Shown here: in pieces, positions 1 to 64,000 of the stretch
Position numbering within the stretch: position 1 is the stretch's first letter
Layout: every line of letters starts with the position of its first letter
NCBI RefSeq assembly: GCF_018883605.1
Contig: NZ_JAHLEM010000015.1
Location: 1-64,000 of the forward strand
Reading direction: 5' to 3'
Origin: Streptomyces niphimycinicus
GTDB taxonomy: Bacteria; Actinomycetota; Actinomycetes; Streptomycetales; Streptomycetaceae
Length of the DNA stretch: 64,000 nt
The notes under the pieces: model-generated
Told to the model about the DNA's origin: nothing
Seen by the model: the letters and a program-made list of their open reading frames with translations, nothing else
The model's database searches: none
Made by a program: the position numbers and the translations under genes

Positions 1-1
1 A

Positions 2-418
2 CCCGACCGCCCCCGCCCGCCCCTCACGACCGAGGACGAGGACTACTACCGCGAGGACCAGGAGCGCTACCGCACCCTCCTGGAAACCTTCCGCCACTCG
101 GAGCTCCCCCCACTGGAAACGTCCCTCTGGCTCCTGAAGTCCCCCACCCTCATCCGCGCCACCTTCGAGGAACCCAAGGACGCGGCGGCCTGGCTGGGCC
201 GCGAACTGACCGAACACGCCCCCGGCTTCCTCACCCACCAGGAAGCCGACACCGCCCGCCTGGCCCGCCTGGTCACCACGGCCACCACCCGCCTGACCCA
301 CGGCACGGACGTCTCCTTCGGCTTCTACCTGGGCCGCACCTCATTCCTCTCCCTGGCCCTGGTGACGTGCTCCCCCAACCACTGGACCCCGGCCCTCCCC
401 TGCCCCCTCACCCGGTGA
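2..418 (+). CDS. C-terminal part of an unrecognised actinobacterial protein (5' end outside window)
   Basis: A frame open from the first bases runs to a TGA at 416-418 with very high G/C in third codon positions, as expected of Streptomyces coding DNA. About 138 residues are visible. They start with an acidic, tyrosine-containing stretch (EDEDYYRED) and continue as a helical region with Trp-Leu pairs, ending in a hydrophobic Cys/Pro-rich tail (LALVTCSPNHW). I see no catalytic motif, no membrane helix and no family I can name. It is followed by only about 170 bases before the next gene on the same strand. The antisense frame at 67-306 has no such support. Confidence is in its being coding, not in any function. 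Confidence 0.6.
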   Translation, partial: PDRPRPPLTTEDEDYYREDQERYRTLLETFRHSELPPLETSLWLLKSPTLIRATFEEPKDAAAWLGRELTEHAPGFLTHQEADTARLARLVTTATTRLTHGTDVSFGFYLGRTSFLSLALVTCSPNHWTPALPCPLTR

Positions 419-589
419 CCGAGTCGTCCGACGCGGTCAGGGGGGCAGGCGAAGTGCGTCCGATTGGTATCGGAGCCTCTGTTTGAGGTGTGTTGTGTGT
501 ACTGGGCTGGTAGATACGGTGTTTGGGGGCCTCTCGCTTGCGGATCGTCCCCATGTGTGCGTTCTCGCTCCTGTGGAGGTACCGCCCGT

Positions 590-3500
590 ATGACACCCCG
601 GCCTGTGACCGGTACCGCACGCCCCCGCATCAGCGACACCGGTCTGGATCGGTTGAAGGCCGTCCTCGGCGGCTGGCGTAGTTCGCTGCTCGACATGGGC
701 GGACGAAACAGACTGCTCAACTTCCGCCACACGAGGACCGCCACGCTGGAAATCGGGTCGCCCGATGCCGCTGTCCTGCTCCAGGGTTTGGCGCGGGGCT
801 GGGACTTCGCTCCCATCGAGGAAGGCGAGGACGACGGCGACGACAGGAGCGGGGCGACAGCTCAAAAGACGCTGTCTTTAGGGGGAAGCCGCAGAACCAT
901 ACGAAGCGACGGACTCATCACCCAGAAGACTCGGCAGACGGCGCTGGACGGGGCTCTCCGCCTTCTTCGCAACAAGTCCGCCCAGATGTTTAACGACTAC
1001 GGCCTGTGGGTGCTGTGGCTGGGCGTGGGCATGCTCGATTGGCGCGAAGCGAGCGCTCAGGAGACCAGCTCGGCCCCGCTGCTGCTGGTTCCGGTGGAGC
1101 TGCGCCACGATGGGCGGACCGGCCAGGCGCGACTGTATCCGGCGGAAGGCCAGGAGCCGGTCCACAATCCGGCCCTGGAAGTGAAGTGCGACCGGCTGGG
1201 CATCGACTGGTCACCGGTGACGAGCAAGGACGTCGCCGAACTCGGCCCGGTACTCACCGCGGCGCGACACATCGCTGCCGGACAGGACGGCTGGTCGGTC
1301 GACGAGCGGGTGGTACTCGGCCTCTTCTCTTCGTACAAGGAGGCCATGTACCAGGACCTCCAGCAGAACGAGGACCGTATCCTGGCCCATCCTCTGGTAC
1401 GTGCGGTCGGGCTCGGCCCCGATTCGGAACTTCCGCCTGACGCGCTCGAGTTCGAGCCGCCTGAGCTCGACCGAATCGACGAGATCCAGCTCCCGGAGCG
1501 GACCCCTCTCGTCCTCAACGCCGACGCGTCCCAGCGCCAGTGCGTCGCGGCGGCGCTCGACGGGCGTTCCTTCGTGATGAACGGCCCGCCCGGAACGGGC
1601 AAGAGCCAGACCATCACCAACATGATCGCGGCGCTGATGCACGACGGCCGTACGGTGCTCTTCGTCAGTGAGAAGGCCGCCGCCCTCGACGTCGTACGCA
1701 ACCGGCTGCGGGAAGTCGGGCTCGGCGACTTCGCCCTCTCCCTGCACAGTGGTGACACCGCCAAGAAGGCCGTGGCGGTGGAACTCGCCCGTGTGCTCAC
1801 CACCGAGGCGCGGGTCACTGGCGCCGCCGAGCACGAACTGGAGCGGGCGCGCCGCCTGCGCGAGGAGCTGTCCCGCTACGCGGCGGCGATGAACCAGGTG
1901 CGTGAGCCGCTGGGGCGTACTTTGCACGACATCCTGGGGCGTGTGGTCCTCCTCGAACAGGACGACACTCCTCGGCTTCCTCTGAGCGCCGCCCATCGAG
2001 AGGCCATCGGCGCTTTGAGCGCCGGGGCTCTGCAGGACGCCACCGCGGCCGCGCAGGCCGTCAGCCGCGCCTGGCGGCCTGCGGTCGAAGCGGAGGCGTT
2101 CGTCTGGCGCGGGCTCGTGGGTTCCTCGGCGATGACGGCGGCGTCGGAAGCTGCCGAGGCGCTGACCGCGCTGCGTATGGCCGGTGAACGCAGGCCCTTC
2201 GCGGCAGCGATCGACGAGCCTCGTATCGCGCACGACTTCGTACGGACGGTGGAATTACTCCGTGCTGGGCTGCCGGACCGCGATCCAGCACTGCCCACCG
2301 CACTTCCCGAAGAGGTCTCGGGCACGCTCGCCCAGCTCGCGGACCGCCTCGGCGCCCGCGAGCCGGTCACGCCCGAGGATGCGTTCACCCTGTTTGCGCT
2401 GACGGATCTGGCCTCTGCCGCCGAGCGACCACCGCGTGCGTGGTTCGGCACGGAAACGCGACGCGAGGCCCACGCGGCCGCAGAGGAGCTGCGCCGGGCC
2501 CTCGCCGTACTCGCCGAGGCGCGCGGCGGGGCCGACGACGTCTTCGAGGAGGAGATCCTCACGACGGCAGAGCTTCCGGAACTCGTACGGCGTTTCGCGG
2601 GGCAGCATCGCGGCATCACGGGCCGCTTCTCCGCGCAGTACAAGGCCGACCGGGCGATCGTCGCGGCGCTCACCCGGGACGGTGTCTGGCACAAGAGGCT
2701 CATCGGGCGCCTCGACCATGCTCTGGCCTGGCAGCGGGCGGCCACCGAGGTGGCTCGCCTCGCCGACCGGCACGGCGGGCTCCTCGGCCGCTACACACCG
2801 CGTACCGAAGCGGACCTTCCCGCCCTCGACCGGGCACTGGCCACCGCGGATCGAATCGCGGGTCTCTCCGGAGGTATAGAGCACCAGGACAAGATCGCCT
2901 CGTACCTCGCCGACGGCGGCGCCACCCCTGACCCGCTGCCGGGACTACTGGCCGGGAGCGCACGGGACTCCCTGACCAAATGGTGCGACGCTGTGACGCA
3001 CCGCATTGCTCGCTGGTCGGACGCGGTAACGACACTGCTCGGTCTCTTCGATGACGCCCGGCGCGCGCACCTTTCCCCCGCGCTGCTGGGCAACTTCGAG
3101 CATGCCCAGCAGGTCCTGGACGACCTCCTGGAGGACGCACAGGGCCCGGAGGAGTGGCAGGCGTACCGCGACGGACTGGACGTGTTGGCCCGCCACCACG
3201 TCGATGAACTGGTGGCCCGCGCGGTGGAGCGCGGTATCCCCGCGGAACGGCTGTCCGACGTCGTAGAACATGCCCTGCTCAAGGCGTGGGTGGACCGGCT
3301 CCTCGACACCGACGAGAGGCTCCGCACGACGCGCTCCGCTGACCTGGACGCGCGAGTCGCCGACTTCCAAGAGGCCGACCGCCGCCTCGTCGAGGCGGCC
3401 GGCGGCGCGGTGATCGAGGCATGCAATCGGCGCAGGCCCCGCAATTTCGGCAGCGGAGCGGGCAAGGTGATCATCCGGCAGGCGGAGCTGCGACGTCGCC

Positions 3501-5530
3501 ATATGCCCGTCCGTGAACTGCTCGGCCGCACGAGGGAAGTGGTCCGGACGATCAAGCCGTGCTTCATGATGAGCCCTCTGACCGTTAGCCAGTTCCTGCC
3601 ATCGGACTACCATTTCGATGTCGTCATCTTCGATGAGGCGTCCCAGGTGCGTCCCGCCGACGCGATCAACTGTATTTACCGGGGCGATTCCCTCGTTGTC
3701 GCCGGCGATGAGAAGCAGCTCCCCCCGACGTCGTTCTTCGACGCGGCCGTCGAAGACGACGGTGATGAGTACGACGAGGACGTGCCCGACTCCTTCGAAT
3801 CCCTGCTCGACGCCTGCAAGGCCGGAGCGCTGAACGTCCTTCCCCTGCGCTGGCACTATCGAAGCCGCCACGAGGACCTGATCACCTTCAGCAATCGGGA
3901 GTTCTACCAGAACTCGATGGTGACCTTCCCTGGCGCCCTGGACGCGGGAAACGACGTCGGCCTCGACTTCTTCCCTGTCGGCGGTACATACGACCGAGGC
4001 GGACGACGGGACAACAGGATCGAGGCGGAGGCCGTGGCAAGGCGTGTCATCCACCACTTCGACACCCGCTCGGGCCGCAGCCTCGGCGTCGTCGCTCTCT
4101 CTCAGGCCCAGGCATCGGCGATCGAGTTGGCGGTCCAGCAAGCCCTCCTGGCGCGCCCCGACCTCGACCACTGCTTCACCAAGGACCGTCTGCACGGCTT
4201 CTTCGTCAAGAACCTCGAATCGGTGCAGGGCGACGAACGCGACGTCATGATCATGTCGATCGGATACGGTCCTGACGAACACGGCAAGCTCGCCCTCAAC
4301 TTCGGTCCCATCAACAAGGACGGCGGCTGGCGCCGGCTCAACGTGGCTGTCACCCGCGCTCGCCACCGTATGGAGGTCGTCGCGTCCTTCCACGGCGGCA
4401 GCCTCGGCGACAGCCAGAACAAGAGTGTCCAGCACCTCAAGCGCTACCTCCAGTACGCCGAGAACGGCCCCGACGTCCTCGCCCAGGACGTGGTGCAAGC
4501 CGCCGACGCTGAGCCCGAGAGTCCTTTCGAGGAGTCGGTGCTGAGAGTGCTGCGCGGCTGGGGGTACGAGGTCCAGCCGCAGGTCGGCGTCGCCGGATTC
4601 CGTATCGACCTGGGCCTGCGCCACCCCGACGCGCCCGGTACATACGCCCTGGGTATCGAGTGCGACGGGGCGATGTACCACTCCTCCAAGGTGGCTCGTG
4701 ACCGTGACCGGCTGCGCGAAGAGGTCCTCCGAGGACTGGGCTGGAAACTCCACCGCATCTGGGGCACGGACTGGTACCGGGGGAGGGCCGCCGCCGAGGA
4801 GCGGCTACGGAAGGCCGTCGAGCGGGCCGTGGCGATGGACCCGCTGACCGCCTCGGCCGACGAACCGCCGCCTCCCGCGCAGACCCAATCCACTGTCCCG
4901 GCTCAGCAGAAGCCGAGTCCGGACCCCGGCCCCACCGCCGTGGACCACGAGCGGGTTCCTGTCGACACGGAGCCCGACCGCCCCTGGTGCGCCCCGTACG
5001 CGGCGCACCAGGTGTACGTGACGCCGTCGGCCGAACTCCACACCCCAGAGGCCCGGCCCGCGTTACGCCGGATCCTGACCCAGGTCATCGAGGCAGAAGG
5101 CCCCATCCACGAAGAACTGCTGGTGCAGCGCGCTCGCGAGGCGTGGGGCGTGGCCAGGGCGGGCTCCAGGATCCGCGAGAACATCAGGCAGGTGGTGCGT
5201 GGTCTGGGCCGGACGGGCAACGTCAGCGTGGACGGCGACTTCCTCGACACGGCGGATCGGCAGGACCTCAAGGCCCGCCACCCGGCGCACGGCACCGCTC
5301 CACGCCAGGCCGTCCACATTGCCCCGGCCGAACGACGGCTCGCCCTGCGGGAGCTGGCGACCGAATGTCCCGGCATGTCGCGCGAGGAGCTGCTGCGTCA
5401 GGCCTGCGATTTCTTCGGCTGGCGACGTCTGGGCCAGGACATCCGTGCCGCACTGGAAGCGGACGTCGCCGAGCTGTACGAAAAAGGGGTGTTCGTGGGA
5501 ACGGAGGGCCGGATCACGGTGTCGCGGTGA
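590..5530 (+). CDS. DUF4011 / superfamily 1 helicase / MTES_1575-type nuclease / DUF3320 protein
   Basis: A predicted 1646-residue DNA helicase-nuclease of phage-defence islands. From the ATG: a DUF4011-type N-terminus (SSLLDMGGRNRLLNF), Walker A GPPGTGKS at 332-339, motif II DEAS at about 1015-1018 followed by VRPADAI, a C-terminal SF1 core (SVQGDERD, NVAVTRAR), then a Vsr-like PD-(D/E)XK domain at about 1310-1400 (GFRIDLGL, GIECDGAMYH, RIWGTDWY), and a DUF3320-like domain near 1465-1545. The ATG at 590 is preferred over earlier in-frame starts because GGAGG sits at 575-579, 10 bases upstream, and the upstream 42 codons (CCVYWAGRYG) do not look like protein. It is a single-gene unit beside the beta/DUF2075 scar. 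DUF4011 helicases with this nuclease are known as stand-alone or accessory defence genes; its target is unknown. Confidence 0.88.
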   Translation: MTPRPVTGTARPRISDTGLDRLKAVLGGWRSSLLDMGGRNRLLNFRHTRTATLEIGSPDAAVLLQGLARGWDFAPIEEGEDDGDDRSGATAQKTLSLGGSRRTIRSDGLITQKTRQTALDGALRLLRNKSAQMFNDYGLWVLWLGVGMLDWREASAQETSSAPLLLVPVELRHDGRTGQARLYPAEGQEPVHNPALEVKCDRLGIDWSPVTSKDVAELGPVLTAARHIAAGQDGWSVDERVVLGLFSSYKEAMYQDLQQNEDRILAHPLVRAVGLGPDSELPPDALEFEPPELDRIDEIQLPERTPLVLNADASQRQCVAAALDGRSFVMNGPPGTGKSQTITNMIAALMHDGRTVLFVSEKAAALDVVRNRLREVGLGDFALSLHSGDTAKKAVAVELARVLTTEARVTGAAEHELERARRLREELSRYAAAMNQVREPLGRTLHDILGRVVLLEQDDTPRLPLSAAHREAIGALSAGALQDATAAAQAVSRAWRPAVEAEAFVWRGLVGSSAMTAASEAAEALTALRMAGERRPFAAAIDEPRIAHDFVRTVELLRAGLPDRDPALPTALPEEVSGTLAQLADRLGAREPVTPEDAFTLFALTDLASAAERPPRAWFGTETRREAHAAAEELRRALAVLAEARGGADDVFEEEILTTAELPELVRRFAGQHRGITGRFSAQYKADRAIVAALTRDGVWHKRLIGRLDHALAWQRAATEVARLADRHGGLLGRYTPRTEADLPALDRALATADRIAGLSGGIEHQDKIASYLADGGATPDPLPGLLAGSARDSLTKWCDAVTHRIARWSDAVTTLLGLFDDARRAHLSPALLGNFEHAQQVLDDLLEDAQGPEEWQAYRDGLDVLARHHVDELVARAVERGIPAERLSDVVEHALLKAWVDRLLDTDERLRTTRSADLDARVADFQEADRRLVEAAGGAVIEACNRRRPRNFGSGAGKVIIRQAELRRRHMPVRELLGRTREVVRTIKPCFMMSPLTVSQFLPSDYHFDVVIFDEASQVRPADAINCIYRGDSLVVAGDEKQLPPTSFFDAAVEDDGDEYDEDVPDSFESLLDACKAGALNVLPLRWHYRSRHEDLITFSNREFYQNSMVTFPGALDAGNDVGLDFFPVGGTYDRGGRRDNRIEAEAVARRVIHHFDTRSGRSLGVVALSQAQASAIELAVQQALLARPDLDHCFTKDRLHGFFVKNLESVQGDERDVMIMSIGYGPDEHGKLALNFGPINKDGGWRRLNVAVTRARHRMEVVASFHGGSLGDSQNKSVQHLKRYLQYAENGPDVLAQDVVQAADAEPESPFEESVLRVLRGWGYEVQPQVGVAGFRIDLGLRHPDAPGTYALGIECDGAMYHSSKVARDRDRLREEVLRGLGWKLHRIWGTDWYRGRAAAEERLRKAVERAVAMDPLTASADEPPPPAQTQSTVPAQQKPSPDPGPTAVDHERVPVDTEPDRPWCAPYAAHQVYVTPSAELHTPEARPALRRILTQVIEAEGPIHEELLVQRAREAWGVARAGSRIRENIRQVVRGLGRTGNVSVDGDFLDTADRQDLKARHPAHGTAPRQAVHIAPAERRLALRELATECPGMSREELLRQACDFFGWRRLGQDIRAALEADVAELYEKGVFVGTEGRITVSR

Positions 5531-5578
5531 CCCCAGTACCGCAGCCCAGCGGGCCCCACGAGCAGGCTCAGGACACCG

Positions 5579-6496
5579 TCAGCCCACCGGTTCCGGGGCT
5601 CTGGCCTCGGCTTGGACGAGTTCGCGTAGCTTGGCACGCGTCTCGGCGTCCGTGGAGTAGACCACAGTGCCCTTCATGCCTCGGGTCAGCAGGACTTTGT
5701 ACGTGTTGCGGATCAGGCGGTCCACGTCCTCGTCCGGTGTGGACTTCTTGAACACCGGGTCCCTCGAGGCAGAGCGATCAGCCACCCAGCGGTCATCGCG
5801 CCACACCAAGTCCGGCCCCATGATGACGCCGCTCCAGTCGTACTCGAAGCCCTGCGCCGTATAGACACAGCCGACCTGTCCGAAGCCGGCCGAGTCTGTC
5901 GCCCACAGGGCGGCCGGAGGCGCACCGGCCACCGCCCGATCCCCGTAGACGTTCCAAGGCCGGGCCCAGTCACCGATGACGACATCCAAAGGGAGCGACT
6001 GACCCGGTGCGATCTTGGTCCACTTCCAGCAGTACCCGGCGGGCATGCGGGCGCCGTACCTTTGGGCGCGTCGATCTTCGAGGAACACCTCCATCTCCTC
6101 AGGACTGTCAGCCACCATGAGCTCCATCTTGGAGTCGGGCTCCCAGGTGACCGGGCCTCCGTCCTCCAGACCGAGCAGCCGTACCACCCACTCCAGATAG
6201 GCGTCGCTCCCACCGCAGCGGAACTGGCCGTCGAGGGACACCGTGGTGACGGGCAGCCCCTTGGCAGCCGCAGCCTCTTCGATCTCGTGTAGAGAGCCCA
6301 TCTCGCCGGGGTGTACGACCTGGTGCTCGTCCAGGAGGAAAACCGGCACACGGGCCGCGTCGATGAGTTCCTCCACCTGGCGTTTGCCGGTGCGATCAGC
6401 GGCCCGGGTGTAGCGGTTGGCTGAAGTCTGGCGCATCCGGTGTGCCTCGTCGCAGATCAGCACGTCGAGACCATTGCGTTCGGCGGGTGAGTTCAT
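5579..6496 (-). pseudogene. DUF2075 ATPase, 5'-truncated (lacks nuclease domain and Walker A)
   Basis: The translation from about 6496 leftwards (NSPAERNGLDVLICDEAHR) aligns through to its end with the second half of the full-length DUF2075 protein at 33455-35383: shared blocks are LDVLICDEAHR, DAARVPVFLLD, QFRCGGS, WARPWNV/WRRPWNV, GFGQ(V/I)GC(V/I)YTAQGFEY and TYKVLLTRGM. About 340 residues of the 642-residue family protein are missing, including the PD-(D/E)XK-like domain and the P-loop, so it cannot hydrolyse ATP in the usual way. Upstream of 6496 the frame remains open but carries low-complexity Ser/Arg sequence antisense to the beta-family fragment. The break coincides with the 5' break of that opposite-strand gene. 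An expressed remnant starting at ATG 6490-6492 is possible but unlikely to be functional. Confidence 0.75.
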
Positions 6497-7517
6497 GGCC
6501 CTTGAGCACGCGAGGCCTGAGGTCCGAGCTTCCATCCGCCCAGTGATGGAGATCGTCCCCGACTCGGACCTCAGGGACATCTTGGAGACCTTCAGCGACC
6601 GCGCCATGGACGCTGTGCCGAATGGCACGGTGCTCACCGTCGACTGTGGTGCCCTACCAGAGGTCCAGGTTCTCCAAGGTGACGTCGGCGGTCCGATGGC
6701 CCGAGTGAGCGAGTCGCTTGGCCTCAGGGGCGTGACCATGTGCCCGGTCGTCCGGTGCACCGACACCGACGACGTGATGGCCGAGGCGGCGAGCGCGGTG
6801 GCCGGACATCAGAGCGGGGCGTGTCTTCGTGTCGCGGTGGCCGCGGACTCAGGCGAACCCTTCCCGGACAAAGAGCGAATTCGCGGGCTGCTCCGCGACC
6901 TCAAAGTCGAGCCCGAGGAGACCGACCTTCTGGTAGATGCTGGCCCCGTACGGTCCATCGCTGGTCGGGACGGCGCCGTGGAGCGCGTTCTGGAAGCGTT
7001 GGGGTTGCTTTCCCCGTGGCGATGGCGAGAGAGGTGTGTCGCTGCGGGCGCGTTCCCTGCCAATCTCACCGGCTTCCCCCGCGGCCAGGCGACACCTGTG
7101 CCACGGCTGGACGCGCAGCTGTGGCAGCAGGTGATCAATCGGTGGGATGGCGAGCCGCCGGATTTTGGGGACTTCGGGGTCACGCACCCGCACATGCCGA
7201 AGAGATCCAAGGGAACGCCAGACCCCAACATGCGCTACACGACCAGAGGTGACTGGCAGGTCTTCGTCTATCCGAGGATCCGCTCCGGCAATGATGACTT
7301 CTTCACTCTGAGCCAAGACCTCGTCGCTTCCCCTTACTGGCCGTCCACTGGTGCACAGACCTCGTGGGGGGACGCCCGGATCCTCGACTGCGCTCATCGA
7401 CGACGGCCGAAAGCCGGAGGTGGTGCAGAGTGGCGAGCATGGGCAACCTCACACCACCTTGCGGTGGTTTCAGCCAACTTGGAGGCCATGGGCGCCCATG
7501 ACCGCTCCGCTATGTGA
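6476..7517 (+). pseudogene. beta-family protein, 5'-truncated
   Basis: From about 6476 the frame reads LRSAGEFMALEHARP, which resembles the region just after the first strand of beta-family (PF14350-type) proteins, where the family normally starts with a Met-Tyr-x-Pro-(I/V)-Leu strand that is absent here. The rest matches the family layout: IRPVMEIVP, a central alpha/beta barrel-like part, and the C-terminal block WRAWATSHHLAVVSANLE corresponding to WNRVGNIQHMTFVVN in the full-length copy at 54897-55949. The in-frame sequence 5' of 6470 is antisense to a DUF2075 gene and lacks a ribosome binding site. Its stop overlaps the stop of the convergent EVE-SRA gene by 8 bases. Beta proteins are recurrent in defence islands but their biochemical role is not established. 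Confidence 0.7.
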
Positions 7518-8841
7518 GGATGTCGGCCTCTCGGCCCGGCCAAGCGAGTTCGATCCCCACTCGGTGACATATCCCGAGCCAACGGGCGTCACTGGGTTCG
7601 TGCTCCACCCAGAGGACTGCCCGAACGTTCGAGGTTCGAGTTCGGAGCAGATCGTGGTAATCGAGAAGCTGACCCACGCCGAGGCGCATCTGTCGCGCCT
7701 CATTGGTTCTCGTCAGAGACTTGACCTCGCATACGGCGAGGTCATCGGCACCCTTGCGCCAGGCGAGGTCGAAGTCCGGATCAGCCGCGCCGGGCGAGAG
7801 GACCGTCATTCCCCGCTCCCTGGCAGCCGCCGCCAGATCGTTCTGCAGTCTCCGATGTGCCCTGAGGTTCCGCGTGGCGAGGTCTGCGTTCACTGGACCG
7901 GGGGTGGCGGCGGCCGGCTCGACAGTATCGTCCGCGACTCGGTACTCACAGCCCACGGGCACGGTCGCCGGCTGCGAAGCGATGCCCACGGGTACGAGAT
8001 GGAATTGGATGACCCGCCGCGTCGAGCCGCCGCCGGGCTCCGAGACATCTGCGTAGTCGTACGGAGCCGAGGGATCCACAGCGAACTCTCCGACGTAGCG
8101 GACATCATCGCCGTCTCGGTCGAAGAGACGCAGCGCCAGTCCCTCGCGTGCATGGTCACGGATCGCCGCGTCGTACCTGCCTGAGGGGGCTTGGTCACCG
8201 GTCCAGCCTTCACCGATGTAGCGGAATGTCCCATCCTCCGCCCATCCGTTACGACAACCTTGCCCGTGATCGGTGTGTGGACTGGTGAAGAGCAGAACGT
8301 TCCCGGACTCCGGGCATGTGCTGATGTCTCCGGCCCGGCTGCCTCCGTAGAGGTCGTGGAGGTCCCCGCGCCGGATCGTGTCACCGGGCCGCATCCCCCA
8401 CTCGCGCGATCCAGCGGTACGGCGCTGGTCGAACGCTTCGCTGAACGCTTCCCACTGGTCATCGCTCAGACGGTGGGGATTTCCGGCGAAGAGCGTCCGA
8501 AATGGCGAGGTACCCACAAACCGTGGGTCCTCGGTGAATTCACTCCGAGGGACCGGCTCGTCGAGCCATTCATCCATGACGAGTGGGGCGTACCAGCGTT
8601 GCCCTGGGTCCTCCTGCCAGTACTCGTCCGGAGAGGATGCCTGCTGTGTCGGGGGCCCGGTGAATCGACCGCGGCCGATGAGACCTCCCTTGGGCCCCGT
8701 AATCCACATGGCGAACCGGCCGCCATCTGCTAATTCCCTTCTGTAGCGCACCACGCTCCAGGCCTCCAGCTCACGGCCGTCCCGGCGGAATGAGTCCAGA
8801 TCGAACACCTTTCGGTTGCAGGTGAGGAGCCAGGCGTTCAT
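7510..8841 (-). CDS. EVE / ScoMcrA-type SRA / PD-(D/E)XK type IV restriction endonuclease
   Basis: A 443-residue predicted modification-dependent nuclease. Residues about 1-130 look like an EVE (PUA-like) reader of modified bases: MNAWLLTCNRKVFDL, RFAMWITGPKGGLIGRG, YAPLVMDEWLDEPV. Residues about 150-290 match the SRA-like module of ScoMcrA-type enzymes: GDTIRRGDLHDLYGGSR, GNVLLFTSPHTDHG, GTFRYIGEGWTGDQ. The last third carries a PD-(D/E)XK core: PDFDLAWRKG followed by LAVCEVKSLT and a conserved QLLDYHDLLR helix. ATG at 8841 is preceded by AGAAGGTG at a suitable distance. Known EVE and SRA proteins bind methyl-, hydroxymethyl- or related cytosine derivatives, so I infer cleavage of modified phage DNA. 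Neighbours are brxHI upstream on the same strand and the beta fragment downstream. Confidence 0.75.
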   Translation of the reverse strand: MNAWLLTCNRKVFDLDSFRRDGRELEAWSVVRYRRELADGGRFAMWITGPKGGLIGRGRFTGPPTQQASSPDEYWQEDPGQRWYAPLVMDEWLDEPVPRSEFTEDPRFVGTSPFRTLFAGNPHRLSDDQWEAFSEAFDQRRTAGSREWGMRPGDTIRRGDLHDLYGGSRAGDISTCPESGNVLLFTSPHTDHGQGCRNGWAEDGTFRYIGEGWTGDQAPSGRYDAAIRDHAREGLALRLFDRDGDDVRYVGEFAVDPSAPYDYADVSEPGGGSTRRVIQFHLVPVGIASQPATVPVGCEYRVADDTVEPAAATPGPVNADLATRNLRAHRRLQNDLAAAARERGMTVLSPGAADPDFDLAWRKGADDLAVCEVKSLTRTNEARQMRLGVGQLLDYHDLLRTRTSNVRAVLWVEHEPSDARWLGICHRVGIELAWPGREADILT

Positions 8842-8950
8842 ACGTCACCTTCTGAGTCGGCCGACCTGTTGAGCAGGACTTGGAGGCTACGGCACGCCTC
8901 TGACACACCGCCCCCAGCCATCAGCCGGCTCCACAGCGATCGGCGTCCCG
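8842..8950. other. brxHI to EVE-SRA spacer
   Basis: 109 bases separate the end of brxHI from the start of the EVE-SRA nuclease. It carries the purine-rich Shine-Dalgarno of the nuclease (AGAAGG on the minus strand, close to 8846-8851). I see no perfect terminator hairpin. Read-through from the brxD-brxHI unit into the nuclease is therefore possible. Confidence 0.35.
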
Positions 8951-11092
8951 TCACGCATTCCACGTCGTGAACCTGACCGGTTCGCGGAGCGCCGCGGACG
9001 CTCCGTCGAGATCGGCCAGGCGGGTAGCCAGCGTCGCCTCGGCGAGGCGCGGTGGAAGGGCGACGCTGAACTTCAAGCCGGTCAGGGCACGTGGGTCCAC
9101 TGCGGGCAGGCACAGGTGCTCAGCGCCCTCTGCAGCGGCCTTCTTCCACTCCAGTGGGGTGATGTCCTCACGCAGCCGGACATACGCGTCCGTGGGGCGC
9201 TGGAGGGGGTCGGCGACAGAGGTGAGCGTGGCGGCGAGCGTGGCATTGGCCCGGTATCCCGCCCATGTCCACCAGCGGACGTTCGTGTCCCGTCCGCCCC
9301 GCGTGATCACTGTGCCACCGGGGTGTACCAGGTCAGTGCTCGCCTCGCGAGCTTGGGCGAGTGCCCCCTCGGCGCGCCGGGTGAGTCTGACCGGAGGCGT
9401 CGTACCGAGCAGCACTTCCCGCGCCGCCCGCATCAGCTCGTACGAGGCGGCGCGGGCAAAGCCGACGCTGCCCCAGCGGGCCCTTCCGCCCCCGTCCACC
9501 GGCTCGACGAAACAGCGCCGCCGCGACCAGTCGATGTACGTGACCTGCCAGCTGCGCCCGGCGAGCAGCAGCCGCCGCGGTCCCACGATCTCGTCGGTGA
9601 GCAACGCCGGGTCCGTCGTACCGATCACGGTACGGCCGGACAGCACGGTGAACTCCGGTGCCGCGGTGAACACCGCCGTCAGATCCATAAAGTGCCGGAA
9701 CCCGAAGCGCTGTTCTGCCTCGGGGCCGATGAACATCAGCCCGTCGTCCAGATCCAGGTACCCCTCGTCGATCAGGTGGCGGACGATGGGCTCCGCCGAG
9801 GCACCGAACGGGCCGAGCTCGCCCCACCAGCCGCGCCACAGCCGGTCGCCGACCCGGTGTTCCTGAAGACACAGGGCGAGGATCTGCTGGGCGGTGATAT
9901 GCCGGGGTTCCGGAGGAGCGACGACCGGTTCGACCCAGCCGCGGGACCAGAGCAGGAGAAGAGCGGCCGCCGACAGCAGCCCGGCCTCGTCCACGGCCAG
10001 GAAGAGGCAGTTGCGCTTCGACCCGGGCCGACGCCCGGTGCGGCCAAGCCGTTGAAGGAATGAGGCGACGGTTGATGGCGCGTCGATCTGGATGACCCGG
10101 TCCAGGTCCCCCACATCGATGCCGAGTTCCAGTGTGCTGGTGGAGACGATCACACAATCGCGGGCCTCCGCGAAGGCTTCCTCCGCCCGGCGCCGCTCGT
10201 CCGCGGACAGCGAGGCGTGGGAGAGGAAAGTGGTCACCTCTTTCGCACGCAGCGCTTCGCCGAGCTTTTCCACGTCCCGGCGCGCCTCGCAGAACACCAG
10301 ACGCTTCTCGCCACGGTGCAGCGCCGCGATCACCGTTGCGGCGTTGGCCAGCGAACCCACGTAGTCGAGTTCGATGTCCCCGGGCGGGGGGAGCGCCGGG
10401 ACTTTCTCCCGCAGGTGAGGAGCGACGATGCGCGCTGTGCGCTTCCCGGCTCCGGACCCCTGGAGCCAGGTCAGCAGCTCCTCGGGGTTCCCCACCGTCG
10501 CGGAGAGACCGACGCGCTGGACCGGCCGGTCGGCCACGCGCTCCAGCCGTTCCAGTACGGCCAGCAGATGCCAGCCGCGGTCGTCTCCCGCGAAGGCGTG
10601 CACCTCGTCGACGACGATCGTGCGCAGCCCCGAGAAGAAAGCCCGGTGGTCGACGTTCGCGCTGACCAGCATCGCCTCCAACGACTCCGGCGTGGTCAGC
10701 AGCACATCCGGCCGCTCGTGCAGGATGCGTTTGCGGCGAGTCTGGGGGACGTCGCCGTGCCAGAGGGCGGCGGCGCGCCCCAGCCATGAGGCGTACGTCT
10801 CCAACCGGGGCAGGAGGTTGTTCAGCAGCGCCTTGAGCGGACAGACGTACAGCACCGAGGTGCCGGTCCAGTTCTCCTCCGCCATCCGCGACAGCAGGGG
10901 AAAGCTCGCCGCCTCGGTCTTCCCGCCGGCGGTGGGCGCCAGCAGCACCGCGTCCGCCCCGTCCATCAGCGGCGCGATCGCTTCCTCCTGGAGCGGCCGC
11001 AGGCCCGGCCAGCCCAGGGAATTCACGATGTGGTGGACCAGCCCCCGGTGCAGTCGGTCCAGTGGGTCGGCGCCTGCGGGTGCTTCCGTCAC
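8951..11092 (-). CDS. brxHI: BREX-2 DEAD/DEAH-box helicase BrxHI
   Basis: A 713-residue Ski2/Lhr-like superfamily 2 helicase. Visible motifs: GWPGLRPLQEEAI (Q-motif region), Walker A APTAGGKT at 52-59, VCPLKALLNN (Ia), TTPESLE (Ib), VVDEVHAF (motif II, DEVH), GLSATVGN (III), STSTLELGIDVGD (V) and RLGRTGRR (VI), with an Lhr-like C-terminal extension. It starts at GTG 11092 and its start overlaps the brxD stop as GTGA, so the two are translationally coupled. In type 2 BREX, brxHI and brxD accompany pglW-X-Y-Z; the helicase is thought to act in phage-DNA recognition or exclusion, but its precise step is not known. No irregularity seen. Confidence 0.85.
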   Translation of the reverse strand: MTEAPAGADPLDRLHRGLVHHIVNSLGWPGLRPLQEEAIAPLMDGADAVLLAPTAGGKTEAASFPLLSRMAEENWTGTSVLYVCPLKALLNNLLPRLETYASWLGRAAALWHGDVPQTRRKRILHERPDVLLTTPESLEAMLVSANVDHRAFFSGLRTIVVDEVHAFAGDDRGWHLLAVLERLERVADRPVQRVGLSATVGNPEELLTWLQGSGAGKRTARIVAPHLREKVPALPPPGDIELDYVGSLANAATVIAALHRGEKRLVFCEARRDVEKLGEALRAKEVTTFLSHASLSADERRRAEEAFAEARDCVIVSTSTLELGIDVGDLDRVIQIDAPSTVASFLQRLGRTGRRPGSKRNCLFLAVDEAGLLSAAALLLLWSRGWVEPVVAPPEPRHITAQQILALCLQEHRVGDRLWRGWWGELGPFGASAEPIVRHLIDEGYLDLDDGLMFIGPEAEQRFGFRHFMDLTAVFTAAPEFTVLSGRTVIGTTDPALLTDEIVGPRRLLLAGRSWQVTYIDWSRRRCFVEPVDGGGRARWGSVGFARAASYELMRAAREVLLGTTPPVRLTRRAEGALAQAREASTDLVHPGGTVITRGGRDTNVRWWTWAGYRANATLAATLTSVADPLQRPTDAYVRLREDITPLEWKKAAAEGAEHLCLPAVDPRALTGLKFSVALPPRLAEATLATRLADLDGASAALREPVRFTTWNA

Positions 11093-12426
11093 GGAAGGTC
11101 CAGCGCGATGTCGTCGGCGCTCGTGGCCGCCGCGGCATTGGCCTCGATCTCGCTCAGCTCCGACGTGTTCACGGTGAGGGCGTAATGCTCGCGCGGATCG
11201 AAGTCCTCGAACTGATCGATACGGTCGAGGACATCGCCGACGAGCTTCTTCAGGAACAGCCGGGGCGCCACACCCACCTTGCCGCCCAGCGCCCCGCCCA
11301 CGGCCTTGGCGAGATCGGCGATGTAGGCATCGTCCGCGAGGGCCTTGACGCGGTCAGGGTTCGAAGAGCCGCTCGCGTACAGGTCACGGATCGTCAGCCC
11401 CAGGCCGATGAGCGAGTCGAGCGTGAAGCCGGACAGCCGGAGCTGTACCGCGCGCGGGTTGTCGAAGCGGGGGTCGGTGCTGAAGTCGGTGGCCAGCCGC
11501 TGGGCCAGGGGCGCCAGCCGCTGGACGCCCTGCTGCCCGTCGTAGAAGGCCGGTGTCCCGGTGATCATCAGGTAGAGCCCCGGGAAGCGCCCGGAGTGCA
11601 CCTCGTCGATGAGCTGGCGCAGCGCGTTCAGTGCCTTGTCCCGTGCGTCGGAACGGACCCGCTGCAGCGTCTCGACCTCGTCCAGGACGACGAAGAGCCC
11701 GACATGCCCGGAGTCGCGGAGCACAGTCAAGAGGCCCTGCAGGAAACCGAGGGCACCGAAATGGTCCAGATCGCCCCGCACTCCGGCCGCCTTGCGGGCC
11801 GCGGCGGCCACGTGTGGCTGTCCGCCCAGCCAGGCCATGACCGCTGACGCGGTGGCCTCGTCGCCCGCTGCGAGCGCGTTCCGGTATCCCCGCAGCGCGA
11901 TGGCGAACGACGGAGCGTGCCGTGAGACCTCGATGAGCCGGGCCGTCATCAGCTGTTCGACCGCGTCGGGCAGCGCCTCTTCCGAGGCTCCGTCGGCGAG
12001 CGCGTCTTCTTCCAGAGTGTAGGACCACGCGTCCACCACGGGCCGCAGCGCGCTCGGCGGAAATCCGGGTGTGGCCAGCCGCTCGGTGAGCCTGCGGTAG
12101 ACGGTCTCCAGCTTGTGCAGGGGCGTCTCGTTCTCCGAGACCTGGATCTCGGCGACGGCGAACTTACGGCGCTTGGCGCGCTCACCGAGCCACCGGGTGA
12201 AGAACGTCTTGCCGGATCCGTACTCACCGCGGACCGCTTTGAAGACGGACGATCCTGACGCGACGGCGTCGAGTTCGGCGTCGAGTGCGTTCTCGAATCG
12301 CTCCAGGCCGGTCGCGAGGAGGTCGAGCCCGCTGTCGGGGACGGCACCACGCCGAAGGGCGTCGATGACGTCACGGCGCCGCGCCGCGCTGACGGGTCCG
12401 GTTCGGCCGGGGCTGTCGGTACTCAC
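11089..12426 (-). CDS. brxD: BREX-2 P-loop ATPase BrxD
   Basis: A 445-residue AAA-type ATPase of the BREX BrxD family. From the chosen start, Walker A is GEYGSGKT at 67-74, and the Walker B-like strand is VGLFVVLDEVETLQ. Other family-like blocks are FPGLYLMITGTPAFYD and QRLAPLAQRL. I chose GTG 12426 (VSTDSPGRTG) because the 20 upstream codons (MRQVQWLSRQARLSR) read as low-quality sequence overlapping the promoter region of the divergent DUF262 gene. It is the first gene of a two-gene minus-strand unit with brxHI (4-base overlap). It probably works with BrxHI as a DNA-translocating pair in the BREX-2 complex; this is inference from the family. Confidence 0.85.
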   Translation of the reverse strand: MSTDSPGRTGPVSAARRRDVIDALRRGAVPDSGLDLLATGLERFENALDAELDAVASGSSVFKAVRGEYGSGKTFFTRWLGERAKRRKFAVAEIQVSENETPLHKLETVYRRLTERLATPGFPPSALRPVVDAWSYTLEEDALADGASEEALPDAVEQLMTARLIEVSRHAPSFAIALRGYRNALAAGDEATASAVMAWLGGQPHVAAAARKAAGVRGDLDHFGALGFLQGLLTVLRDSGHVGLFVVLDEVETLQRVRSDARDKALNALRQLIDEVHSGRFPGLYLMITGTPAFYDGQQGVQRLAPLAQRLATDFSTDPRFDNPRAVQLRLSGFTLDSLIGLGLTIRDLYASGSSNPDRVKALADDAYIADLAKAVGGALGGKVGVAPRLFLKKLVGDVLDRIDQFEDFDPREHYALTVNTSELSEIEANAAAATSADDIALDLP

Positions 12427-12548
12427 CGCATCAGTCTCGCACCGCGAGAGGCGAGCCTGACGGCTCAGCCATTGCACTTGACGCACGGTTGGTCACTTGG
12501 TGCAATCGTATGTTCACCGTTCAGCTTCAATCGGGGAGACGACCCAGC

Positions 12549-14357
12549 GTGGCGCTCGACGGCCTCAATCTCGGCAACGTTCTCAAGGACGTCGCATCCG
12601 GAACCCTTCAACTTCCTGATTTTCAACGCGAATGGAAATGGGATGACGAGCGCATCAGGGCTCTCATCGCGACGGTGACACTCGACTATCCCCTCGGCGT
12701 CGTGATGGCGTTGCAGACCGGCGGCCCCTCCAACTTCAAGGCCCGCACCCTCAACGGCGCGGAGTCCGCCGAGGGCAAGACGCCCGAGTTACTGCTCCTG
12801 GACGGTCAGCAGCGCATGACCTCCCTGTTCCAGGCGCTCCACCGGGACCAGCCGGTCGAAACCGTCGACACTCGGAACAAGGAACTCAAGCGCTGGTACT
12901 ACATCGACATCGCCAAGGCCATCGGAGCACCGGCGGACCGTGACGACGCGGTCGTCTCCGTGCCCGAGGACCGGATTCTCCGGTCCGACTTCGCCCGCAG
13001 GGTCGTCCGGGACCTGAGCACGGTCGAGCGGGAGTGCGCGGAAGGCTTCTTCCCGCTCCACCTCGTGTTCGACACCCAGCGCGTCAACGAATGGCTTCAG
13101 GAGTTCGTGAAGGTCGATACGGCGAACTGGGGCATCTGGAGCGACTTCCAGCAGCATGTGCTCAACCACGTGCAGCAGTTCCAGGTGCCGATGATCAAGC
13201 TCCCGGCCTCCACCACCATGGACGCCGTGTGTGCCGTGTTCGAACGGGTCAACACCGGAGGTGTCTCGCTCAATGTCTTCGAGCTGCTCACCGCCACCTA
13301 CGCGGGCAACCAGGAGCATGTCGCGGAGCTCGGCGACTACTACCGGCTCCCGGTCGAGTGGGAACAGATCAAGAAGGATCTGACCTCGTCCTATCCGGTG
13401 TTCGGCCGTATGGAAGCCGGTGTCGAGGACGGCCTCAGCAGCAGCGACTTCCTGCAGGCCGTCGCGCTCGTCCGCACCTGGGAGGAGAAGCAGGCCGGCC
13501 AGCGTAGCTCGGTCTCCTGCAAGCGCCGTGACCTGCTGCGGTTGCCGCTCACGGACTTCCGGCGTCTCGCGCCACGGTTGGCGGAGGCGTTCAAGTGGGT
13601 GGGGGCGTTCCTGGAGCAGCAGTGCATAGTCCGCACCGGCGACCTCCCGTACCGGACGCAGCTCGTGCCCTTGGCCGCCGTCCGTGCCGTCCTCGGGGAG
13701 GAGCTGGACACGCCGGGCTCGGATGAGCGGATCGCCCAGTGGTACTGGTGCGGTGTGCTCGGCGAGATGTACGGCGGATCGACCGAGAGCCGGTTCACGC
13801 GCGACGTGGAGCAGCTCATCGGCTGGATCCGCGGTGAGGAAGGGGTCATTCCCGACACAATCGCCGAAGCCGCCTTCCTGGACGACCGGCTGGACAGCCT
13901 CACCACGCGCAACAGCGCCGCATACAAGGGCATCTATGCGCTGCTGGTCAAGCAGGGCGCGGTGGACTGGTACTTCACCGAGGCGCCCCTCACGGCGGGC
14001 CGACTGATCGAGTACAACGTCGACGTACGACAGATCTTCCCCAAGGGGTGGATCGCCAAGAACGCCTCGGCGCAATCGGCCAAGGCGAACTCCATCGTCA
14101 ACAAGACGCCGCTGTCCTTCCGGGCGAGCCGAAGCCTCGTGGGGTCTCCCGCCGTATACCTCAAGTCGCTCACGCTGGAGTCCGGGATGCGGCCCGAGTG
14201 GTTCGACGATGTCCTCGCCACTCATCTCATCGATCCGTCCGCCCTGCACGAAGCGGACTTCGAGCGCTTCTATGAGAACCGTGCCCGGCAGCTACTCGAC
14301 CTGGTGAAGTCCGCCATGGGCAAGCGCACCGTCTTCCGTGACACGGCGGGCTGGTGA
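12549..14357 (+). CDS. DUF262 (GmrS-like) protein with a degenerate DUF1524/HNH C-terminus
   Basis: 602 residues from GTG 12549, chosen for the GGGGAG about 10 bases upstream and because VALDGLNLGN is followed directly by the conserved DUF262 start; ATG 12510 is an alternative. DUF262 motifs: LPDFQREWKWDDERI (about 23-37), LLLLDGQQRMTSLF (about 81-94) and FERVNTGGVSLN (about 231). DUF262 proteins use NTP hydrolysis to control an HNH nuclease domain in GmrSD-type IV restriction. The C-terminal block has the DUF1524 outline (YNVDVRQIFPKGW, then NSIVNKTPLSFRASRSLVG), but R494-Q495 stand where the family usually has the HH/xH of the HxxP active site, so nuclease activity is doubtful. It is on the plus strand inside the minus-strand Pgl operon and divergent from brxD, with 8 bases to the CBS-HEPN gene. 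Confidence 0.75.
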   Translation: MALDGLNLGNVLKDVASGTLQLPDFQREWKWDDERIRALIATVTLDYPLGVVMALQTGGPSNFKARTLNGAESAEGKTPELLLLDGQQRMTSLFQALHRDQPVETVDTRNKELKRWYYIDIAKAIGAPADRDDAVVSVPEDRILRSDFARRVVRDLSTVERECAEGFFPLHLVFDTQRVNEWLQEFVKVDTANWGIWSDFQQHVLNHVQQFQVPMIKLPASTTMDAVCAVFERVNTGGVSLNVFELLTATYAGNQEHVAELGDYYRLPVEWEQIKKDLTSSYPVFGRMEAGVEDGLSSSDFLQAVALVRTWEEKQAGQRSSVSCKRRDLLRLPLTDFRRLAPRLAEAFKWVGAFLEQQCIVRTGDLPYRTQLVPLAAVRAVLGEELDTPGSDERIAQWYWCGVLGEMYGGSTESRFTRDVEQLIGWIRGEEGVIPDTIAEAAFLDDRLDSLTTRNSAAYKGIYALLVKQGAVDWYFTEAPLTAGRLIEYNVDVRQIFPKGWIAKNASAQSAKANSIVNKTPLSFRASRSLVGSPAVYLKSLTLESGMRPEWFDDVLATHLIDPSALHEADFERFYENRARQLLDLVKSAMGKRTVFRDTAGW

Positions 14358-14365
14358 GTTGAGCG

Positions 14366-15400
14366 ATGCCGCAGACACCGTCCGAGTCCCAGCTCCGCGA
14401 ACTCCGGGGGAAGATGATCCCGGTCGCCGAGCTTCTCGCGCTTTTCGGCACGAGGGTGAGGAACGACCAGTCCGTTCTGTTCATCACCCAGACGCTGAAG
14501 GACGCCGGGCTTTCGACCGTTCCGTACTTCGCCAACTGCAATGGCCGGGCTGATGTACAGGTCGTCCCCGAGGAGTCTGTCGCGCCCCCGGAGCCCGATG
14601 GTGGGGAGGACGAGGAGGCGGAGCAGGACGGGCTGTCACGGGGGACGCTGCCGCAGCATTCCTTCAGAATCGGTGACCTCCCGGCCGCCCGTAACGGGGT
14701 CGACTCCGTTCCGTCCACCGCACAGGTCAAGACGGCCACCCACCTCATGCTCGTCAAGAACTACTCCCAGGTTCCGGTCATCGACGGCATGTCGACGCTG
14801 CGCGGTGTGGTCACCTGGAGCTCGGTGGCCAGGATGTACGAGAAGAACGAGGACACCTCCCTCGCGAACGCGATGGTGGAAGATCCACCGACGGCCGATG
14901 TCCACGGAGACTTCTTCTCCTTGTTGCCGATGATCAGTGAGTACGGCTACCTGCTCGTCCGGGACATGAGCGGGCGCATCACCGGAATCGTGACGGCCGC
15001 CGACGTCACGGAGCGTTTCGAGGCGACGGCATGGCCCTTCTTCGTGATCGGTGAGATCGAGTTCCGGCTCCGCAAGTGCCTGGGTACGGCGCTCGAACCG
15101 GACGCCATCCGCGCGGTGCAGCGCAGGAACAGGCAGACGGGCCAGATCACGGACCTGATGTTCAACGGTTACGTGAAGCTTCTCGACGGCCACCAGGAGA
15201 ACCCGGCGCTCTGCCGGAAAGCGGACCAGAACTGGCAGGCTCTCGGCTGGTCCCTCGCGGACCGCGTCCAGTTCGTACGGCAGCTCGATCGAGTGCGGGA
15301 GATCCGCAACATGATCGCGCACTTCGAGCCCGAGCCGCTGTCGCAGAAGCTCTGCCAGGAACTGCGCCAGTTCCTGGGGCTGCTCCGCCTGTACACCTGA
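14366..15400 (+). CDS. CBS-domain pair fused to a HEPN-like C-terminal domain
   Basis: 344 residues. Residues about 98-220 form a tandem CBS pair (HLMLVKNYSQVPVID, LRGVVTWSSVAR; then LLPMISEYGYLLVRD, ITGIVTAADV). CBS pairs usually bind adenine nucleotides such as AMP, ATP or SAM. Residues about 222-344 are helical and end with R311-EIRNMIAH319: R314-x4-H319 matches the R-x4-6-H signature of HEPN ribonucleases. An acidic linker (PDGGEDEEAEQDG) precedes the CBS pair. The first 60 residues are unrecognised. It begins 8 bases after the DUF262 stop, so the two are surely one operon. I infer a nucleotide-gated HEPN effector or sensor linked to the DUF262 NTPase; neither the nuclease activity nor the ligand is shown. 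Confidence 0.7.
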   Translation: MPQTPSESQLRELRGKMIPVAELLALFGTRVRNDQSVLFITQTLKDAGLSTVPYFANCNGRADVQVVPEESVAPPEPDGGEDEEAEQDGLSRGTLPQHSFRIGDLPAARNGVDSVPSTAQVKTATHLMLVKNYSQVPVIDGMSTLRGVVTWSSVARMYEKNEDTSLANAMVEDPPTADVHGDFFSLLPMISEYGYLLVRDMSGRITGIVTAADVTERFEATAWPFFVIGEIEFRLRKCLGTALEPDAIRAVQRRNRQTGQITDLMFNGYVKLLDGHQENPALCRKADQNWQALGWSLADRVQFVRQLDRVREIRNMIAHFEPEPLSQKLCQELRQFLGLLRLYT

Positions 15401-15402
15401 CA

Positions 15403-15446
15403 GCCGCTGGGTGCCGGACCGGACGTCCGGCCCGGCACCCAGCGGC
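15403..15446. terminator. Bidirectional terminator between CBS-HEPN and pglZ
   Basis: A perfect 15-bp inverted repeat (GCCGCTGGGTGCCGG at 15403-15417, complement at 15432-15446) with a 14-base loop that is itself largely palindromic (CCGGACGTCCGG). It lies in the 59-base space between two convergent genes, the classical site for a factor-independent Streptomyces terminator, although no T-run follows. Confidence 0.8.
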
Positions 15447-15459
15447 AGGCTTCACCCCA

Positions 15460-18393
15460 TCACCGCAGCTCGAACTGGTCCCGAAGTAGACCCGTGTGCA
15501 GCCGCACCGTCCTGCCGTCCGGCAGTGTCTCCAGGACCTGCACCCCGTCGTGGTTCAGCAGCTGCCTCAGTACGGCCGCGAAGCCGTCGGCCGCCCTGGA
15601 GGCGGGCAGGCCGATGCGCTGTGCCAGGGCGGTCACCGGAAGGGTGCCTCCCGCGTCCAGCAGAGCCCGTACGGCCTTCTCGACCCGAGCCAGCTCCGGC
15701 GGTCGGGGCCTGCGGGCCAGCAGGTCCACCTGGGCCTCGAAGATCTCGGATGCCATCAGCCCCTCGACCAGTGCGTCATCCGGAGAGACCGGTGAGACCG
15801 GCTGCGCGGAGAGCAGGGCGTCCTCCCCTTCCGAGGGGACCAGCGTCACGTCGAAGAGCGAGTCGTGGCTCCTGGCCAGCTCGGCGTCCGCCTTCGCCCG
15901 CTTGGACGCCTTCTTCGCCGGAGCGGGCGCCACGGCGGGCCGTGCCGGCGTCGGCTCGTCGGCTGCCGTGTCGAGCGGCCACCACGGCGGCTGCTGGCTG
16001 CCCAGCTCACGCCAGCCGCTCGGCGGCTCGGCGCCGAAGGGCAGGAAGGCCAGGACGGGGATGGTGACCTCGGCCAGGGAGGCGCCGCCGTGGTAACCGG
16101 CCTTGTGTGAGGTGTAGCGGGAGTCCGCGTCCCAGAGGGCGACGATCTCGCCGCCGGGCTCCGGCGCGACCACGCGCGGTCCCGAGAGCGCGATCTCCGT
16201 CTCGGCGAGCGGGCCCGTGCCGGAGCGGTGGCGGGCCGACTCCACACGGTCGGGGTCGGCCTCGACCCGTGCCCCGTGCCGGTCGATGACATGGCCGTGG
16301 TCGCTGGTGAGGATCACGGCCCGGCCCTGGGAGGCGGCGAAGTGCAGCAAGTCCCGCAGCCGCCCTATGTCCCCGAGCCGCCATGCGCCGTCGCCGAGCT
16401 TCTGCTCGGTGGCGAGCCGGTCATCGACGGTGTTGAGCACCACGGCGACATGCGTGCGGTCACCGACCAGCGCCTCGTGCAGTTCGGGCCCGAGCGGCGC
16501 ACCGCTGGTGTCGCCACGCAGGTCGTCCTTGTGGAAGACGGCGGCTTCCTCCTCACCCCAGAAACGGTGCTCCGGGAAGAGCCGCTTCTCGTCGGCCTGG
16601 GTACCACTCATGAGACGTGCGGCGAACAGAGAGGTGCGCGACACAGCCGTGACGGTGGGCAGCGCGGCGGCCATAGCCCGGCGTACCGGGGTGCCCTTCG
16701 CCTTGGGCAGCGGGTCGTACTCCACCCAGTGCTCGCGCAGTTCCTCGCCGAGCTGGGCGGCGATGGCGGCGCTCATCCCGTCGAGGACCAGAAGCAGCAC
16801 CCGGCGCTTCCCCGACTTCACCACGGGGGCGACGACCTTCGGCAGGAAGGTCTCCACCGTCAGCATGTCCTCCGGGGGCCTGCCGCCCGCCGTCCAGGCC
16901 GCGAGGGACCGGGCGAAGTGCCGGTCGATGTCCCGGCGGCGGGCGCGTACGGAGGTGCCCAGGGCGTCGTAGGCGGACTTCAGCGTCGCTTCGGGGTCCC
17001 CGCCGGACTCGATGTGGTCGAGCGCGAGGTCCACCCAGCCGGTGTCGGTGACGTGCCGTCCGATCCCGGCCCGCACGCTTCCGCTCTCCGCCTCGCCACC
17101 GGTCGCCGGTTCGGTCGCGAGCCACCGGGTGAGCCGCTGCGCCATGCGGGCCCGTTCGATACGGGGACGGGCATCGGGTTCGGGCGCGAGCCGATGGTCG
17201 TCGAGCGCGGCCACCGCCTGCGCGATCCGCGCCTGTTCTCCGGCCGACAGTGCTTCCCCGACGGCGGTGAAGCGGGCCTCCAGCCCCGCGGCCAGCACAG
17301 GGCTCGTACGGGTGGCCTGCTCTGCACCGAACTGCCGCGCCAGCGAGGCCGCACGGTCGCGTACGGAACCGGAGAGGCGCCGCGCGGTCGCCGTCGGCTC
17401 CTCGTGGGCCGACCGTCCCGTCAGCAGCAGCCCGGAGACGTATTCCTCGCAGGCGCGGCCGAAGGCGGCCACCAGCGTGTCCAGGGCCTCGCCGTGGGCG
17501 GGCGGCTCCTCGCCGAACCAGCGCTCGGCCCGCCCCCGGGCCCGGTAGTTCTCCGCGTCCGCCGCCGCGTCGGCGTGCACCCACAGCGCGGCGCAGACCA
17601 GGCCGAAGGCGACGGCGTCCGGCCCGTGCTCGGCCTCGGCCAGGGCGAGCAGCGCCCGTCCGGCCTGGCCCGCCTGGTCCGACGAGCCGAGAAACTCGCG
17701 GATACCGGCCCGCTCGGGGGCGCGCAGCGCCAGATAGCGGTCCGGGCCTCCGGACGCCAGCGACCACCTCAGCAGCGTGTGGATGTCGAGTTCGTCGCCG
17801 TTCGCGGACAGGCTGTGCTGCTGATCACGGTCCGGGTCGTACCGGCCGATGCCGAGCCTGCGGAGGGTGAGTTCGCCGAGCGCCTTGTCCCGGGACAGTA
17901 CCCCGCCCGGGAGCCGCGGCCAGCCGCCCGGCGGGGTGGCGTCCAGCAGCGCCTCGGCCGCCCAGGTCTCGTCGACCAGCCAGCGGTCGGCGCTGGCCGC
18001 GCCGAAGGATTCCCGCACGACGTCCCACGAGTCCACCACGTTGACGCGGTGCCGGTGCGCCTTGGCCAGCAGGTCGGGGCCGAGTTCGGCCTCCTCCCGG
18101 TCGGTGAGCACCACCAGCACGTCGGGGCCGGGCGCCGCCGGCGCCTGGTGCGCCAGCACCAGCTCGTACGCGGCGAGCGGTGAGGGCGCGGTGGCCACCG
18201 ACGCGTGCCGGTGTTCGCCCCACGCCAGCTCGGCCGGGCCGTCCCAGCGCGGCGCGGCGCGCAGGAGTACGGCCCGGCGCTTGCCCGGGGTCAGGCCGGG
18301 CTGGGACGCCAGGTACTGGGAGATGGTGGCGGAGTTGAGCCGTGCCGCACTGGTGGTGGGTCCCGCGCTCGTGCTCATCGTCGTGGTCGTCAC
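15460..18393 (-). CDS. pglZ: BREX-2 alkaline-phosphatase-fold protein PglZ
   Basis: 977 residues from GTG 18393, with a GAGG-type ribosome binding site upstream; the longer frame needs a TTG start inside pglY. The alkaline phosphatase superfamily core is seen as [19 protein letters not shown] (metal/nucleophile strand), [16 protein letters not shown], and [14 protein letters not shown] (metal-binding DH), followed by [21 protein letters not shown]. The N-terminal 400 residues resemble the helical PglZ scaffold; the last 130 ([25 protein letters not shown]) look like a winged-helix-type tail. It follows pglY by about 20 bases on the same strand. PglZ is the conserved signature protein of all BREX types. 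In Streptomyces coelicolor it is essential for Pgl and is thought to counteract PglX toxicity. Confidence 0.92.
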
Positions 18394-18412
18394 CGCACCC
18401 GCCTCGTTCCGC

Positions 18413-21400
18413 TCATTCCACAACCCGCCAGCTGATCTCGATCGTCGCGTCGGGATCGGTGGCCGTCAGCTCGTCCAGTTCGGCCCGGAGCTGGGCGATC
18501 ACCTGGGACGCCTTGGCCCGTCCGCCGCCCGACCGGCGCCCCGCACGAGGGCCGGGCAGCGGGTGGTTGGTGGACACCGGCGGCCGGGCGGTGTCGTCGC
18601 TCAGGCTCACCGCGTCGGGCGTGGTGGGCCGGGCGGGCGGGGACACGGGGACCGGCGGGTCCGTGGGGTTGGCCGTGGGCGGCTGCGGGCGGGCCGCCGC
18701 CTGGCTGCGCTCGATGACCGAGACGATGGACTTCCGCGCGTCCCGCAGGGCGTCTTCGAGCCGCATCGTGCGCTGATCGGCGCGTGCCGCGCCGCGCAGC
18801 GCCTCCAGTACCGCTTCGCCCTGCGGCCCGTAGCTGGGCGCGAGCTTCAGCATGTCCCAGGCCGCGACGACCAGTGCGTCGGCGACGGCCTTGGCCTGCT
18901 TGATCGTGGCCCCGTAACGGCCGGCGGACGCCTCGCCCAGCTCGAAGGCGGCGAACGTGGTGATGACCTGCTTGGCCGCCGCCGAACCGCCCGCCGTGCT
19001 CTCGGAGAGGTCGCGCAGCTCCTTGAGTAGGTCGCGGGAGCGGCGGGCGAGGGTCAGCCTGCCGGTGCCGGGTTCGTCGGCCCCGTCCAGGCCGAGCAGC
19101 TTCGCGTGCTTCTCCAGCTCCTCGACCAGCGTGTCCACATGCGGCTTGTAGTCGCGGGCCCTGGCCGTGATCTGCCGGGCGAAGTGGCTGACCAGTCGGC
19201 CCCGGCGCAGCTTCGGGGGCTGCTCACCGAAGATGTCCCAGAACCGGCGCCCCGCCTCCTCCCAGACCGCTTCGTCCGGCAGCGGCTGGGAGCGCAGGCC
19301 GTCCTGGGGCTTGATGGCCGAGAGTTCGGGCGCGGGGTCGAGCAGCGAGCCGGCGCGCACCCACACTCGGTCGTCCATCTCCGCGTACGAGGCGATGACC
19401 AGGTTGACGAGGAAGCCGTCGAGGCCCATCGGATCGGGCCGGTCGATCCACTCGGCCAGCTTGACCACGCTCAGGTCGCCCGGACCGCCGTCGGTGCGGG
19501 CCTGCAGGTTGAAGTGGTCCACCCAGCGGCTGGAGGGCCGGAAGTAGACCTCCCCCTGCTGGCCGAGCCCGAGGGGCGCGGCGATCCGCCGCATCAGGGG
19601 CCGGTCCTTCGAGGGAACCTCGACCTGCCGCTCGGCGGATTCCGCCGCCGCCCGGATGTGCCCGAAGACGGTACGGGCCTGCGCGGGCGTGACCGCCGTG
19701 TGGGTGCCGTCGGGGTCGAGGTCGGGGTGCGCGGGGAACTGGTGCGCCAGCAGCTTCTTCGCGATGTGCCGGGCCCCTTCGGACAGCGACTGGCCGATGG
19801 AGACCTTGAGGTCGGGCACGTCGCGCAGCGACTCGAAGTGGTCCTCGAAGGACACATCGACGTCGGACGCCTTCTTGTCCGCGCAGCCGTACGCTTGCTT
19901 GAAGGCCGCCGTCACCGTCTTGATCAGGGACTCCCGCTGCTCTTCGAGGAGCACCCTGGCCCGCGCCCGGTTGTCGGTGTTCAGGTGCTGGGCGTAGTGG
20001 GTGTCGAAGCGCCGCTGGTCGGCCAGCGCGTAGTCGATGACGACCAGTTTCTGGAAGTCCTTGTAGCGGGGGGCCGACAGGTAGGTGGGGATCCAGCCCA
20101 CGGTGCGGGTCCCGGCGCCCGACTGCTCGCGCAGCGTGCGCAGCCGGTTGACCGCCTCGACGGAACCGTGTTCGCTCTCCTGGTACGGCAGGTCGATGAC
20201 CAGCCGCCACAGTCCCTCCTGGCTGGGGGAGAACTCGTGGTCGGGCAGGTTCTCCGGGTCGTTGACGTCGCCGATGACGACTTCCGCCGTGCGGTTCGAT
20301 CCGCGCCAGACGAGGGCCAGATCATCCGCGCTGCCCAGCCGCTCGTGCACCTCCAGGCCCAGCTCCTTGGCCAGCAACCGCCTGGCCAGGGCCCGGCGGT
20401 TGGAGCGGTTGTTGTTCACGTTCGCGTTGGCGATGACGGAGTCGACGTCCACCCCGGCCAATTCGAGCCGGACACCGGGGTTGACCTTGGTGCCGGTCGC
20501 CTTGATCTCCACGAAGTGGGTGGCCCACTCGTCGACCTTCGCCTTGATCATCCCGACCTCCGCCCCGGGGATGGGGGAGAGGACCGAGCCGTGGTTGAGC
20601 GCGCCGAGCCGCCGGATGGTGAGGTCGCGGAGGGCGGGCACGCCGGGCGCGAGGGCGGACAGCAGCAGCGTGCACATCAGCCGGTTGTCCCCGACGAAGC
20701 CCCGGCAGCGTTCGAGGAGCTGCGGGTCGGTGATGGTCTCGCGGCGGTGCTGGTAGCGCTCGACGTCTTCCTCGGTGATCTCGTACGTCCCGAGGAGATG
20801 TGGCCGCAGTTTGGTCCGGTACAGCTTGTCGGCGACCTTGAACTCCACCTTGAGGCTGTCCACGAACGGCTTGTCGCCGCCGTCGGCGATGACGGGGTAG
20901 AGGTCGCCGAGCGGGATCAGGTTCTCCAGCGTCGCGTCGTCCCGGTGGTCGGCGAGGAGCTGGCCCATGAGCTTCAGGCCGGTGCGGGAGCGCTGGAGGG
21001 CGGAGGAGATGTGGACGAGGGTGTCCATGAAGGCGGGGGAGAAGGGGTACGTCAACCGGAACGACTCCTCGTCGGCCCCCGTCGTGGCCTCGTCCGAGCC
21101 GAGCAACACGTCCCAGACCTGAGGCCCCACGCGCTTGACCTTCGCGAAGGCGGCGTCCAGCTTGGCGGCGGCCTCCGCGTCCTTGGGCGTGAGGAGGCGC
21201 GCGTGGGCGATCTGGGGGAGGTTGCGGTCCTCCAGGGTGATCTTGTCGAAGCGGCCGGAGGCCAGGTTCAGGCTGTCCTGGATCGCGGTTTCGGCGGCGC
21301 CGGAGGTCTCCTCGCCGACGAGTTCGCGAAGGTCGCGCTGGCGGGCGATGAACGACACGATCGGGATGGCGCGGCGCGAGTCGGCGCCCTCCACGAAGTT

Positions 21401-22375
21401 GGTGATCTTGTCGGTCTCGCGGGAGACGAACTTCTGGTCGTGGATCCGGTTGGCGAGCCAGAGGATCAGCTCGTCGAGGAAGAGGATCAGCCCGTCGTAG
21501 CCGAGCGACTTCGCGTGCTCGGCGATGACGGCGAGGCCGGCGTCGAGGGAGATGAACCCGTGCTCGTCCTCGGCCGCGTGCCGGGCGAACCCGGGGAACC
21601 AGGTCACGCTCGCGTCGTGGACGAGCTTCGCGCGTAGCTCGGCCGGGGTGCTGGGGTTGACCAGGTTCAGGTTCACCTCGCCGCCGTCCAGCTCCTCGGC
21701 GGAGAGTGCGGTGTTGAGCAGTTCCGGCGTCCAGGTGAACGGATCGCCCCACTCGTCGTCGTCCTCGTCGTCGGCGGTGGCGCCCGGGGTGGGGGCGTCG
21801 GCGAGCCCGGCGATGAAGGTCTCGTCGCCGACGCGGTGGCGGTGGGAGCGGATGTCCTCGAAGAGGGAGTCGGTCCGGTAGACCTGCGGGGTGGGGGCGT
21901 CCTTGTGCTGGGGCAGGGACTTGACGTGGCTGACGTAGCCGCCGAGGACGCGCTGCTCCAGCGATTTCGCGCCGAGCATGTGGTACGGGACGAGGAGGAA
22001 CCGCTTGCCGTCGGCGCCCAGCCACTCGTGCTTGGTAAGCACCGGGTCGAAGTCCCCGCGACTGCGGACGGCCGCGTCGCCCCGGAGGAGGGCGTGCAGG
22101 ACGGCCATGAAGTGGGACTTACCGGAACCGAACGAGCCGTGGAGATAGGCGGCCTTCGAGGTGTGCCCGTCGAGGGACGCCTTGATGAGGCTGAGGGCCT
22201 CGTCGAAGTTCTCCAGGAGGCGCTCGGTGACGACGTAGTCGCGGAGGGCGCGGGCCGCACCCTCCTCGGTGACGGCCTCGGCGAGCTTCAGCACGAAGTC
22301 GGAGGTGGAGATCGACGTCTTGATGTCGATGACGTCGCGGAGGAGAGGTGCCGTGCCGGTGGCGTTCGGGGCCAT
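18413..22375 (-). CDS. pglY: BREX-2 ATPase PglY (BrxC-like)
   Basis: 1320 residues, a large AAA+ ATPase. Walker A is GSFGSGKS at 80-87 ([12 protein letters not shown]), the Walker B-like strand [17 protein letters not shown] occurs further on, and an arginine-rich sensor region follows ([12 protein letters not shown]). Length and order fit PglY/BrxC proteins, which assemble with BREX methyltransferase and PglZ. ATG 22375 has AGGAG about 10 bases upstream. The C-terminal third is rich in Ala/Pro ([16 protein letters not shown]), a likely flexible linker before a short conserved tail ([11 protein letters not shown]). The 294-base gap upstream suggests its own promoter, giving a pglYZ transcript as in S. 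coelicolor, where pglY and pglZ are co-transcribed. Confidence 0.92.
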
Positions 22376-22669
22376 CTGTGTCTCGCTTCTCCTGGTTCCT
22401 GCGTCCGGTGTGCGCGTGAGCGCGTGGGCCTGGACAGCAGGGTCTCCCCCCTGGCCCGGGGCGGCGACGGTTACGGATGGTCTCCGTGCGGCCCCGGTGT
22501 GTTGTCGTCAGTCGTCGCGAACCGGTCGTTCGGCGGCTGTGGCCCGTCCACGATCGTAACGGTTTGCGTAGGGGAGGGAACCGGTGTGCGGGACGGGGTG
22601 GAGTGACCGGTGGGAGTGGCCTACAGGTTGTCGACGTCTCCGGCAGCCATTCCGGCCTTGTGGTCCCGC
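22376..22669. promoter_or_regulatory. Upstream region of pglY
   Basis: 294 bases between the DUF397 gene and pglY, both read from the minus strand. No open frame with coding-like codon use is apparent. It contains the pglY Shine-Dalgarno (AGGAG, minus strand, near 22390) and a somewhat less GC-rich patch around 22550-22570 (cgtaacggtttgcgtag on plus) where a promoter could lie. I cannot define -35/-10 boxes with confidence. Confidence 0.35.
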
Positions 22670-22873
22670 TCAGCGCAGGTGCGTGATGAATGCGGACCAG
22701 GCCGTCCGACCGACACGTATGACGGGACCGGCGGGACGCTTGCTGTCGCGGAGCAAGACGCTGTGTGGGAGGTTGTCGGCGACCTCGACGCAGTTGCCCT
22801 GCCCGCCGCTGTAGCTACTCGTACGCCATGCCGCCTCCATGAGGTCTGGCGATATATCGGTTTCATTGCTCAC
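22670..22873 (-). CDS. DUF397 small protein
   Basis: 67 residues from GTG 22873, with GGAG 8 bases upstream. The signature WRTSSYSGGQGNCVEVAD and VLLRDSKRPAGPVI, plus the closing AWSAFI, are diagnostic of DUF397, small actinobacterial proteins almost always encoded after an XRE/DUF5753 regulator. Here too the start overlaps the XRE stop as GTGA, so the pair is translationally coupled. Such pairs behave as regulator and antagonist modules, for example in Streptomyces developmental control. The longer frame that contains it is antisense or out-of-frame sequence and was not used. Confidence 0.88.
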   Translation of the reverse strand: MSNETDISPDLMEAAWRTSSYSGGQGNCVEVADNLPHSVLLRDSKRPAGPVIRVGRTAWSAFITHLR

Positions 22874-23742
22874 GACTGGTACTCCTTGGCGACGCGACGG
22901 ATCACAGCGAGCGATTCCGTCGGTGGCAACGCTGCCGTGCGTGCATCGTCGAAGAGTTCGCGATAGCGAGCGACTTCGAGTTCCCGCTCCATCCAGATGT
23001 TGCCGGTCGGGGTTTCTGACAACACGAGGTCGAGCGATGCCAACTGCGGAAAGCTGAGAAGTAGGTACGGCCCGAACATACTTGAGTGCGCACCACGTGA
23101 GAACGGCAGCACCTGCACAGTGATGTTGGACTGTTCCGCCATGGCGGCCATGTGCTCCAGTTGTGCTCGCATCACGGCCGGTCCGCCGACCTGCTGCCGC
23201 AGGACTCCTTCGGACAGTACGGCCCAGAAGTCCATGGGCGTTTCGCCGACCAGTCGTTCTTGCCTGGTGAGCCGCACCTGGACGAACTGTTCGATCTCCT
23301 CGGGCGTCTGCCAGGAGCGCGAGGCCACCGTCACTGCGCGTCCGTACTCCGCAGTCTGTAGGAGCCCGGGGACGAGTTGCACTTCGTACGTTCGGATGCT
23401 GTCGCAGATGGCCTCCATCTCGATCTGGTCGCGGTACGCGTCGCCGAGCACGGACTCGTACTGACGCCACCAGCCGTCGCGCCGCCGCCGATTGGCCCTG
23501 CGCGCCAATGCCGCGAGGCGCTCGCGTGCCTCGCTGTCTTCGACGTCGTATGCGTGCATGAGGGCGTTCAGATCCGGCGTGCGGACGGGAACGTGACCGT
23601 TCTCGATGCGGCTGATCTTCCCCTTGGTGCAGTCGAGGACTTCTGCTGCATCGGCGGTGGAGAGGCCCGCGCTCTCGCGGAATCTGCGGAGTTCGTCGCC
23701 GAGTTGGCGTCCCAGCACGGTGGAGGGTTTGACGGTTGGCAT
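22870..23742 (-). CDS. XRE-family regulator with DUF5753 (Scr1-type)
   Basis: 290 residues. The N-terminal helix-turn-helix is clear: LRRFRESAGLSTADAAEVLDC, then KISRIENGHV. The rest is DUF5753: RRANRRRRDGWWRQYE, a YEVQLVPGLLQTAEYGRAV block, QVRLTRQERL, and the NITVQVLPFSRGAH strand. ATG 23742 is the first codon before the HTH. It is coupled to the DUF397 gene and lies in the gap between pglX and pglY, in the same orientation. It may control the Pgl transcripts or be an unrelated cassette that inserted there; the sequence does not decide. Confidence 0.9.
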   Translation of the reverse strand: MPTVKPSTVLGRQLGDELRRFRESAGLSTADAAEVLDCTKGKISRIENGHVPVRTPDLNALMHAYDVEDSEARERLAALARRANRRRRDGWWRQYESVLGDAYRDQIEMEAICDSIRTYEVQLVPGLLQTAEYGRAVTVASRSWQTPEEIEQFVQVRLTRQERLVGETPMDFWAVLSEGVLRQQVGGPAVMRAQLEHMAAMAEQSNITVQVLPFSRGAHSSMFGPYLLLSFPQLASLDLVLSETPTGNIWMERELEVARYRELFDDARTAALPPTESLAVIRRVAKEYQS

Positions 23743-23928
23743 ACGTCACTACCTATCAGGGCCGGGGGCTTGATGGCTCCCGAAGTAGCACGAACGAGTG
23801 AATCGAGAAGCGATAACTCATGCAACGTTGCGCGAGTCTCTGTCGCGAGGGCAATCTGCTCAGGACGGTTCGAACCGCCACCAGTTCACAGGGACTTGAT
23901 CGACAGCTACCGACCCCCAGGGGGCGTC
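23743..23928. promoter_or_regulatory. Divergent promoter region between XRE and HATPase genes
   Basis: 186 bases separating the divergent starts at 23742 (-) and 23929 (+). It is lower in GC than the flanking genes (for example cgataactcatgcaacgttgc at 23812 onwards, shown in part), as promoters usually are. An AGGGGG ribosome binding site for the plus-strand gene ends about 5 bases before its ATG. No exact operator repeat was recognised. Confidence 0.4.
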
Positions 23929-24591
23929 ATGGCAGAGCACTCCACCGCATACGAAGTGAAGTTCCGGTTGCCTCGTCGGCGGAGCAGCGTGCCCAGAGCG
24001 CGTGCGTTACTGCATTCCGCACTCGGTGAGTGGGGCATCGGGCAGGCGGCCGAGACGGCTGAGCTGGTCCTCTCGGAGCTGGTGACCAATGCGATGCGAG
24101 TGCGTGTGCCGCGTGACCGGCTGGTCGGAGTGCGGATCGAATGGCTGCCGGAAGACAGCCTGCTGCGCTTGGAAGCCAGCGACGCAGGCGAAGGGAAGCC
24201 CGAGGTGCGGGCGCCCGGTGAGGACGAAACAGGCGGGCGGGGACTGATGCTCGTGCAGGCGCTGGCCCATCGCTGGGGTTTCGAGCAACGCGCGTGCGGG
24301 ATTGGAAAAACCGTCTGGGCCGAGCTGCAGGCCCCGGACCGCGCTCCTGAGCGTGATGGGGCTGAGATCGCTGCGGCAGCGGTCCGCCCGGGTCAGTGCG
24401 TACGGGTGTGGGGCGCTTGGCGGACGGTCCGAAGCGTGGGCACTGAGCGTTCTGCGTCCGGCGACGGGTGCACTGTCGTGCTTGAGCTTGACGACGGCCC
24501 GGGGCTGCGGGTCGATCCCACCGCGCCGTTGACCGTACGAGACGCCGATGTGTCCTCCCCGTGCAGCGACGGCGAGGACACATCGGGATAG
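23929..24591 (+). CDS. ATP-binding protein of the RsbW-like HATPase_c_2 family
   Basis: 220 residues from ATG 23929 with AGGGGG upstream. GHKL-type motifs: the N box as LVLSELVTNAMRV, the G1-like LRLEASDAGEG, and GGRGLMLVQALAHRWG as the G2 box. In Streptomyces such small HATPases are anti-sigma-factor-like kinases or regulators often sited next to XRE/DUF397 pairs, as here. The last 70 residues (GQCVRVWGAWRTVRSV, VLELDDGPGLRV) form a probable small beta-barrel extension not common to all members. It is convergent with pglX; the two stops are only a few bases apart and share a hairpin. Confidence 0.82.
   Translation: MAEHSTAYEVKFRLPRRRSSVPRARALLHSALGEWGIGQAAETAELVLSELVTNAMRVRVPRDRLVGVRIEWLPEDSLLRLEASDAGEGKPEVRAPGEDETGGRGLMLVQALAHRWGFEQRACGIGKTVWAELQAPDRAPERDGAEIAAAAVRPGQCVRVWGAWRTVRSVGTERSASGDGCTVVLELDDGPGLRVDPTAPLTVRDADVSSPCSDGEDTSG
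24545..24586. terminator. Bidirectional terminator-like hairpin, HATPase / pglX
   Basis: A perfect 13-bp inverted repeat, CCGATGTGTCCTC at 24545-24557 and its complement at 24574-24586, with a 16-base loop. It is embedded in the last codons of the HATPase gene, a few bases before its stop and immediately 3' of the convergent pglX gene, so it could end both transcripts. Confidence 0.7.
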
Positions 24592-24595
24592 GCGA

Positions 24596-27500
24596 TCAGC
24601 CCTTGGCCGAGCGCCGGCCGCGAGTGGCCGGGGCGGGCCGCCAGGCCCGCAGATCGTCATCGGTCAGGTCGTGTTCGCCTTGCTGGGTGGCGCGGTAGCC
24701 CGCGAAGAAGGCTGCGGGAGAGCTGCCGTAGAGCGGGTCGAAGTCGTTGTGCCACTGGTCGAGCCAAGGTTGAAGTTCGAGCAGGCCCGCGAGCAGCGGC
24801 GTCATCTCCTCGGAGGACAGCCCGTCGTGGTTGGTGAAGTACGTGGCGAGCGCCTGTGCCTGCTCCCGGTGGTCCCAGCCTGCCCAGCCGAACAGCTCCG
24901 GCGTCCCGGAGATCGCGCCGGTCGCATACGAGATGAACCGCTCCTTGGGCACGTCCAGCTTGCCTCGGGCGCGCCAGTAGGACGGCTTGAGGAAGTCGGC
25001 CGAGGTGTACTTGGGCGGCACGGGGATGGCGTCCCGGATCTTCCGCTTGGCGGGCTCGTCCGGGGCGGCGTCCTCCTTCCGCTGGAGATCCCAGACGTGC
25101 TCCCAGTCCTGGCGCTTCTTCAGGCCGCTGGGCTTGTAGCGGAGGGCGGGGAGGAACGGCACGTGCTCCTCGGCGAGGAGGTCAGCGACGATGGTCGCCA
25201 GCTCCGTGCGGGGCGCATGCAGCTCCGCGACGGACACGAAGTCCTCGTCGAGGGACAGCGCGGAGGCGAGCTGGTCCAGGGTGAGGATGGTCGGCTGTCC
25301 GTCTGGGAACCACAGCTCGTGGTTCTCAACCCGGTCCAGCAGCCAGGACTTGAGTGCACGCTCCTGGAGTGCGTCCCATCCCTCAGTTGCCCAGCGGCGC
25401 TTGTATTCGGGGCGCTCCACCATGCCGATGGCACGGGAGGTTTCGATGACGTCGATGCGCTTCTGGACGACGGCCTTATAGGCGTCGGACCAGTGGTCGG
25501 GCAGTTCAGTGATGGGAGTGGAGTTGTGCCGTTTGAACCACTCGTCGGACGCCTCGCCCTTCTCGACGCGACGGGCGAGTACGACCTCGAAGGCGCGCTC
25601 GCCCAGAGCGAGTTCGGGAACGTCGGCTTCGGGGGCGCGCAGGTCCTCGGTATGCAGGTTGTAGAGGGAATAGACCTTCCAGTCCAACTCTTCTTGGAGA
25701 GCAATCATTCGGGAACGGGTGGACTCCCATGCCTCTCTCGCCTTGTGCAGGTTAGAGGCGGAAGGAGGCGTCGCTGAAGCGACAGCCGTAGGGGTGACAG
25801 TGAATAGCCTTTGAGCTAGGCCGTCGATGGAAGTCGCAAGCTCCGTGGGGAAATCTGGAGGAAGTGGGAAATCCCCCATGGGGGTACCGTTGAATTGGTA
25901 GAAATCTTCGAATGGGAAGGTGCTCTGTCGTGCGCCTTCCATATCTACGGTGCTTCCCATATTGTGGCTCACTTGTTTGAGCCAGAACCCCGCAATGGAG
26001 CTATTTAGTATTCCCAGGAGCTGGAAGTGCTCCTTTTCGTCACTCCCTTCTCGCAGTTTAAGTACGGGTGCTGATTGTTTGAATACCTTCCCGCCTCGAT
26101 CCAGCACAAAGTGATTGTGTGTCGCAACAAAAGCAAAGGTGATCGACAGTGGAGTGCGATAACGTTCAGCTACCCAGCGATACCAACCCCACCACGCCTT
26201 ACCGAGGTCATGCTGAGTCTGGCCATCAAAGTCGGTAGTGGAGCGGAGGTGGCTCCGTGTCTTCCACAGTAGGCGCGCCCAGGGGGCGCCAGTATCGTAG
26301 GGCAATGGGTTAAGGTCGTTATCGTAGGGTGTAATAGCACTTTCCGTGCAATGGCAGTCCCAGTCTCTGACTACCTCCCCAACGATGAGTTTCCTGGCAA
26401 GGTCACCAGTGATGCGCTGTCGCCGGAGGGCCTCCGGAGTGCTGATGAACGCGTCGTCTTGCCCGGGGAAGCTGGCGAAACCGATATCTCGAGCCAGAAC
26501 GCTCCTCAGTTTGATTCGCCCAGTTTCCTCGATTTTTTCGTTGAGTTCGACGGCGCCGTCAGTGAGCATCCAGGGATGTTTGCGGAAATACTGGTCGCGG
26601 GGCAAGTCGTCTACAGAGACCCACTGACTTTTTGATCCCGGATTGTCGATCTGCTGGGCGATTGCTTGCCAGACCAGGCCCTTCTTGCCGTTCTCTGGTG
26701 CTGTTGGTTCACCTTGAATTCCGCGTACGGTTCGAATGGTGTCTGTGCGGACGCTTCCAGGGCGGCGTCGTCCCACAAGGATTACTGTAGGTGTCCCGTG
26801 TCCTGGAATGTGGGCCCCTGATGTGTCAATAACTTCCGTCAACTCGACTTTGTGGGCAAAATATTCCTCAATTAGCTTGGTTCCGAACTCTCGTTTTGTG
26901 AAGGAAGTCGCCGTGATCTGGCCCACCATTCCGTATCCGCGCCCGTCGGGTGATCCGGATTTCGCGAGCTGGAAGAATCGCTCAGCAAAGGGTACGGAGA
27001 GCGCATACTTTCCCGAGCAAGATGCGTACAGTTCCCGGTACAAAGAATTTAGCTTCTTGTCCTTGACCGTGATGTAGGGCGGGTTCCCCACCACCACGTC
27101 ATATCGCCCCATCTCAAGGATCCCTGGATGCGCGTGCACGTCCTCCGTCGCATACGAGAACCCCGCCAGCGGGTCCCCCGACTCCTCACCCAGCAGTGTC
27201 AGTTCAAGCTGCCGCGCCTTAATCAACGAGTCGCCCACCGCCAGGTGAATCGGCCAGTCATACCTGGCCGCCTGCGCCAGCGTCCGCACACCCGCCGCCG
27301 CCATCCCCGCAACCAACAACCGGAACCGCGCAATCGCCACCGCGAACGGGTTGATGTCCACCCCGTGCACCGCGTTCAGCGCATCCCGCACCCGCTCGTG
27401 CACATCCCGCCCCGGCTCGCGCTCCGCAAACAGCCGGACCATCCGCCGGAACGCACCCAGCACAAAGTGCCCCGACCCGCACGTCGGGTCGATCATCTTC

Positions 27501-28375
27501 AGCTCGCCGAACTTGCCGCCCAGCTCCCGCACCACCGGATCCATCGTCCGGTCGAGGATGAACTCCTCCACGAACTCCGGGGTCTGAAGCAGCGCATACG
27601 TCTTTCGCGCCGACTCCGACAGCCACTGGTACAGGTCACCCAGGAACCGGGTGTCCCAGCCCTTCGTGGGGTCGTTCTCATCCAACGGGTCAGTGAAGTC
27701 GTGGACCAGCCGGTCAGCGTCCTCCCCTTCACCCCGCTCACGCCAGAACTCCACCAACGCCCGCGCCGCATCATGCGACAGCGGAATCTGGTACAGCGGA
27801 TTGCGCCGCTTGTCGAACAGCAGCTTCCCGGCCTGGCCCGCGCCCAGTTCCTCGAACGCCCGCTCCAGCCACCCGCGATACGTCGGGTCCGGGTCCTCCT
27901 CCACGTACTGCGCGTACCGCGCCTCCGCCAGGTCCCGACGCTCCGCATCCGGCCCCGTCAGATACGGCTCCGCGATCAGCCGGTTGTCCTCGCAGAACCG
28001 CACGAACACCGTGCCCAGCACCCACGCCACCGCGACCTGCGTGACCCGCTCGTCCAGCCACGCGTTCCACGTCGCCGCCGTACGCCCCAGCTTCCGGGCC
28101 TCGTCGTACTCGGCCCGCAGCCGCCCCGCGACAGCGTCCGCCGCCCGCACTCGCTCCACGCGGTCCGCCGACAACTCACCCTCAGCCGAACCCAAACGCG
28201 CATCCAACCAAGCACTCCACCGCGGAGTCGCCGGATCCGCCTTGCCCGCCTTCTCGTACTCCTGCCGCAACGGTTTGAGGACCGATTCCCCGTCCTTGAC
28301 CTGCTTGGCGAGATCCACCTCGATCGCCTTGACCTGCTTGATCAGGTCGGTCCGCAGCGCTGGAGCGTCAATCAC
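24596..28375 (-). CDS. pglX: BREX-2 adenine-specific DNA methyltransferase PglX
   Basis: 1259 residues from GTG 28375 (GGGAG upstream). The SAM-binding motif I is MIDPTCGSGHFVLGAF (DPTCGSG at 296-302), motif IV is VVVGNPPYITVKDKK with NPPY at 431-434, and GVDINPFAVAIARFRLL lies between. This is the N6-adenine MTase organisation of PglX/BrxX. Known PglX methylates non-palindromic sites and in S. coelicolor is the potentially toxic component restrained by PglZ. It follows pglW by 69 bases on the same strand. Base composition changes sharply within the gene: about 25700-27080 (residues about 434-890, the expected target-recognition part) is visibly more A/T-rich than both ends. No long G tract of the kind that phase-varies S. 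coelicolor pglX is present. Confidence 0.93.
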   Translation of the reverse strand: MIDAPALRTDLIKQVKAIEVDLAKQVKDGESVLKPLRQEYEKAGKADPATPRWSAWLDARLGSAEGELSADRVERVRAADAVAGRLRAEYDEARKLGRTAATWNAWLDERVTQVAVAWVLGTVFVRFCEDNRLIAEPYLTGPDAERRDLAEARYAQYVEEDPDPTYRGWLERAFEELGAGQAGKLLFDKRRNPLYQIPLSHDAARALVEFWRERGEGEDADRLVHDFTDPLDENDPTKGWDTRFLGDLYQWLSESARKTYALLQTPEFVEEFILDRTMDPVVRELGGKFGELKMIDPTCGSGHFVLGAFRRMVRLFAEREPGRDVHERVRDALNAVHGVDINPFAVAIARFRLLVAGMAAAGVRTLAQAARYDWPIHLAVGDSLIKARQLELTLLGEESGDPLAGFSYATEDVHAHPGILEMGRYDVVVGNPPYITVKDKKLNSLYRELYASCSGKYALSVPFAERFFQLAKSGSPDGRGYGMVGQITATSFTKREFGTKLIEEYFAHKVELTEVIDTSGAHIPGHGTPTVILVGRRRPGSVRTDTIRTVRGIQGEPTAPENGKKGLVWQAIAQQIDNPGSKSQWVSVDDLPRDQYFRKHPWMLTDGAVELNEKIEETGRIKLRSVLARDIGFASFPGQDDAFISTPEALRRQRITGDLARKLIVGEVVRDWDCHCTESAITPYDNDLNPLPYDTGAPWARLLWKTRSHLRSTTDFDGQTQHDLGKAWWGWYRWVAERYRTPLSITFAFVATHNHFVLDRGGKVFKQSAPVLKLREGSDEKEHFQLLGILNSSIAGFWLKQVSHNMGSTVDMEGARQSTFPFEDFYQFNGTPMGDFPLPPDFPTELATSIDGLAQRLFTVTPTAVASATPPSASNLHKAREAWESTRSRMIALQEELDWKVYSLYNLHTEDLRAPEADVPELALGERAFEVVLARRVEKGEASDEWFKRHNSTPITELPDHWSDAYKAVVQKRIDVIETSRAIGMVERPEYKRRWATEGWDALQERALKSWLLDRVENHELWFPDGQPTILTLDQLASALSLDEDFVSVAELHAPRTELATIVADLLAEEHVPFLPALRYKPSGLKKRQDWEHVWDLQRKEDAAPDEPAKRKIRDAIPVPPKYTSADFLKPSYWRARGKLDVPKERFISYATGAISGTPELFGWAGWDHREQAQALATYFTNHDGLSSEEMTPLLAGLLELQPWLDQWHNDFDPLYGSSPAAFFAGYRATQQGEHDLTDDDLRAWRPAPATRGRRSAKG

Positions 28376-28444
28376 GTCGTCACATCTCCCGTGTTCCCCG
28401 TTGTCCCCTATGTGCCCATCGCCCTGGCGGCTCCCGCCCCGCCG

Positions 28445-31400
28445 CTAGCCATCCCCCGGCAAGCCCGCACGCGCCGCCGACGCCTCGGCCCGGTGGGCGT
28501 TGGCCACCCACGACTCAGGCAACTCGATCCATTCTCCCAGCCCCGACTGGTACGGCACAGCAACCGCGCCCAGTCTCGGAGGTCGCGCCGGGTCGCCCTG
28601 CGGGCACAGCAGCCACAGCCCGCGCCCGCCGTCCCGCGCCGCGTCGGCGAGCCGTTCGAGCACCGCCATCGCGTCGTACCGCGCGAACGCACCCGCGTCC
28701 GTCAGCAACAGAGGAGACCCCGAGCCCGACCCCCGCGCCCCCGACACGAGCTCCCGCAGCCGTGGCTCCACCGCGCCCCAACTCGTCCGCGCGTACTCAC
28801 CGAACCGCATCGCCGCCTTCGAACCCGGCTCCGCCGCGTCCGCGCGCAGGATCGTCTCCCACGTCGGCTTCGGCCGCGGGTCCACCTGCTCGTGCAGGGC
28901 CCGCAAGAACAGATCGGTCACCGACACCGCCTCCGCGCCGAAGCGGTCCGTCGTCAGCTCGTCCACCGCGCGGCTCGCCAGCCCCGTCCGTACCGTCAGC
29001 ACCCGGAAGCCGTCCCGGCGGGCCGAGGTGAGCAGCCGCTCCTCGGCCACCGCCGCGCCCGCGAGCTGCGGGTCGTCGGAGTAGCGGTGAGCGGTGAGGA
29101 CGCCGGTGGCCTGGCGGGCGGCGTCCGACGACAGGTACGTGGACTGGCCGTCGCGCTGGCGCGGGATGTAGCGCAGCGTCCCGTGGCCCTCGCGGGTCTT
29201 CAGCTCCAGGTCGAACCCGGCCTCCCGCAGCGCCCGTGCCAGCGGCCCGTCCGTCGGCAGCGCGTGACCACGCCGCTCGTTCAACAGCTCGGGGAAGCGC
29301 GCCCGGACCCGCTCGTGGATGTCCTTGGGTGTCAGCCCCGGCTGCCGCTCGTCCGGCATGCCGGGGATGCGCGGCACCAGGCCGGCCTGGGTGAGGCGCA
29401 GCGCCCGTACGAGCGGCAGGTCGCGGGGGTAGATCTCGAGGCGGGGCGTCGCGGCGGCCCGGCGCGAGGCGGCGGCGGCGATCTCGACGATGCGTCGCTC
29501 GTCCCACTCCACCGCCGGGCTCGGCGGCGCGATGGCGCCCAGCTCGGCCAGCACCGTGGCCGCCGTCGGCAGGGTGTCCAGCTTCGCCAGCCGGTCGGCG
29601 ACCTTGCCCAGCTTCTGCGCGTAGTGGAGCAGACCGGGCCCGGAGGGGGTCTCGGGTGCGTCGTCGGGGCCGACCTCCAGGGCCAGCAGCCCCGCCCCCA
29701 TGCCCTCGTCGGCCGCGTCACGGTTCGGCGCGTGCTGGAACTCGGCCTCGTCCGGTACGAGTTGCTCGACCTCGACCACCGCGCGTACGGCGGCCAGCGC
29801 CAGCGCCCGGCGCTGCTCGCGCTCCGGGAGCTGGGTGCCGCGACGCACCGCCAGGGCGTCGGCGATCTCCGCCGCGGAGGCGACCCGGCCCAGGTCCCGC
29901 AGCAGGCCGAGGATCTCGGCGCGCAGCACCCGCACCGCCGGGTTCTTCTTCCACCGGGTGCGCTGGTTCTTCAGCATCTGCGGGATGCGGCCCGCCGACA
30001 GCCCCAGCGCGCTCGCCACGTCCTTCTGCTTGGGCCAGACGCCGATGTCGGGCAGGGTGCCCCGCTCGTCGGGGAGCCGGAGGAGCAGCCGCACCATCTC
30101 GCACTCGTTGCGGTTCGACTCGTCCTTCTTCAACTCCGGTACGAAGATGGTCGCGAGCGTGTCCAGGGTGACCCTGCGTAGGGCGAGTTCGGGCAGGCCC
30201 TCCGCGTCGCCGTTCTCCGCGATCGCGGTGGCGAGCGCGGCCTCCGCGACCGACAGCTCCTCCTTCGCGTCCTTGCGTCCCTCGGGGGTGAGCGGGGCGG
30301 CGGGCTGTTCGGCGAGCCGCTGCCGCCACTCCTTGATGCGGCGGAGGACTTCCTTACGGGTCTTGGCGCCCAGGCCCGGCGCGTTGACGAGCTGGTGGCG
30401 GCTGTAGTCGAGCAGACCGCCGACGTCGTTGACGTCCAGCCCGTGGACGAAGGACTGGGCGGCCGGGCTGAGGCCGGAGGCCGAGATGGGGGTCCCGCGG
30501 TCGGCCTCGGCCGCCAGCCGGTCGCGCTGCTGCTCGGCGCTCTCCTCCTCGGCGGCCGGGATCGGGGCCTCCCGGGCCTCCGCGGGCGTCTCCCCGGTGA
30601 CGCCCGTACCGCCCGCGGTACCGCCCGTACCGATCCCGCCGCCCGGGGCGGGGGTGGGCTGACGGGAGCGGCGCGACGACGGCTTCGCCTCGTCCATGGC
30701 CAGGAAGATCTTCTTCCAGGCGTCCCGCATCGGCTTCAGATCGGGATAGCGCTGGGCCGCGTCCCGGTGCAGGGCCTTGCGGAAGAACGCGACGAGGCCG
30801 TCGCGCACCGCCGGGTCGAAGGCATCGGCCGCGATCTTCGGGTACGGCTCCTTCTCGGCTTTGGTCTGGCGCGGCGAGACCCTGCCGTCGCCCCAGACCG
30901 GAAGCTCCCGCGAGGCCATCTCGTGCAGGGTGACGGCCAGGGCGTACCGCTCGGCGTGCCCGTCGTACACCGAGCGCTCGGTGAGCGTGCCGATGAACGG
31001 GTCCAGATAGCCGTCCGTCCCGGCCCCGGTCTCCTGCACCGGGTAGGCGGCCAGCGAGAAGTCGATGAGCACCAGCTCACGGGTGCGGTTCGGGCGGATG
31101 CGGATGGCGATGTTGTCCGGCTTGATGTCGCGGTGCCACACGCCCTCGCCCTCGAGGAAGTCCACCGCGCCGAACAGGTAGTCGCCGTACGCCTCGAGCT
31201 GGTCCACGGACAGGCGGCCGAACTCCCGGAGCTGGCGGGCGACGGTCTCCTCGCGCCGCCTGCTCCTGCGCTCTCCGGGTGTGGCCGGTTCGCCGTCGGC
31301 CTCGCGTTCGTTCCCGACGTACTCCATGACGAGGACGGTGCGGCCGCCGATGCGCTGCGGTTCCGGTTCGACGAGGCGGATGATCCGCGAGTCGGGGCGC

Positions 31401-33148
31401 AGCCGTCCCATGATCTCGGCCTCGCGGGCGAGCATCTCGCCCTTGCTGTCCGAGTTGGCGACCTTCAGTACCGCGAGGGTCTTCGAGAAGCGCACCTCCG
31501 GGCCCGCCGTCAGGTCCCGTACGAGGAACGCGCGGCTGGTCGACCCCGTACCGAGGCGGCGCCTGACCTCCCAGCGGCCCGCCAGCACATCGCCCGCGAC
31601 CGCTTCCAGCGGGTCCTTCTCGGGCTGGGCCGGCCGTGCGGGCTCCGCGGGGGCGGGCTCGGTCAGGTCCGACTCGACGACCTCCAGCATCTCCAGGAAG
31701 TCATCCACCGAGTCCAGGCGGTTGTCGACGTGGTAGGCGGTGGCCGCCTGCACCAGCTCGTCGATGTACTCCGACAGGCCGTCGACCACGGCGCTCGGCC
31801 GCAGTCCCTCGCCCGCCTCGTAGCGGGCCAGCAGCTCGGCCTGGCTGGCGGCCGGGGCCTTGCCGGTGGCCAGCAGGTAGGTGAGGACGCCGAGGCCGTA
31901 GATGTCCAGCGCCACGGGGTCGGCCTTCAGCGCGGTCAGCTCGGGGGCGAGATACGGATCCGCGCCCTCCGCGAGATGGGCGCCCGCGCGGGAGAGCGTG
32001 GTTGGCGCGAACCGCTCACCGCTGCTCGGCGTGCCGGAGCCCGGACCGCGCTGGACGGCGACCTGCCAGTCCGAGATCTGCAGATACGGGGTGAGCCAGG
32101 CCGCATCCTCACCGTCCGCCTTCGCGGCGCGGCCCCGGGCGCGGGGCAGCACATGGATCGCGCGAGCGGCCAGGGTGCGGTGGTAGATGCGGCGGCTGTG
32201 GGCCGAGCGCACGGTCTCGGCGAGCTGCCGGACCAGCGCCATCCGGCTGAGGATGTCCAGCTTCTCGCCGTACTGCGCCAGATACTCGTCGAGGCGCAGC
32301 GTATGAGGGTCGAAGTCGAAGATCAGCGCGGGCCCGGCCGAGTGACCGGACGGGTCGTACTGCTTCAGTTGGACGACACCGGGGTGCTTGAAGCGCCGCA
32401 GCACAGCGGCCTCGCGCCGCGCGGCGCGCTCTACGGAGGCCCGCAGCTCGGCGTCCGAGCCGCGCTCCCGCAGGTAGACACGGATCCGGGCGGCCTCCGG
32501 CAGTTCGCTGTGCCGGGCCAGGTAGTCCGCCCAGGTCGGGCCGGAGTCGAAGGACTTCCGGTGCAACAGGTAGGGGCCGACCTTGTACTCGGCGTCGCTC
32601 CGGCCGATGCCCACCCGATCCAGGGTCGACTTGATCCGGCGCGACCGGGTCCGGTCGATGCGGCGGCGCTCGTCGTGAGGGGGCGCGGCCAGCATCTGGG
32701 CGAGCTGGTGGATGGTATGGAGGCCGTGCTGGTCGTGGGCGGGCAGCCGGTTCTTCAGCGAGGAGTCGGTGAAGCAGACGGCTTCCGAGACCCACACCCG
32801 CTCGCCCTCCTGAGCCAGAAGCTGCGCCAGCTCCTTGGCCTTCTTGTTCGCCAGGTGGAGCGGGTTGCCGTGGGTGATCTGCCGTCCGCTGGGCTGGGTC
32901 TGCAGCCAGGTGCCGTTACGAGACTCGACCGAGCCGTGCCAGTCCTTCAGCTCGACCAGATACACCCCGCCGGGGGCGACCACGAGCAGGTCCACTTCCC
33001 TGACGTGGCCGCTGTGCGCGGTGAAGGTGAAGTTGGACCAGGCCCGCCACGGGTCGTTGTCGGGGAGCTTCTCGCGGATGGCTTCCAGCCCCCGGCGCTC
33101 GTGCTGGAACTCGGATTCGGTGACCGTGACCCACCGGCCGTCCCGCAT
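28445..33148 (-). CDS. pglW: BREX-2 Ser/Thr kinase PglW with NERD domain
   Basis: 1567 residues from ATG 33148, followed by RDGRWVTVTESEF; an earlier in-frame ATG gives a poor leader. The N-terminus is a NERD (nuclease-related) domain: REVDLLVVAPGGVYLVELK. Then comes a kinase-like region in which the catalytic loop reads IYHRTLAARAIHV, lacking the HRD Asp and therefore a likely pseudokinase, and a second, complete kinase: GTGSTSRAFLVRDLT (G-loop region), LAVLKVAN (Lys), VWHRDIKPDNIA (active site) and LVLIDFSLA (DFG-like). A C-terminal 700 residues contain helical and winged-helix-like blocks (KQKDVASALGLSAGRIPQML). It is the first gene of the minus-strand Pgl unit. PglW autophosphorylates in S. 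coelicolor and presumably signals phage entry to the other Pgl proteins. Confidence 0.92.
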   Translation of the reverse strand: MRDGRWVTVTESEFQHERRGLEAIREKLPDNDPWRAWSNFTFTAHSGHVREVDLLVVAPGGVYLVELKDWHGSVESRNGTWLQTQPSGRQITHGNPLHLANKKAKELAQLLAQEGERVWVSEAVCFTDSSLKNRLPAHDQHGLHTIHQLAQMLAAPPHDERRRIDRTRSRRIKSTLDRVGIGRSDAEYKVGPYLLHRKSFDSGPTWADYLARHSELPEAARIRVYLRERGSDAELRASVERAARREAAVLRRFKHPGVVQLKQYDPSGHSAGPALIFDFDPHTLRLDEYLAQYGEKLDILSRMALVRQLAETVRSAHSRRIYHRTLAARAIHVLPRARGRAAKADGEDAAWLTPYLQISDWQVAVQRGPGSGTPSSGERFAPTTLSRAGAHLAEGADPYLAPELTALKADPVALDIYGLGVLTYLLATGKAPAASQAELLARYEAGEGLRPSAVVDGLSEYIDELVQAATAYHVDNRLDSVDDFLEMLEVVESDLTEPAPAEPARPAQPEKDPLEAVAGDVLAGRWEVRRRLGTGSTSRAFLVRDLTAGPEVRFSKTLAVLKVANSDSKGEMLAREAEIMGRLRPDSRIIRLVEPEPQRIGGRTVLVMEYVGNEREADGEPATPGERRSRRREETVARQLREFGRLSVDQLEAYGDYLFGAVDFLEGEGVWHRDIKPDNIAIRIRPNRTRELVLIDFSLAAYPVQETGAGTDGYLDPFIGTLTERSVYDGHAERYALAVTLHEMASRELPVWGDGRVSPRQTKAEKEPYPKIAADAFDPAVRDGLVAFFRKALHRDAAQRYPDLKPMRDAWKKIFLAMDEAKPSSRRSRQPTPAPGGGIGTGGTAGGTGVTGETPAEAREAPIPAAEEESAEQQRDRLAAEADRGTPISASGLSPAAQSFVHGLDVNDVGGLLDYSRHQLVNAPGLGAKTRKEVLRRIKEWRQRLAEQPAAPLTPEGRKDAKEELSVAEAALATAIAENGDAEGLPELALRRVTLDTLATIFVPELKKDESNRNECEMVRLLLRLPDERGTLPDIGVWPKQKDVASALGLSAGRIPQMLKNQRTRWKKNPAVRVLRAEILGLLRDLGRVASAAEIADALAVRRGTQLPEREQRRALALAAVRAVVEVEQLVPDEAEFQHAPNRDAADEGMGAGLLALEVGPDDAPETPSGPGLLHYAQKLGKVADRLAKLDTLPTAATVLAELGAIAPPSPAVEWDERRIVEIAAAASRRAAATPRLEIYPRDLPLVRALRLTQAGLVPRIPGMPDERQPGLTPKDIHERVRARFPELLNERRGHALPTDGPLARALREAGFDLELKTREGHGTLRYIPRQRDGQSTYLSSDAARQATGVLTAHRYSDDPQLAGAAVAEERLLTSARRDGFRVLTVRTGLASRAVDELTTDRFGAEAVSVTDLFLRALHEQVDPRPKPTWETILRADAAEPGSKAAMRFGEYARTSWGAVEPRLRELVSGARGSGSGSPLLLTDAGAFARYDAMAVLERLADAARDGGRGLWLLCPQGDPARPPRLGAVAVPYQSGLGEWIELPESWVANAHRAEASAARAGLPGDG

Positions 33149-33454
33149 GCGCCATCCCCGCTTCGTGTCTGTCGTCGATCTGTACCGATTGCGGCTGCTC
33201 GGCAGCAATATCCCCGGCCCAGATCGTATCGGTTACGAGGTGGGAGTCGGCAGCGCTGCGACCTGCTGCCCGCAGGGGCCTGGGATCGCCGTGGCGGGAG
33301 GGGCTGAGTGGGCCGTGCTGGTCCTGCTTTGTGCGATTGGTTCCATTTTGCCCTGACTGAGGGGGCTTCTGCTCTGGGCTGACGACGCCTCAGCTATTGA
33401 TATTATTATCTGTTCAAGGCGACGCGGGGCTGCGTCGACCAGTGCGTCAGTGAT
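33149..33454. promoter_or_regulatory. Divergent intergenic region pglW / DUF2075
   Basis: 306 bases between divergent starts. The part at 33390-33415 is unusually A/T-rich for this genome (cagctattgatattattatc), a likely promoter or transfer boundary. The pglW side contains a weak GGGGATGG before ATG 33148. I found no repeat or operator that I can support. Confidence 0.45.
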
Positions 33455-35383
33455 GTGCATGTGACCCCTCAGCCGTATGGAGACCGCTCCGTGCCCCTCC
33501 TCCGCCTGTCCGGACTTTCCCTGCTGGACCGCATCAACGCCGGAGTACTCGTCGAGGACCTCACGGAGCGGTACCGATCCGCACTCTTCAAGCGCCCTTC
33601 CTCCAGGGAGCGGCGGTCCTGGGGGAAGAGTCTCACCGCGCTGGGGGAGGTTCTCCGTGACGCCGGGCTCGGCCAGGTGGAAGTGCTGATCGAGCAGCAG
33701 TTGCCCTTGTCCAGTCTGCGTGCGGACGCTGTCCTCGCCGGCGTGCACCCGGAAACAGGCAAGCCGTCCTACGTGGTCGTGGAGCTGAAGCAGTGGAGCG
33801 CGGCAAGGCTTGTGCCGTCCACGGACGACCTGTGCCTCGTGGACAAGCTCGATGAGCAGGCCCTACTGCACCCCGTTGCCCAGGTGCGCCGATATTGTGA
33901 CTGCCTGCAGAATTTCACCAGCGTGCTGGAGTCCGGGAAATATGATGTTTCCGGGATCGCTTACCTGCACAATGCCGATGACCAGGACGTTGCGGAGCTG
34001 TTCAGGCTGCCCGATGCTCGCGCACAGCTCTTCACGAAGACGACGCGCGGTGCGTTGATGGAGCATCTGCGGCGCTGCCTCGCTCCAGCGCCAGGAGCCC
34101 CGGCTGCGGACTTTCTGCTGGACAGTCCCCGTGAGCCGAGTCGCCCCCTGATGGATGCGGCCGCAGACGAAATAATAGACGGCGGCGAATTCACGCTCCT
34201 GGATGGGCAGCAGGTCGCGTTCTCTCTGGTCAAACGCGCGGTGGAGCTGTCGAGTCAGTCCGATACGAAAGAAGTCATTGTCGTTTCGGGGGGCCCCGGT
34301 TCCGGGAAAAGTGTCATCGCCGCGCAGGTCATGGGGCACTTGGGTCGGAATCGTCGAAGCGTTGTGCATGCCACCGGTTCCAGATCCTTCACCACGACGC
34401 TGCGGACGGTGGTCGGCAAGAGGAATGGGAGCATTGCGGAACTGTTCAATTACTTCAACAGCTTCTCGGCGGCCGACCGTAACAGGCTCGACGTCTTGAT
34501 CTGTGACGAGGCGCATCGAATCCGGGAAATCTCCCATACCGGAAAAGGTCGACAAATAGATGAACTCCTTGACGCGGCCAGGGTTCCGGTCTTCCTGCTC
34601 GATGACTACCAGGGCGTGCGTCCTCTCGAAATGGGCAGCGTCAAGAAGATCAGTGATGCCGCCGTCGCGCGTGGACACATTGTCCGACGCGTCGACTTGA
34701 ATGAGCAATTCCGCTGCGGCGGCAGTCGCGCATACGAGTACTGGATTCTTCGTCTTCTGGGACTTGAGCCCGGCGGGCCCCTGCCGTGGACCAATGAGGA
34801 AAATTTTCAGGTATATGTCGCCGACTCCCCAAAGGAGATGGAGGATTTTCTCCGAGTGCGGCAGGAGGCCGGACTCACCGCCCGCATGACGGCAGGCTTC
34901 TGCTGGGGCTGGAGTAAACCGAAAGCCGATGGAACCCTGGTCAGCGACGTGGCCATCGGTGAGTGGCGCAGGCCCTGGAACGTCGATAGTCAGCGATCAG
35001 TGAATGGAGCGCCCGCTTCGCCGCTGTGGGCCACCGATCCGGCGGGCTTCGGCCAGATCGGTTGCATCTACACGGCTCAGGGATTCGAGTACGCCTGGAA
35101 CGGGGTCATCTTCGGTAAGGATCTGGTGTGGGACGGCAACAAGTGGCGCGGGAACCAGGCGGAGAACAAGGACACGTCCGTCGCCGCCCGAACGAAGCCG
35201 GATGAATTCGAGAGACTCATCCGCCATACCTACAAGGTTCTTCTCACCCGTGGCCTGGCGGGGACGGTTCTGTACTCCGATGATCCGGACACGCAGGCCA
35301 TGCTGCGTGAGCTGGTCAACACGGACATCCGTGCTCCGTGGCCATCGGGAGACGCGGAAGCTACTCCGGGCATGGAGCGCTGA
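33455..35383 (+). CDS. DUF2075 ATPase with N-terminal PD-(D/E)XK-like domain
   Basis: 642 residues from GTG 33455 (GTG 33461 or 33491 are alternatives). The first 200 residues hold a nuclease-like core: SLRADAVLAGVH followed by SYVVVELKQW (D...ExK). The DUF2075 helicase-like ATPase follows: Walker A GGPGSGKS at 279-286, motif II DEAH at 351-354 (LDVLICDEAHRIRE), VPVFLLDDYQ, LNEQFRCGGS, GCIYTAQGFEYAW and RHTYKVLLTRGL. Parts of the gene (33900-34850) are less GC-rich than the neighbouring pgl genes, suggesting separate ancestry. The stop overlaps the next ATG by one base (TGATG), so the EVE-HNH gene is translationally coupled. A 5'-truncated paralog lies at 5579-6496. Likely a DNA-processing defence ATPase; substrate unknown. 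Confidence 0.82.
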   Translation: MHVTPQPYGDRSVPLLRLSGLSLLDRINAGVLVEDLTERYRSALFKRPSSRERRSWGKSLTALGEVLRDAGLGQVEVLIEQQLPLSSLRADAVLAGVHPETGKPSYVVVELKQWSAARLVPSTDDLCLVDKLDEQALLHPVAQVRRYCDCLQNFTSVLESGKYDVSGIAYLHNADDQDVAELFRLPDARAQLFTKTTRGALMEHLRRCLAPAPGAPAADFLLDSPREPSRPLMDAAADEIIDGGEFTLLDGQQVAFSLVKRAVELSSQSDTKEVIVVSGGPGSGKSVIAAQVMGHLGRNRRSVVHATGSRSFTTTLRTVVGKRNGSIAELFNYFNSFSAADRNRLDVLICDEAHRIREISHTGKGRQIDELLDAARVPVFLLDDYQGVRPLEMGSVKKISDAAVARGHIVRRVDLNEQFRCGGSRAYEYWILRLLGLEPGGPLPWTNEENFQVYVADSPKEMEDFLRVRQEAGLTARMTAGFCWGWSKPKADGTLVSDVAIGEWRRPWNVDSQRSVNGAPASPLWATDPAGFGQIGCIYTAQGFEYAWNGVIFGKDLVWDGNKWRGNQAENKDTSVAARTKPDEFERLIRHTYKVLLTRGLAGTVLYSDDPDTQAMLRELVNTDIRAPWPSGDAEATPGMER

Positions 35384-36285
35384 TGTCCACGACCGCGTAC
35401 ATCTACGTCTCCAAGAAGTCGAGCGGCAACCTGGAAATCGGACTCAGCCGTGGAGTTTGGGGCTGGCACACCAGCGGCCTGGACCGTGCCAACGCGCGCG
35501 CCGCTGTCCAGTCCCTGAAGGAGGGCGACCTCATCGTCTTCGGGTACGGGGGACCCGCGAATCGTGTGCCGCCCGGAGAGTGGGCCGATGTCAGCCTCCG
35601 GCGCGTCGTCGTCACCCAAGTCACCAACCCCTACTTCGTCGAGCACGCGCCGGTATGGTCGGACGCTGAGTACCCGGAGCGCATCGGCATCGATGTCCTC
35701 GACGAAGAGGAGGACGTCCACGGCAGCGCTCTGGGCGCCGCCGGCATGGAAGCCCTCCGGCTGTCCTCGAACAAGCAAGGCGTTGCGATCCTGCAGGCCG
35801 GTACCTCGGTCGTCACGAATCTGGCCGATGCCCTTCCCCCAGTGGAACCCGGTTCCGGGGACGGCAGCATCGATCACGACGGGGAAGAAAACGCGGTCGC
35901 GCGGGTGCTCGTCCGGCGCGAGCAGGCCAAGCTCCGCAGGCGCCTCCTCAAGGGCGCCAACCAGGCCACGTGCGCCCTGTGCGGACGCACCCTCCCTGTC
36001 CGCTTCATCCGCGCCGCCCACATCAAGCGTCGCAGTGCCGCCAGCCGCGAAGAGCGCCTCCAACTCGCCAATGTCATGCCGGCTTGCCTCCTCGGCTGTG
36101 ACGAGCTCTTCGAACACGGCTACGTGCACGTCACGAGCGACGGCAGTATCGCCGTGAGCGACAAGGCCAACACCACCCCGGACCTCGCGGCGGCGGCCAA
36201 GGCCCTCGAAGGACGGACAGTCGCCGAATACGGCCCCAGCCGGGAGCCCTTCTTCACCTGGCACTGCGACAACGTCGTCGGCTGA
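35383..36285 (+). CDS. EVE-like domain fused to HNH endonuclease (probable type IV restriction)
   Basis: 300 residues. The N-terminal 130 residues read like an EVE/PUA-like base-reading domain: AYIYVSKKSSGNLEIGLS, RGVWGWHTSG, GDLIVFGYGG and RRVVVTQVTNPYFVE. The C-terminal part is an HNH nuclease with a zinc knuckle: ATCALCGRTLP, then IRAAHIKRRSAAS and NVMPACLLGCDELFEHGYV. HNH coupled to a modified-base reader is the architecture of type IV McrA-like enzymes. The start ATG at 35383 is set by overlap with the upstream DUF2075 stop, so the two proteins are probably made together. The gene converges on the second pglX, with 8 bases between stops. Confidence 0.78.
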   Translation: MSTTAYIYVSKKSSGNLEIGLSRGVWGWHTSGLDRANARAAVQSLKEGDLIVFGYGGPANRVPPGEWADVSLRRVVVTQVTNPYFVEHAPVWSDAEYPERIGIDVLDEEEDVHGSALGAAGMEALRLSSNKQGVAILQAGTSVVTNLADALPPVEPGSGDGSIDHDGEENAVARVLVRREQAKLRRRLLKGANQATCALCGRTLPVRFIRAAHIKRRSAASREERLQLANVMPACLLGCDELFEHGYVHVTSDGSIAVSDKANTTPDLAAAAKALEGRTVAEYGPSREPFFTWHCDNVVG

Positions 36286-36293
36286 ACTCGGTG

Positions 36294-39200
36294 TCAACCC
36301 CTGATGTGACTCTGCACCGTTCTCCGTGGCCGCCAGGCGGCAACGTCGTGCCTGCTGAGTCCATGAGAGGTTCGCAGCTCGTCCAGGTGATGCTCGAATT
36401 CCTCGGCCTCTTGAGCCTCCCACTGGCGGACCCAGGGGAGCAGCTCCTGGATACCCGCGAGGAGGGGAGTCAGCTGATACACGGTCCAGTCGGGCCGCCG
36501 GATGAGTTCACTCACCAGATCCAGCAGGACGTGAACGCGGTCCGTCTCATTCCAGCCGGACCAGCCAAGGAGTGGACCGCCCTCCTCGGTGGCGCCTTCG
36601 GGATAGGAGACGAAGCGTTCCCGGGGGATGTCCAGGCTGCCTCGGTGCGACCAGTAGGCAGCCCGCCGGAAGTCGATCGCGCTGAACTTGGGCGGGACAG
36701 GGATCCCGAGGGCCTCACCCGTCCTGTCCTCGCTGCGCTGGAGTTCCCAGACCTGTTCCCACTCGGCGCGCTTGCGCAGCCCCGATTCCTTGTAGCGCAG
36801 CGCGGACACGCATGGCACATGCTCGGTGGCCAGGACTGCCCCCAGTACGTCACCGAGGGCCGCGTCCCGCATGTCCAGATGATCTGTGGCATAGAGCGCG
36901 GCGACGGAACGCAGGTCGGCATCGTCAGCGAGTTGTCGAGCCAGTTGGCCGGGCGTCCGGGGGCGCGGGCGGACAGCAGCGCCGTTTCGACGCTCGAACC
37001 ACAGTCGTTCGTCCTCACAGCGATCGAGCAGCCAAGAGCGCAACGCTCGTTCCTCGCGCCTTTCCCATGGCTCCGATGACCACCGACGCTTGTACTCCGG
37101 GCGCTCGACGAGGGCGATGGCCCGGCGCGATTCGATGGCGTCGATCCTGGCCCGCACGATTTTCCGATAGGCGGACGGCCAGTGTGACGGGGGCTCGGTG
37201 ATGGGTGTGGCACCGTTTCTCGTGAACCAAGAGTCCGTTGCTTCTTTGGCGACCATCTTCCGGGCCAGCACGATTTCGAAGGCGCGCTCCCCGGGCCGCA
37301 GCGGAGGCAGCGCGGAACCAGGAGGCATGGTCAGGCGAGTTTGGTCGTCAGCGGGTAGCAGTCCGTAGGAGCCGTATACCTCCCAGTCCAGTTCCTCCTG
37401 ATGAGCGATCATTTGGTGACGCAGTTCTTCGTGCGAACTTCGGGCCGCATCCAAGGCGTCCCGGTCGAGCGGGCGTTGCTGCGCACACACGGTGCTTGGT
37501 TCACGGGCAGCGAGGCTCCGTCCGAGGGCGTGCAACGCCCTCGCATGGTCGAGCGGAGGGTCGGCAGGCAGCGGAAACCGCGAGAAGGACGCCGTTGCGA
37601 ACGTGCGGGACCACGCCCATTCCTCGCCCGGCAGCGGAATGCCCAGCCCATCGGATCCGGCGCTGGAGTTGACCTGCTTGAGCCAGAAGCAGGCCGTTGA
37701 TGAATTGAGGATTCCCAGAAGGGCGACGTATTCCTCCTCGTCCGCGGTTGAGGGCAGCTGCAGGACCGGAGCGGTTCGGCTGAATGCCATTCCGTCCTCC
37801 TCCAGCGCGAAGTGGTTGTGTGAGGCCACATACGCGAACGTGATGGCCGGCCCCTGGGCCCCGCCGTAGGGCCAGCGCCTCCAGGCCCACCAGGGCCTGG
37901 CCCGCGATGGCTGCTGGGACCCGGGGGCCGCACGCAGAACCTGTCGCATCGTCCAGAGATGCCTCCCCCACGAGGTGGTGAGGTCAGGGGGGAGGGGCCC
38001 GCCGTTTGCGTCATAGGGAGCCAAGACGTCCGCCGCCACACCCGCACGCCAGTCCCGTACGGTGTCGCCCGTGACCATGCCGCGACCCAGCGCGGCCGAG
38101 TCGGAATGCCTGGTGAACCAGGGTCGGTCGAGAGTGAAGACATCGTGCCGCCCTGGGTCGGTGAGGACGCCGACCGGAGCGGCGAGAACGTCGGCCAACT
38201 GGCGTGGAGCGCGGGAGAGCACGTCCATGAGGTCCGCTCCTCCACCACCCGTGAGAGTCCAGGGGAAGCGGTGGAAGCGCTGACGGGGTTCGTCCTGGAC
38301 ACTCACCCATTCAGAGGTGGTGCCGGGCTGGTCCACCTGGTCGAGGATCGCCTTCCATACGATCCCCTGGGCCGGATCCACCGGCTGCCTCGGTTCTCCG
38401 CGCACGCCGAGGACCGATCGCACCGGTACGTCACGCATGCCTGGGTCATCATTGCGCCCCACCAAGACCAGAGTGGGGGTCCGATGGCCTGGTACGAAAA
38501 CTCCTGAGGTGTCGACGACATGTGTGAGTCGGACGCGTGGAAAGAATTCCTCGATCAGCTTTTTTCCGAAATTACGCTTCGTGAACGAGCTCGATGTGTA
38601 CATTCCGACGTACCCAGGCCGTGTGGTGACATTTCGCGCCGCGAGCTGGAACATGTGCTCGGTGAAGAAGCCGGAAAGAGGGAAGGGTCCTGTGGCGGAG
38701 GTGTAATGCATGCGGTATGCCGTGTTCATCGCCTTGTCGCGCACGGTGATATAGGGTGGCTCTCCCAGTACCGAATGGTATGACCCCTGGCGCAAAAGGC
38801 GGCAGTGCTCGGAAAACTCTTGCACGTCCCCACGTGTTTCGCCGCCCTCGTGTTCTATATCGCCGAAAACAGAAAGGGACAGTTCCTTGGGCATGCCGGA
38901 CCCCTCCAGCAAGGAGTCGCCCACCGCCACATTGATGACGTGGTCGGGAAACTGATCCAGGGTCCGCTCGCCACTCTCCCGGGCGGCAGCGATCAACAGT
39001 CTGAAGCGCGTAATGCTGACGGCGAACGGATTGAGGTCGCAGCCATGGACGGAATCCAGCGATCGCAAGATCAGCTCGCGGTCCGGGGCCTCAGGTTCCG
39101 CCAGTCGCCATGCGGCCAGCAGCCGTTGGAAGACTCCGATCGGGAACGTCCCCGATCCGCATGCCGGATCGATGCTGCGAAAACCATGAAGGCCGAACTC

Positions 39201-39929
39201 CGCGATAGCCGGGCCCGTGGCGAGGTCGAGGACGAAGTTCGCGATGAACTCGGGAGTCTGGATCAGCCCATAGGTCTTCCGTGCCGCCTCGCTGATCTCT
39301 TGATACAGATCCCCCAGGAAACGGGTATCGAGTTCAGGATCGGTGAAGTCGAAACGGATCGAGCCGTCGCTGCCGCGCCGTCGCCAGAACGCCACCAACG
39401 CGGCCGCGGCCTCGGGAGAGGGCGATAGTTCCCCCAGCGGACCGTGCTCCAGGTCGAAGATGCGGGCCATCGCTTGATGGGAACGGGCCAGATGCGTGAA
39501 TGCTTCCAACAACCAGTCCCGGTCGTTCTTCTCCGGGTGCGCCGCGAGATATGCCTCGTGCCGCCCTTCCGCCTCCACCAAGCGAGCCCCAGGCCCTGCG
39601 AGAAAAGGCCGATGGATGAGGTTGTTGTCCTCACAGAAGCGCACGAATACCGTGCCCAGGACCCATGCGACGGCGGCCTGCGTGATGCGCTCGCTCCGCC
39701 AGACTCCGTATGTGGCTGACGTGCGGGAGGAAGCACTCGCCTGTCCGTACGCGTTCCTCAGGCGACGGCGAAAGCGCTCCACGTTGTCGCTGCGCTCACG
39801 GAGGTCGCCCTCCAGCGCCAGAACCTGCTTGCGCAGGTTGGTCATGAGCCCAGTCCTGTCCAACGAGGACGTCTCTGCATCGGCTCCGTCAGTCGGAGGC
39901 ACAGCGGCGACCTCTCCTCCGTACAACAT
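36294..39929 (-). CDS. Second PglX-type methyltransferase with altered catalytic motif (EPPY)
   Basis: 1211 residues, collinear with PglX over the whole length: TQAAVAWVLGTVFVRFCEDN, TYGLIQTPEFIANFVLDL, motif I RSIDPACGSGTFPIGVF, HGCDLNPFAVSITRFRLL, EGVRGEP-like and AFEIVLARKMVAKEATDSWF blocks all have counterparts. At motif IV, however, PglX has GNPPYITV and this protein has GEPPYITVRDK: codon GAG (38762-38760) encodes E390 in place of the Asn that activates the adenine amino group. A change from AAC or AAT to GAG needs at least two substitutions, so it is not a single read error. The frame is otherwise intact with normal codon use, so the protein is maintained; I infer SAM and DNA binding without normal methylation. 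The ATG at 39929 has no strong ribosome binding site; ATG 39845 is an alternative. Confidence 0.85.
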   Translation of the reverse strand: MLYGGEVAAVPPTDGADAETSSLDRTGLMTNLRKQVLALEGDLRERSDNVERFRRRLRNAYGQASASSRTSATYGVWRSERITQAAVAWVLGTVFVRFCEDNNLIHRPFLAGPGARLVEAEGRHEAYLAAHPEKNDRDWLLEAFTHLARSHQAMARIFDLEHGPLGELSPSPEAAAALVAFWRRRGSDGSIRFDFTDPELDTRFLGDLYQEISEAARKTYGLIQTPEFIANFVLDLATGPAIAEFGLHGFRSIDPACGSGTFPIGVFQRLLAAWRLAEPEAPDRELILRSLDSVHGCDLNPFAVSITRFRLLIAAARESGERTLDQFPDHVINVAVGDSLLEGSGMPKELSLSVFGDIEHEGGETRGDVQEFSEHCRLLRQGSYHSVLGEPPYITVRDKAMNTAYRMHYTSATGPFPLSGFFTEHMFQLAARNVTTRPGYVGMYTSSSFTKRNFGKKLIEEFFPRVRLTHVVDTSGVFVPGHRTPTLVLVGRNDDPGMRDVPVRSVLGVRGEPRQPVDPAQGIVWKAILDQVDQPGTTSEWVSVQDEPRQRFHRFPWTLTGGGGADLMDVLSRAPRQLADVLAAPVGVLTDPGRHDVFTLDRPWFTRHSDSAALGRGMVTGDTVRDWRAGVAADVLAPYDANGGPLPPDLTTSWGRHLWTMRQVLRAAPGSQQPSRARPWWAWRRWPYGGAQGPAITFAYVASHNHFALEEDGMAFSRTAPVLQLPSTADEEEYVALLGILNSSTACFWLKQVNSSAGSDGLGIPLPGEEWAWSRTFATASFSRFPLPADPPLDHARALHALGRSLAAREPSTVCAQQRPLDRDALDAARSSHEELRHQMIAHQEELDWEVYGSYGLLPADDQTRLTMPPGSALPPLRPGERAFEIVLARKMVAKEATDSWFTRNGATPITEPPSHWPSAYRKIVRARIDAIESRRAIALVERPEYKRRWSSEPWERREERALRSWLLDRCEDERLWFERRNGAAVRPRPRTPGQLARQLADDADLRSVAALYATDHLDMRDAALGDVLGAVLATEHVPCVSALRYKESGLRKRAEWEQVWELQRSEDRTGEALGIPVPPKFSAIDFRRAAYWSHRGSLDIPRERFVSYPEGATEEGGPLLGWSGWNETDRVHVLLDLVSELIRRPDWTVYQLTPLLAGIQELLPWVRQWEAQEAEEFEHHLDELRTSHGLSRHDVAAWRPRRTVQSHIRG

Positions 39930-40127
39930 CAGCGTTCACGATCCACTGTCCTATTGGATACATCCTGCCAGCTCTCCAGCCCGACAGGCCCGAGCGTCGA
40001 CGGCCATCGACCGACGCGCACGATCGGTCACGGCCTGAGCCCTATGATTTCTGTGCGCGCCGGCCTGAACACCGCCGGGCACCGCAGTACCACGGTGACG
40101 ACAGGGCCGGATGATCAAGGGGGACAC
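39930..40127. promoter_or_regulatory. Divergent intergenic region, second pglX / AAA ATPase
   Basis: 198 bases between divergent starts. It includes a ribosome binding site AGGGGG at about 40118-40123 for the plus-strand ATPase. The first 40 bases are comparatively A/T-rich (ctgtcctattggatacatcc at 39947 onwards), consistent with a promoter on the minus strand. The 58 extra codons open upstream of ATG 40128 are not coding-like. Confidence 0.4.
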
Positions 40128-41543
40128 ATGCTGACACGCCTTGAAGTCAGTGGATTCAAGAACCTTCTCGATCTCAGGGTTGAGTTCGGTCCGTTCACCT
40201 GCATCGCGGGCGAGAACGGCACAGGAAAGTCGAACGTCTTCGACGCGATCCAGTTCCTGAGTCTCCTCGCCGACCACTCCATGATCGAGGCGGCTCAGGC
40301 CGTCCGCGGAACCCACGGTGAGCTGCACGGCGACGCGCGGGACCTGTTCTGGAACGGTTACGCGGCCGGCGAGCACGTGATGACGTTCGCCGCGGAGATG
40401 ATTGTTCCGGGTGAGGTGGAGGACGACTTCGGCCGACTGGCCCAGCCGACATCCACGTTCCTCCGCTACGAGCTCCGGCTCGGATACCAGCCCCCGAGGG
40501 GCGGGGAGCGGGGCGGCAGACTGACGTTGCTGTCCGAGGACCTGAGCCAGATCAGACCGCGTGACGCCGGATCACACCTGCGGTTCCCGCACAGTGCCAA
40601 GGGCTTTCGGAATACCGTGATCCAAGGACGCCGGTCGGCCGCGCCCTACATCTCCACCACTCTCGACACGGGCGACGCGGTCGTCCGTATCCACGCCGAC
40701 GGGGGCCGCAGAGGCCAGCCGCGTCCCGCACCCGCGAGCCGGGCCCCGCGGACCATGCTGTCCACGATCAACGAAAACGACGATCCGACCATCCTGGCGG
40801 CGCGGCGTGAGATGCAAACCTGGAGGCGGCTGGCTCTCGAACCCTCCGCGCTGCGCACCGCCGACCGCTATGACGACCCCAGTTTGATGCGGCCCGACGG
40901 TCTTCATCTGCCGCGGTGTCTGGACCGGATCGCCCGGGAGAGGTCGTCGGACGACCCCGCTCGTGTCTACTCGCGGGTGGCGGGGCGCCTGTCGGATCTG
41001 TCGGGTCTGCATGTGCGCACGCTGGACGTGGAGGCTGACGACACGCGAAGGTTGCTGACGATCAAGCTGCACGAGATCGACGGCATGGTGCTGCCGGCCC
41101 GCAGCCTGTCCGAGGGAACTCTGCGCTTCCTGGCGCTGTGCGTCCTACTGGAGGACCCGCAGGCAGGCGGTCTGATGTGTATGGAAGAGCCCGAGAACGG
41201 CATTCACCCGGCCAATCTTTCCGCGATGGTGAAACTGGTGCGTGACCTGGCGGTGGACGCCGATGAGCAGGTTGATGAGGACAATCCCTTCCGGCAGGTT
41301 CTCATCAACACCCACTCGCCAGGGGTCGTACAACTCGTTGATCCCGCAGATCTGCTGATCGCTGACACCTCGACCGTTCCCGAGGCCGGCGGTAAGACGG
41401 CGCGCAGCTTGCGCCTGCGCCCCCTGGCCGGCACTTGGCGTGCCGGGGGTGCCGAGAGGGGGTACGGCACCGTGGCCGACATCCTCGCGTACCTCACGAC
41501 TCCGCCAGAGGCTCGGCTGACCCTTGAGGGGAGCGACTCGTGA
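40128..41543 (+). CDS. AAA-family (OLD-like / SMC-like) ATPase, first gene of an AAA-TOPRIM pair
   Basis: 471 residues from ATG 40128 (AGGGGG upstream). MLTRLEVSGFKNLLDL and AGENGTGKSNVFDAI (Walker A GENGTGKS at 28-35) are typical of AAA15/AAA21 ATPases. The signature and Walker B are LSEGTLRFLALCVLLED and GGLMCMEEPENGIHP, and the H-loop is QVLINTHSPGVVQ. The GTGA overlap with the next gene (41540) shows coupling. This ATPase-plus-TOPRIM arrangement is shared by OLD-type, PARIS-like and related anti-phage modules, in which the ATPase senses a trigger and releases a TOPRIM nuclease; that is inference here. Confidence 0.82.
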   Translation: MLTRLEVSGFKNLLDLRVEFGPFTCIAGENGTGKSNVFDAIQFLSLLADHSMIEAAQAVRGTHGELHGDARDLFWNGYAAGEHVMTFAAEMIVPGEVEDDFGRLAQPTSTFLRYELRLGYQPPRGGERGGRLTLLSEDLSQIRPRDAGSHLRFPHSAKGFRNTVIQGRRSAAPYISTTLDTGDAVVRIHADGGRRGQPRPAPASRAPRTMLSTINENDDPTILAARREMQTWRRLALEPSALRTADRYDDPSLMRPDGLHLPRCLDRIARERSSDDPARVYSRVAGRLSDLSGLHVRTLDVEADDTRRLLTIKLHEIDGMVLPARSLSEGTLRFLALCVLLEDPQAGGLMCMEEPENGIHPANLSAMVKLVRDLAVDADEQVDEDNPFRQVLINTHSPGVVQLVDPADLLIADTSTVPEAGGKTARSLRLRPLAGTWRAGGAERGYGTVADILAYLTTPPEARLTLEGSDS

Positions 41544-42187
41544 CCGTTCGCGCCCTCTACCTCTGCGAGGGATCAAGCGACACCGGCCTGCGCTTTCACA
41601 TCGAGGCGATCGCCGCGGACGTGGGCAGGGAGATTCTCGTGACGGTCCCCGACCTGAATCGCCTGCCCAGCAAGCCCGGTCACTCGGTCGAGGACAAGCT
41701 ACGAGCCGCGCAGCGTCTCAGTGATGGCGAACGCGCGTACGATCTCGTCGTCATCCACCGCGATGCGGACGGTCATCCGGCGGACCATCGCCGCCGGGAG
41801 ATCGCCAAAGCGGTGGCCCAAGTGAGCCCGGGTCTGGCACACGTACCGGTGATCCCTGTGCGGATGCTGGAAGCGTGGCTGCTGCTTGACCACGCCGCGA
41901 TCCGTGAGGTGGCGGGGAATCCCAACGGCAGAGTGGCACTCGGTCTGCCGAAGGCGGCCAAGGCCGAATCGGTGCCGAATCCCAAGGCATTGCTCAGGCA
42001 AGCGCTCGCCACGGCCAGCGAAGAGAAGGGGCGTGGCCTGAAGAAGCTCCAGGCACGCTTCTGCGAGAACCGCGCACGGCTCCTACAGATGCTGGATCGC
42101 GAAGGGCCTGTAAAGCAGCTCGCCTCTTGGATGTCGTTCACCAACGACCTCCGTGAGGTGCTGGGCAAAGTCTCCGACATCGCATGA
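41540..42187 (+). CDS. DUF4276-like TOPRIM-fold protein, partner of the AAA ATPase
   Basis: 215 residues from GTG 41540. The start RALYLCEGSSDTG carries the conserved Glu (E10) of TOPRIM and VVIHRDADGHP supplies the metal-binding DxD (D75, D77). RMLEAWLLLD is the usual DUF4276 helix. TOPRIM domains of this size accompany AAA ATPases in defence pairs as nuclease effectors. No extra domain is visible. About 200 bases after it contain nothing recognisable before the LPMO fragment. Confidence 0.75.
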   Translation: MTVRALYLCEGSSDTGLRFHIEAIAADVGREILVTVPDLNRLPSKPGHSVEDKLRAAQRLSDGERAYDLVVIHRDADGHPADHRRREIAKAVAQVSPGLAHVPVIPVRMLEAWLLLDHAAIREVAGNPNGRVALGLPKAAKAESVPNPKALLRQALATASEEKGRGLKKLQARFCENRARLLQMLDREGPVKQLASWMSFTNDLREVLGKVSDIA

Positions 42188-42383
42188 GTGCTGCCCGTTA
42201 CGCCGAATCCGATGTCCGTCGGCTCGCTGGAGCCCGGTCGTAGGACAGGTAACCATGCAGGCTCGCGGCACTGCCTTGGCCGGTCCTCGCTATAGGGGAC
42301 CAGGGTGCGCGGGCGACTTCCGCGATGCCCGCGGCATCGACCCGGACACGTCGCGTCCGGCGGGGTCGGGTGTGGGATGTGGC

Positions 42384-42655
42384 TCAGCCGAAGTTCACGT
42401 CACTGCACAGGAAGTACGTCTGGTCCATGTGCGATGCCTGCCAGATCGTGTAGAGGACGTGGCGGCCGGTGTAGCCGGAGGTGCTGACATTGATCGCGTA
42501 GTTCTGATTGAGCGGCTGGGTGGTGGGGTCGTACCCCTGGCGGGACACATACACCTTGAAGTAGTCCGCACCGTGGCTGGCCTGGTCGTACAGCTTGACG
42601 GTGAACTTGCCGCCGATGTTCGTGACGGCGTGCGCAGCGTTCAGGACGCTGACGG
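42384..42655 (-). pseudogene. Fragment of an AA10 lytic polysaccharide monooxygenase (chitin-binding) gene
   Basis: Reading the minus strand gives GGKFTVKLYDQASHGADYF, KVYVSRQGYDP, then YTGRHVLYTIWQASHMDQTY and FLCSDVNFG before the stop at 42384-42386. These are hallmark C-terminal blocks of secreted Streptomyces LPMOs. The N-terminal histidine-brace half is missing and TTQPLNQNYAIN joins two blocks that are normally separated by about 20-30 residues, so there is an internal deletion as well. This is a degraded relic of a secreted chitin-active enzyme unrelated to defence, abutting the opposite-strand fragment that starts near 42645. Confidence 0.75.
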
Positions 42656-42910
42656 CACTTGGCTCCACCACGACTGGTCCACCGGCCCGCTCACCGTCGA
42701 GGAAGCAGCCGACGCGCTCGGACGGGCGCAGGCGTACCTCGAGAGCGCCAACTGGACCGTACGCCACGTCTCCACGAAGCCCCGGTGCGGGCCCTGTTCG
42801 CATTCCACGAAGAGGACGAAACGGTGGCGCGGCTCGTCCCCTCGGCCGAGGGGACGCTGCGCGTCGCAGTGACCACACCCGCCGTCCAAGCCGCCGTCAC
42901 GGACACCTGA
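42645..42910 (+). pseudogene. Frameshifted remnant of a small unrecognised gene
   Basis: The frame at 42645 reads DADGTWLHHDWSTG and LTVEEAADALGRAQ then RHVSTKP, after which a change of frame at the C run 42780-42783 gives VRALFAFHEEDETVARL and ending AVQAAVTDT-stop at 42908-42910. Inserting one C would restore a continuous protein of about 86 residues. No start codon with a ribosome binding site is visible at the left end, where the LPMO fragment overlaps. Family not recognised. A sequencing error in the C run is possible, but the missing start and the neighbouring debris favour a real relic. Confidence 0.5.
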
Positions 42911-43252
42911 CGGCGTCAATCCGCTTCGGGCTTCGGCCCCGTCCACACCCGTCGGGAGCCAATGGCGCGGCCTGCTCTGCACTTCCGCGCCATGATCCGC
43001 CTCGACGGGCTGGATGATCGGGGACGCGCGCCGCCCGGATGGGCGACGACAGACCGCCTGGGGAAGCCGGGCGGTCTGCGGTCAGCCAGCTTCGGCCTCC
43101 GGGCTCTCGGCGCGGATGTCGTCGGGCGGCGCATGCTGCGTTTCGATGCTCAGGTCGACGCCGCCGGACTTTCCGGAAGAGGCGGGAGCACCCGTTGCTC
43201 AGCGTAGGCCGACCTGCGGATCATGTCGTGTGTGCCGGACTGGACTGATCTG
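42911..43252. other. Non-coding spacer with a hairpin
   Basis: About 340 bases without a convincing gene. It contains an inverted repeat CAGACCGCC at 43050-43058 and its complement at 43070-43078 with an 11-base loop that may terminate transcription from the left. The short frames here have no family motifs. Degraded sequence is likely, given the relics immediately to the left. Confidence 0.45.
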
Positions 43253-43801
43253 ATGAGCCAAGCGCTCAGTGCCTTACTGGGGACCGTCGTTGGCGGCGCC
43301 ATCACCGTACTCGTTGCGCGGTGGCAAACTACCAAGACGATCAGCGCACAGGCTCAACTAGCAGCTGAGCAACATACCGCTAGTGTGCAATTGGCCCAGG
43401 CCGAGAGAGAGCGGGAGAACTCGGCGGGCGCGGCCAGGCAGCTCCTTGAACGCTTGGCCGATCTCTATGCGTGGTTGCCCTCATTGCCGGACGTAGCTCT
43501 TGAAACCCCCAGGCTGAGTGAACATGCACGGGCGCGTTGCGCTGAGGCCATGGAATCCGTCCGTCGTGGGATGTTCACCGAACTCTTCTCGATCACAGAC
43601 GCCGAGATGCGTGAGCGGTATCGAGTATTGGTGCGCCTCGTCTACGACGCGGGGAGGCGTAGGGCGGGAGGCCGGCATCCCGAACGAGTGATCAGAGACG
43701 TGAGGAACTATTTGCGCTACGTGCAGATATCTCTTGGGTTTGTCATAGATGGCGAGCCGCTGCCTGTCCACGAAGAGCCTCCGGCCCTCGACCGAGACTG
43801 A
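43253..43801 (+). CDS. Small membrane-anchored helical protein of unknown function
   Basis: 182 residues from ATG 43253 (an in-frame ATG at 43223 would add 10). The N-terminus is a single membrane segment, ALSALLGTVVGGAITVLVAR, followed by a Gln/Ala/Glu-rich helix (AQAQLAAEQHTASVQLAQAE) that probably forms a coiled coil, then a globular helical part with several Arg-rich motifs. I do not recognise a family. The topology (short periplasmic end, one helix, long cytoplasmic coil) recurs among Streptomyces accessory proteins. No partner gene is obvious. Confidence 0.6.
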   Translation: MSQALSALLGTVVGGAITVLVARWQTTKTISAQAQLAAEQHTASVQLAQAERERENSAGAARQLLERLADLYAWLPSLPDVALETPRLSEHARARCAEAMESVRRGMFTELFSITDAEMRERYRVLVRLVYDAGRRRAGGRHPERVIRDVRNYLRYVQISLGFVIDGEPLPVHEEPPALDRD

Positions 43802-44075
43802 CCTGACGTCTGGCTGCCGTCCAGTTCTTCGGCGATCTGGAGAGATCCTGCGGACGGCAGTTGAAGAAGGAGACGGCGCAGAGACCCTGCTCTCTGTGGT
43901 TCTCCGGCGCTCTACTGATTCGTGGGCTGACCTGCGGAAATGGAATGCTGATAGTTCAACATTCGACTGTGTTGCCCCCGAGGCCCGGCCTGCCTTGTCC
44001 AGGGAAGCGAGGTAGCATCTAAGTAAGATTCAATCTATGTAAGGTCCAAACTACGTTTGATGCCTGAGGTGAAGG
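43802..44075. promoter_or_regulatory. Intergenic region upstream of the DUF234 ATPase
   Basis: 274 bases. The last 60 are markedly A/T-rich for this genome (agtaagattcaatctatgta in 44022-44041) and are followed by GAGGTGAAGG just before ATG 44076, so a promoter and a good ribosome binding site are likely. I see no gene. Confidence 0.5.
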
Positions 44076-45509
44076 ATGGAGTTCAAGGGCAGGGCTGCCG
44101 ACCTCGACCTGCTGACCAGGCAACTGGACCTGGTGACCGGAGGTACGGGGGCCACCCGGGGCCAGGCTGTGATCATGACGGGGCGGCGCCGGGTGGGGAA
44201 GTCTCGCCTGGTCCAGGAGTTCTGTGACCGTTCCGGAGTTCCGTACGTGGTCTTCCAGGCGACCCGGGGCCGTAACGCCGTCGCCGAGCGATCGGACTTC
44301 TCCGCCGCGCTCGCGCAGTCCCCGCTGCCCGGGGCGGAGCTGGTGGCCGGACTCCAGGCCGCGGACTGGAACCAGGCGCTGCGGTCCCTGGCCGTCGCGG
44401 TGCCCGGCGATGCCCCGAGCATCGCCGTGATCGATGAAGTGCCGTGGCTGGTGGAACAGGACCGGGAGTTCGAAGGGGCGCTCCAGACGGTCTGGGACCG
44501 CCATCTGTCCGCCAAACCGGTTCTGCTGATCCTGGTGGGCAGTGACATGTCGGTGATGGAGGCGTTGCAGTCCTACGGCCGTCCGTTCTTCGGCCGGGCC
44601 ACGAAGATGACCGTACGGCCGCTGCACCTGGCCGATGTGCAGGCGATGACCCGTCTGGACGCGGCGGACGCGGTCGACGCGCTCCTGATCACCGGAGGCT
44701 TCCCCGAGATCGTCCAGTCGTGGCGGCCAGGGATGGGGTGCACCGATTTCCTGCGCGAGGCCGTGGCCAACCCTCTCTCGCCGCTGCTGGTCGCGGGTGA
44801 ACTGTCGCTGCTGGGGGAGTTCCCCGAGGCTTCGCATTCGCGGGCGGTCCTGGAGGCGGTCGGCAGCGGCGAGCGGACCTTCTCCGCCATCGCCGCGGGG
44901 GCCGGCGGCGCCGGCGCCCTGCCCTCCGGGACCCTGTCCCCGCTGCTGCACACCCTGCACACCAAACGCATACTGGCCACCGACCTTCCCCTCTCCACCA
45001 AGACCGACACCAAGAACAAGCGCTACCGGATCGCCGACCCCTACCTTCGTTTCTGGCTGGCCTTCCTGCATCGGGCCATCCCGCTCATCGAACGCGGCCG
45101 CGGGGATCTCGCCCTCGAACGCATCGAACGGTCCTGGACCACCTGGCGAGGCCGCGCGGTCGAGCCGATCATCCGCGAGTCACTGCTACGCCTGCTCCCC
45201 GATGACCGGTGGCCCCATACGGAGGCGGTCGGCGGCTGGTGGAACCGTCAGAACAACCCCGAGATCGACCTGATCGGCGCCGACCGCGAACCGGTGGCGA
45301 GCACGGTGCACTTCATCGGCTCGGTCAAATGGCTGGAATCCCGGCCCTTCGGCCGCCGCGAATACGACGCCCTGGCCCGGGACATGCTCGCGGTCCCCGG
45401 CGCAGAACCGGACACCCCCCTGGTCGCCGTCTCCCGCTCCGGCACCGAGAACGGCCTCCCGCTAGCTGCACACTGGGGTCCGGAAGACCTGGTCAGCGCT
45501 TGGCAGTAG
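44076..45509 (+). CDS. ATPase with C-terminal DUF234 domain (archaeal-type ATPase family)
   Basis: 477 residues. Walker A is GRRRVGKS at 36-43, the Walker B-like strand is SIAVIDEVPWLVEQD, and LILVGSDMSVMEAL matches sensor 1 of this STAND-like family. After a winged helix (EASHSRAVLEAVGSG, LSPLLHTLHTKRILATDLPL) comes DUF234: RYRIADPYLRFWLAFLHR, GRAVEPIIRESLLRLLP, and a nuclease-like NPEIDLIGADR with IGSVKWLESRPF (PD-(D/E)XK-like pattern E-x-D...G-x-x-K). Members are common in bacterial mobile and accessory regions; function not established. It stands alone on its strand. Confidence 0.82.
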   Translation: MEFKGRAADLDLLTRQLDLVTGGTGATRGQAVIMTGRRRVGKSRLVQEFCDRSGVPYVVFQATRGRNAVAERSDFSAALAQSPLPGAELVAGLQAADWNQALRSLAVAVPGDAPSIAVIDEVPWLVEQDREFEGALQTVWDRHLSAKPVLLILVGSDMSVMEALQSYGRPFFGRATKMTVRPLHLADVQAMTRLDAADAVDALLITGGFPEIVQSWRPGMGCTDFLREAVANPLSPLLVAGELSLLGEFPEASHSRAVLEAVGSGERTFSAIAAGAGGAGALPSGTLSPLLHTLHTKRILATDLPLSTKTDTKNKRYRIADPYLRFWLAFLHRAIPLIERGRGDLALERIERSWTTWRGRAVEPIIRESLLRLLPDDRWPHTEAVGGWWNRQNNPEIDLIGADREPVASTVHFIGSVKWLESRPFGRREYDALARDMLAVPGAEPDTPLVAVSRSGTENGLPLAAHWGPEDLVSAWQ

Positions 45510-45601
45510 CCGACGGAGCAGCGGACAGGTGCGGTTCTCATCTGCCCTGACAGGTCACTGGTAGCGGGCTCTGCTGACACCTCGTGCAAGGTACTCCCGG
45601 C

Positions 45602-45666
45602 GAAGGACCCGGTACATGAAGGACCCGGTACATGGGGACGAAACCGAGCTGGGGACGAAACCGAGC
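45602..45666. repeat. Two adjacent short tandem duplications
   Basis: GAAGGACCCGGTACAT is perfectly duplicated at 45602-45617 and 45618-45633. Immediately after, GGGGACGAAACCGAGC occurs at 45634-45649 and again at 45651-45666, a 17-base period. The second unit of the latter begins the longer direct repeat that recurs at 48818. Slippage is the simplest explanation. Confidence 0.8.
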
Positions 45667-45757
45667 CATTGATGAGCGGTGAGCTGGTGATCCAGACGGC
45701 CGTCCCGGTGAATCGCGCGGGCACGTAGACGATCGGCGCTTCGGCCGCTGCGCACGG
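45651..45757. repeat. Imperfect direct repeat, copy A (flanks SWIM genes)
   Basis: About 105 bases aligned with copy B at 48818-48929. The core GCGGTGAGCTGGTGATCCAG is identical in both, flanked by GAGCCATT and CGTCCCGGTG blocks; copy B carries a 6-base insertion (ccggtg) after CGTCCCGGTG. The minus-strand translation of both contains VWITSSP, so an ancient coding relic is possible. The two copies bracket the two SWIM zinc-finger genes. Confidence 0.75.
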
Positions 45758-45800
45758 ACCGGCCCGTACGCACCGGGCGGGGGCGCGCTTGAATGACCGC

Positions 45801-46616
45801 ATGGCTGTGGTTGTGGACGAGAAGACGGTGCACGCGTTCGCCGACGACACCGAGGTCACCGAGGGGCGGACGCTGCTCGCCGACGGCGCGGTGATCGAGG
45901 CGGAGAGTGAGCAGCGCGGCGTCAGCGGCTTGGTGCGGGACGGCTCGGGCGCCGCCTGCGACGTGTGGGTGCAGGTCGTAGGGCGGGAACTGACGGCGGA
46001 ATGCGACGGTCCGTGCGCCCTGGCCTCAGGACGCTTGTGCCGACATGCCGTCGCACTCGCCCTGCACGCCGTCGAACGGCGCTTGCCCTGGCACACCCCG
46101 CCCACCACTCGCCGCACGCCCCGCGAAGCCCTGCACGCGCTCACCGCCGTGGAGAAGGCCACCGTTCTGGACCGGCTGCTGGACGCTCGGCCCGAACTGC
46201 GCACGGAGGCCGACAAGATGGCCGTACGACTGCTCGCTCCGCGTGAACGCACCGAACTGACCGCCCTTCAGGAGGGGACGGCGGCCGATGTCGAGCAGGC
46301 CCTGCGCGCCCTGGACGCCGACAGTCTGACCACCGGCCACCGACCCGGCTTCGGGTACACCGACGTATCCGAGGCGGCGAGCCGCCTGATCGAGCCGGTC
46401 ATCGAACAGCACGAGGCCGATGTCCGCCGCCGGCTGGCGCTGGGCATGCCCGACGCGGCCGAGGCCGTGGCTCTCGGCGTACTCGACGGCCTGGACGCCT
46501 GCGAGGGCGACTACGACGGCGACGAGGTGCTGTGCTACGCCGGGGAGAACCTCGCCGAGATCTACGGGTACAAGATCCGTGAACTGATGCGCACCGCGGG
46601 CCGGGCCATGGAGTAG
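45801..46616 (+). CDS. SWIM zinc-finger protein (short)
   Basis: 271 residues from ATG 45801; the longer frame needs TTG 45789. A SWIM-like zinc finger is visible near residues 50-80: CDVWVQVVGRELTAECDGPC then LCRHAVALALHAVE, the C...C...CxH pattern that binds zinc and often DNA or partner proteins. The rest is helical (KATVLDRLLDARPELR, RRLALGMPDAAEAVALGVLDGLDACEG). It precedes a longer SWIM protein by 367 bases on the same strand. Role not established. Confidence 0.72.
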   Translation: MAVVVDEKTVHAFADDTEVTEGRTLLADGAVIEAESEQRGVSGLVRDGSGAACDVWVQVVGRELTAECDGPCALASGRLCRHAVALALHAVERRLPWHTPPTTRRTPREALHALTAVEKATVLDRLLDARPELRTEADKMAVRLLAPRERTELTALQEGTAADVEQALRALDADSLTTGHRPGFGYTDVSEAASRLIEPVIEQHEADVRRRLALGMPDAAEAVALGVLDGLDACEGDYDGDEVLCYAGENLAEIYGYKIRELMRTAGRAME

Positions 46617-46983
46617 GCCCGCCACCGCGCCGACGCGAGGCCGGCCGGGGAACACCTGCGATCCGGGGCTGAGCTTCAGGAGGGGGATATCAGGTTGCCG
46701 CGGTAGCCGCGCTGCGGGAACCCGGCGGCACCACGCCAAGGGAGGGCGCTCACGGGTCCTGCCGGTGGGTAGCGCGAATCTCGCTGAATCCGGGGCAAGA
46801 AGGAACCCGGAAGCCCGGGTGCTCATCACCGGCGGCGCCGCTCCGCACAGGGCCGCCGAACACATCCGGGCGACTGAGGTGCCGGGATTGGAGGCCAAGC
46901 CTGCCGAAGTCGTCAGCTCGCGCCCCTGGCCTCTCCTAGGCTGGCGGTGCATCGGAGCACAACCACGGCAGAGCGGAAGAACC
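46617..46983. other. Spacer between the two SWIM genes
   Basis: 367 bases. The frame open into the downstream gene has no homologous or coding-like sequence before ATG 46984. It contains a purine-rich GGAAG ribosome binding site just before that ATG and GC-rich partial hairpins (ccgcggtagccgcgctgcgg around 46697) that could act as attenuator or terminator. No gene supported. Confidence 0.4.
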
Positions 46984-48669
46984 ATGCGCGGCCTCACTGA
47001 GGCGAACCTCAAAATGCTGGCCGGCCCCCGTTCCTACGAGCGCGGGCTCGGCTACCTGGACGCGGTGTCCGGAGTCGAGGTCGGTGACGGCTGGGTCACC
47101 GCGAGTGTCCATGGCACGGAGCGGTACGAGGTGGAGCTGACGCTGGACGGGACAGGTGGGCTGTCCGGAGAGTGCGACTGCCCGTACGGCATGGAGGGCA
47201 ACTTCTGCAAGCATCTGGTCGCCCTCGGCCTGACGGTGCTCGCCCAGCGGGAGAGCCTGCCGCGGCAGCGGAAGGCGGCCCGGGACCGTGCGCAGGACCT
47301 TGACGGGTGGCTGTCCGCCCTGTCCAAGGACTCATTACTCGCCCTCGTACGGGAACAGATCGCCGAGGACCGGCAGTTGCGCCGCCGCCTGGAGCTTCGG
47401 GCCGCGAGCGCTCGCGGCGACCTCGCCGCGGTCCGGGCCCGTATCCGTGATCTGCTGGACATCTCACCGTTCACGCAGTACGGGTACGTCGAGTACGCCG
47501 ATGCCCGCGCCTACGCCGATCAGGCCGGGCAGGCGGTGTCCGCGATCGGCGCGCTCACCGGTTCGGGCCGGGCCGACGACGCGATCACCCTGGCGCGGGA
47601 GGCGATGAAGCTGCTCGCCGACGCGGTGGAGAGCGTCGACGACTCGGACGGATGGCTCGGGCAGGTCGGTGCGGACCTCGCCGACGCCCACCTCGAAGCG
47701 TGCCGTGCGGCACGCCCCGACCCCGAGGAGCTCGCGCGCTGGCTGGTCGGTCATGCGCTCGGCGACGTGGACGACGGCCTCACGGACATCGATCCGCTCG
47801 ACTACGAGGACGTCCTCGGCGAAGAGGGGATGGCCGTCCTGCGGAAGTCGGCGGTCGAGGCGTGGCGGGGGAACCGCCGCGGCTGGGCGGAGAAGTACCT
47901 GATGGAGCGTCTGGCCAAGGCGGGAGGTGACGTGGACGCGGTGATCGCCGTGCATGCGGCCGACCTCTCACCGAACGGCCACACACACCTGGTCATCGCC
48001 CACGAGCTGGACACCGCCCGGCGCCCCGACGAGGCCCTGCGCTGGGCGGAACGCGGCATCCAGGAAACCCGGGGCACCTGTGACCTCGCCGTCATCGACA
48101 CCGCCCTCGTCGACTACCTCTGCGACCGCTACGCGCAGGCGGATCGGATGCCCGATGCCGTCGCCCTGCGCCGCGACCACTTCGGCGCCCGCCGCACCCT
48201 GCTCGCGTACCAGCAACTGCGAGCCGCCGCCCGGGCCGCGGACTGCTGGCCGGCCGAGCGTGAGGGAGCGCTGGCTCTGCTGCGTGCCGACGCAGAGCAG
48301 CAACAGCACTCGCGGTACGGCGGCCCGATCCTGATCGACGCCCTGCTCGACGACAAGGACACCGACGCGGCCTGGCATGCCGCCACCGAGACCGGCGCCC
48401 ACGACCAACAGTGGCTCACGCTCGCCGACCAGGCCCGTGCCGCCCGCCCCGCCGACGCCCTCGGCGTCTACCGGCGCCTGGCCGAAGCCCTCACGAAGCA
48501 GACGGGTAACGCGATCTACGAGCAGCTCACCAGCCTGCTGCTGAGCATCCGCGACTGCCACCGCCGCCTGGGTACACAGGACGAGTTCACCACATACCTC
48601 ACCGCCCTGCGCGCCGACCAGAAGCGCAAACGAAACCTGATGCGGCTCCTGGACCAGCACGGCCTGTGA
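46984..48669 (+). CDS. SWIM zinc-finger protein (long) with helical repeat C-terminus
   Basis: 561 residues from ATG 46984, chosen for the GGAAG upstream and the canonical start MRGLTEANLKMLAG. A classic SWIM motif CDCPYGMEGNFCKHLVALGL lies at about residues 60-80. The remaining 480 residues are alpha-helical, TPR/HEAT-like, with repeated segments such as ADLAEAHLEA-like and ALRWAERGIQE. It is a common actinobacterial protein type without a settled function. It lies with the shorter SWIM gene between two imperfect direct repeats and may have arrived with them. Confidence 0.75.
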   Translation: MRGLTEANLKMLAGPRSYERGLGYLDAVSGVEVGDGWVTASVHGTERYEVELTLDGTGGLSGECDCPYGMEGNFCKHLVALGLTVLAQRESLPRQRKAARDRAQDLDGWLSALSKDSLLALVREQIAEDRQLRRRLELRAASARGDLAAVRARIRDLLDISPFTQYGYVEYADARAYADQAGQAVSAIGALTGSGRADDAITLAREAMKLLADAVESVDDSDGWLGQVGADLADAHLEACRAARPDPEELARWLVGHALGDVDDGLTDIDPLDYEDVLGEEGMAVLRKSAVEAWRGNRRGWAEKYLMERLAKAGGDVDAVIAVHAADLSPNGHTHLVIAHELDTARRPDEALRWAERGIQETRGTCDLAVIDTALVDYLCDRYAQADRMPDAVALRRDHFGARRTLLAYQQLRAAARAADCWPAEREGALALLRADAEQQQHSRYGGPILIDALLDDKDTDAAWHAATETGAHDQQWLTLADQARAARPADALGVYRRLAEALTKQTGNAIYEQLTSLLLSIRDCHRRLGTQDEFTTYLTALRADQKRKRNLMRLLDQHGL

Positions 48670-48817
48670 ACCCACAACCGGCCCCTGAAAGCCGAGCCTG
48701 TACGACCGGAGCCTGGGGCGTCCGACGGCCGGTTGGGAATCGTTGTATGGCATGGGCCGACTGCTGTAGTGAAGCGCTTCTCGCAGGCTCGAGTGCCCGG
48801 CGGGGAACTCGGCAAAT
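48670..48817. other. Short non-coding spacer left of repeat copy B
   Basis: About 150 bases after the long SWIM gene. No gene or hairpin is supported. It leads directly into the second copy of the direct repeat. Confidence 0.35.
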
Positions 48818-48929
48818 GGGGACAAAGCGAGCCATTAATGGGCGGTGAGCTGGTGATCCAGACGACCGTCCCGGTGCCGGTGACTCGAGCGCGCACGTAG
48901 CCGACCGGCGCTCCGCCCGCACCGCACGG
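48818..48929. repeat. Imperfect direct repeat, copy B
   Basis: Counterpart of 45651-45757. Shares GAGCCATT, the identical 20-base core GCGGTGAGCTGGTGATCCAG, CGTCCCGGTG and a GCACGTAG / CGGCGCT / CGCACGG tail, with scattered substitutions and a 6-base insertion. Same orientation as copy A, about 3.1 kb apart. Confidence 0.75.
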
Positions 48930-49023
48930 CAGTCGCCCCTAGCGCATCAGCGGCGGACCGGACGACCGGCGTTGTGTCGGCTCTCGCCTGGCGCACATTC
49001 GGCAGAGCGCGAGGGGTGTGCCG

Positions 49024-49295
49024 TCAGATTTTGATGATGGTGATGTGTCCGCCGCATAGCGCCGTGAGGTCTTCGGGGTCGGAGGTGAGCACTGTTGTGA
49101 GCCCAGAGACGGCAAGGGCGGCGGCACTGAACATGGCGTCGATGGCGTACTTGTGCCCGTGTCGGCCAGGAGAGCGGCGGCGTGGCGGGCGACGGCGTCG
49201 GTGACTGGCTCGACGACTCAGCCGGTTACCGCGCGGTCTCGCAGTACGGCTTTGGCCAGTCTCTCGCTGTCGAGGACCAGGGTGCCGCCGGTCGG
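49024..49295 (-). pseudogene. Degraded PIN-domain toxin (VapC-like)
   Basis: The minus strand contains, in three different frames or segments, GGTLVLDSERLAKAVLRD (typical PIN N-terminus), VTDAVARHAAALLADTG (middle helix) and KYAIDAMFSAAALAVSG followed by LTSDPEDLTALCG (PIN C-terminus with its Asp residues), ending at TGA 49024-49026. An internal stop near 49235, a missing segment after LRDRAV, and a frame change between ADTG and HKYAID show it is dead. No antitoxin gene is recognisable beside it. The surrounding 49296-49460 has no gene. Confidence 0.7.
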
Positions 49296-49460
49296 TCAGT
49301 AGGAGAGATCATAAATCGTTCCGCTTCGCGGGCACGGGCCGGGGTTTTCGGCCCCTGTAACCCCATTTGTCGCAGCACGCAAGGGAGTTGGGTTACTCTC
49401 TCCCACTCTCCGGGGGCCTGACCGAAGCACCGCACCTCACCGTCACATCAAGGGGAGCAT

Positions 49461-49865
49461 GTGGATCAGAACGTGCTGGCGCTTGCAGGAGCCGCAGGTA
49501 CGACCATCGTGACGCTGATGGTCACCGACGCATGGGAGCAGGCCAGGCGCGGTGTTGTATCCCTCTGGCAACGCTTTCGGCCGCAGGAGGCGGAGGAAAT
49601 CGATGGACTTCTGTCCAGGTCGCGTGAGGCTCTCCTCACCGGCGGGGAGCAGGCCGACATCGAAAGCGAGTGGCAACTCCGTCTCGGCGCTCTGTTGGCT
49701 CAGCGGCAGGAAGCCACAGCCGCACTGTCGTCCCTGCTGAGTGAGCTGAACTCTGACCGGAACGGCCAGGTGATCAGTGGAACGATGCACCTCGAGGCGC
49801 ACGTCGGCGGCCAGGGGCAGGTTTACCAGTCCGCACGTGACCAGACCGTGAACCACTACCGCTGA
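49461..49865 (+). CDS. Small membrane-associated protein with C-terminal amyloid-like motif
   Basis: 134 residues from GTG 49461 with AAGGGGAG directly upstream. The N-terminus is hydrophobic (LALAGAAGTTIVTLMV), then a helical segment (WEQARRGVVSLWQRFRP, EAEEIDGLLSRSREALL). The last 30 residues read GTMHLEAHVGGQGQVYQ then SARDQTVNHY. This G-x-G-x-V-Y-Q-x-x-RDQTV motif recurs at the N-terminus of the next protein. It resembles the Gly/Gln-rich strand motifs of bacterial amyloid-signalling (RHIM-like) sequences. The stop is 6 bases before the next ATG. Function unknown; I infer a membrane effector or adaptor of the downstream NLR-type protein. Confidence 0.65.
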   Translation: MDQNVLALAGAAGTTIVTLMVTDAWEQARRGVVSLWQRFRPQEAEEIDGLLSRSREALLTGGEQADIESEWQLRLGALLAQRQEATAALSSLLSELNSDRNGQVISGTMHLEAHVGGQGQVYQSARDQTVNHYR

Positions 49866-49871
49866 TCGAGC

Positions 49872-50981
49872 ATGAACGAGTCAACAGACCCTCTCACTGG
49901 CGCGATCCACTTGTGGGGTACCGCTTCGGAGGGCGCTGGCGTGTACCAGGCGGGTCGAGACCAGACCGTGATGCACGTCAACCTCAATGTGAGTGGGGAC
50001 CAGGATGGTTCAGGGCACCTCGGCCTACGTGTCACCCCGGAAGCTGCTCAACAGCACACGCAGTACGTCATCGAGAAATTGACCCTGGCTGTTGAGCACT
50101 TCCGCCGCAGATGCGAGGAACTGGAGGACGAGGCGTGCCGGGCCCGTATGGAAGGACGCCGCGAGGCGCTGCGCGAGGTGGAGCAGAAACTGCGGGACGC
50201 CGAGTGGCGTGTGATGCAGGCCCAGGCGATGAAAAAGCAGGCCGAGCAGGAACGCGAGCGTCTCGAGGCCCTCTTGGCCCGGTCGCGGTACAGGGCGGCC
50301 GCAGCGAGTCGGCAGCCGGCGCAGGGGGTGGCGGCGCCGGACGACCAGCGAGTCTTCGAGACAGTCCTGGCCTCGGCCGATGACGAACTGCAATTGATTC
50401 GTGAAGAGTTGCGCACTCTGGCCGACGATCTTCGGGGGAGTGAGGAGCGGCCCGACGGCGGTCGGGTTGTACGAGGTGAAACCGAACCCGCGCCCCCGGT
50501 CGTCCCGGACCGGGCGCCTGAGGTCGCCACCGGGACTTCGATCGGCTCCCCGGCGCCTGGGACACCGCGCTCTCAAGCGCGAGCGGTGACCAGTACCTCG
50601 CAGCGCGCCACCCGCACGCTGGGACGCGGCCGACGGTTCCTAGGCCGCCTGTTCTTCGTCTCCGCCGGATTGCCGATGCCCGTCGCAGGCGCGGCCATAA
50701 GAGCGACGTTCTCCCACGAACCGGGAGTGGCAGTCATCTGGCGCGTTCTGTTCCCCGTGAGCGCGGTACTTCTCGTCACCATGGCGGCCGCCCTGCTCCT
50801 CTTGTTCGCTAGGTTGGCGTACGCGTGGGGGCAGGACGAAGGAACACATTCATTGAGCTGTGCCGTCCACGCAATAGTGGGCATCGTGACCTGCCTCGTG
50901 GGAATGGCACTGACGCCGGACGCCCTGCCGCTGCTGGCCGACTGCGGCCGGTTGTTCGCGGAGTACCTCGGTCCGTTGTAG
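49872..50981 (+). CDS. Coiled-coil, multi-helix membrane protein with N-terminal amyloid-like motif
   Basis: 369 residues. N-terminus: TGAIHLWGTASEGAGVYQ then AGRDQTVMHVNLNVSG, repeating the motif that ends the preceding protein. Next, a long charged coiled coil (about 60-140; RREALREVEQKLRDAEWRV, KKQAEQERERLEALLAR), a disordered Pro/Thr/Arg linker, and two or three transmembrane segments at the end (FPVSAVLLVTMAAALLLLFA, AVHAIVGIVTCLVGMAL). The order motif-coil-membrane is what one expects of a signal-activated membrane effector. It is translationally close to the upstream gene and shares its strand with the DUF6879 pair and the NB-ARC gene. No catalytic motif. Confidence 0.68.
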   Translation: MNESTDPLTGAIHLWGTASEGAGVYQAGRDQTVMHVNLNVSGDQDGSGHLGLRVTPEAAQQHTQYVIEKLTLAVEHFRRRCEELEDEACRARMEGRREALREVEQKLRDAEWRVMQAQAMKKQAEQERERLEALLARSRYRAAAASRQPAQGVAAPDDQRVFETVLASADDELQLIREELRTLADDLRGSEERPDGGRVVRGETEPAPPVVPDRAPEVATGTSIGSPAPGTPRSQARAVTSTSQRATRTLGRGRRFLGRLFFVSAGLPMPVAGAAIRATFSHEPGVAVIWRVLFPVSAVLLVTMAAALLLLFARLAYAWGQDEGTHSLSCAVHAIVGIVTCLVGMALTPDALPLLADCGRLFAEYLGPL

Positions 50982-51263
50982 GCCTGTCGGCGAATTTCGA
51001 AGGGCCGCGTCCACGGTCTTGGTGTACGGCGACGGCGCGCAGGCAGTGGGAGCGCCGGGTGTAACACCTTTCCCGGATGCACTGCACTTCGGCGGGTACA
51101 GCAAGAGAGCCGACCGGCGCCTGACCGCACGGGGAGCCGCCTCTGACGGCTTCCGTGCCACCACCCGGCGGCTCGGCCGTAGGGCGACCCTCTCACCGAT
51201 GGGTGTGGCCCTGGATACAGTGGGTAGCCACAGCGTGCTCGACCACCTCGACCGGAGGCAGAC
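50982..51263. other. Intergenic region upstream of the DUF6879 pair
   Basis: 282 bases without a supported gene. The final GGAGG precedes ATG 51264 by 5 bases. A promoter for the next genes may lie here but I cannot identify it. Confidence 0.4.
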
Positions 51264-51533
51264 ATGGCCCGTGCCTGGGAGGCTGACCCGTCCGCGTTAT
51301 TCGAGCGTCGGCTTGGGAAGTCGGCCGAAGAGCTCGGGAACTCCGATGGTAATGACGAGTGTCCGGACATCTGGCAGCTCGACAACGGTGATGTGGCTGT
51401 GATCGGCAGGGATCTGACAGCCGTCTACGGCCCCCGCCTGCCGCAGGGCGTGAGCCTCGCTCCTGATGAGCGGCTGGTCGTCATCCCGGGGAACATGCTC
51501 CGCGCGGCGAAGAAGGACATCCCCGATGCTTGA
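51264..51533 (+). CDS. Small acidic protein, usual partner of DUF6879
   Basis: 89 residues from ATG 51264 with GGAGG upstream. Contains DIWQLDNGDVAVIGRDLTA and RLPQGVSLAPDERLVVIP, the beta-rich pattern of small Streptomyces proteins encoded before DUF6879 genes. Overlaps the next gene by 8 bases, hence translationally coupled. No known activity. Confidence 0.72.
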   Translation: MARAWEADPSALFERRLGKSAEELGNSDGNDECPDIWQLDNGDVAVIGRDLTAVYGPRLPQGVSLAPDERLVVIPGNMLRAAKKDIPDA

Positions 51534-52164
51534 TCTCCTCGCCCCCGTCCTCGTTCCCGAGCAGGGCGATCGGCTCACCCGCACCGCCTACAAGGAGGAC
51601 TTCCGGCAACGGGAGGACGCGGTCCGTAACGGCAGTTCCTGGAAACTGGAGCGCCGACAGCACTTCGAGGAGCAGGGCAGTCCGAGCCGGGACGCCCTGC
51701 GCCGGGGTGACTGGGAGGAGGCGCTTCGGCTCCTCGCCGACCGACGCGACACCTTGGCCGCGACCGCTCAGGAAGACGAGCGCAGGGGATATGTCTTTCA
51801 CCGTGTGCGGGTGGTCGAGAGTCCACTGACGCCGTATGTGCAGTGGGAACTCCACTCCCAGCGCCAGCGCGCGGAGTACGGGCAGCGGATCAGGGTCGTG
51901 CCCGCCGCGCAGGTGACCGTCTCGGAGGACACCGGTCCGCTTCCGGAAGTGGTGGTGCTGGGCGGCCGCACCCTCTTCCAAGTCCTGTACACCGAAGCAG
52001 GAGTTGCGAACGGTGCGATCCGCTACACCGACCGTGACCTCGTCGAGCGCTGGGAGAACTACATCAAGGCGCTCTACGCGGTGGGTGAAGGGGTGATCTC
52101 CTACTTCGACCGTGAGGTGGCGCGCCTTGATCCGCCGACGCTGAGCGACGCGGGAAGGGAGTAG
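51526..52164 (+). CDS. DUF6879-type protein
   Basis: 212 residues from ATG 51526. Typical blocks: KLERRQHFEEQGSPSRDALRRG in part, a VFHRVRVVESPLTPYVQWEL strand, IRVVPAAQV, and YFDREVARLD near the end. These match my memory of the abundant actinobacterial DUF6879 family, usually found near XRE regulators; function unknown. The frame at 51466 would only add 20 unlikely codons. Its stop at 52162-52164 lies inside the ribosome binding region of the following NB-ARC gene, so the two are probably coupled. Confidence 0.72.
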   Translation: MLDLLAPVLVPEQGDRLTRTAYKEDFRQREDAVRNGSSWKLERRQHFEEQGSPSRDALRRGDWEEALRLLADRRDTLAATAQEDERRGYVFHRVRVVESPLTPYVQWELHSQRQRAEYGQRIRVVPAAQVTVSEDTGPLPEVVVLGGRTLFQVLYTEAGVANGAIRYTDRDLVERWENYIKALYAVGEGVISYFDREVARLDPPTLSDAGRE

Positions 52165-52168
52165 ACCG

Positions 52169-54586
52169 ATCGCATCGCCAGGTGGACAGGACGAGCACTT
52201 CGGCAGCACCCACTCCGAGCTGTCGGGATCCTCACGTGACGTCGTCCAGGCGAGAAGTGTCCACGGAGGCATCCACTTCCACGCGCAGGGCACACCGGAC
52301 CCGGGGAGGTCTTCCAGCCCTGTCCCACGCCAGTTACCGGCCGACGTGGGCGGATTCGTCAACCGAACCGATGAGCTCGGCCAGTTGAACGCCGTCCTCA
52401 CCACCGAGGACGGCGGTCCGCTCGTCGTCTCGGTATACGTGATCGCCGGCACCGCCGGCGCCGGAAAGACATCGCTGGCACTGCGCTGGGCACACCAGGT
52501 CCGGGAGCGCTTCCCGGATGGCCAGTTGTACGCCAATCTGCGGGGCTACGACCCCGGAGAGCCGGTCGCGGCACGCGAGGCCCTGCACCGCTTGCTGACC
52601 TCGCTCGGTGTCCGGGCCGAAGCCGTACCGCAGGATCTCGACGCGGCCGCTGCGCTATACCGCTCGTTACTGGCCGACCGCCGGGTACTGGTCGTCCTGG
52701 ACAACGCGGCCACCGTCGGCCAGGTCAGGCCCTTGCTGCCAGGGAGCGCGCACAGCCTGGTGCCGGTCACCAGCCGCAGCCGCCTGTCCGGCCTCGCCGT
52801 CCGCGACGGGGCCCGCCGGCTCACGCTCGGCGTGCTGCCGGAGCCGGAGGCGGTTGCCCTGCTGCGCGTCGTCACCGCGGGATACCGGCCGGTCGATGAC
52901 GAACGGCAGCTCGCCGAGTTGGCCCACCTGTGCGCACGCCTCCCGCTCGCTCTGCGGATAGCTGCGGAACGCGCCGCTAGTCACCCCCACCTACGGCTGG
53001 ACGACCTGATCGCCGACCTGCGCGACGAATCGGCCCTCTGGGACGCCCTGAGCACGGGCGACGACGAGGAAGCCGAAGCTGTTCGCACCGTCTTCGCGTG
53101 GTCGTATCGCGCCCTGTCCGAGCAAGCCGCCCGCCTGTTCCGCCTGCTGGGCCTGCACCCCGGACCCGAGTTCGGGCTGCGGGCCGCCGCGGCCCTGGCC
53201 GGGTCGGCCGGCATCAGTCGGTCCCGGCAGATGCTGGACTCTCTGGTCGGCGCACACCTCCTGGAACAGACCGCCCAGGACCGCTACCGGTTCCATGACC
53301 TTCTGCGGGCCTACGCCATCGACCAGGCCCAGCACGAAGAGCCGCCGGCCGAGCGAGAGGCAGCTCTGCGGCGCGTGCTGGAGTGGTATCTGCACACCGC
53401 CGACGCCGCGCAGAGCTGGATCAACCCCGCCGAGGACCGCGTGCCCCTCACGCCCGCCCCGGACGACATCAGCCCGCTGACGTTCTCCGAGTACGACGCC
53501 GCCGTGGACTGGGCCGAGCGCGAGCACGACAACCTCCTCCAGGCCGTGCGTACGGCGGCCGACGCCGGCCAAGACCGACTGGCGTGGCAGTTGGCCACCG
53601 TCCTGTGGAACGCGCAGTTCCCATCCGCCTCGGGCACAAGCTGGCCGGCCGTGGGCCGCATCGGGCTGGAGGCAGCCCAACGGCTGGGGGAACGCGCCGC
53701 ACAAGGCGCACTCCACACCTACCTCGGCATGGCCTACACCCGCATCAACCGCCAAGCCGAAAGCCTCGAATCCCACGAGAACGCGCTGACCATCCGGCGC
53801 GACCTGGGCGATCGCCTTGGCGAAGCACGCTCACTCAACCTGATCGGCCTGAACCATCTCCGCGGCAGACGACTCGACTCCGCTGCCCGCTACTTCGAGC
53901 AGGCCATCTCCGCCTTCCAGGAGCAGGACGCCGCCCACTGGGCCGCCACGGCGATGTCCAACCTCGCGACCACCCACTACCGCGCCGGGCGGCTTCCGGA
54001 GGCGGCGACCGTCATCGACCAGGCCCTGGCAGCGCACCGGACTCTCGGTGATCAGCGCGGCGAAGGCAACATCCTGCGTGTGCTGAGCGACGTCCAACGC
54101 GAACAGGGCGACGTCGAGGCATCCCTGGCCTCGGCCCAGGCCGCCCTCGACATCGCCCTCACCCTCCGCAACCTCCGTCTGGAGGGGTTCTGGCTGCTGA
54201 CCCTCGGCGATGCCCAGCAGGCGAACAGCCAGTACGCCGAGGCCCTGACCTCCTACCAACGATCCGCCACACTCCACCGACGCCTCGCCGACCGCAGCCG
54301 AGAGGCGCTGGCCTGGCAGGGCGTGGGCGAGGTCTACCGCCGCCTTGGACGCCAGACAGAGGCGGCCGACTTCCACCGCCAGGCCGCCTCGACGCACCGC
54401 GATCTCGGCGATGAGTGGCACCAGGCCCTGGCGTTGGATGGCCTGGCCTCGGCGGTACTCGGCGAAAGCCCGGAAGAGGCCCACCGACACTGGACACAGG
54501 TACTGAGGCTGCTAGCCGACTTCGACGATCCTCGCGCAGTGGTGGTGCGGGAGAGAATCGAAAGTCGGCTGACAGAAACTAGCTGA
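52169..54586 (+). CDS. NB-ARC / TPR NLR-type protein with N-terminal amyloid-like motif; unusual (ATC) start
   Basis: 805 residues if read from ATC 52169; 746 if from GTG 52346. The frame is closed by TGA 52142, and no ATG, GTG or TTG occurs in frame before 52346. A strong GGAAGGGAG (52153-52161) stands 7 bases before ATC 52169. The 59 residues so gained contain SELSGSSRDVVQARSVHGG and IHFHAQ, the motif normally found at the start of such Streptomyces proteins. Then NB-ARC: VIAGTAGAGKTSLALRW (P-loop), RVLVVLDNAATVGQVRPLLP, LVPVTSRSRLSGL and LARLPLALRI-like. From about 430 onwards are TPR-type repeats (HTYLGMAYTRINRQAESLES, SLNLIGLNHLRGRRLDSAAR). STAND proteins sense a ligand with the repeats and oligomerise; I infer that it signals to the two motif-bearing membrane proteins upstream. 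Confidence 0.78.
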   Translation: MASPGGQDEHFGSTHSELSGSSRDVVQARSVHGGIHFHAQGTPDPGRSSSPVPRQLPADVGGFVNRTDELGQLNAVLTTEDGGPLVVSVYVIAGTAGAGKTSLALRWAHQVRERFPDGQLYANLRGYDPGEPVAAREALHRLLTSLGVRAEAVPQDLDAAAALYRSLLADRRVLVVLDNAATVGQVRPLLPGSAHSLVPVTSRSRLSGLAVRDGARRLTLGVLPEPEAVALLRVVTAGYRPVDDERQLAELAHLCARLPLALRIAAERAASHPHLRLDDLIADLRDESALWDALSTGDDEEAEAVRTVFAWSYRALSEQAARLFRLLGLHPGPEFGLRAAAALAGSAGISRSRQMLDSLVGAHLLEQTAQDRYRFHDLLRAYAIDQAQHEEPPAEREAALRRVLEWYLHTADAAQSWINPAEDRVPLTPAPDDISPLTFSEYDAAVDWAEREHDNLLQAVRTAADAGQDRLAWQLATVLWNAQFPSASGTSWPAVGRIGLEAAQRLGERAAQGALHTYLGMAYTRINRQAESLESHENALTIRRDLGDRLGEARSLNLIGLNHLRGRRLDSAARYFEQAISAFQEQDAAHWAATAMSNLATTHYRAGRLPEAATVIDQALAAHRTLGDQRGEGNILRVLSDVQREQGDVEASLASAQAALDIALTLRNLRLEGFWLLTLGDAQQANSQYAEALTSYQRSATLHRRLADRSREALAWQGVGEVYRRLGRQTEAADFHRQAASTHRDLGDEWHQALALDGLASAVLGESPEEAHRHWTQVLRLLADFDDPRAVVVRERIESRLTETS

Positions 54587-54896
54587 AGCAGCGGCTGAGC
54601 CGTTCCGGACGGTGCTCGGTGGCGCTGATCAGCCGAAGGCCCCAGAACGGTGTCTCTGCCGCACGGCGAGCTGCGGGTGCTGGCCACGCTCCCGGCCGCG
54701 TACGTGGCTCCGGGTGGTCCACACCGCTGCGAGAGCACGATGCACATCAGCGGAGAGGCACGGGCCCTGGCTCCTCGCCTCCTTGCCACTGACGCATGCA
54801 CGCCGTCGTGGCTGATTTGCGCCCTTTCCGGACTCCGGAACCCAATTCACCGTAAGGGTCGGGAGACGACACGGTCTGCGCCGAGGGGGAGCTGCC
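54587..54896. other. Intergenic region before the beta-family gene
   Basis: 310 bases with no supported gene. A GGGGGAG ribosome binding site lies at the right end before ATG 54897. The open frames in it do not carry recognisable motifs. Confidence 0.4.
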
Positions 54897-55949
54897 ATGT
54901 CCGCGCCGCTGTATGTTTCCGTGCTGCCCATCCGGCCGCATGCCATGGCCGCTTTCCGGGGGCTGCGGCCCGACATTCAGGCCAGGGTTGCCCCGCTGTG
55001 GACCTTGCCGCCCCGCACTGGCATGCTGCCGGACCTCCTGGCCGTGGAACTTCGCAAGGATGCGGGCCGCGTTTCCACCGCGCACCGTTACCAGTCGGCC
55101 TGGCTGGACGCGCCGTTCACCGACGAGAATGAGGCCGCTGTCCTGGCCGAAACCCTGCCGCCCGAGTGGTGGGCCCAGCGGAACCTGCACCCGGTGACCG
55201 GCCCTTGTCGGCCCGTCCCTCAGCAGTCCCTGGCTCTCGCGGCAGCCCAGCGGCGTGGCGGCGGTCTGGGTATACGCGTGCGGGTCCCGGGTGAGTGGCA
55301 CGACCGGGACATCCCATGTCTATGCGCACTGCTCGACCGTGCTTGTCCCATCGGCCCAGTCGACCTGTTCCTTGATCTGGGCACCGTACTGCCCTCCCGC
55401 AGGGACGCCGCCAAAGAGGCTCTGCGGGCTCTCGACGTGCTGGTCCCACTCGCCCCCTGGCGGACGGTGTTCGTTGTGGCAGGCGGCTTCCCCGAGCCGC
55501 CCGAGGGCTTCCTGGAGAGCGCCTGGCATGAGTCGCCACGATCGGACTGGGACACGTGGCACGAGATCCACCACAGCGGGCGCTCCTACCTCCCGTTGCT
55601 GCAATACGGCGACTACGGCATCCTCCCCGCCGGGTACGTCACCCAGACCGCGGTCTCGGGCAACGGAGGACCGAGGTGGGGCATCCTCCGCTACACCACC
55701 ACCCGTTCTTATTTCCTGGCCAAGGCGCTACAGCGCGGCGAACACCGCGATGCCGTCAACCGCGACGCCGCGCGGCGCCTCACCCGCCTCGCGGACTTCC
55801 GTGGCCCGTCCGTTGGAACGGGGGAGGGCTGGCTGCGCGACTGCGCCCAGGGATCCGTCACCACCGGCAACCACTCCGTGTGGAACCGAGTGGGAAACAT
55901 CCAGCACATGACGTTCGTCGTCAATTGTCCCGCAGGGCAATTCGGTTGA
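54897..55949 (+). CDS. Beta-family protein (full length)
   Basis: 350 residues from ATG 54897 with GGGGGAG upstream. It has the complete beta-family (PF14350-like) form: the first strand PLYVSVLPIRPHAMAAFRGL, VAPLWTLPP, internal VDLFLDLGTVLP, RYTTTRSYFLAKALQRGE, and the C-terminal NHSVWNRVGNIQHMTFVVN. The truncated relative at 6476-7517 lacks exactly the first of these. In other bacteria the family occurs in phages and defence islands; a biochemical role is unproven. It stands between the NLR cluster and the R-M system. Confidence 0.75.
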   Translation: MSAPLYVSVLPIRPHAMAAFRGLRPDIQARVAPLWTLPPRTGMLPDLLAVELRKDAGRVSTAHRYQSAWLDAPFTDENEAAVLAETLPPEWWAQRNLHPVTGPCRPVPQQSLALAAAQRRGGGLGIRVRVPGEWHDRDIPCLCALLDRACPIGPVDLFLDLGTVLPSRRDAAKEALRALDVLVPLAPWRTVFVVAGGFPEPPEGFLESAWHESPRSDWDTWHEIHHSGRSYLPLLQYGDYGILPAGYVTQTAVSGNGGPRWGILRYTTTRSYFLAKALQRGEHRDAVNRDAARRLTRLADFRGPSVGTGEGWLRDCAQGSVTTGNHSVWNRVGNIQHMTFVVNCPAGQFG

Positions 55950-56069
55950 GACGGTGGGCCACCGGAACCGGTCCATCATCTGAGCGAACCCCGAATCCAA
56001 GGGTCATGCTGCCGGTGCTATCGGGCTATCCATCACTGCCAGCGTGGCGGATGCCTAGGCATATCTGCG

Positions 56070-56213
56070 ACCTGGTATCGGGGCATTGGTAATCCGGAGA
56101 GGCAGTTCACCCGCGAGTGCGACCCGGGCGCGGGTACGGGCACCATCACCGACAAGTGGGTTGGCCAGGACGCCGAGCAGTGTTCGAGCCACTGTTACCG
56201 GCGAAGCGTCTGA
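56070..56213 (+). pseudogene. Possible C-terminal gene remnant at the left edge of the R-M system
   Basis: A start-less frame ending at TGA 56211-56213 reads RQFTRECDPGAGTGTITDKW and [14 protein letters not shown] with high third-position GC. It overlaps the 3' end of the convergent nuclease gene by 19 bases. I cannot name the family. It could be the tail of a gene cut by insertion of the R-M block, or chance. Confidence 0.3.
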
Positions 56214-57673
56214 AGCTTCAGGGCGTCGAGAATGCCGTCCGTGTCCGGCTGACGGAGCCAGTCGTCGCTCTTCGCCCACAGGATGGCGATGCCGGCGCGG
56301 CTCTGAGCGTCGAGTCCGCTCAGCAGGCCAGAAACGGCCTCACGCGAGGCGTCCCCGAGTGCCAGGACGATCAGCCGACGAACGCGTTCCGGCGCCGCCG
56401 GGAGGGCATTTACGAGCTCGGCGACGAGGTCGCGGTCAGCCAGCAGGTGCGCAGCCGTAGCGGCCCGGTGCAGGTCATCAGCATCAGCGCGAAGCCAGTC
56501 GAGGAGCTCGTCCAGGCACTCCTGGGGCAGGTCCGACGGTATGGCCGCCGCTGCGTGCGCCGCCACAAGCACGCTGGGATTGTTGACGAGGTGCATGAGC
56601 TTGGCGGGTGCCTTGCGAGCCCCAGTCCCGAGCCCCCAGGCGGCAGCCGCACGTACCTCTTCCGGAATTGCCGGCTTGGTGCTGCTGGCAATCGAGTACA
56701 GCGCCTCCGTGGCTTCCTCGGCGTCGATCTCCGATAGGCAGAACACGGCCTCCATACGCACCTCGTCGGCCGAGTCAGCGCCTTCGGCGAGCACGAGCAG
56801 CGCAGCGACGGACGCTGGGCGCGTGGGGGCAAGGCTAGCGTGCGCTTCGAGGCGCAGGAGCCGGTCATTGACCTCGTCATCCGCTATGCCGATGAGCATG
56901 TCCTCGACGGGCTCTGCGCCGAGGAACCGGGCGGCCTTGACGGCAGGGAATCGAATGTCGTCGTCAGTTGACAGAAGGTCCTCCTTCCAGCTCCAGGACC
57001 CGTCCCCGGCACAGGCGATCGAGTCAGCCATACGGAAGCAGAACGCGACCGGCTGGCCGGCCTCGAATGCCGTCCCTGCTGCCAACGTGTGGAATGTGCC
57101 CCAACTCCTACCTTGCCAGTAGAGATAGGTGCTGGCGCCCTTCGTGACGCGAAGCTTTTTGAGGTCGTCGTCGACGGTGAGGACCTCACCGGCAACGTCC
57201 GAGGCCCACATCGGCCAACGGCGATCCAATTCCGATCCCTCGGACGCGGACTTTCGCTTGCCCGCCTTAGAGGAACCCAGAGCATCTTCCAGGCTCTGCC
57301 GAGTCACGTAGACAAGGTTGGACACGCTCACGGGGCTCGTCTTCATGTCGACACACGCGAAGGCGAAGACGTCGTCCGGGCACATGCCTCCGTCGCGCCA
57401 GGTGCGGCCTGTCACCTTGGAGTCGGAGAGTATGATCTCAAGCTTCGTCTTGCCCTTGCACTCAAAACGGCGTCCACAGCTAACGCAGAGGAGGTCGGGT
57501 AGCCGCATGCGCTTGACCTTCGTCTGCCATACCTTGTTGGACGTGGCGAACCGATCGAGCTTGATAATGCGGTGCCCGTGATTGAGCTCAAGGTCTTGGG
57601 CAACCGCGTCGGCGGCGTAGACTCCCATGCTCAGGAACCGAGCGAAAACAGCGTCTTCTTTGAAGCCCATCAA
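56195..57673 (-). CDS. PD-(D/E)XK nuclease with C-terminal HEAT-like repeats
   Basis: 492 residues from ATG 57673. The N-terminal domain carries P59-D60 ... E71-x-K73 ([20 protein letters not shown]), a PD-(D/E)XK site enclosing a C-x2-C pair (63, 66). A middle part ([20 protein letters not shown]) is beta-rich. From about 250 on there are HEAT-like repeats: [72 protein letters not shown]. Its ATG overlaps the controller gene stop (ATGA), so it is co-expressed with the R-M controller. It may be an accessory or second restriction nuclease; the exact role is not known. Confidence 0.72.
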
Positions 57674-57909
57674 ATGCCTTCGAGTAGTTGTGCGGCATCG
57701 ACCTTGAGTGCACGCGCGAGGGCAATGATGTTGTCAAGGCTTACGTTGCGCTGACCTCGTTCCAGCGAAGAGACGTAGGTGCGGTGGATCCCCGCAGCTT
57801 CCGCGAGCTCTTCTTGCGAGAGGCCTGCCGAGAGACGGTGCTCCCGTACACGGTGGCCGAACGCCCCGCGCTGCCGCTGGAGGCGGAGCTTGTCGGAGGC
57901 ATGCGTCAT
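57670..57909 (-). CDS. Small XRE-family controller (C protein-like)
   Basis: 79 residues, a single helix-turn-helix: [38 protein letters not shown] and [18 protein letters not shown]. The size and position, divergent from the methyltransferase and 5' of a nuclease, fit the controller proteins of type II R-M systems, which bind a short operator and time restriction-enzyme expression. A 20-bp sequence 33 bases upstream of its ATG recurs upstream of the restriction gene at 59908. Confidence 0.85.
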
Positions 57910-57942
57910 GATGTGTGGACGTTAGGACGGTGCAGACGATGG

Positions 57943-57962
57943 GTCTACAGACTATGAGTAAC
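57943..57962 (-). promoter_or_regulatory. Putative controller operator, copy 1
   Basis: Read on the minus strand: GTTACTCATAGTCTGTAGAC. It contains two overlapping symmetric elements (ACT-nnn-AGT and GTCT-nn-AGAC), similar in form to C-boxes. It is 33 bases before the controller ATG and overlaps the likely methyltransferase start. An exact copy occurs at 59858. Confidence 0.75.
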
Positions 57963-59675
57963 GTTGGGGGTACGGCTGAGGAGATCGTGGTGGGTCGTGG
58001 TGACCCTGCCTATCTCGCGCACGCCTACCTGACGAAGGTCCCTGTGCCCGCTATTACGCCGTTCGTCGAGGCTTACTGTCCGCCCAACGGCGTCGTGGCT
58101 GATCCGTTCGCCGGGTCTGGGATGACGGGGGTCGCGGCGCGGATCACCGGGCGCCAGGCACGCCTGTCGGACATCTCTGTGCTGGGGCGACATATTGGCT
58201 CCAACTACCTAAGCATGGTCGAAGGGTACGAGTTCACCAGGGCCGCGCAGGCCGTCATCAAGCGGGCCCGGGACGCTGTCGGCAAGATCTACGAGGTCCC
58301 CTGCCGTGGGTGCGGTGGAACCGGTCAGCTTGCGAAGACTGTCTGGAGCGTCCTGGTGAGGTGCGCGGGCTGTGAGAAGCCCGTGAGCTACTACCACTCG
58401 CTCGAGGCCGCGGAGTGGTCGAAGCCGAAGATGGTCTGTCCCCATTGTTCGGCCCACATTTCGAGCAAGCTCGAGCGCGTGGGTGAGCAGCCCGTGGTCG
58501 ACTACGTCAACTGCGCGTGCTCCCCGAAGCAGCGTGAGCAGCCGGCGGTCGCCGCGCCGAGCATCGACGTCGACGGCCTGGACTTCCCCCGCGTTGAGAT
58601 TACGCCTGACCGGGAGATGTACCGGGCGTCTGCGCTGGGCAAGAGCGGCTACACGACCGTGGCTTCGTTCTATTCGCCGCGTAACCTGCGCACTCTGGTG
58701 GCCCTGCGCGATGAGATCCACGGGATTGAGGACCGCGCTCTGAGTCAAAAGCTGCTGTTCGCGTTCACCGCGACGTTGACTCGGGCAAGCAAGCGGTATC
58801 AGTGGTCGCACAAACGCCCGCTGAACGCCGCGAACCAGAACTACTACATCGCGCCGGTCTTCTACGAGTGGAACGTCTTCGAGCTCTTCGAGCGTAAGAC
58901 GACCGCCGTGCTGAAGGCTGATGACTGGATCCGGACGCAAGCGTTCACGCGCAATGTGGACGCGGACACGGTGCCCGCGGAGTACGTCACGGAGAGCGCT
59001 GCGGAGCTGTCCCTGCCGGACGCGAGCGTGGACTACGTGTTCACGGACCCCCCGTTCGGTTCGAACCTCTTTTACGCGGATATGGCTCTGTTCCAGGAGG
59101 GCTGGCTGGACGGCTTCACGGACGCCAGCAAGGAAGCGGTGATCGATCGCTCCACCGGCACGAAGCGCACGGCGGACCGCTACGAGACGCTGCTGACGGA
59201 GTCACTCAAGCACTGCTGCCGCATCTTGAAGCCTGGCGGGCGCATCTCGATGGTCTTCGGCAACTCCTCGGGCAAGATCTGGGCAGTAGTCCAGCGAGCA
59301 GTCGCAGCAGCCGGCCTGCGCATCGAGCCGGAGAAGATCGCCATCCTGAACAAGGGGCAGCGCTCCGTGAAGGGGCTGGCCTCGGGTTTTGAGCACGTCG
59401 CTACGCTCGACCTTGTCCTGACGATGGTTCCGCAGGACGGCGCCGAGGCTTCGTTCAAGCAGCCGACGGCTGAGGCCGTTGCTGCGGCGACGCGCGAGCT
59501 GGTTGGTGCTGCCGCCTCTGCGTCTCCTAGCCATCTGTATCTGGAGCTGCTCCGCCGCGCGCTTTGGGAGGGATGGAGCGTCGCGGACCTCAACTTGCAG
59601 ACGGCGACGACAACGCTGCTGCACGACGGGTGGAGCATCGACCCGAAGACGGGTCTACTGGCCGAGCCCGAGTAG
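57954..59675 (+). CDS. Type II DNA methyltransferase (DPPF-type) with zinc-binding insert
   Basis: 573 residues from ATG 57954; GTG 57915 is also open but would leave no promoter between divergent genes. N-terminal SAM motif: VVADPFAGSGMTGVAAR. Catalytic motif: YVFTDPPFGSNLFYADM. An insert has four C-x2-C-like pairs (EVPCRGCGGTG, VRCAGCEKP, MVCPHCSAHIS, VNCACSPKQ), a probable zinc ribbon pair. C-terminal HCCRILKPGGRISMVFGN is the usual post-catalytic strand. Likely a cytosine-N4 or adenine-N6 modifying enzyme. No Shine-Dalgarno precedes 57954, so a leaderless transcript overlapping the operator is plausible. Confidence 0.85.
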   Translation: MSNVGGTAEEIVVGRGDPAYLAHAYLTKVPVPAITPFVEAYCPPNGVVADPFAGSGMTGVAARITGRQARLSDISVLGRHIGSNYLSMVEGYEFTRAAQAVIKRARDAVGKIYEVPCRGCGGTGQLAKTVWSVLVRCAGCEKPVSYYHSLEAAEWSKPKMVCPHCSAHISSKLERVGEQPVVDYVNCACSPKQREQPAVAAPSIDVDGLDFPRVEITPDREMYRASALGKSGYTTVASFYSPRNLRTLVALRDEIHGIEDRALSQKLLFAFTATLTRASKRYQWSHKRPLNAANQNYYIAPVFYEWNVFELFERKTTAVLKADDWIRTQAFTRNVDADTVPAEYVTESAAELSLPDASVDYVFTDPPFGSNLFYADMALFQEGWLDGFTDASKEAVIDRSTGTKRTADRYETLLTESLKHCCRILKPGGRISMVFGNSSGKIWAVVQRAVAAAGLRIEPEKIAILNKGQRSVKGLASGFEHVATLDLVLTMVPQDGAEASFKQPTAEAVAAATRELVGAAASASPSHLYLELLRRALWEGWSVADLNLQTATTTLLHDGWSIDPKTGLLAEPE

Positions 59676-59693
59676 GCGCTTCGAGTAGCTAGA

Positions 59694-59729
59694 AGGGCGG
59701 CCGCCGCTTCAACAATGGATGGCCGCCCT
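59694..59729. terminator. Terminator-like hairpin after the methyltransferase
   Basis: Perfect 9-bp arms AGGGCGGCC at 59694-59702 and complement at 59721-59729, loop 18 bases, about 20 bases after the methyltransferase stop. It separates that gene from the operator and start of the restriction gene. Confidence 0.6.
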
Positions 59730-59857
59730 GGTGCTGGAGTGGGGACTCGCCGTCGCTTCCGACAGGCCGGTGTGGGTGTCGGAGACGACGACTTGGACGC
59801 CGGACAGGCCGAAGGTGCGCGCTCGAACGCCGGATGCTCACGTTCCGCACTCATCCT

Positions 59858-59877
59858 GTTACTCATAGTCTGTAGAC
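59858..59877 (+). promoter_or_regulatory. Putative controller operator, copy 2
   Basis: GTTACTCATAGTCTGTAGAC on the plus strand, an exact 20-base match to copy 1 in the same orientation relative to its downstream gene. It ends 30 bases before GTG 59908 of the restriction gene. Confidence 0.75.
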
Positions 59878-59907
59878 GTTGATCTAGGTGCGAGCGACTG
59901 TTCCTAT

Positions 59908-60564
59908 GTGACTGATGATCAACTCATCCCGAGTCAGGGAGACCCGGAAGGTCAGGGCGCTCCACTTCACCCGCAAGGTGACATCCGCAAGATCGTTGAA
60001 CTGGGTCATCAGCTTCAGAGGTACGCCTCGGAGCGGCGTATACATAACGTGTTCGACGATGGGGGCTACAAGGAACTATTGCTACTTGAACTTTTCAATC
60101 TCACTAAGGGGGGAGGGCGAGTCGGCAACGATGCAACAGATGCGCTGGGAGGTGAGTATGAAATCAAAACTGTCGCAAGAATGAATTTCAAGGGTGAGCG
60201 CAAGAAGAGTCTTAGCGTTACTACGGAACATACGCTCACTCTCGACAACATTGATCGCTACAGGTCGGTTCATCTCTGGATCGTTGCGGTTTTCGACCAA
60301 TCGACTCCCGAAGCAATCTACGAGATCCATCCGAGAAAGCTGGAGCCGTATTTTTCCCAGTGGGAAGCAACGCTCCAGGAGCAGATCGAGATCGATTCTC
60401 GTCGAGGCGGAGGTGCGCGGCCCCACCTCAACAACCCCAAAATCCCCCTGAACTTCGTTGCGCAGCATGGTGTAAGGGTTTGGCCCCCAGGTGGTCCCGC
60501 TCAGGCCATGCTTCCGAACTACGTTCAAGAAGGACTCGAGGAAGCCCAAGGATTCACTGAGTGA
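59908..60564 (+). CDS. Type II restriction endonuclease candidate, PD-(D/E)XK
   Basis: 218 residues from GTG 59908. The catalytic region GNDATDALGGEYEIKTVARM gives D75/D78 and E85-x-K87, the metal-binding pattern of PD-(D/E)XK restriction enzymes (the E-(I/L)-K-T-V run is frequent in type II enzymes). A central beta strand VHLWIVAVFDQ supports the fold. It lies after the methyltransferase on the same strand and has its own operator copy. The gene is less GC-rich than most of the window (for example 60066-60320), a sign of separate transfer. Recognition site not predictable from this. Confidence 0.78.
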   Translation: MTDDQLIPSQGDPEGQGAPLHPQGDIRKIVELGHQLQRYASERRIHNVFDDGGYKELLLLELFNLTKGGGRVGNDATDALGGEYEIKTVARMNFKGERKKSLSVTTEHTLTLDNIDRYRSVHLWIVAVFDQSTPEAIYEIHPRKLEPYFSQWEATLQEQIEIDSRRGGGARPHLNNPKIPLNFVAQHGVRVWPPGGPAQAMLPNYVQEGLEEAQGFTE

Positions 60565-60760
60565 GTCATTGGGCAGCCTCCCTTTCGGCTCCCGGTTCCA
60601 GCAACGCGGACAGCCAGAGGCTACGGACACGCTGCGCCACCACCCGCCGAGCCTGCCAGACACCTCCGTACCGCTCAATTTTGAAGACCCAATTTTCGTG
60701 GTGGCCCTGCTGCAAGAGCACTGATCGCCTCTGGCTGTACGGCACCACCAGGGGGTGCAC
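60565..60760. other. Spacer after the restriction gene
   Basis: About 200 bases with no supported gene. It leads into the long inverted repeat at 60761. Confidence 0.35.
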
Positions 60761-60820
60761 TGAGGGGCCCTGCGTTTTCCGGACAGCAATCAAGCTGTCC
60801 GGAAAACGCAGGGCCCCTCA
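60761..60820. terminator. Perfect 27-bp inverted repeat (terminator or element end)
   Basis: Arms at 60761-60787 and 60794-60820 are exact complements over 27 bases with a 6-base loop AATCAA. The inner part is GTTTTCCGGACAGC and its complement. Such length and perfection are unusual; as RNA it is a very stable hairpin after the restriction gene. It borders a truncated gene on its right. Confidence 0.75.
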
Positions 60821-60821
60821 C

Positions 60822-61072
60822 CGCTCGAGGCCTATCAGGGCACGGTCTCCGCCGAGAGCGTCGCCGAGTGGTACGAGGCGCACGGCACCGGCTTGTTCGA
60901 GCAGCAGCGGTACTCGCCGTCCGGGCTGGTGTCGAAGATGTGGGCGGATGCCGAATGGGATGAGCGGCCGGTGGCCAACCAGGGGACGGCTCGCTGGTTC
61001 CTTGCGGATGGCCCGAGCCTGTGGGGTTTGGCTCAGCGCATCCACAGCGAAGAGGGCGAGGGCGAGGCCTGA
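60822..61072 (+). pseudogene. C-terminal remnant of an unrecognised plus-strand gene
   Basis: The frame ending at TGA 61070-61072 reads LEAYQGTVSAESVAEWYEAH, RYSPSGLVSKMWADAEWDER and GTARWFLADGPSLWGLAQRI with strongly coding-like third positions, but no start codon occurs and the left side is the 27-bp inverted repeat. About 83 residues remain. It is convergent with the kinase gene (17 bases between stops). I do not recognise the family; it is probably the tail of a gene cut by insertion of the R-M block. Confidence 0.5.
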
Positions 61073-61088
61073 CGGCACTGGCGGGACG

Positions 61089-62728
61089 TCAGGAGGGGCC
61101 CGGCCCCTCCGGGCGGCGCAGCCGGGCGAGGAGGTCGGCGATCTCGAGGGTCTCCTCGTGGTCCTCGCCGAGGACGACGCACATGTCCTCGTGGAGGGTG
61201 TCGAGGACGCCCTCGGCCTCGGTGCGGCGGCCCTCGGACAAGAGTAGGAGGCCGATGCTGCGGCGCAGGTCGAGAGCGGTCTCCGAGGCATCTGCACCCG
61301 TGTCGGACACGATCTCCAGGACTTCCTGGAACTCCCGCAGGGCGGCGGTGGCCTGGCCCAGGTTGGCCCGGCAGTGGGCGGCGTGCCGACGGCACTCCAG
61401 CGCGTCGTAGCCGGCCGGTCCCGCCGTACGGGCGTAGACGGCGGCCAGCGCGTCGAACTCCGGCAAGGCGCGCCGGAAGTCCTCACCGGCCATGAGGGCC
61501 GCCGCGCGCTGCCGCCGCAGGCCGAGCACCCGGGAGTTGTGTGCGCCGAGGGCGGTGGTCGCCGTGGCGATCGCCGCCTTGGGGGCGTCCGCGGCCTAGG
61601 CGAACCGCCCGGCTCTCCGCGAGGTCCGCGGACCGGGCGTAGGCGTCCCGGATCGCGTCCCGCAGCGTGGTGTCCACGCGCCGGGACCGGCCCTGGGGCC
61701 GGTGGCTCGGGCGAGGGCGCGGGTGGCCTGCCCCGCCGCAGTGGTGCGTTCGGCTGCCGGTAGACCACCGTCGGGTCGGGCACCGGGGGAGGGGAGCCGC
61801 CGTCGGTGAAGATCACGGGGTCGGCCGCTGAACCCGGTTGCGGCAGCTGCGGCGACAGGCGCTCGTACACCGCGTACGCGTCGGCCGGACGCTGCGCGTA
61901 CGCGTCGGCCGGACGCTGCTCGGGCGCCTTGGCCAGCAGGTCGAGGGTCAGTGCCTCCAGGTCCTCCGGCACCTCGGGTCGCAGGGTGCGCAACGGCGTC
62001 GGCGGCACGTCCATGTGCTGGTGCATGAGCTGGTAGTCGTTGTCGCCGCTGAAGACCGGCTCACCGGCGATGAGTTCGTGCAGCACGCAGCCGAGCGCGT
62101 AGAGGTCGCTCAGCGGTGTGATCTGCGCGCCATCGATCTGCTCGGGCGGCATGTAGCGGCTGGTACCTATCAGGTTGCCGGTGGCCGTGAGCCGGGTGAC
62201 GTCCGTGCGTAGCAGCTTCGCGATGCCGAAGTCCAGCAGGTTGACTGTGCCGTTGGCGGCGATCAGGACGTTGTCCGGCTTCAGGTCGCGGTGCACTACC
62301 GGGATCGCGTGGGCGTACGACAGGACCGTGCAGATCTGCGCGGCGATCGACGCGGCCCAGCTCACCGGGAGCAGCACTGCCGCTCCGTCCTCAGCGCCCG
62401 TGAGCACCCTGCGCAGGGAGACCCCGCGCACATACTCCATCACCAGGTACAGCCGGTCGTACGACGCCTCGTCCAAAACCGCGTCGAACACCTGCGGCAC
62501 CCCGTGATGCCCGATCCGTGCGGTGACGCGCGCCTCGCGCTCGAAGCGGCGGGCGAACTCCTGCGCCTGCGCGGGCGTCGCGACGACATCGGGCCGAATG
62601 AGCTTGACCGCGATCTCCCGGTCCAGGACGGTGTCGTAGCCGCGCCAGACCGTGCCCATGCCGCCGGACTCGATCTCCTCGATCAGCTCATAACGGCCCT
62701 GCTCGCCGATTCGCCTTGCCTGCGCCAC
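61089..62728 (-). pseudogene. Ser/Thr protein kinase with TPR-like C-terminus, two frameshifts
   Basis: From GTG 62728: an intact PknB-like kinase, with G-loop EEIESGGMGTVW, catalytic Lys in IAVKLIRP, PVVHRDLKPDNVL, LLDFGIAK and GTSRYMPPEQI. After DPTVVYRQP the coding frame changes: TTLRDAIRDAYARSADLAES continues in a second frame (61677-61600), and AADAPKAAIATATTAL, LGLRRQRAAALMAGEDFRRA and onwards in a third, to TGA at 61089. All three pieces belong to one kinase-helical-repeat protein. An in-frame 24-bp tandem duplication (QRPADAYA twice) is in the kinase tail. Either a pseudogene or two assembly errors; as it stands only the kinase half could be made. Confidence 0.72.
61871..61918. repeat. 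24-bp tandem duplication inside the kinase gene
   Basis: CGCGTACGCGTCGGCCGGAC plus GCTG is present twice, at 61871-61894 and 61895-61918. It adds eight residues (AQRPADAY) without changing the frame. Replication slippage is likely. Confidence 0.85.
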
Positions 62729-62814
62729 GCGTTGCGCCCCCGTCGCCGCCCTGATGCCACGTCAGTCGATCGCTGTACACGGTACCCACTGACGTCGGCG
62801 CGCGCTGCGGGGCC

Positions 62815-63006
62815 CTACAGCAGGTGGTCGGCTTTGCCGGCCTTGATGTCGGTGATGAGGGTGCGCAGGGCTTCGAGGGAGTCGGTGAGGTAGTGGTCCT
62901 CTCGGCCGGACACGGCTATGTAGCCGTTGCCGTCGGGGTCCGTACCGAGGCGGAAGCAGGAGCTGCCCTCGGCGCAGAAGGGGTTTTCCCAGGTGATGTC
63001 GGGCAT
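62815..63006 (-). CDS. Small protein, usual partner of XRE/DUF5753 regulators
   Basis: 63 residues from ATG 63006. Contains ENPFCAEGSSCFRLGTD, GYIAVSGREDHYLTDS and LEALRTLITDIKAGKADHLL. This type of acidic 60-residue protein follows XRE/DUF5753 genes in many Streptomyces and behaves like the DUF397 partner. It starts 9 bases after the regulator stop on the same strand. Function not established. Confidence 0.72.
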   Translation of the reverse strand: MPDITWENPFCAEGSSCFRLGTDPDGNGYIAVSGREDHYLTDSLEALRTLITDIKAGKADHLL

Positions 63007-63015
63007 TGCTGCTCC

Positions 63016-63864
63016 TCATAGTCGGCGTGCGATGTCACGGATGAAGTCTCGGGACTGCTCTGGCGGCAGAGCCAGGCTTTCCAACAGATCGAACTGCGCC
63101 CGGTATTTCGCCAACTGACCCTCGGCGTGGAGGAAGGTGGGTCCGTGGGAGCTGTCCACCTGCACCGTATCGAGCTGCGGTACGGGGCCCTCGATGTGGA
63201 CGACCGTCTGCCCGGCCCCAGGGAAGGCGCCGTGGGCGAAGGGGATGACGAGCACGGTGACGTTGTCCCGCACAGAGGCTTCCAGCAGGTGCTCCAACTG
63301 GGCACGGGCCACGTCGGTACCGCCGAACTGCATCCGTAGTGCGGCCTCGTGGATGACAGCGACGTACGGGATCGCCGTGTCGCCGGTGATCACCTGCTGG
63401 CGTTCCGAGCGCAGCGCAAGTCGCAGGGCAACCTCGTGCTCGGGCAGGGCGGGGACTGCGGCTCGGAAGATGGCCATCGCCTGTTCCGATGTCTGGAGCA
63501 TGCCCGGCACATGCACGGTGTTGGCGCCGCGCATGCGTACAGCGTTGCTTTCCGTTTCTGCGATGTCCAGCAGGCCTTGGGGCAGGATGCCTCGATAGCG
63601 CTCCCACCAGCCTGTACCCAGCTCGGCCATCTCGACGAGCGCCTCGACGTATGCCTCATCGGTCACATCGCAGTTGCAGGCCAGTGTGCGTAGGCGGTCG
63701 GCGCTGATGCCCCGGACTCCTGACTCGATGTTGGAGATCTTGCCTCGGTCCACACCCAGTAGGCCCGCCGCGGACTCTGCAGACATGCCTGCCGCAGTAC
63801 GGATATGCCGAAGCTCACTCCCCAGTCGCTTCTGCCGTTCCGTAGGGGTCGTTCTCGGGGGCAT
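63016..63864 (-). CDS. XRE-family regulator with DUF5753 (second copy in window)
   Basis: 282 residues from ATG 63864, chosen for GGAAGGAA upstream; the longer frame to 63999 has no ribosome binding site. HTH: LGSELRHIRTAAGMSAESAA and DRGKISNIESGVRG. DUF5753: GTGWWERYRGILPQG, VHVPGMLQTSEQAMAIFRA, VALRLALRSERQQVIT, NVTVLVIPFAHGAFPG. It has no more than family-level similarity to the regulator at 22870. The divergent or upstream region to the window end (63865-64000) is A/T-richer and probably its promoter. Confidence 0.88.
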   Translation of the reverse strand: MPPRTTPTERQKRLGSELRHIRTAAGMSAESAAGLLGVDRGKISNIESGVRGISADRLRTLACNCDVTDEAYVEALVEMAELGTGWWERYRGILPQGLLDIAETESNAVRMRGANTVHVPGMLQTSEQAMAIFRAAVPALPEHEVALRLALRSERQQVITGDTAIPYVAVIHEAALRMQFGGTDVARAQLEHLLEASVRDNVTVLVIPFAHGAFPGAGQTVVHIEGPVPQLDTVQVDSSHGPTFLHAEGQLAKYRAQFDLLESLALPPEQSRDFIRDIARRL

Positions 63865-64000
63865 GGGGTTCCTTCCATCCGGAGGGGCCGCTCGGTCGCA
63901 CACGGAGGCCGTCGCACCCCCTCCGTGGTGAATTTCTCTTGATGCTGTGGAAAATTTACCACCACCTGCTCTACTGTCGGTATCGCGCACGCTACACACC
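63865..64000. promoter_or_regulatory. Upstream region of the XRE gene at the window end
   Basis: 136 bases containing an A/T-rich patch (63928-63965) and the GGAAGGAA ribosome binding site. No complete gene is visible. Confidence 0.4.

What the first reader, a model, noticed from the sequence alone, without database searches (positions are those of the whole stretch)
52145..52346. NB-ARC gene appears to start at ATC, not ATG/GTG
The motif-bearing N-terminus lies between a closing TGA (52142-52144) and the first conventional start GTG 52346. In that interval there is no in-frame ATG, GTG or TTG, yet GGAAGGGAG sits 7 bases before ATC 52169, in the ideal place. Either AUC is used (rare but known for infC), or ATG has mutated to ATC so that only a motif-less 746-aa protein is made, disarming the NLR.
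Basis: seen in the sequence. Interest (0 to 1): 0.65.

Follow-up and report, generated by a model that had tools for sequence, protein, structure and literature searches.

The report
Immune-type ATPase gene starts at AUC
A Streptomyces gene for an NLR-like signalling ATPase appears to begin at the very rare start codon AUC, and dozens of relatives keep that codon, so it looks like a deliberate brake on making the protein, as in the same bacterium's gene for initiation factor IF3.

Summary
No ATG, GTG or TTG lies in frame between TGA 52142 and GTG 52346; ATC 52169 follows GGAAGGGAG by 7 nt. I compared 72 loci (window included). In 30, no conventional start codon exists between the in-frame stop and the N-terminal motif; all 30 have an in-frame ATC. 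Six more have such codons only well inside the upstream gene; five have ATC, one ATT. Shine-Dalgarno spacing fits in 33 of these 36. Loci with a conventional start have an ATC in 9 of 36, within the chance range. The upstream DUF6879 gene ends in two different frames, from 19 nt before to 14 nt after this codon, which argues against readthrough or frameshifting. infC of the same genome also shows AGGAGG-ATCC-ATC, like 30 of 30 infC loci examined. PMC5472188 states that Streptomyces infC uses ATC and that IF3 represses sigR's GTC start. Best reading: a conserved AUC start keeps an NLR-like STAND ATPase scarce, probably IF3-sensitive and coupled to DUF6879. The "disarmed NLR" branch is rejected. 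Start use is inferred; no peptide or ribosome data here.

The parts
52169..52171 (+). ATC (AUC) proposed start codon
   Evidence: No ATG/GTG/TTG between TGA 52142 and GTG 52346; in-frame ATC in 30 of 30 loci with strictly no conventional codon and 35 of 36 with none near, ATT in the other
52153..52161 (+). Shine-Dalgarno-like GGAAGGGAG, 7 nt before ATC
   Evidence: Read directly; a match of 4 or more bases 5-9 nt upstream in 33 of 36 such loci, the ATT locus included
52169..54586 (+). STAND/AfsR-like P-loop ATPase with TPR repeats, 805 aa if begun at AUC
   Evidence: Pfam AAA_22 1.2e-6 and TPR_12 7.1e-23; NCBIfam AfsR model 5.5e-106 but below its cut-off
52241..52282 (+). N-terminal motif VVQARSVHGGIHFH, lost if translation began at GTG 52346
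   Evidence: Translation; conserved in relatives with third-position excess, 7155 against 2924 and 2381 differences summed over pairs
52448..52471 (+). Walker A motif GTAGAGKT
   Evidence: Translation; located by script
52220..52222 (+). CTG, the only other near-cognate codon tested for upstream of the motif, without Shine-Dalgarno
   Evidence: absent from 5 of 36 loci that have only the ATC or ATT
52346..52348 (+). GTG, first conventional in-frame start (746-aa ORF)
   Evidence: place not conserved in relatives
51526..52164 (+). DUF6879 gene; TAG stop ends 4 nt before ATC; PLD-like fold predicted
   Evidence: Pfam PF21806 9.7e-32; AlphaFold2 pLDDT 93.4; fold matches
51264..51533 (+). Small ORF (89 aa) overlapping the start of the DUF6879 gene
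   Evidence: ORF list; no Pfam match; a similar stretch lies beside the S. samsunensis copy L041

Best explanation
The gene is translated from AUC 52169. The AUC is an old, kept start codon of a STAND (NLR-like) ATPase family that sits directly behind a DUF6879 gene. Shown here: no conventional start is available; ATC and its Shine-Dalgarno are conserved in many species while the amino acids next to it, the upstream stop and its frame vary; infC in the same genome has the same kind of start. Inferred: ribosomes finishing the DUF6879 gene, or entering at the Shine-Dalgarno, start at AUC with fMet; IF3 rejects most of these attempts, as published for infC and for the GTC start of sigR. The ATPase is therefore made in smaller amounts than its partner DUF6879, and its output rises when IF3 control weakens. 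This would be a brake against accidental activation of a signalling ATPase.
For: Window reading. In 9 independent pairs on supported branches the two traits went opposite ways in about 6, never the same way (median p 0.03, range 0.008-0.25). DUF6879 in the same frame with a stop in 17 and in frame +1 in 19. In 14 of 36 an in-frame stop ends exactly 3 nt before the codon. Motif block under coding constraint. infC in 30 of 30 loci examined: AGGAGG-NNCC-ATC. Literature: infC is ATC in Streptomyces, sigR GTC is repressed by IF3, and canonical codons overproduce SigR (PMC5472188; passages and section 7).
Against: No N-terminal peptide, ribosome profile or reporter. Three of the 36 lack a 4-base Shine-Dalgarno match (L060, L102, L134). 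Six of the 36 have conventional codons further upstream inside the DUF6879 gene. Half of the loci (36 of 72) have a conventional start near, so AUC is not indispensable; the tree needs at least 13 changes of state. Nine with a conventional codon also have an ATC. The stretch between ATC and motif shows no third-position excess in the window's clade. IF3 control and the DUF6879-ATPase ratio are analogies, not tests. The DNA string alone is not diagnostic.
Confidence: 0.83

Rival explanations
1. AUC is the true start, but it is only a tolerated weak start kept by history, with no regulatory role.
For: Conventional and ATC starts are exchanged repeatedly on the tree (at least 13 changes); no functional data.
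Against: ATC to ATG is a single-base step, yet ATC survives between proteins only about 60% alike and the only substitute seen among loci without a nearby conventional start is ATT. The own paralogue shows that ATG is possible in this family.
Confidence: 0.3
2. The ATG was lost by mutation; only a motif-less 746-aa protein is made from GTG 52346.
For: GTG 52346 is the first conventional codon; in 26 of 36 relatives the first conventional codon also lies before the ATPase domain.
Against: ATC is shared by many species; the first conventional codon falls at different places, beyond Walker A in L058 and 9 nt before it in L037; the motif is under coding constraint.
Confidence: 0.03
3. The ATPase is made as a fusion with DUF6879 by stop readthrough or ribosomal frameshifting.
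For: Four loci have one open DUF6879-ATPase frame (L077, L079, L080, L085); one, on a Kitasatospora plasmid, is annotated as a single 'DUF6879 family protein'.
Against: Two frame relations (17 and 19 of 36), three stop codons and a stop that lies before or after the ATC would need different recoding in relatives; the Shine-Dalgarno and ATC would have no reason to be kept.
Confidence: 0.05
4. Translation starts at another near-cognate codon, CTG 52220.
For: CTG is in frame and common at that place in relatives.
Against: No Shine-Dalgarno there in the window; it encodes a leucine of the conserved motif block; absent from 5 of 36 loci whose only near-cognate is ATC or ATT.
Confidence: 0.04
5. The conserved letters are a DNA signal such as GATC methylation or a regulator site, not a start codon.
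For: GATC is present in 24 of 36.
Against: In 11 of 36 the base before is C while ATC stays, and one has GATT; the spacing to the Shine-Dalgarno stays 6-8 nt in the 33 that have one; presence of ATC goes with the lack of a conventional start.
Confidence: 0.03

Closest known systems
infC (IF3) of Streptomyces, AUC start with IF3 autoregulation
   Same: Same codon behind a Shine-Dalgarno; second codon AGC in infC and in 8 of 36 of these genes; present in the same genome. PMC5472188 states ATC for Streptomyces infC (passage read).
   Different: infC is a housekeeping gene that regulates itself; here a STAND ATPase behind a DUF6879 gene, mostly with a shorter Shine-Dalgarno match, and with conventional starts in many relatives.
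sigR of Streptomyces, GTC start repressed by IF3 (Feeney et al. 2017, PMC5472188)
   Same: Noncanonical start in a two-gene operon, conserved across Streptomyces, setting the ratio of two partners.
   Different: GTC, not ATC; the rare-start gene comes first there and second here; IF3 repression was measured there and is only inferred here.
STAND/NLR proteins of the AfsR type (P-loop plus TPR)
   Same: P-loop ATPase and TPR; AfsR model scores 5.5e-106 over residues 56-635.
   Different: Below the AfsR cut-off; the match covers AfsR positions 283-850 only; a short VVQA..GGIHFH N-terminus instead of AfsR's N-terminal part.
NLR-associated bacterial amyloid signalling motifs (BASS; PMC12261475, passages read)
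   Same: Short N-terminal motif before an NB-type ATPase, as reported there for a Streptomyces protein.
   Different: No BASS profile was run; resemblance only.

Membership tests
Genes with a noncanonical AUC/AUU start | No conventional start available for the conserved N-terminus | tested here: met
   Window; strictly none in 30 of 72 loci, none near in 36 of 72
Genes with a noncanonical AUC/AUU start | Rare codon at Shine-Dalgarno distance and conserved | tested here: met
   ATC 35 and ATT 1 of 36; SD of 4 or more bases at 5-9 nt in 33 of 36
Genes with a noncanonical AUC/AUU start | N-terminal peptide or ribosome footprint at the codon | not testable with these tools
   No proteomic or ribosome data held
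IF3-repressed genes (infC, sigR) | Output changes with IF3 level or infC fidelity mutation | not testable with these tools
   Analogy with PMC5472188 only
STAND/NLR-like ATPases | P-loop NTPase with C-terminal repeat sensor | tested here: met
   Walker A GTAGAGKT; AAA_22 1.2e-6, TPR_12 7.1e-23
STAND/NLR-like ATPases | Match to Pfam NB-ARC itself | tested here: inconclusive
   Not among families at E <= 0.01; AfsR-like by NCBIfam, below cut-off
DUF6879 (upstream gene) | Pfam PF21806 above curated cut-off | tested here: met
   110.2 bits against 23.9
Phospholipase D-like superfamily (DUF6879) | PLD fold and HKD residues | tested here: inconclusive
   Foldseek PLD3 and Zucchini E 1.6e-4 to 6.2e-4, TM up to 0.48 by query; Z about 10 to Nuc and SauUSI; no HKD triad seen by eye in the invariant columns
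BASS amyloid signalling motifs | Match to a BASS family profile | not tested
   No profile at hand; name from PMC12261475

The most novel reading that the evidence does not exclude
The AUC start is a sensor, not just a brake. The STAND ATPase is a bacterial immune receptor whose synthesis is gated by IF3, so that loss of initiation fidelity (phage takeover of ribosomes, ribosome-targeting antibiotics, IF3 damage) raises the receptor above its DUF6879 partner and arms it. infC, sigR and this family would form an IF3-controlled stress and immunity regulon in Streptomyces.
Probability: 0.13. Interest if true: 0.85.

Novelty: new variant of a known kind. Interest (0 to 1): 0.62.

Why it matters
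PMC5472188 notes that very few noncanonical start codons have been characterised experimentally and that gene finders rely on ATG, GTG and TTG. Here comparative evidence identifies a gene family with such a start. It implies that a start call at the first conventional codon would cut off the signalling motif, as it would in this window. It also makes a direct test possible of how bacteria keep NLR-like proteins quiet: swap one base and measure. If IF3 control is confirmed, it links translation-initiation fidelity to a putative immune receptor.

Tried and rejected
Pattern search for GGAGTARNCGATCA in 121 genomes to find further AUC-start families: 75 of 121 genomes had a hit. 30 matches became loci; 28 of them gave output in my script, with frames from the ATC of 2 to 192 aa that I did not test further, and L169 and L172 printed nothing. 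At least two of the listed hits outside those 30 are the known STAND loci in G014 and G068. So the string is not diagnostic. The tool's reversed-pattern control is low, but it contains CTAG, which I recall to be rare in Streptomyces, so I did not use it.

Viral contigs: no relative. Plasmids: four records, one with a fused annotation. sigR as a second yardstick in the own genome: no match over the family's cut-off, so its start was not checked. PADLOC gave TPR and a weak Cas3fv match (0.0055) for the ATPase. DUF6879 is in no held paper.

Paper searches touching this start or family. None of the titles and abstracts listed named an AUC-start STAND gene; only part of the hits was listed, and most subscription journals are not held.

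Rows dropped or moved before counting: 4 duplicates; 5 loci without a recognisable motif region (L038, L100, L139, L143, L147); loci scoring under 650 bits against the ATPase, among them L040 (which shows the same ATC) and the distant homologues; L053, whose N-terminal frame is broken although its ATC is present, was left out of the counts but labelled ATC by hand in the tree. L004 was moved by hand to 'conventional' because my script's limit hid its GTG. In six of the 36 (L049, L068, L075, L093, L096, L137) conventional codons well inside the DUF6879 gene, more than 30 nt before its stop, were not counted as starts. Matches that were not fetched as loci were not examined, apart from those fetched.

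Full report
What is in the sequence. The ORF 52145-54586 follows a TGA at 52142-52144 and holds no ATG, GTG or TTG before GTG 52346; ATC 52169 lies 7 nt behind GGAAGGGAG. The gene encodes a P-loop ATPase with TPR repeats (AAA_22, TPR_12). It scores against the AfsR model but below that model's cut-off. Pfam's NB-ARC model was not hit at E <= 0.01, so 'NB-ARC' describes the kind of protein rather than a tested assignment. Directly upstream is a DUF6879 gene, 51526-52164, whose TAG ends 4 nt before the ATC.

Relatives. I searched 61 genomes of relatives, 392 of the genus (24 with a match at E <= 1e-230), 394 of the family (36 with a match), each count including the own genome and the sets overlapping; the named genome collection (12 loci); and plasmids (4 records). 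After removing duplicates, low scores and loci without a readable N-terminus, 73 unique loci remained, the window among them. One of these (L053) has a broken N-terminal frame and was not counted, leaving 72.

The start codon is conserved. In 30 of 72 loci there is no ATG, GTG or TTG at all between the in-frame stop and the motif; all 30 have an in-frame ATC, 27 of them at Shine-Dalgarno distance. Six more loci have such codons only well inside the DUF6879 gene, more than 30 nt before its stop; five have ATC and one (L137) has ATT behind AGGAG. In these 36 together a match of at least four bases to AGGAGGTG lies 5-9 nt before the codon in 33, and the base ten positions upstream is G in 35. Among the 36 loci with a conventional start near, 9 have any in-frame ATC in the region and 7 a Shine-Dalgarno-spaced one. 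ATC makes up 1.7% of codons in the gene bodies; at least one is expected in 19% of 12-codon and 40% of 30-codon stretches. On the tree, in pairs of rows on separate supported branches, the two traits never went the same way and went opposite ways in about 6 of 9 pairs (median p 0.03, range 0.008-0.22 or 0.25). That is modest support once kinship is allowed for.

Age and spread. The nine loci of the window's own clade, which include S. violaceusniger, S. iranensis, S. samsunensis, S. antioxidans and S. coffeae, all carry the ATC, L053 by hand because its frame is broken. The 36 loci come from Streptomyces and three further genus codes of the family. A tree of 73 proteins, built without the N-terminus, needs 13 changes between ATC-type and the rest, 9 of them forced by starred branches. 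The trait is therefore clustered but repeatedly exchanged; the root is drawn at the midpoint only, so the direction is not shown. The own genome's 61% paralogue starts at ATG overlapping the DUF6879 stop.

Why not something else. In 17 of 36 loci DUF6879 is in the same frame and stopped; in 19 it is in frame +1. Its stop ends between 19 nt before and 14 nt after the first base of the codon, and all three stop codons occur. One recoding mechanism would hardly serve all of these. CTG 52220 lacks a Shine-Dalgarno, and its counterpart is missing in five loci whose only near-cognate codon is ATC or ATT. GATC is present in 24 of 36; in 11 of 36 the base before is C while ATC stays, so the four-letter site is not what is kept. 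Translation from the first conventional codon would not give one protein: that codon lies before the ATPase domain in 26 of 36, after its beginning in 9 and beyond Walker A in 1. In those 26 a shortened but whole ATPase would remain possible, which is a limit of this argument. The motif block shows coding constraint in this frame (7155 third-position against 2924 and 2381 first- and second-position differences, summed over related pairs). In the fast-evolving stretch between ATC and motif the window's clade shows no such excess, so that stretch alone would not prove translation.

A yardstick in the same genome. infC of this genome reads AGGAGG-ATCC-ATC-AGC and has no conventional codon within 60 nt before the conserved part. 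All 30 infC loci examined, of 31 genomes with a match, carry AGGAGG-NNCC-ATC; some also have an ATG or GTG further upstream. PMC5472188 (passages and section 7 read) states that infC has ATC in Streptomyces. It also shows that the GTC start of sigR is repressed by IF3 and that changing GTC to canonical codons overproduces SigR and upsets the system. PMC2268962 (passages read) reports that extra IF3 lowers re-initiation in E. coli and impairs M13 propagation.

How it probably works. Step 1, inferred from conservation: initiation with fMet at AUC 52169. Step 2, inferred from position: partly by ribosomes that finish DUF6879, partly by entry at the Shine-Dalgarno. Step 3, by analogy with infC and sigR: rejection of most attempts by IF3. 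Step 4, inference: the ATPase stays below DUF6879 in amount. That the two work together is suggested by four loci with one open DUF6879-ATPase frame (L077, L079, L080, L085). One is a Kitasatospora plasmid; the others share the genus code of the genome that holds the same sequence (G536). At the place of ATC these carry GTG 4 nt behind GGAG.

The partner. DUF6879 is predicted with high confidence (pLDDT 93.4) and resembles phospholipase D-like domains: PLD3 and Zucchini by Foldseek (E 1.6e-4 to 6.2e-4, query TM up to 0.48), Nuc and the PLD domain of SauUSI by VIA-align (Z about 10, rmsd 3.5-3.8). I saw no HKD triad among its invariant columns (by eye), so it may be a non-catalytic PLD fold. 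This is a lead, not a result.

Verdict. The mutation reading is very probably wrong; the AUC reading is right with high probability. An AUC start under IF3 control is known from infC, and GTC from sigR. I found no report of one in a STAND/NLR-like gene in the searches named under Tried and rejected. It is a new variant of a known kind of control, in a gene family where dosage plausibly matters.

Noticed in passing
window 57915-60561: Type II restriction-modification pair: N6/N4 DNA methyltransferase (PF01555; PADLOC MTase_II 4.9e-99) and a PvuII-like endonuclease (PF09225 2.7e-30), so the ATPase lies near other defence genes.
   Followed up: partly
window 54897-55946: Beta_protein (PF14350 3.8e-49) with weak similarity to PADLOC PD-Lambda-2_C (9.1e-11), the next long ORF after the ATPase gene on this strand.
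   Followed up: no
window 49461-49862 and 49872-50978: Two neighbouring proteins without Pfam match that both carry VYQ-x-x-RDQTV-x-H, near the C-terminus of the first and the N-terminus of the second; a possible signalling-motif pair.
   Followed up: no
L077, L079, L080, L085: Loci with one open DUF6879-ATPase frame; a Kitasatospora plasmid copy is annotated as a single 'DUF6879 family protein'.
   Followed up: partly
L041 2990-3200 (S. samsunensis): A second copy in which the small ORF's end is followed directly by the ATPase N-terminus, with the DUF6879 gene missing, and then sequence unlike the ATPase; looks like a deletion remnant.
   Followed up: partly
window 51526-52161: DUF6879 is predicted with a phospholipase D-like fold, apparently without the HKD residues.
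   Followed up: partly
L053 (G120): N-terminal frame broken just before the motif in one close relative although the ATC is present: assembly error or recent loss.
   Followed up: no
window 46765-48666: Protein with DUF6880 similarity (7.6e-8) and a SWIM zinc-finger match below its cut-off.
   Followed up: no
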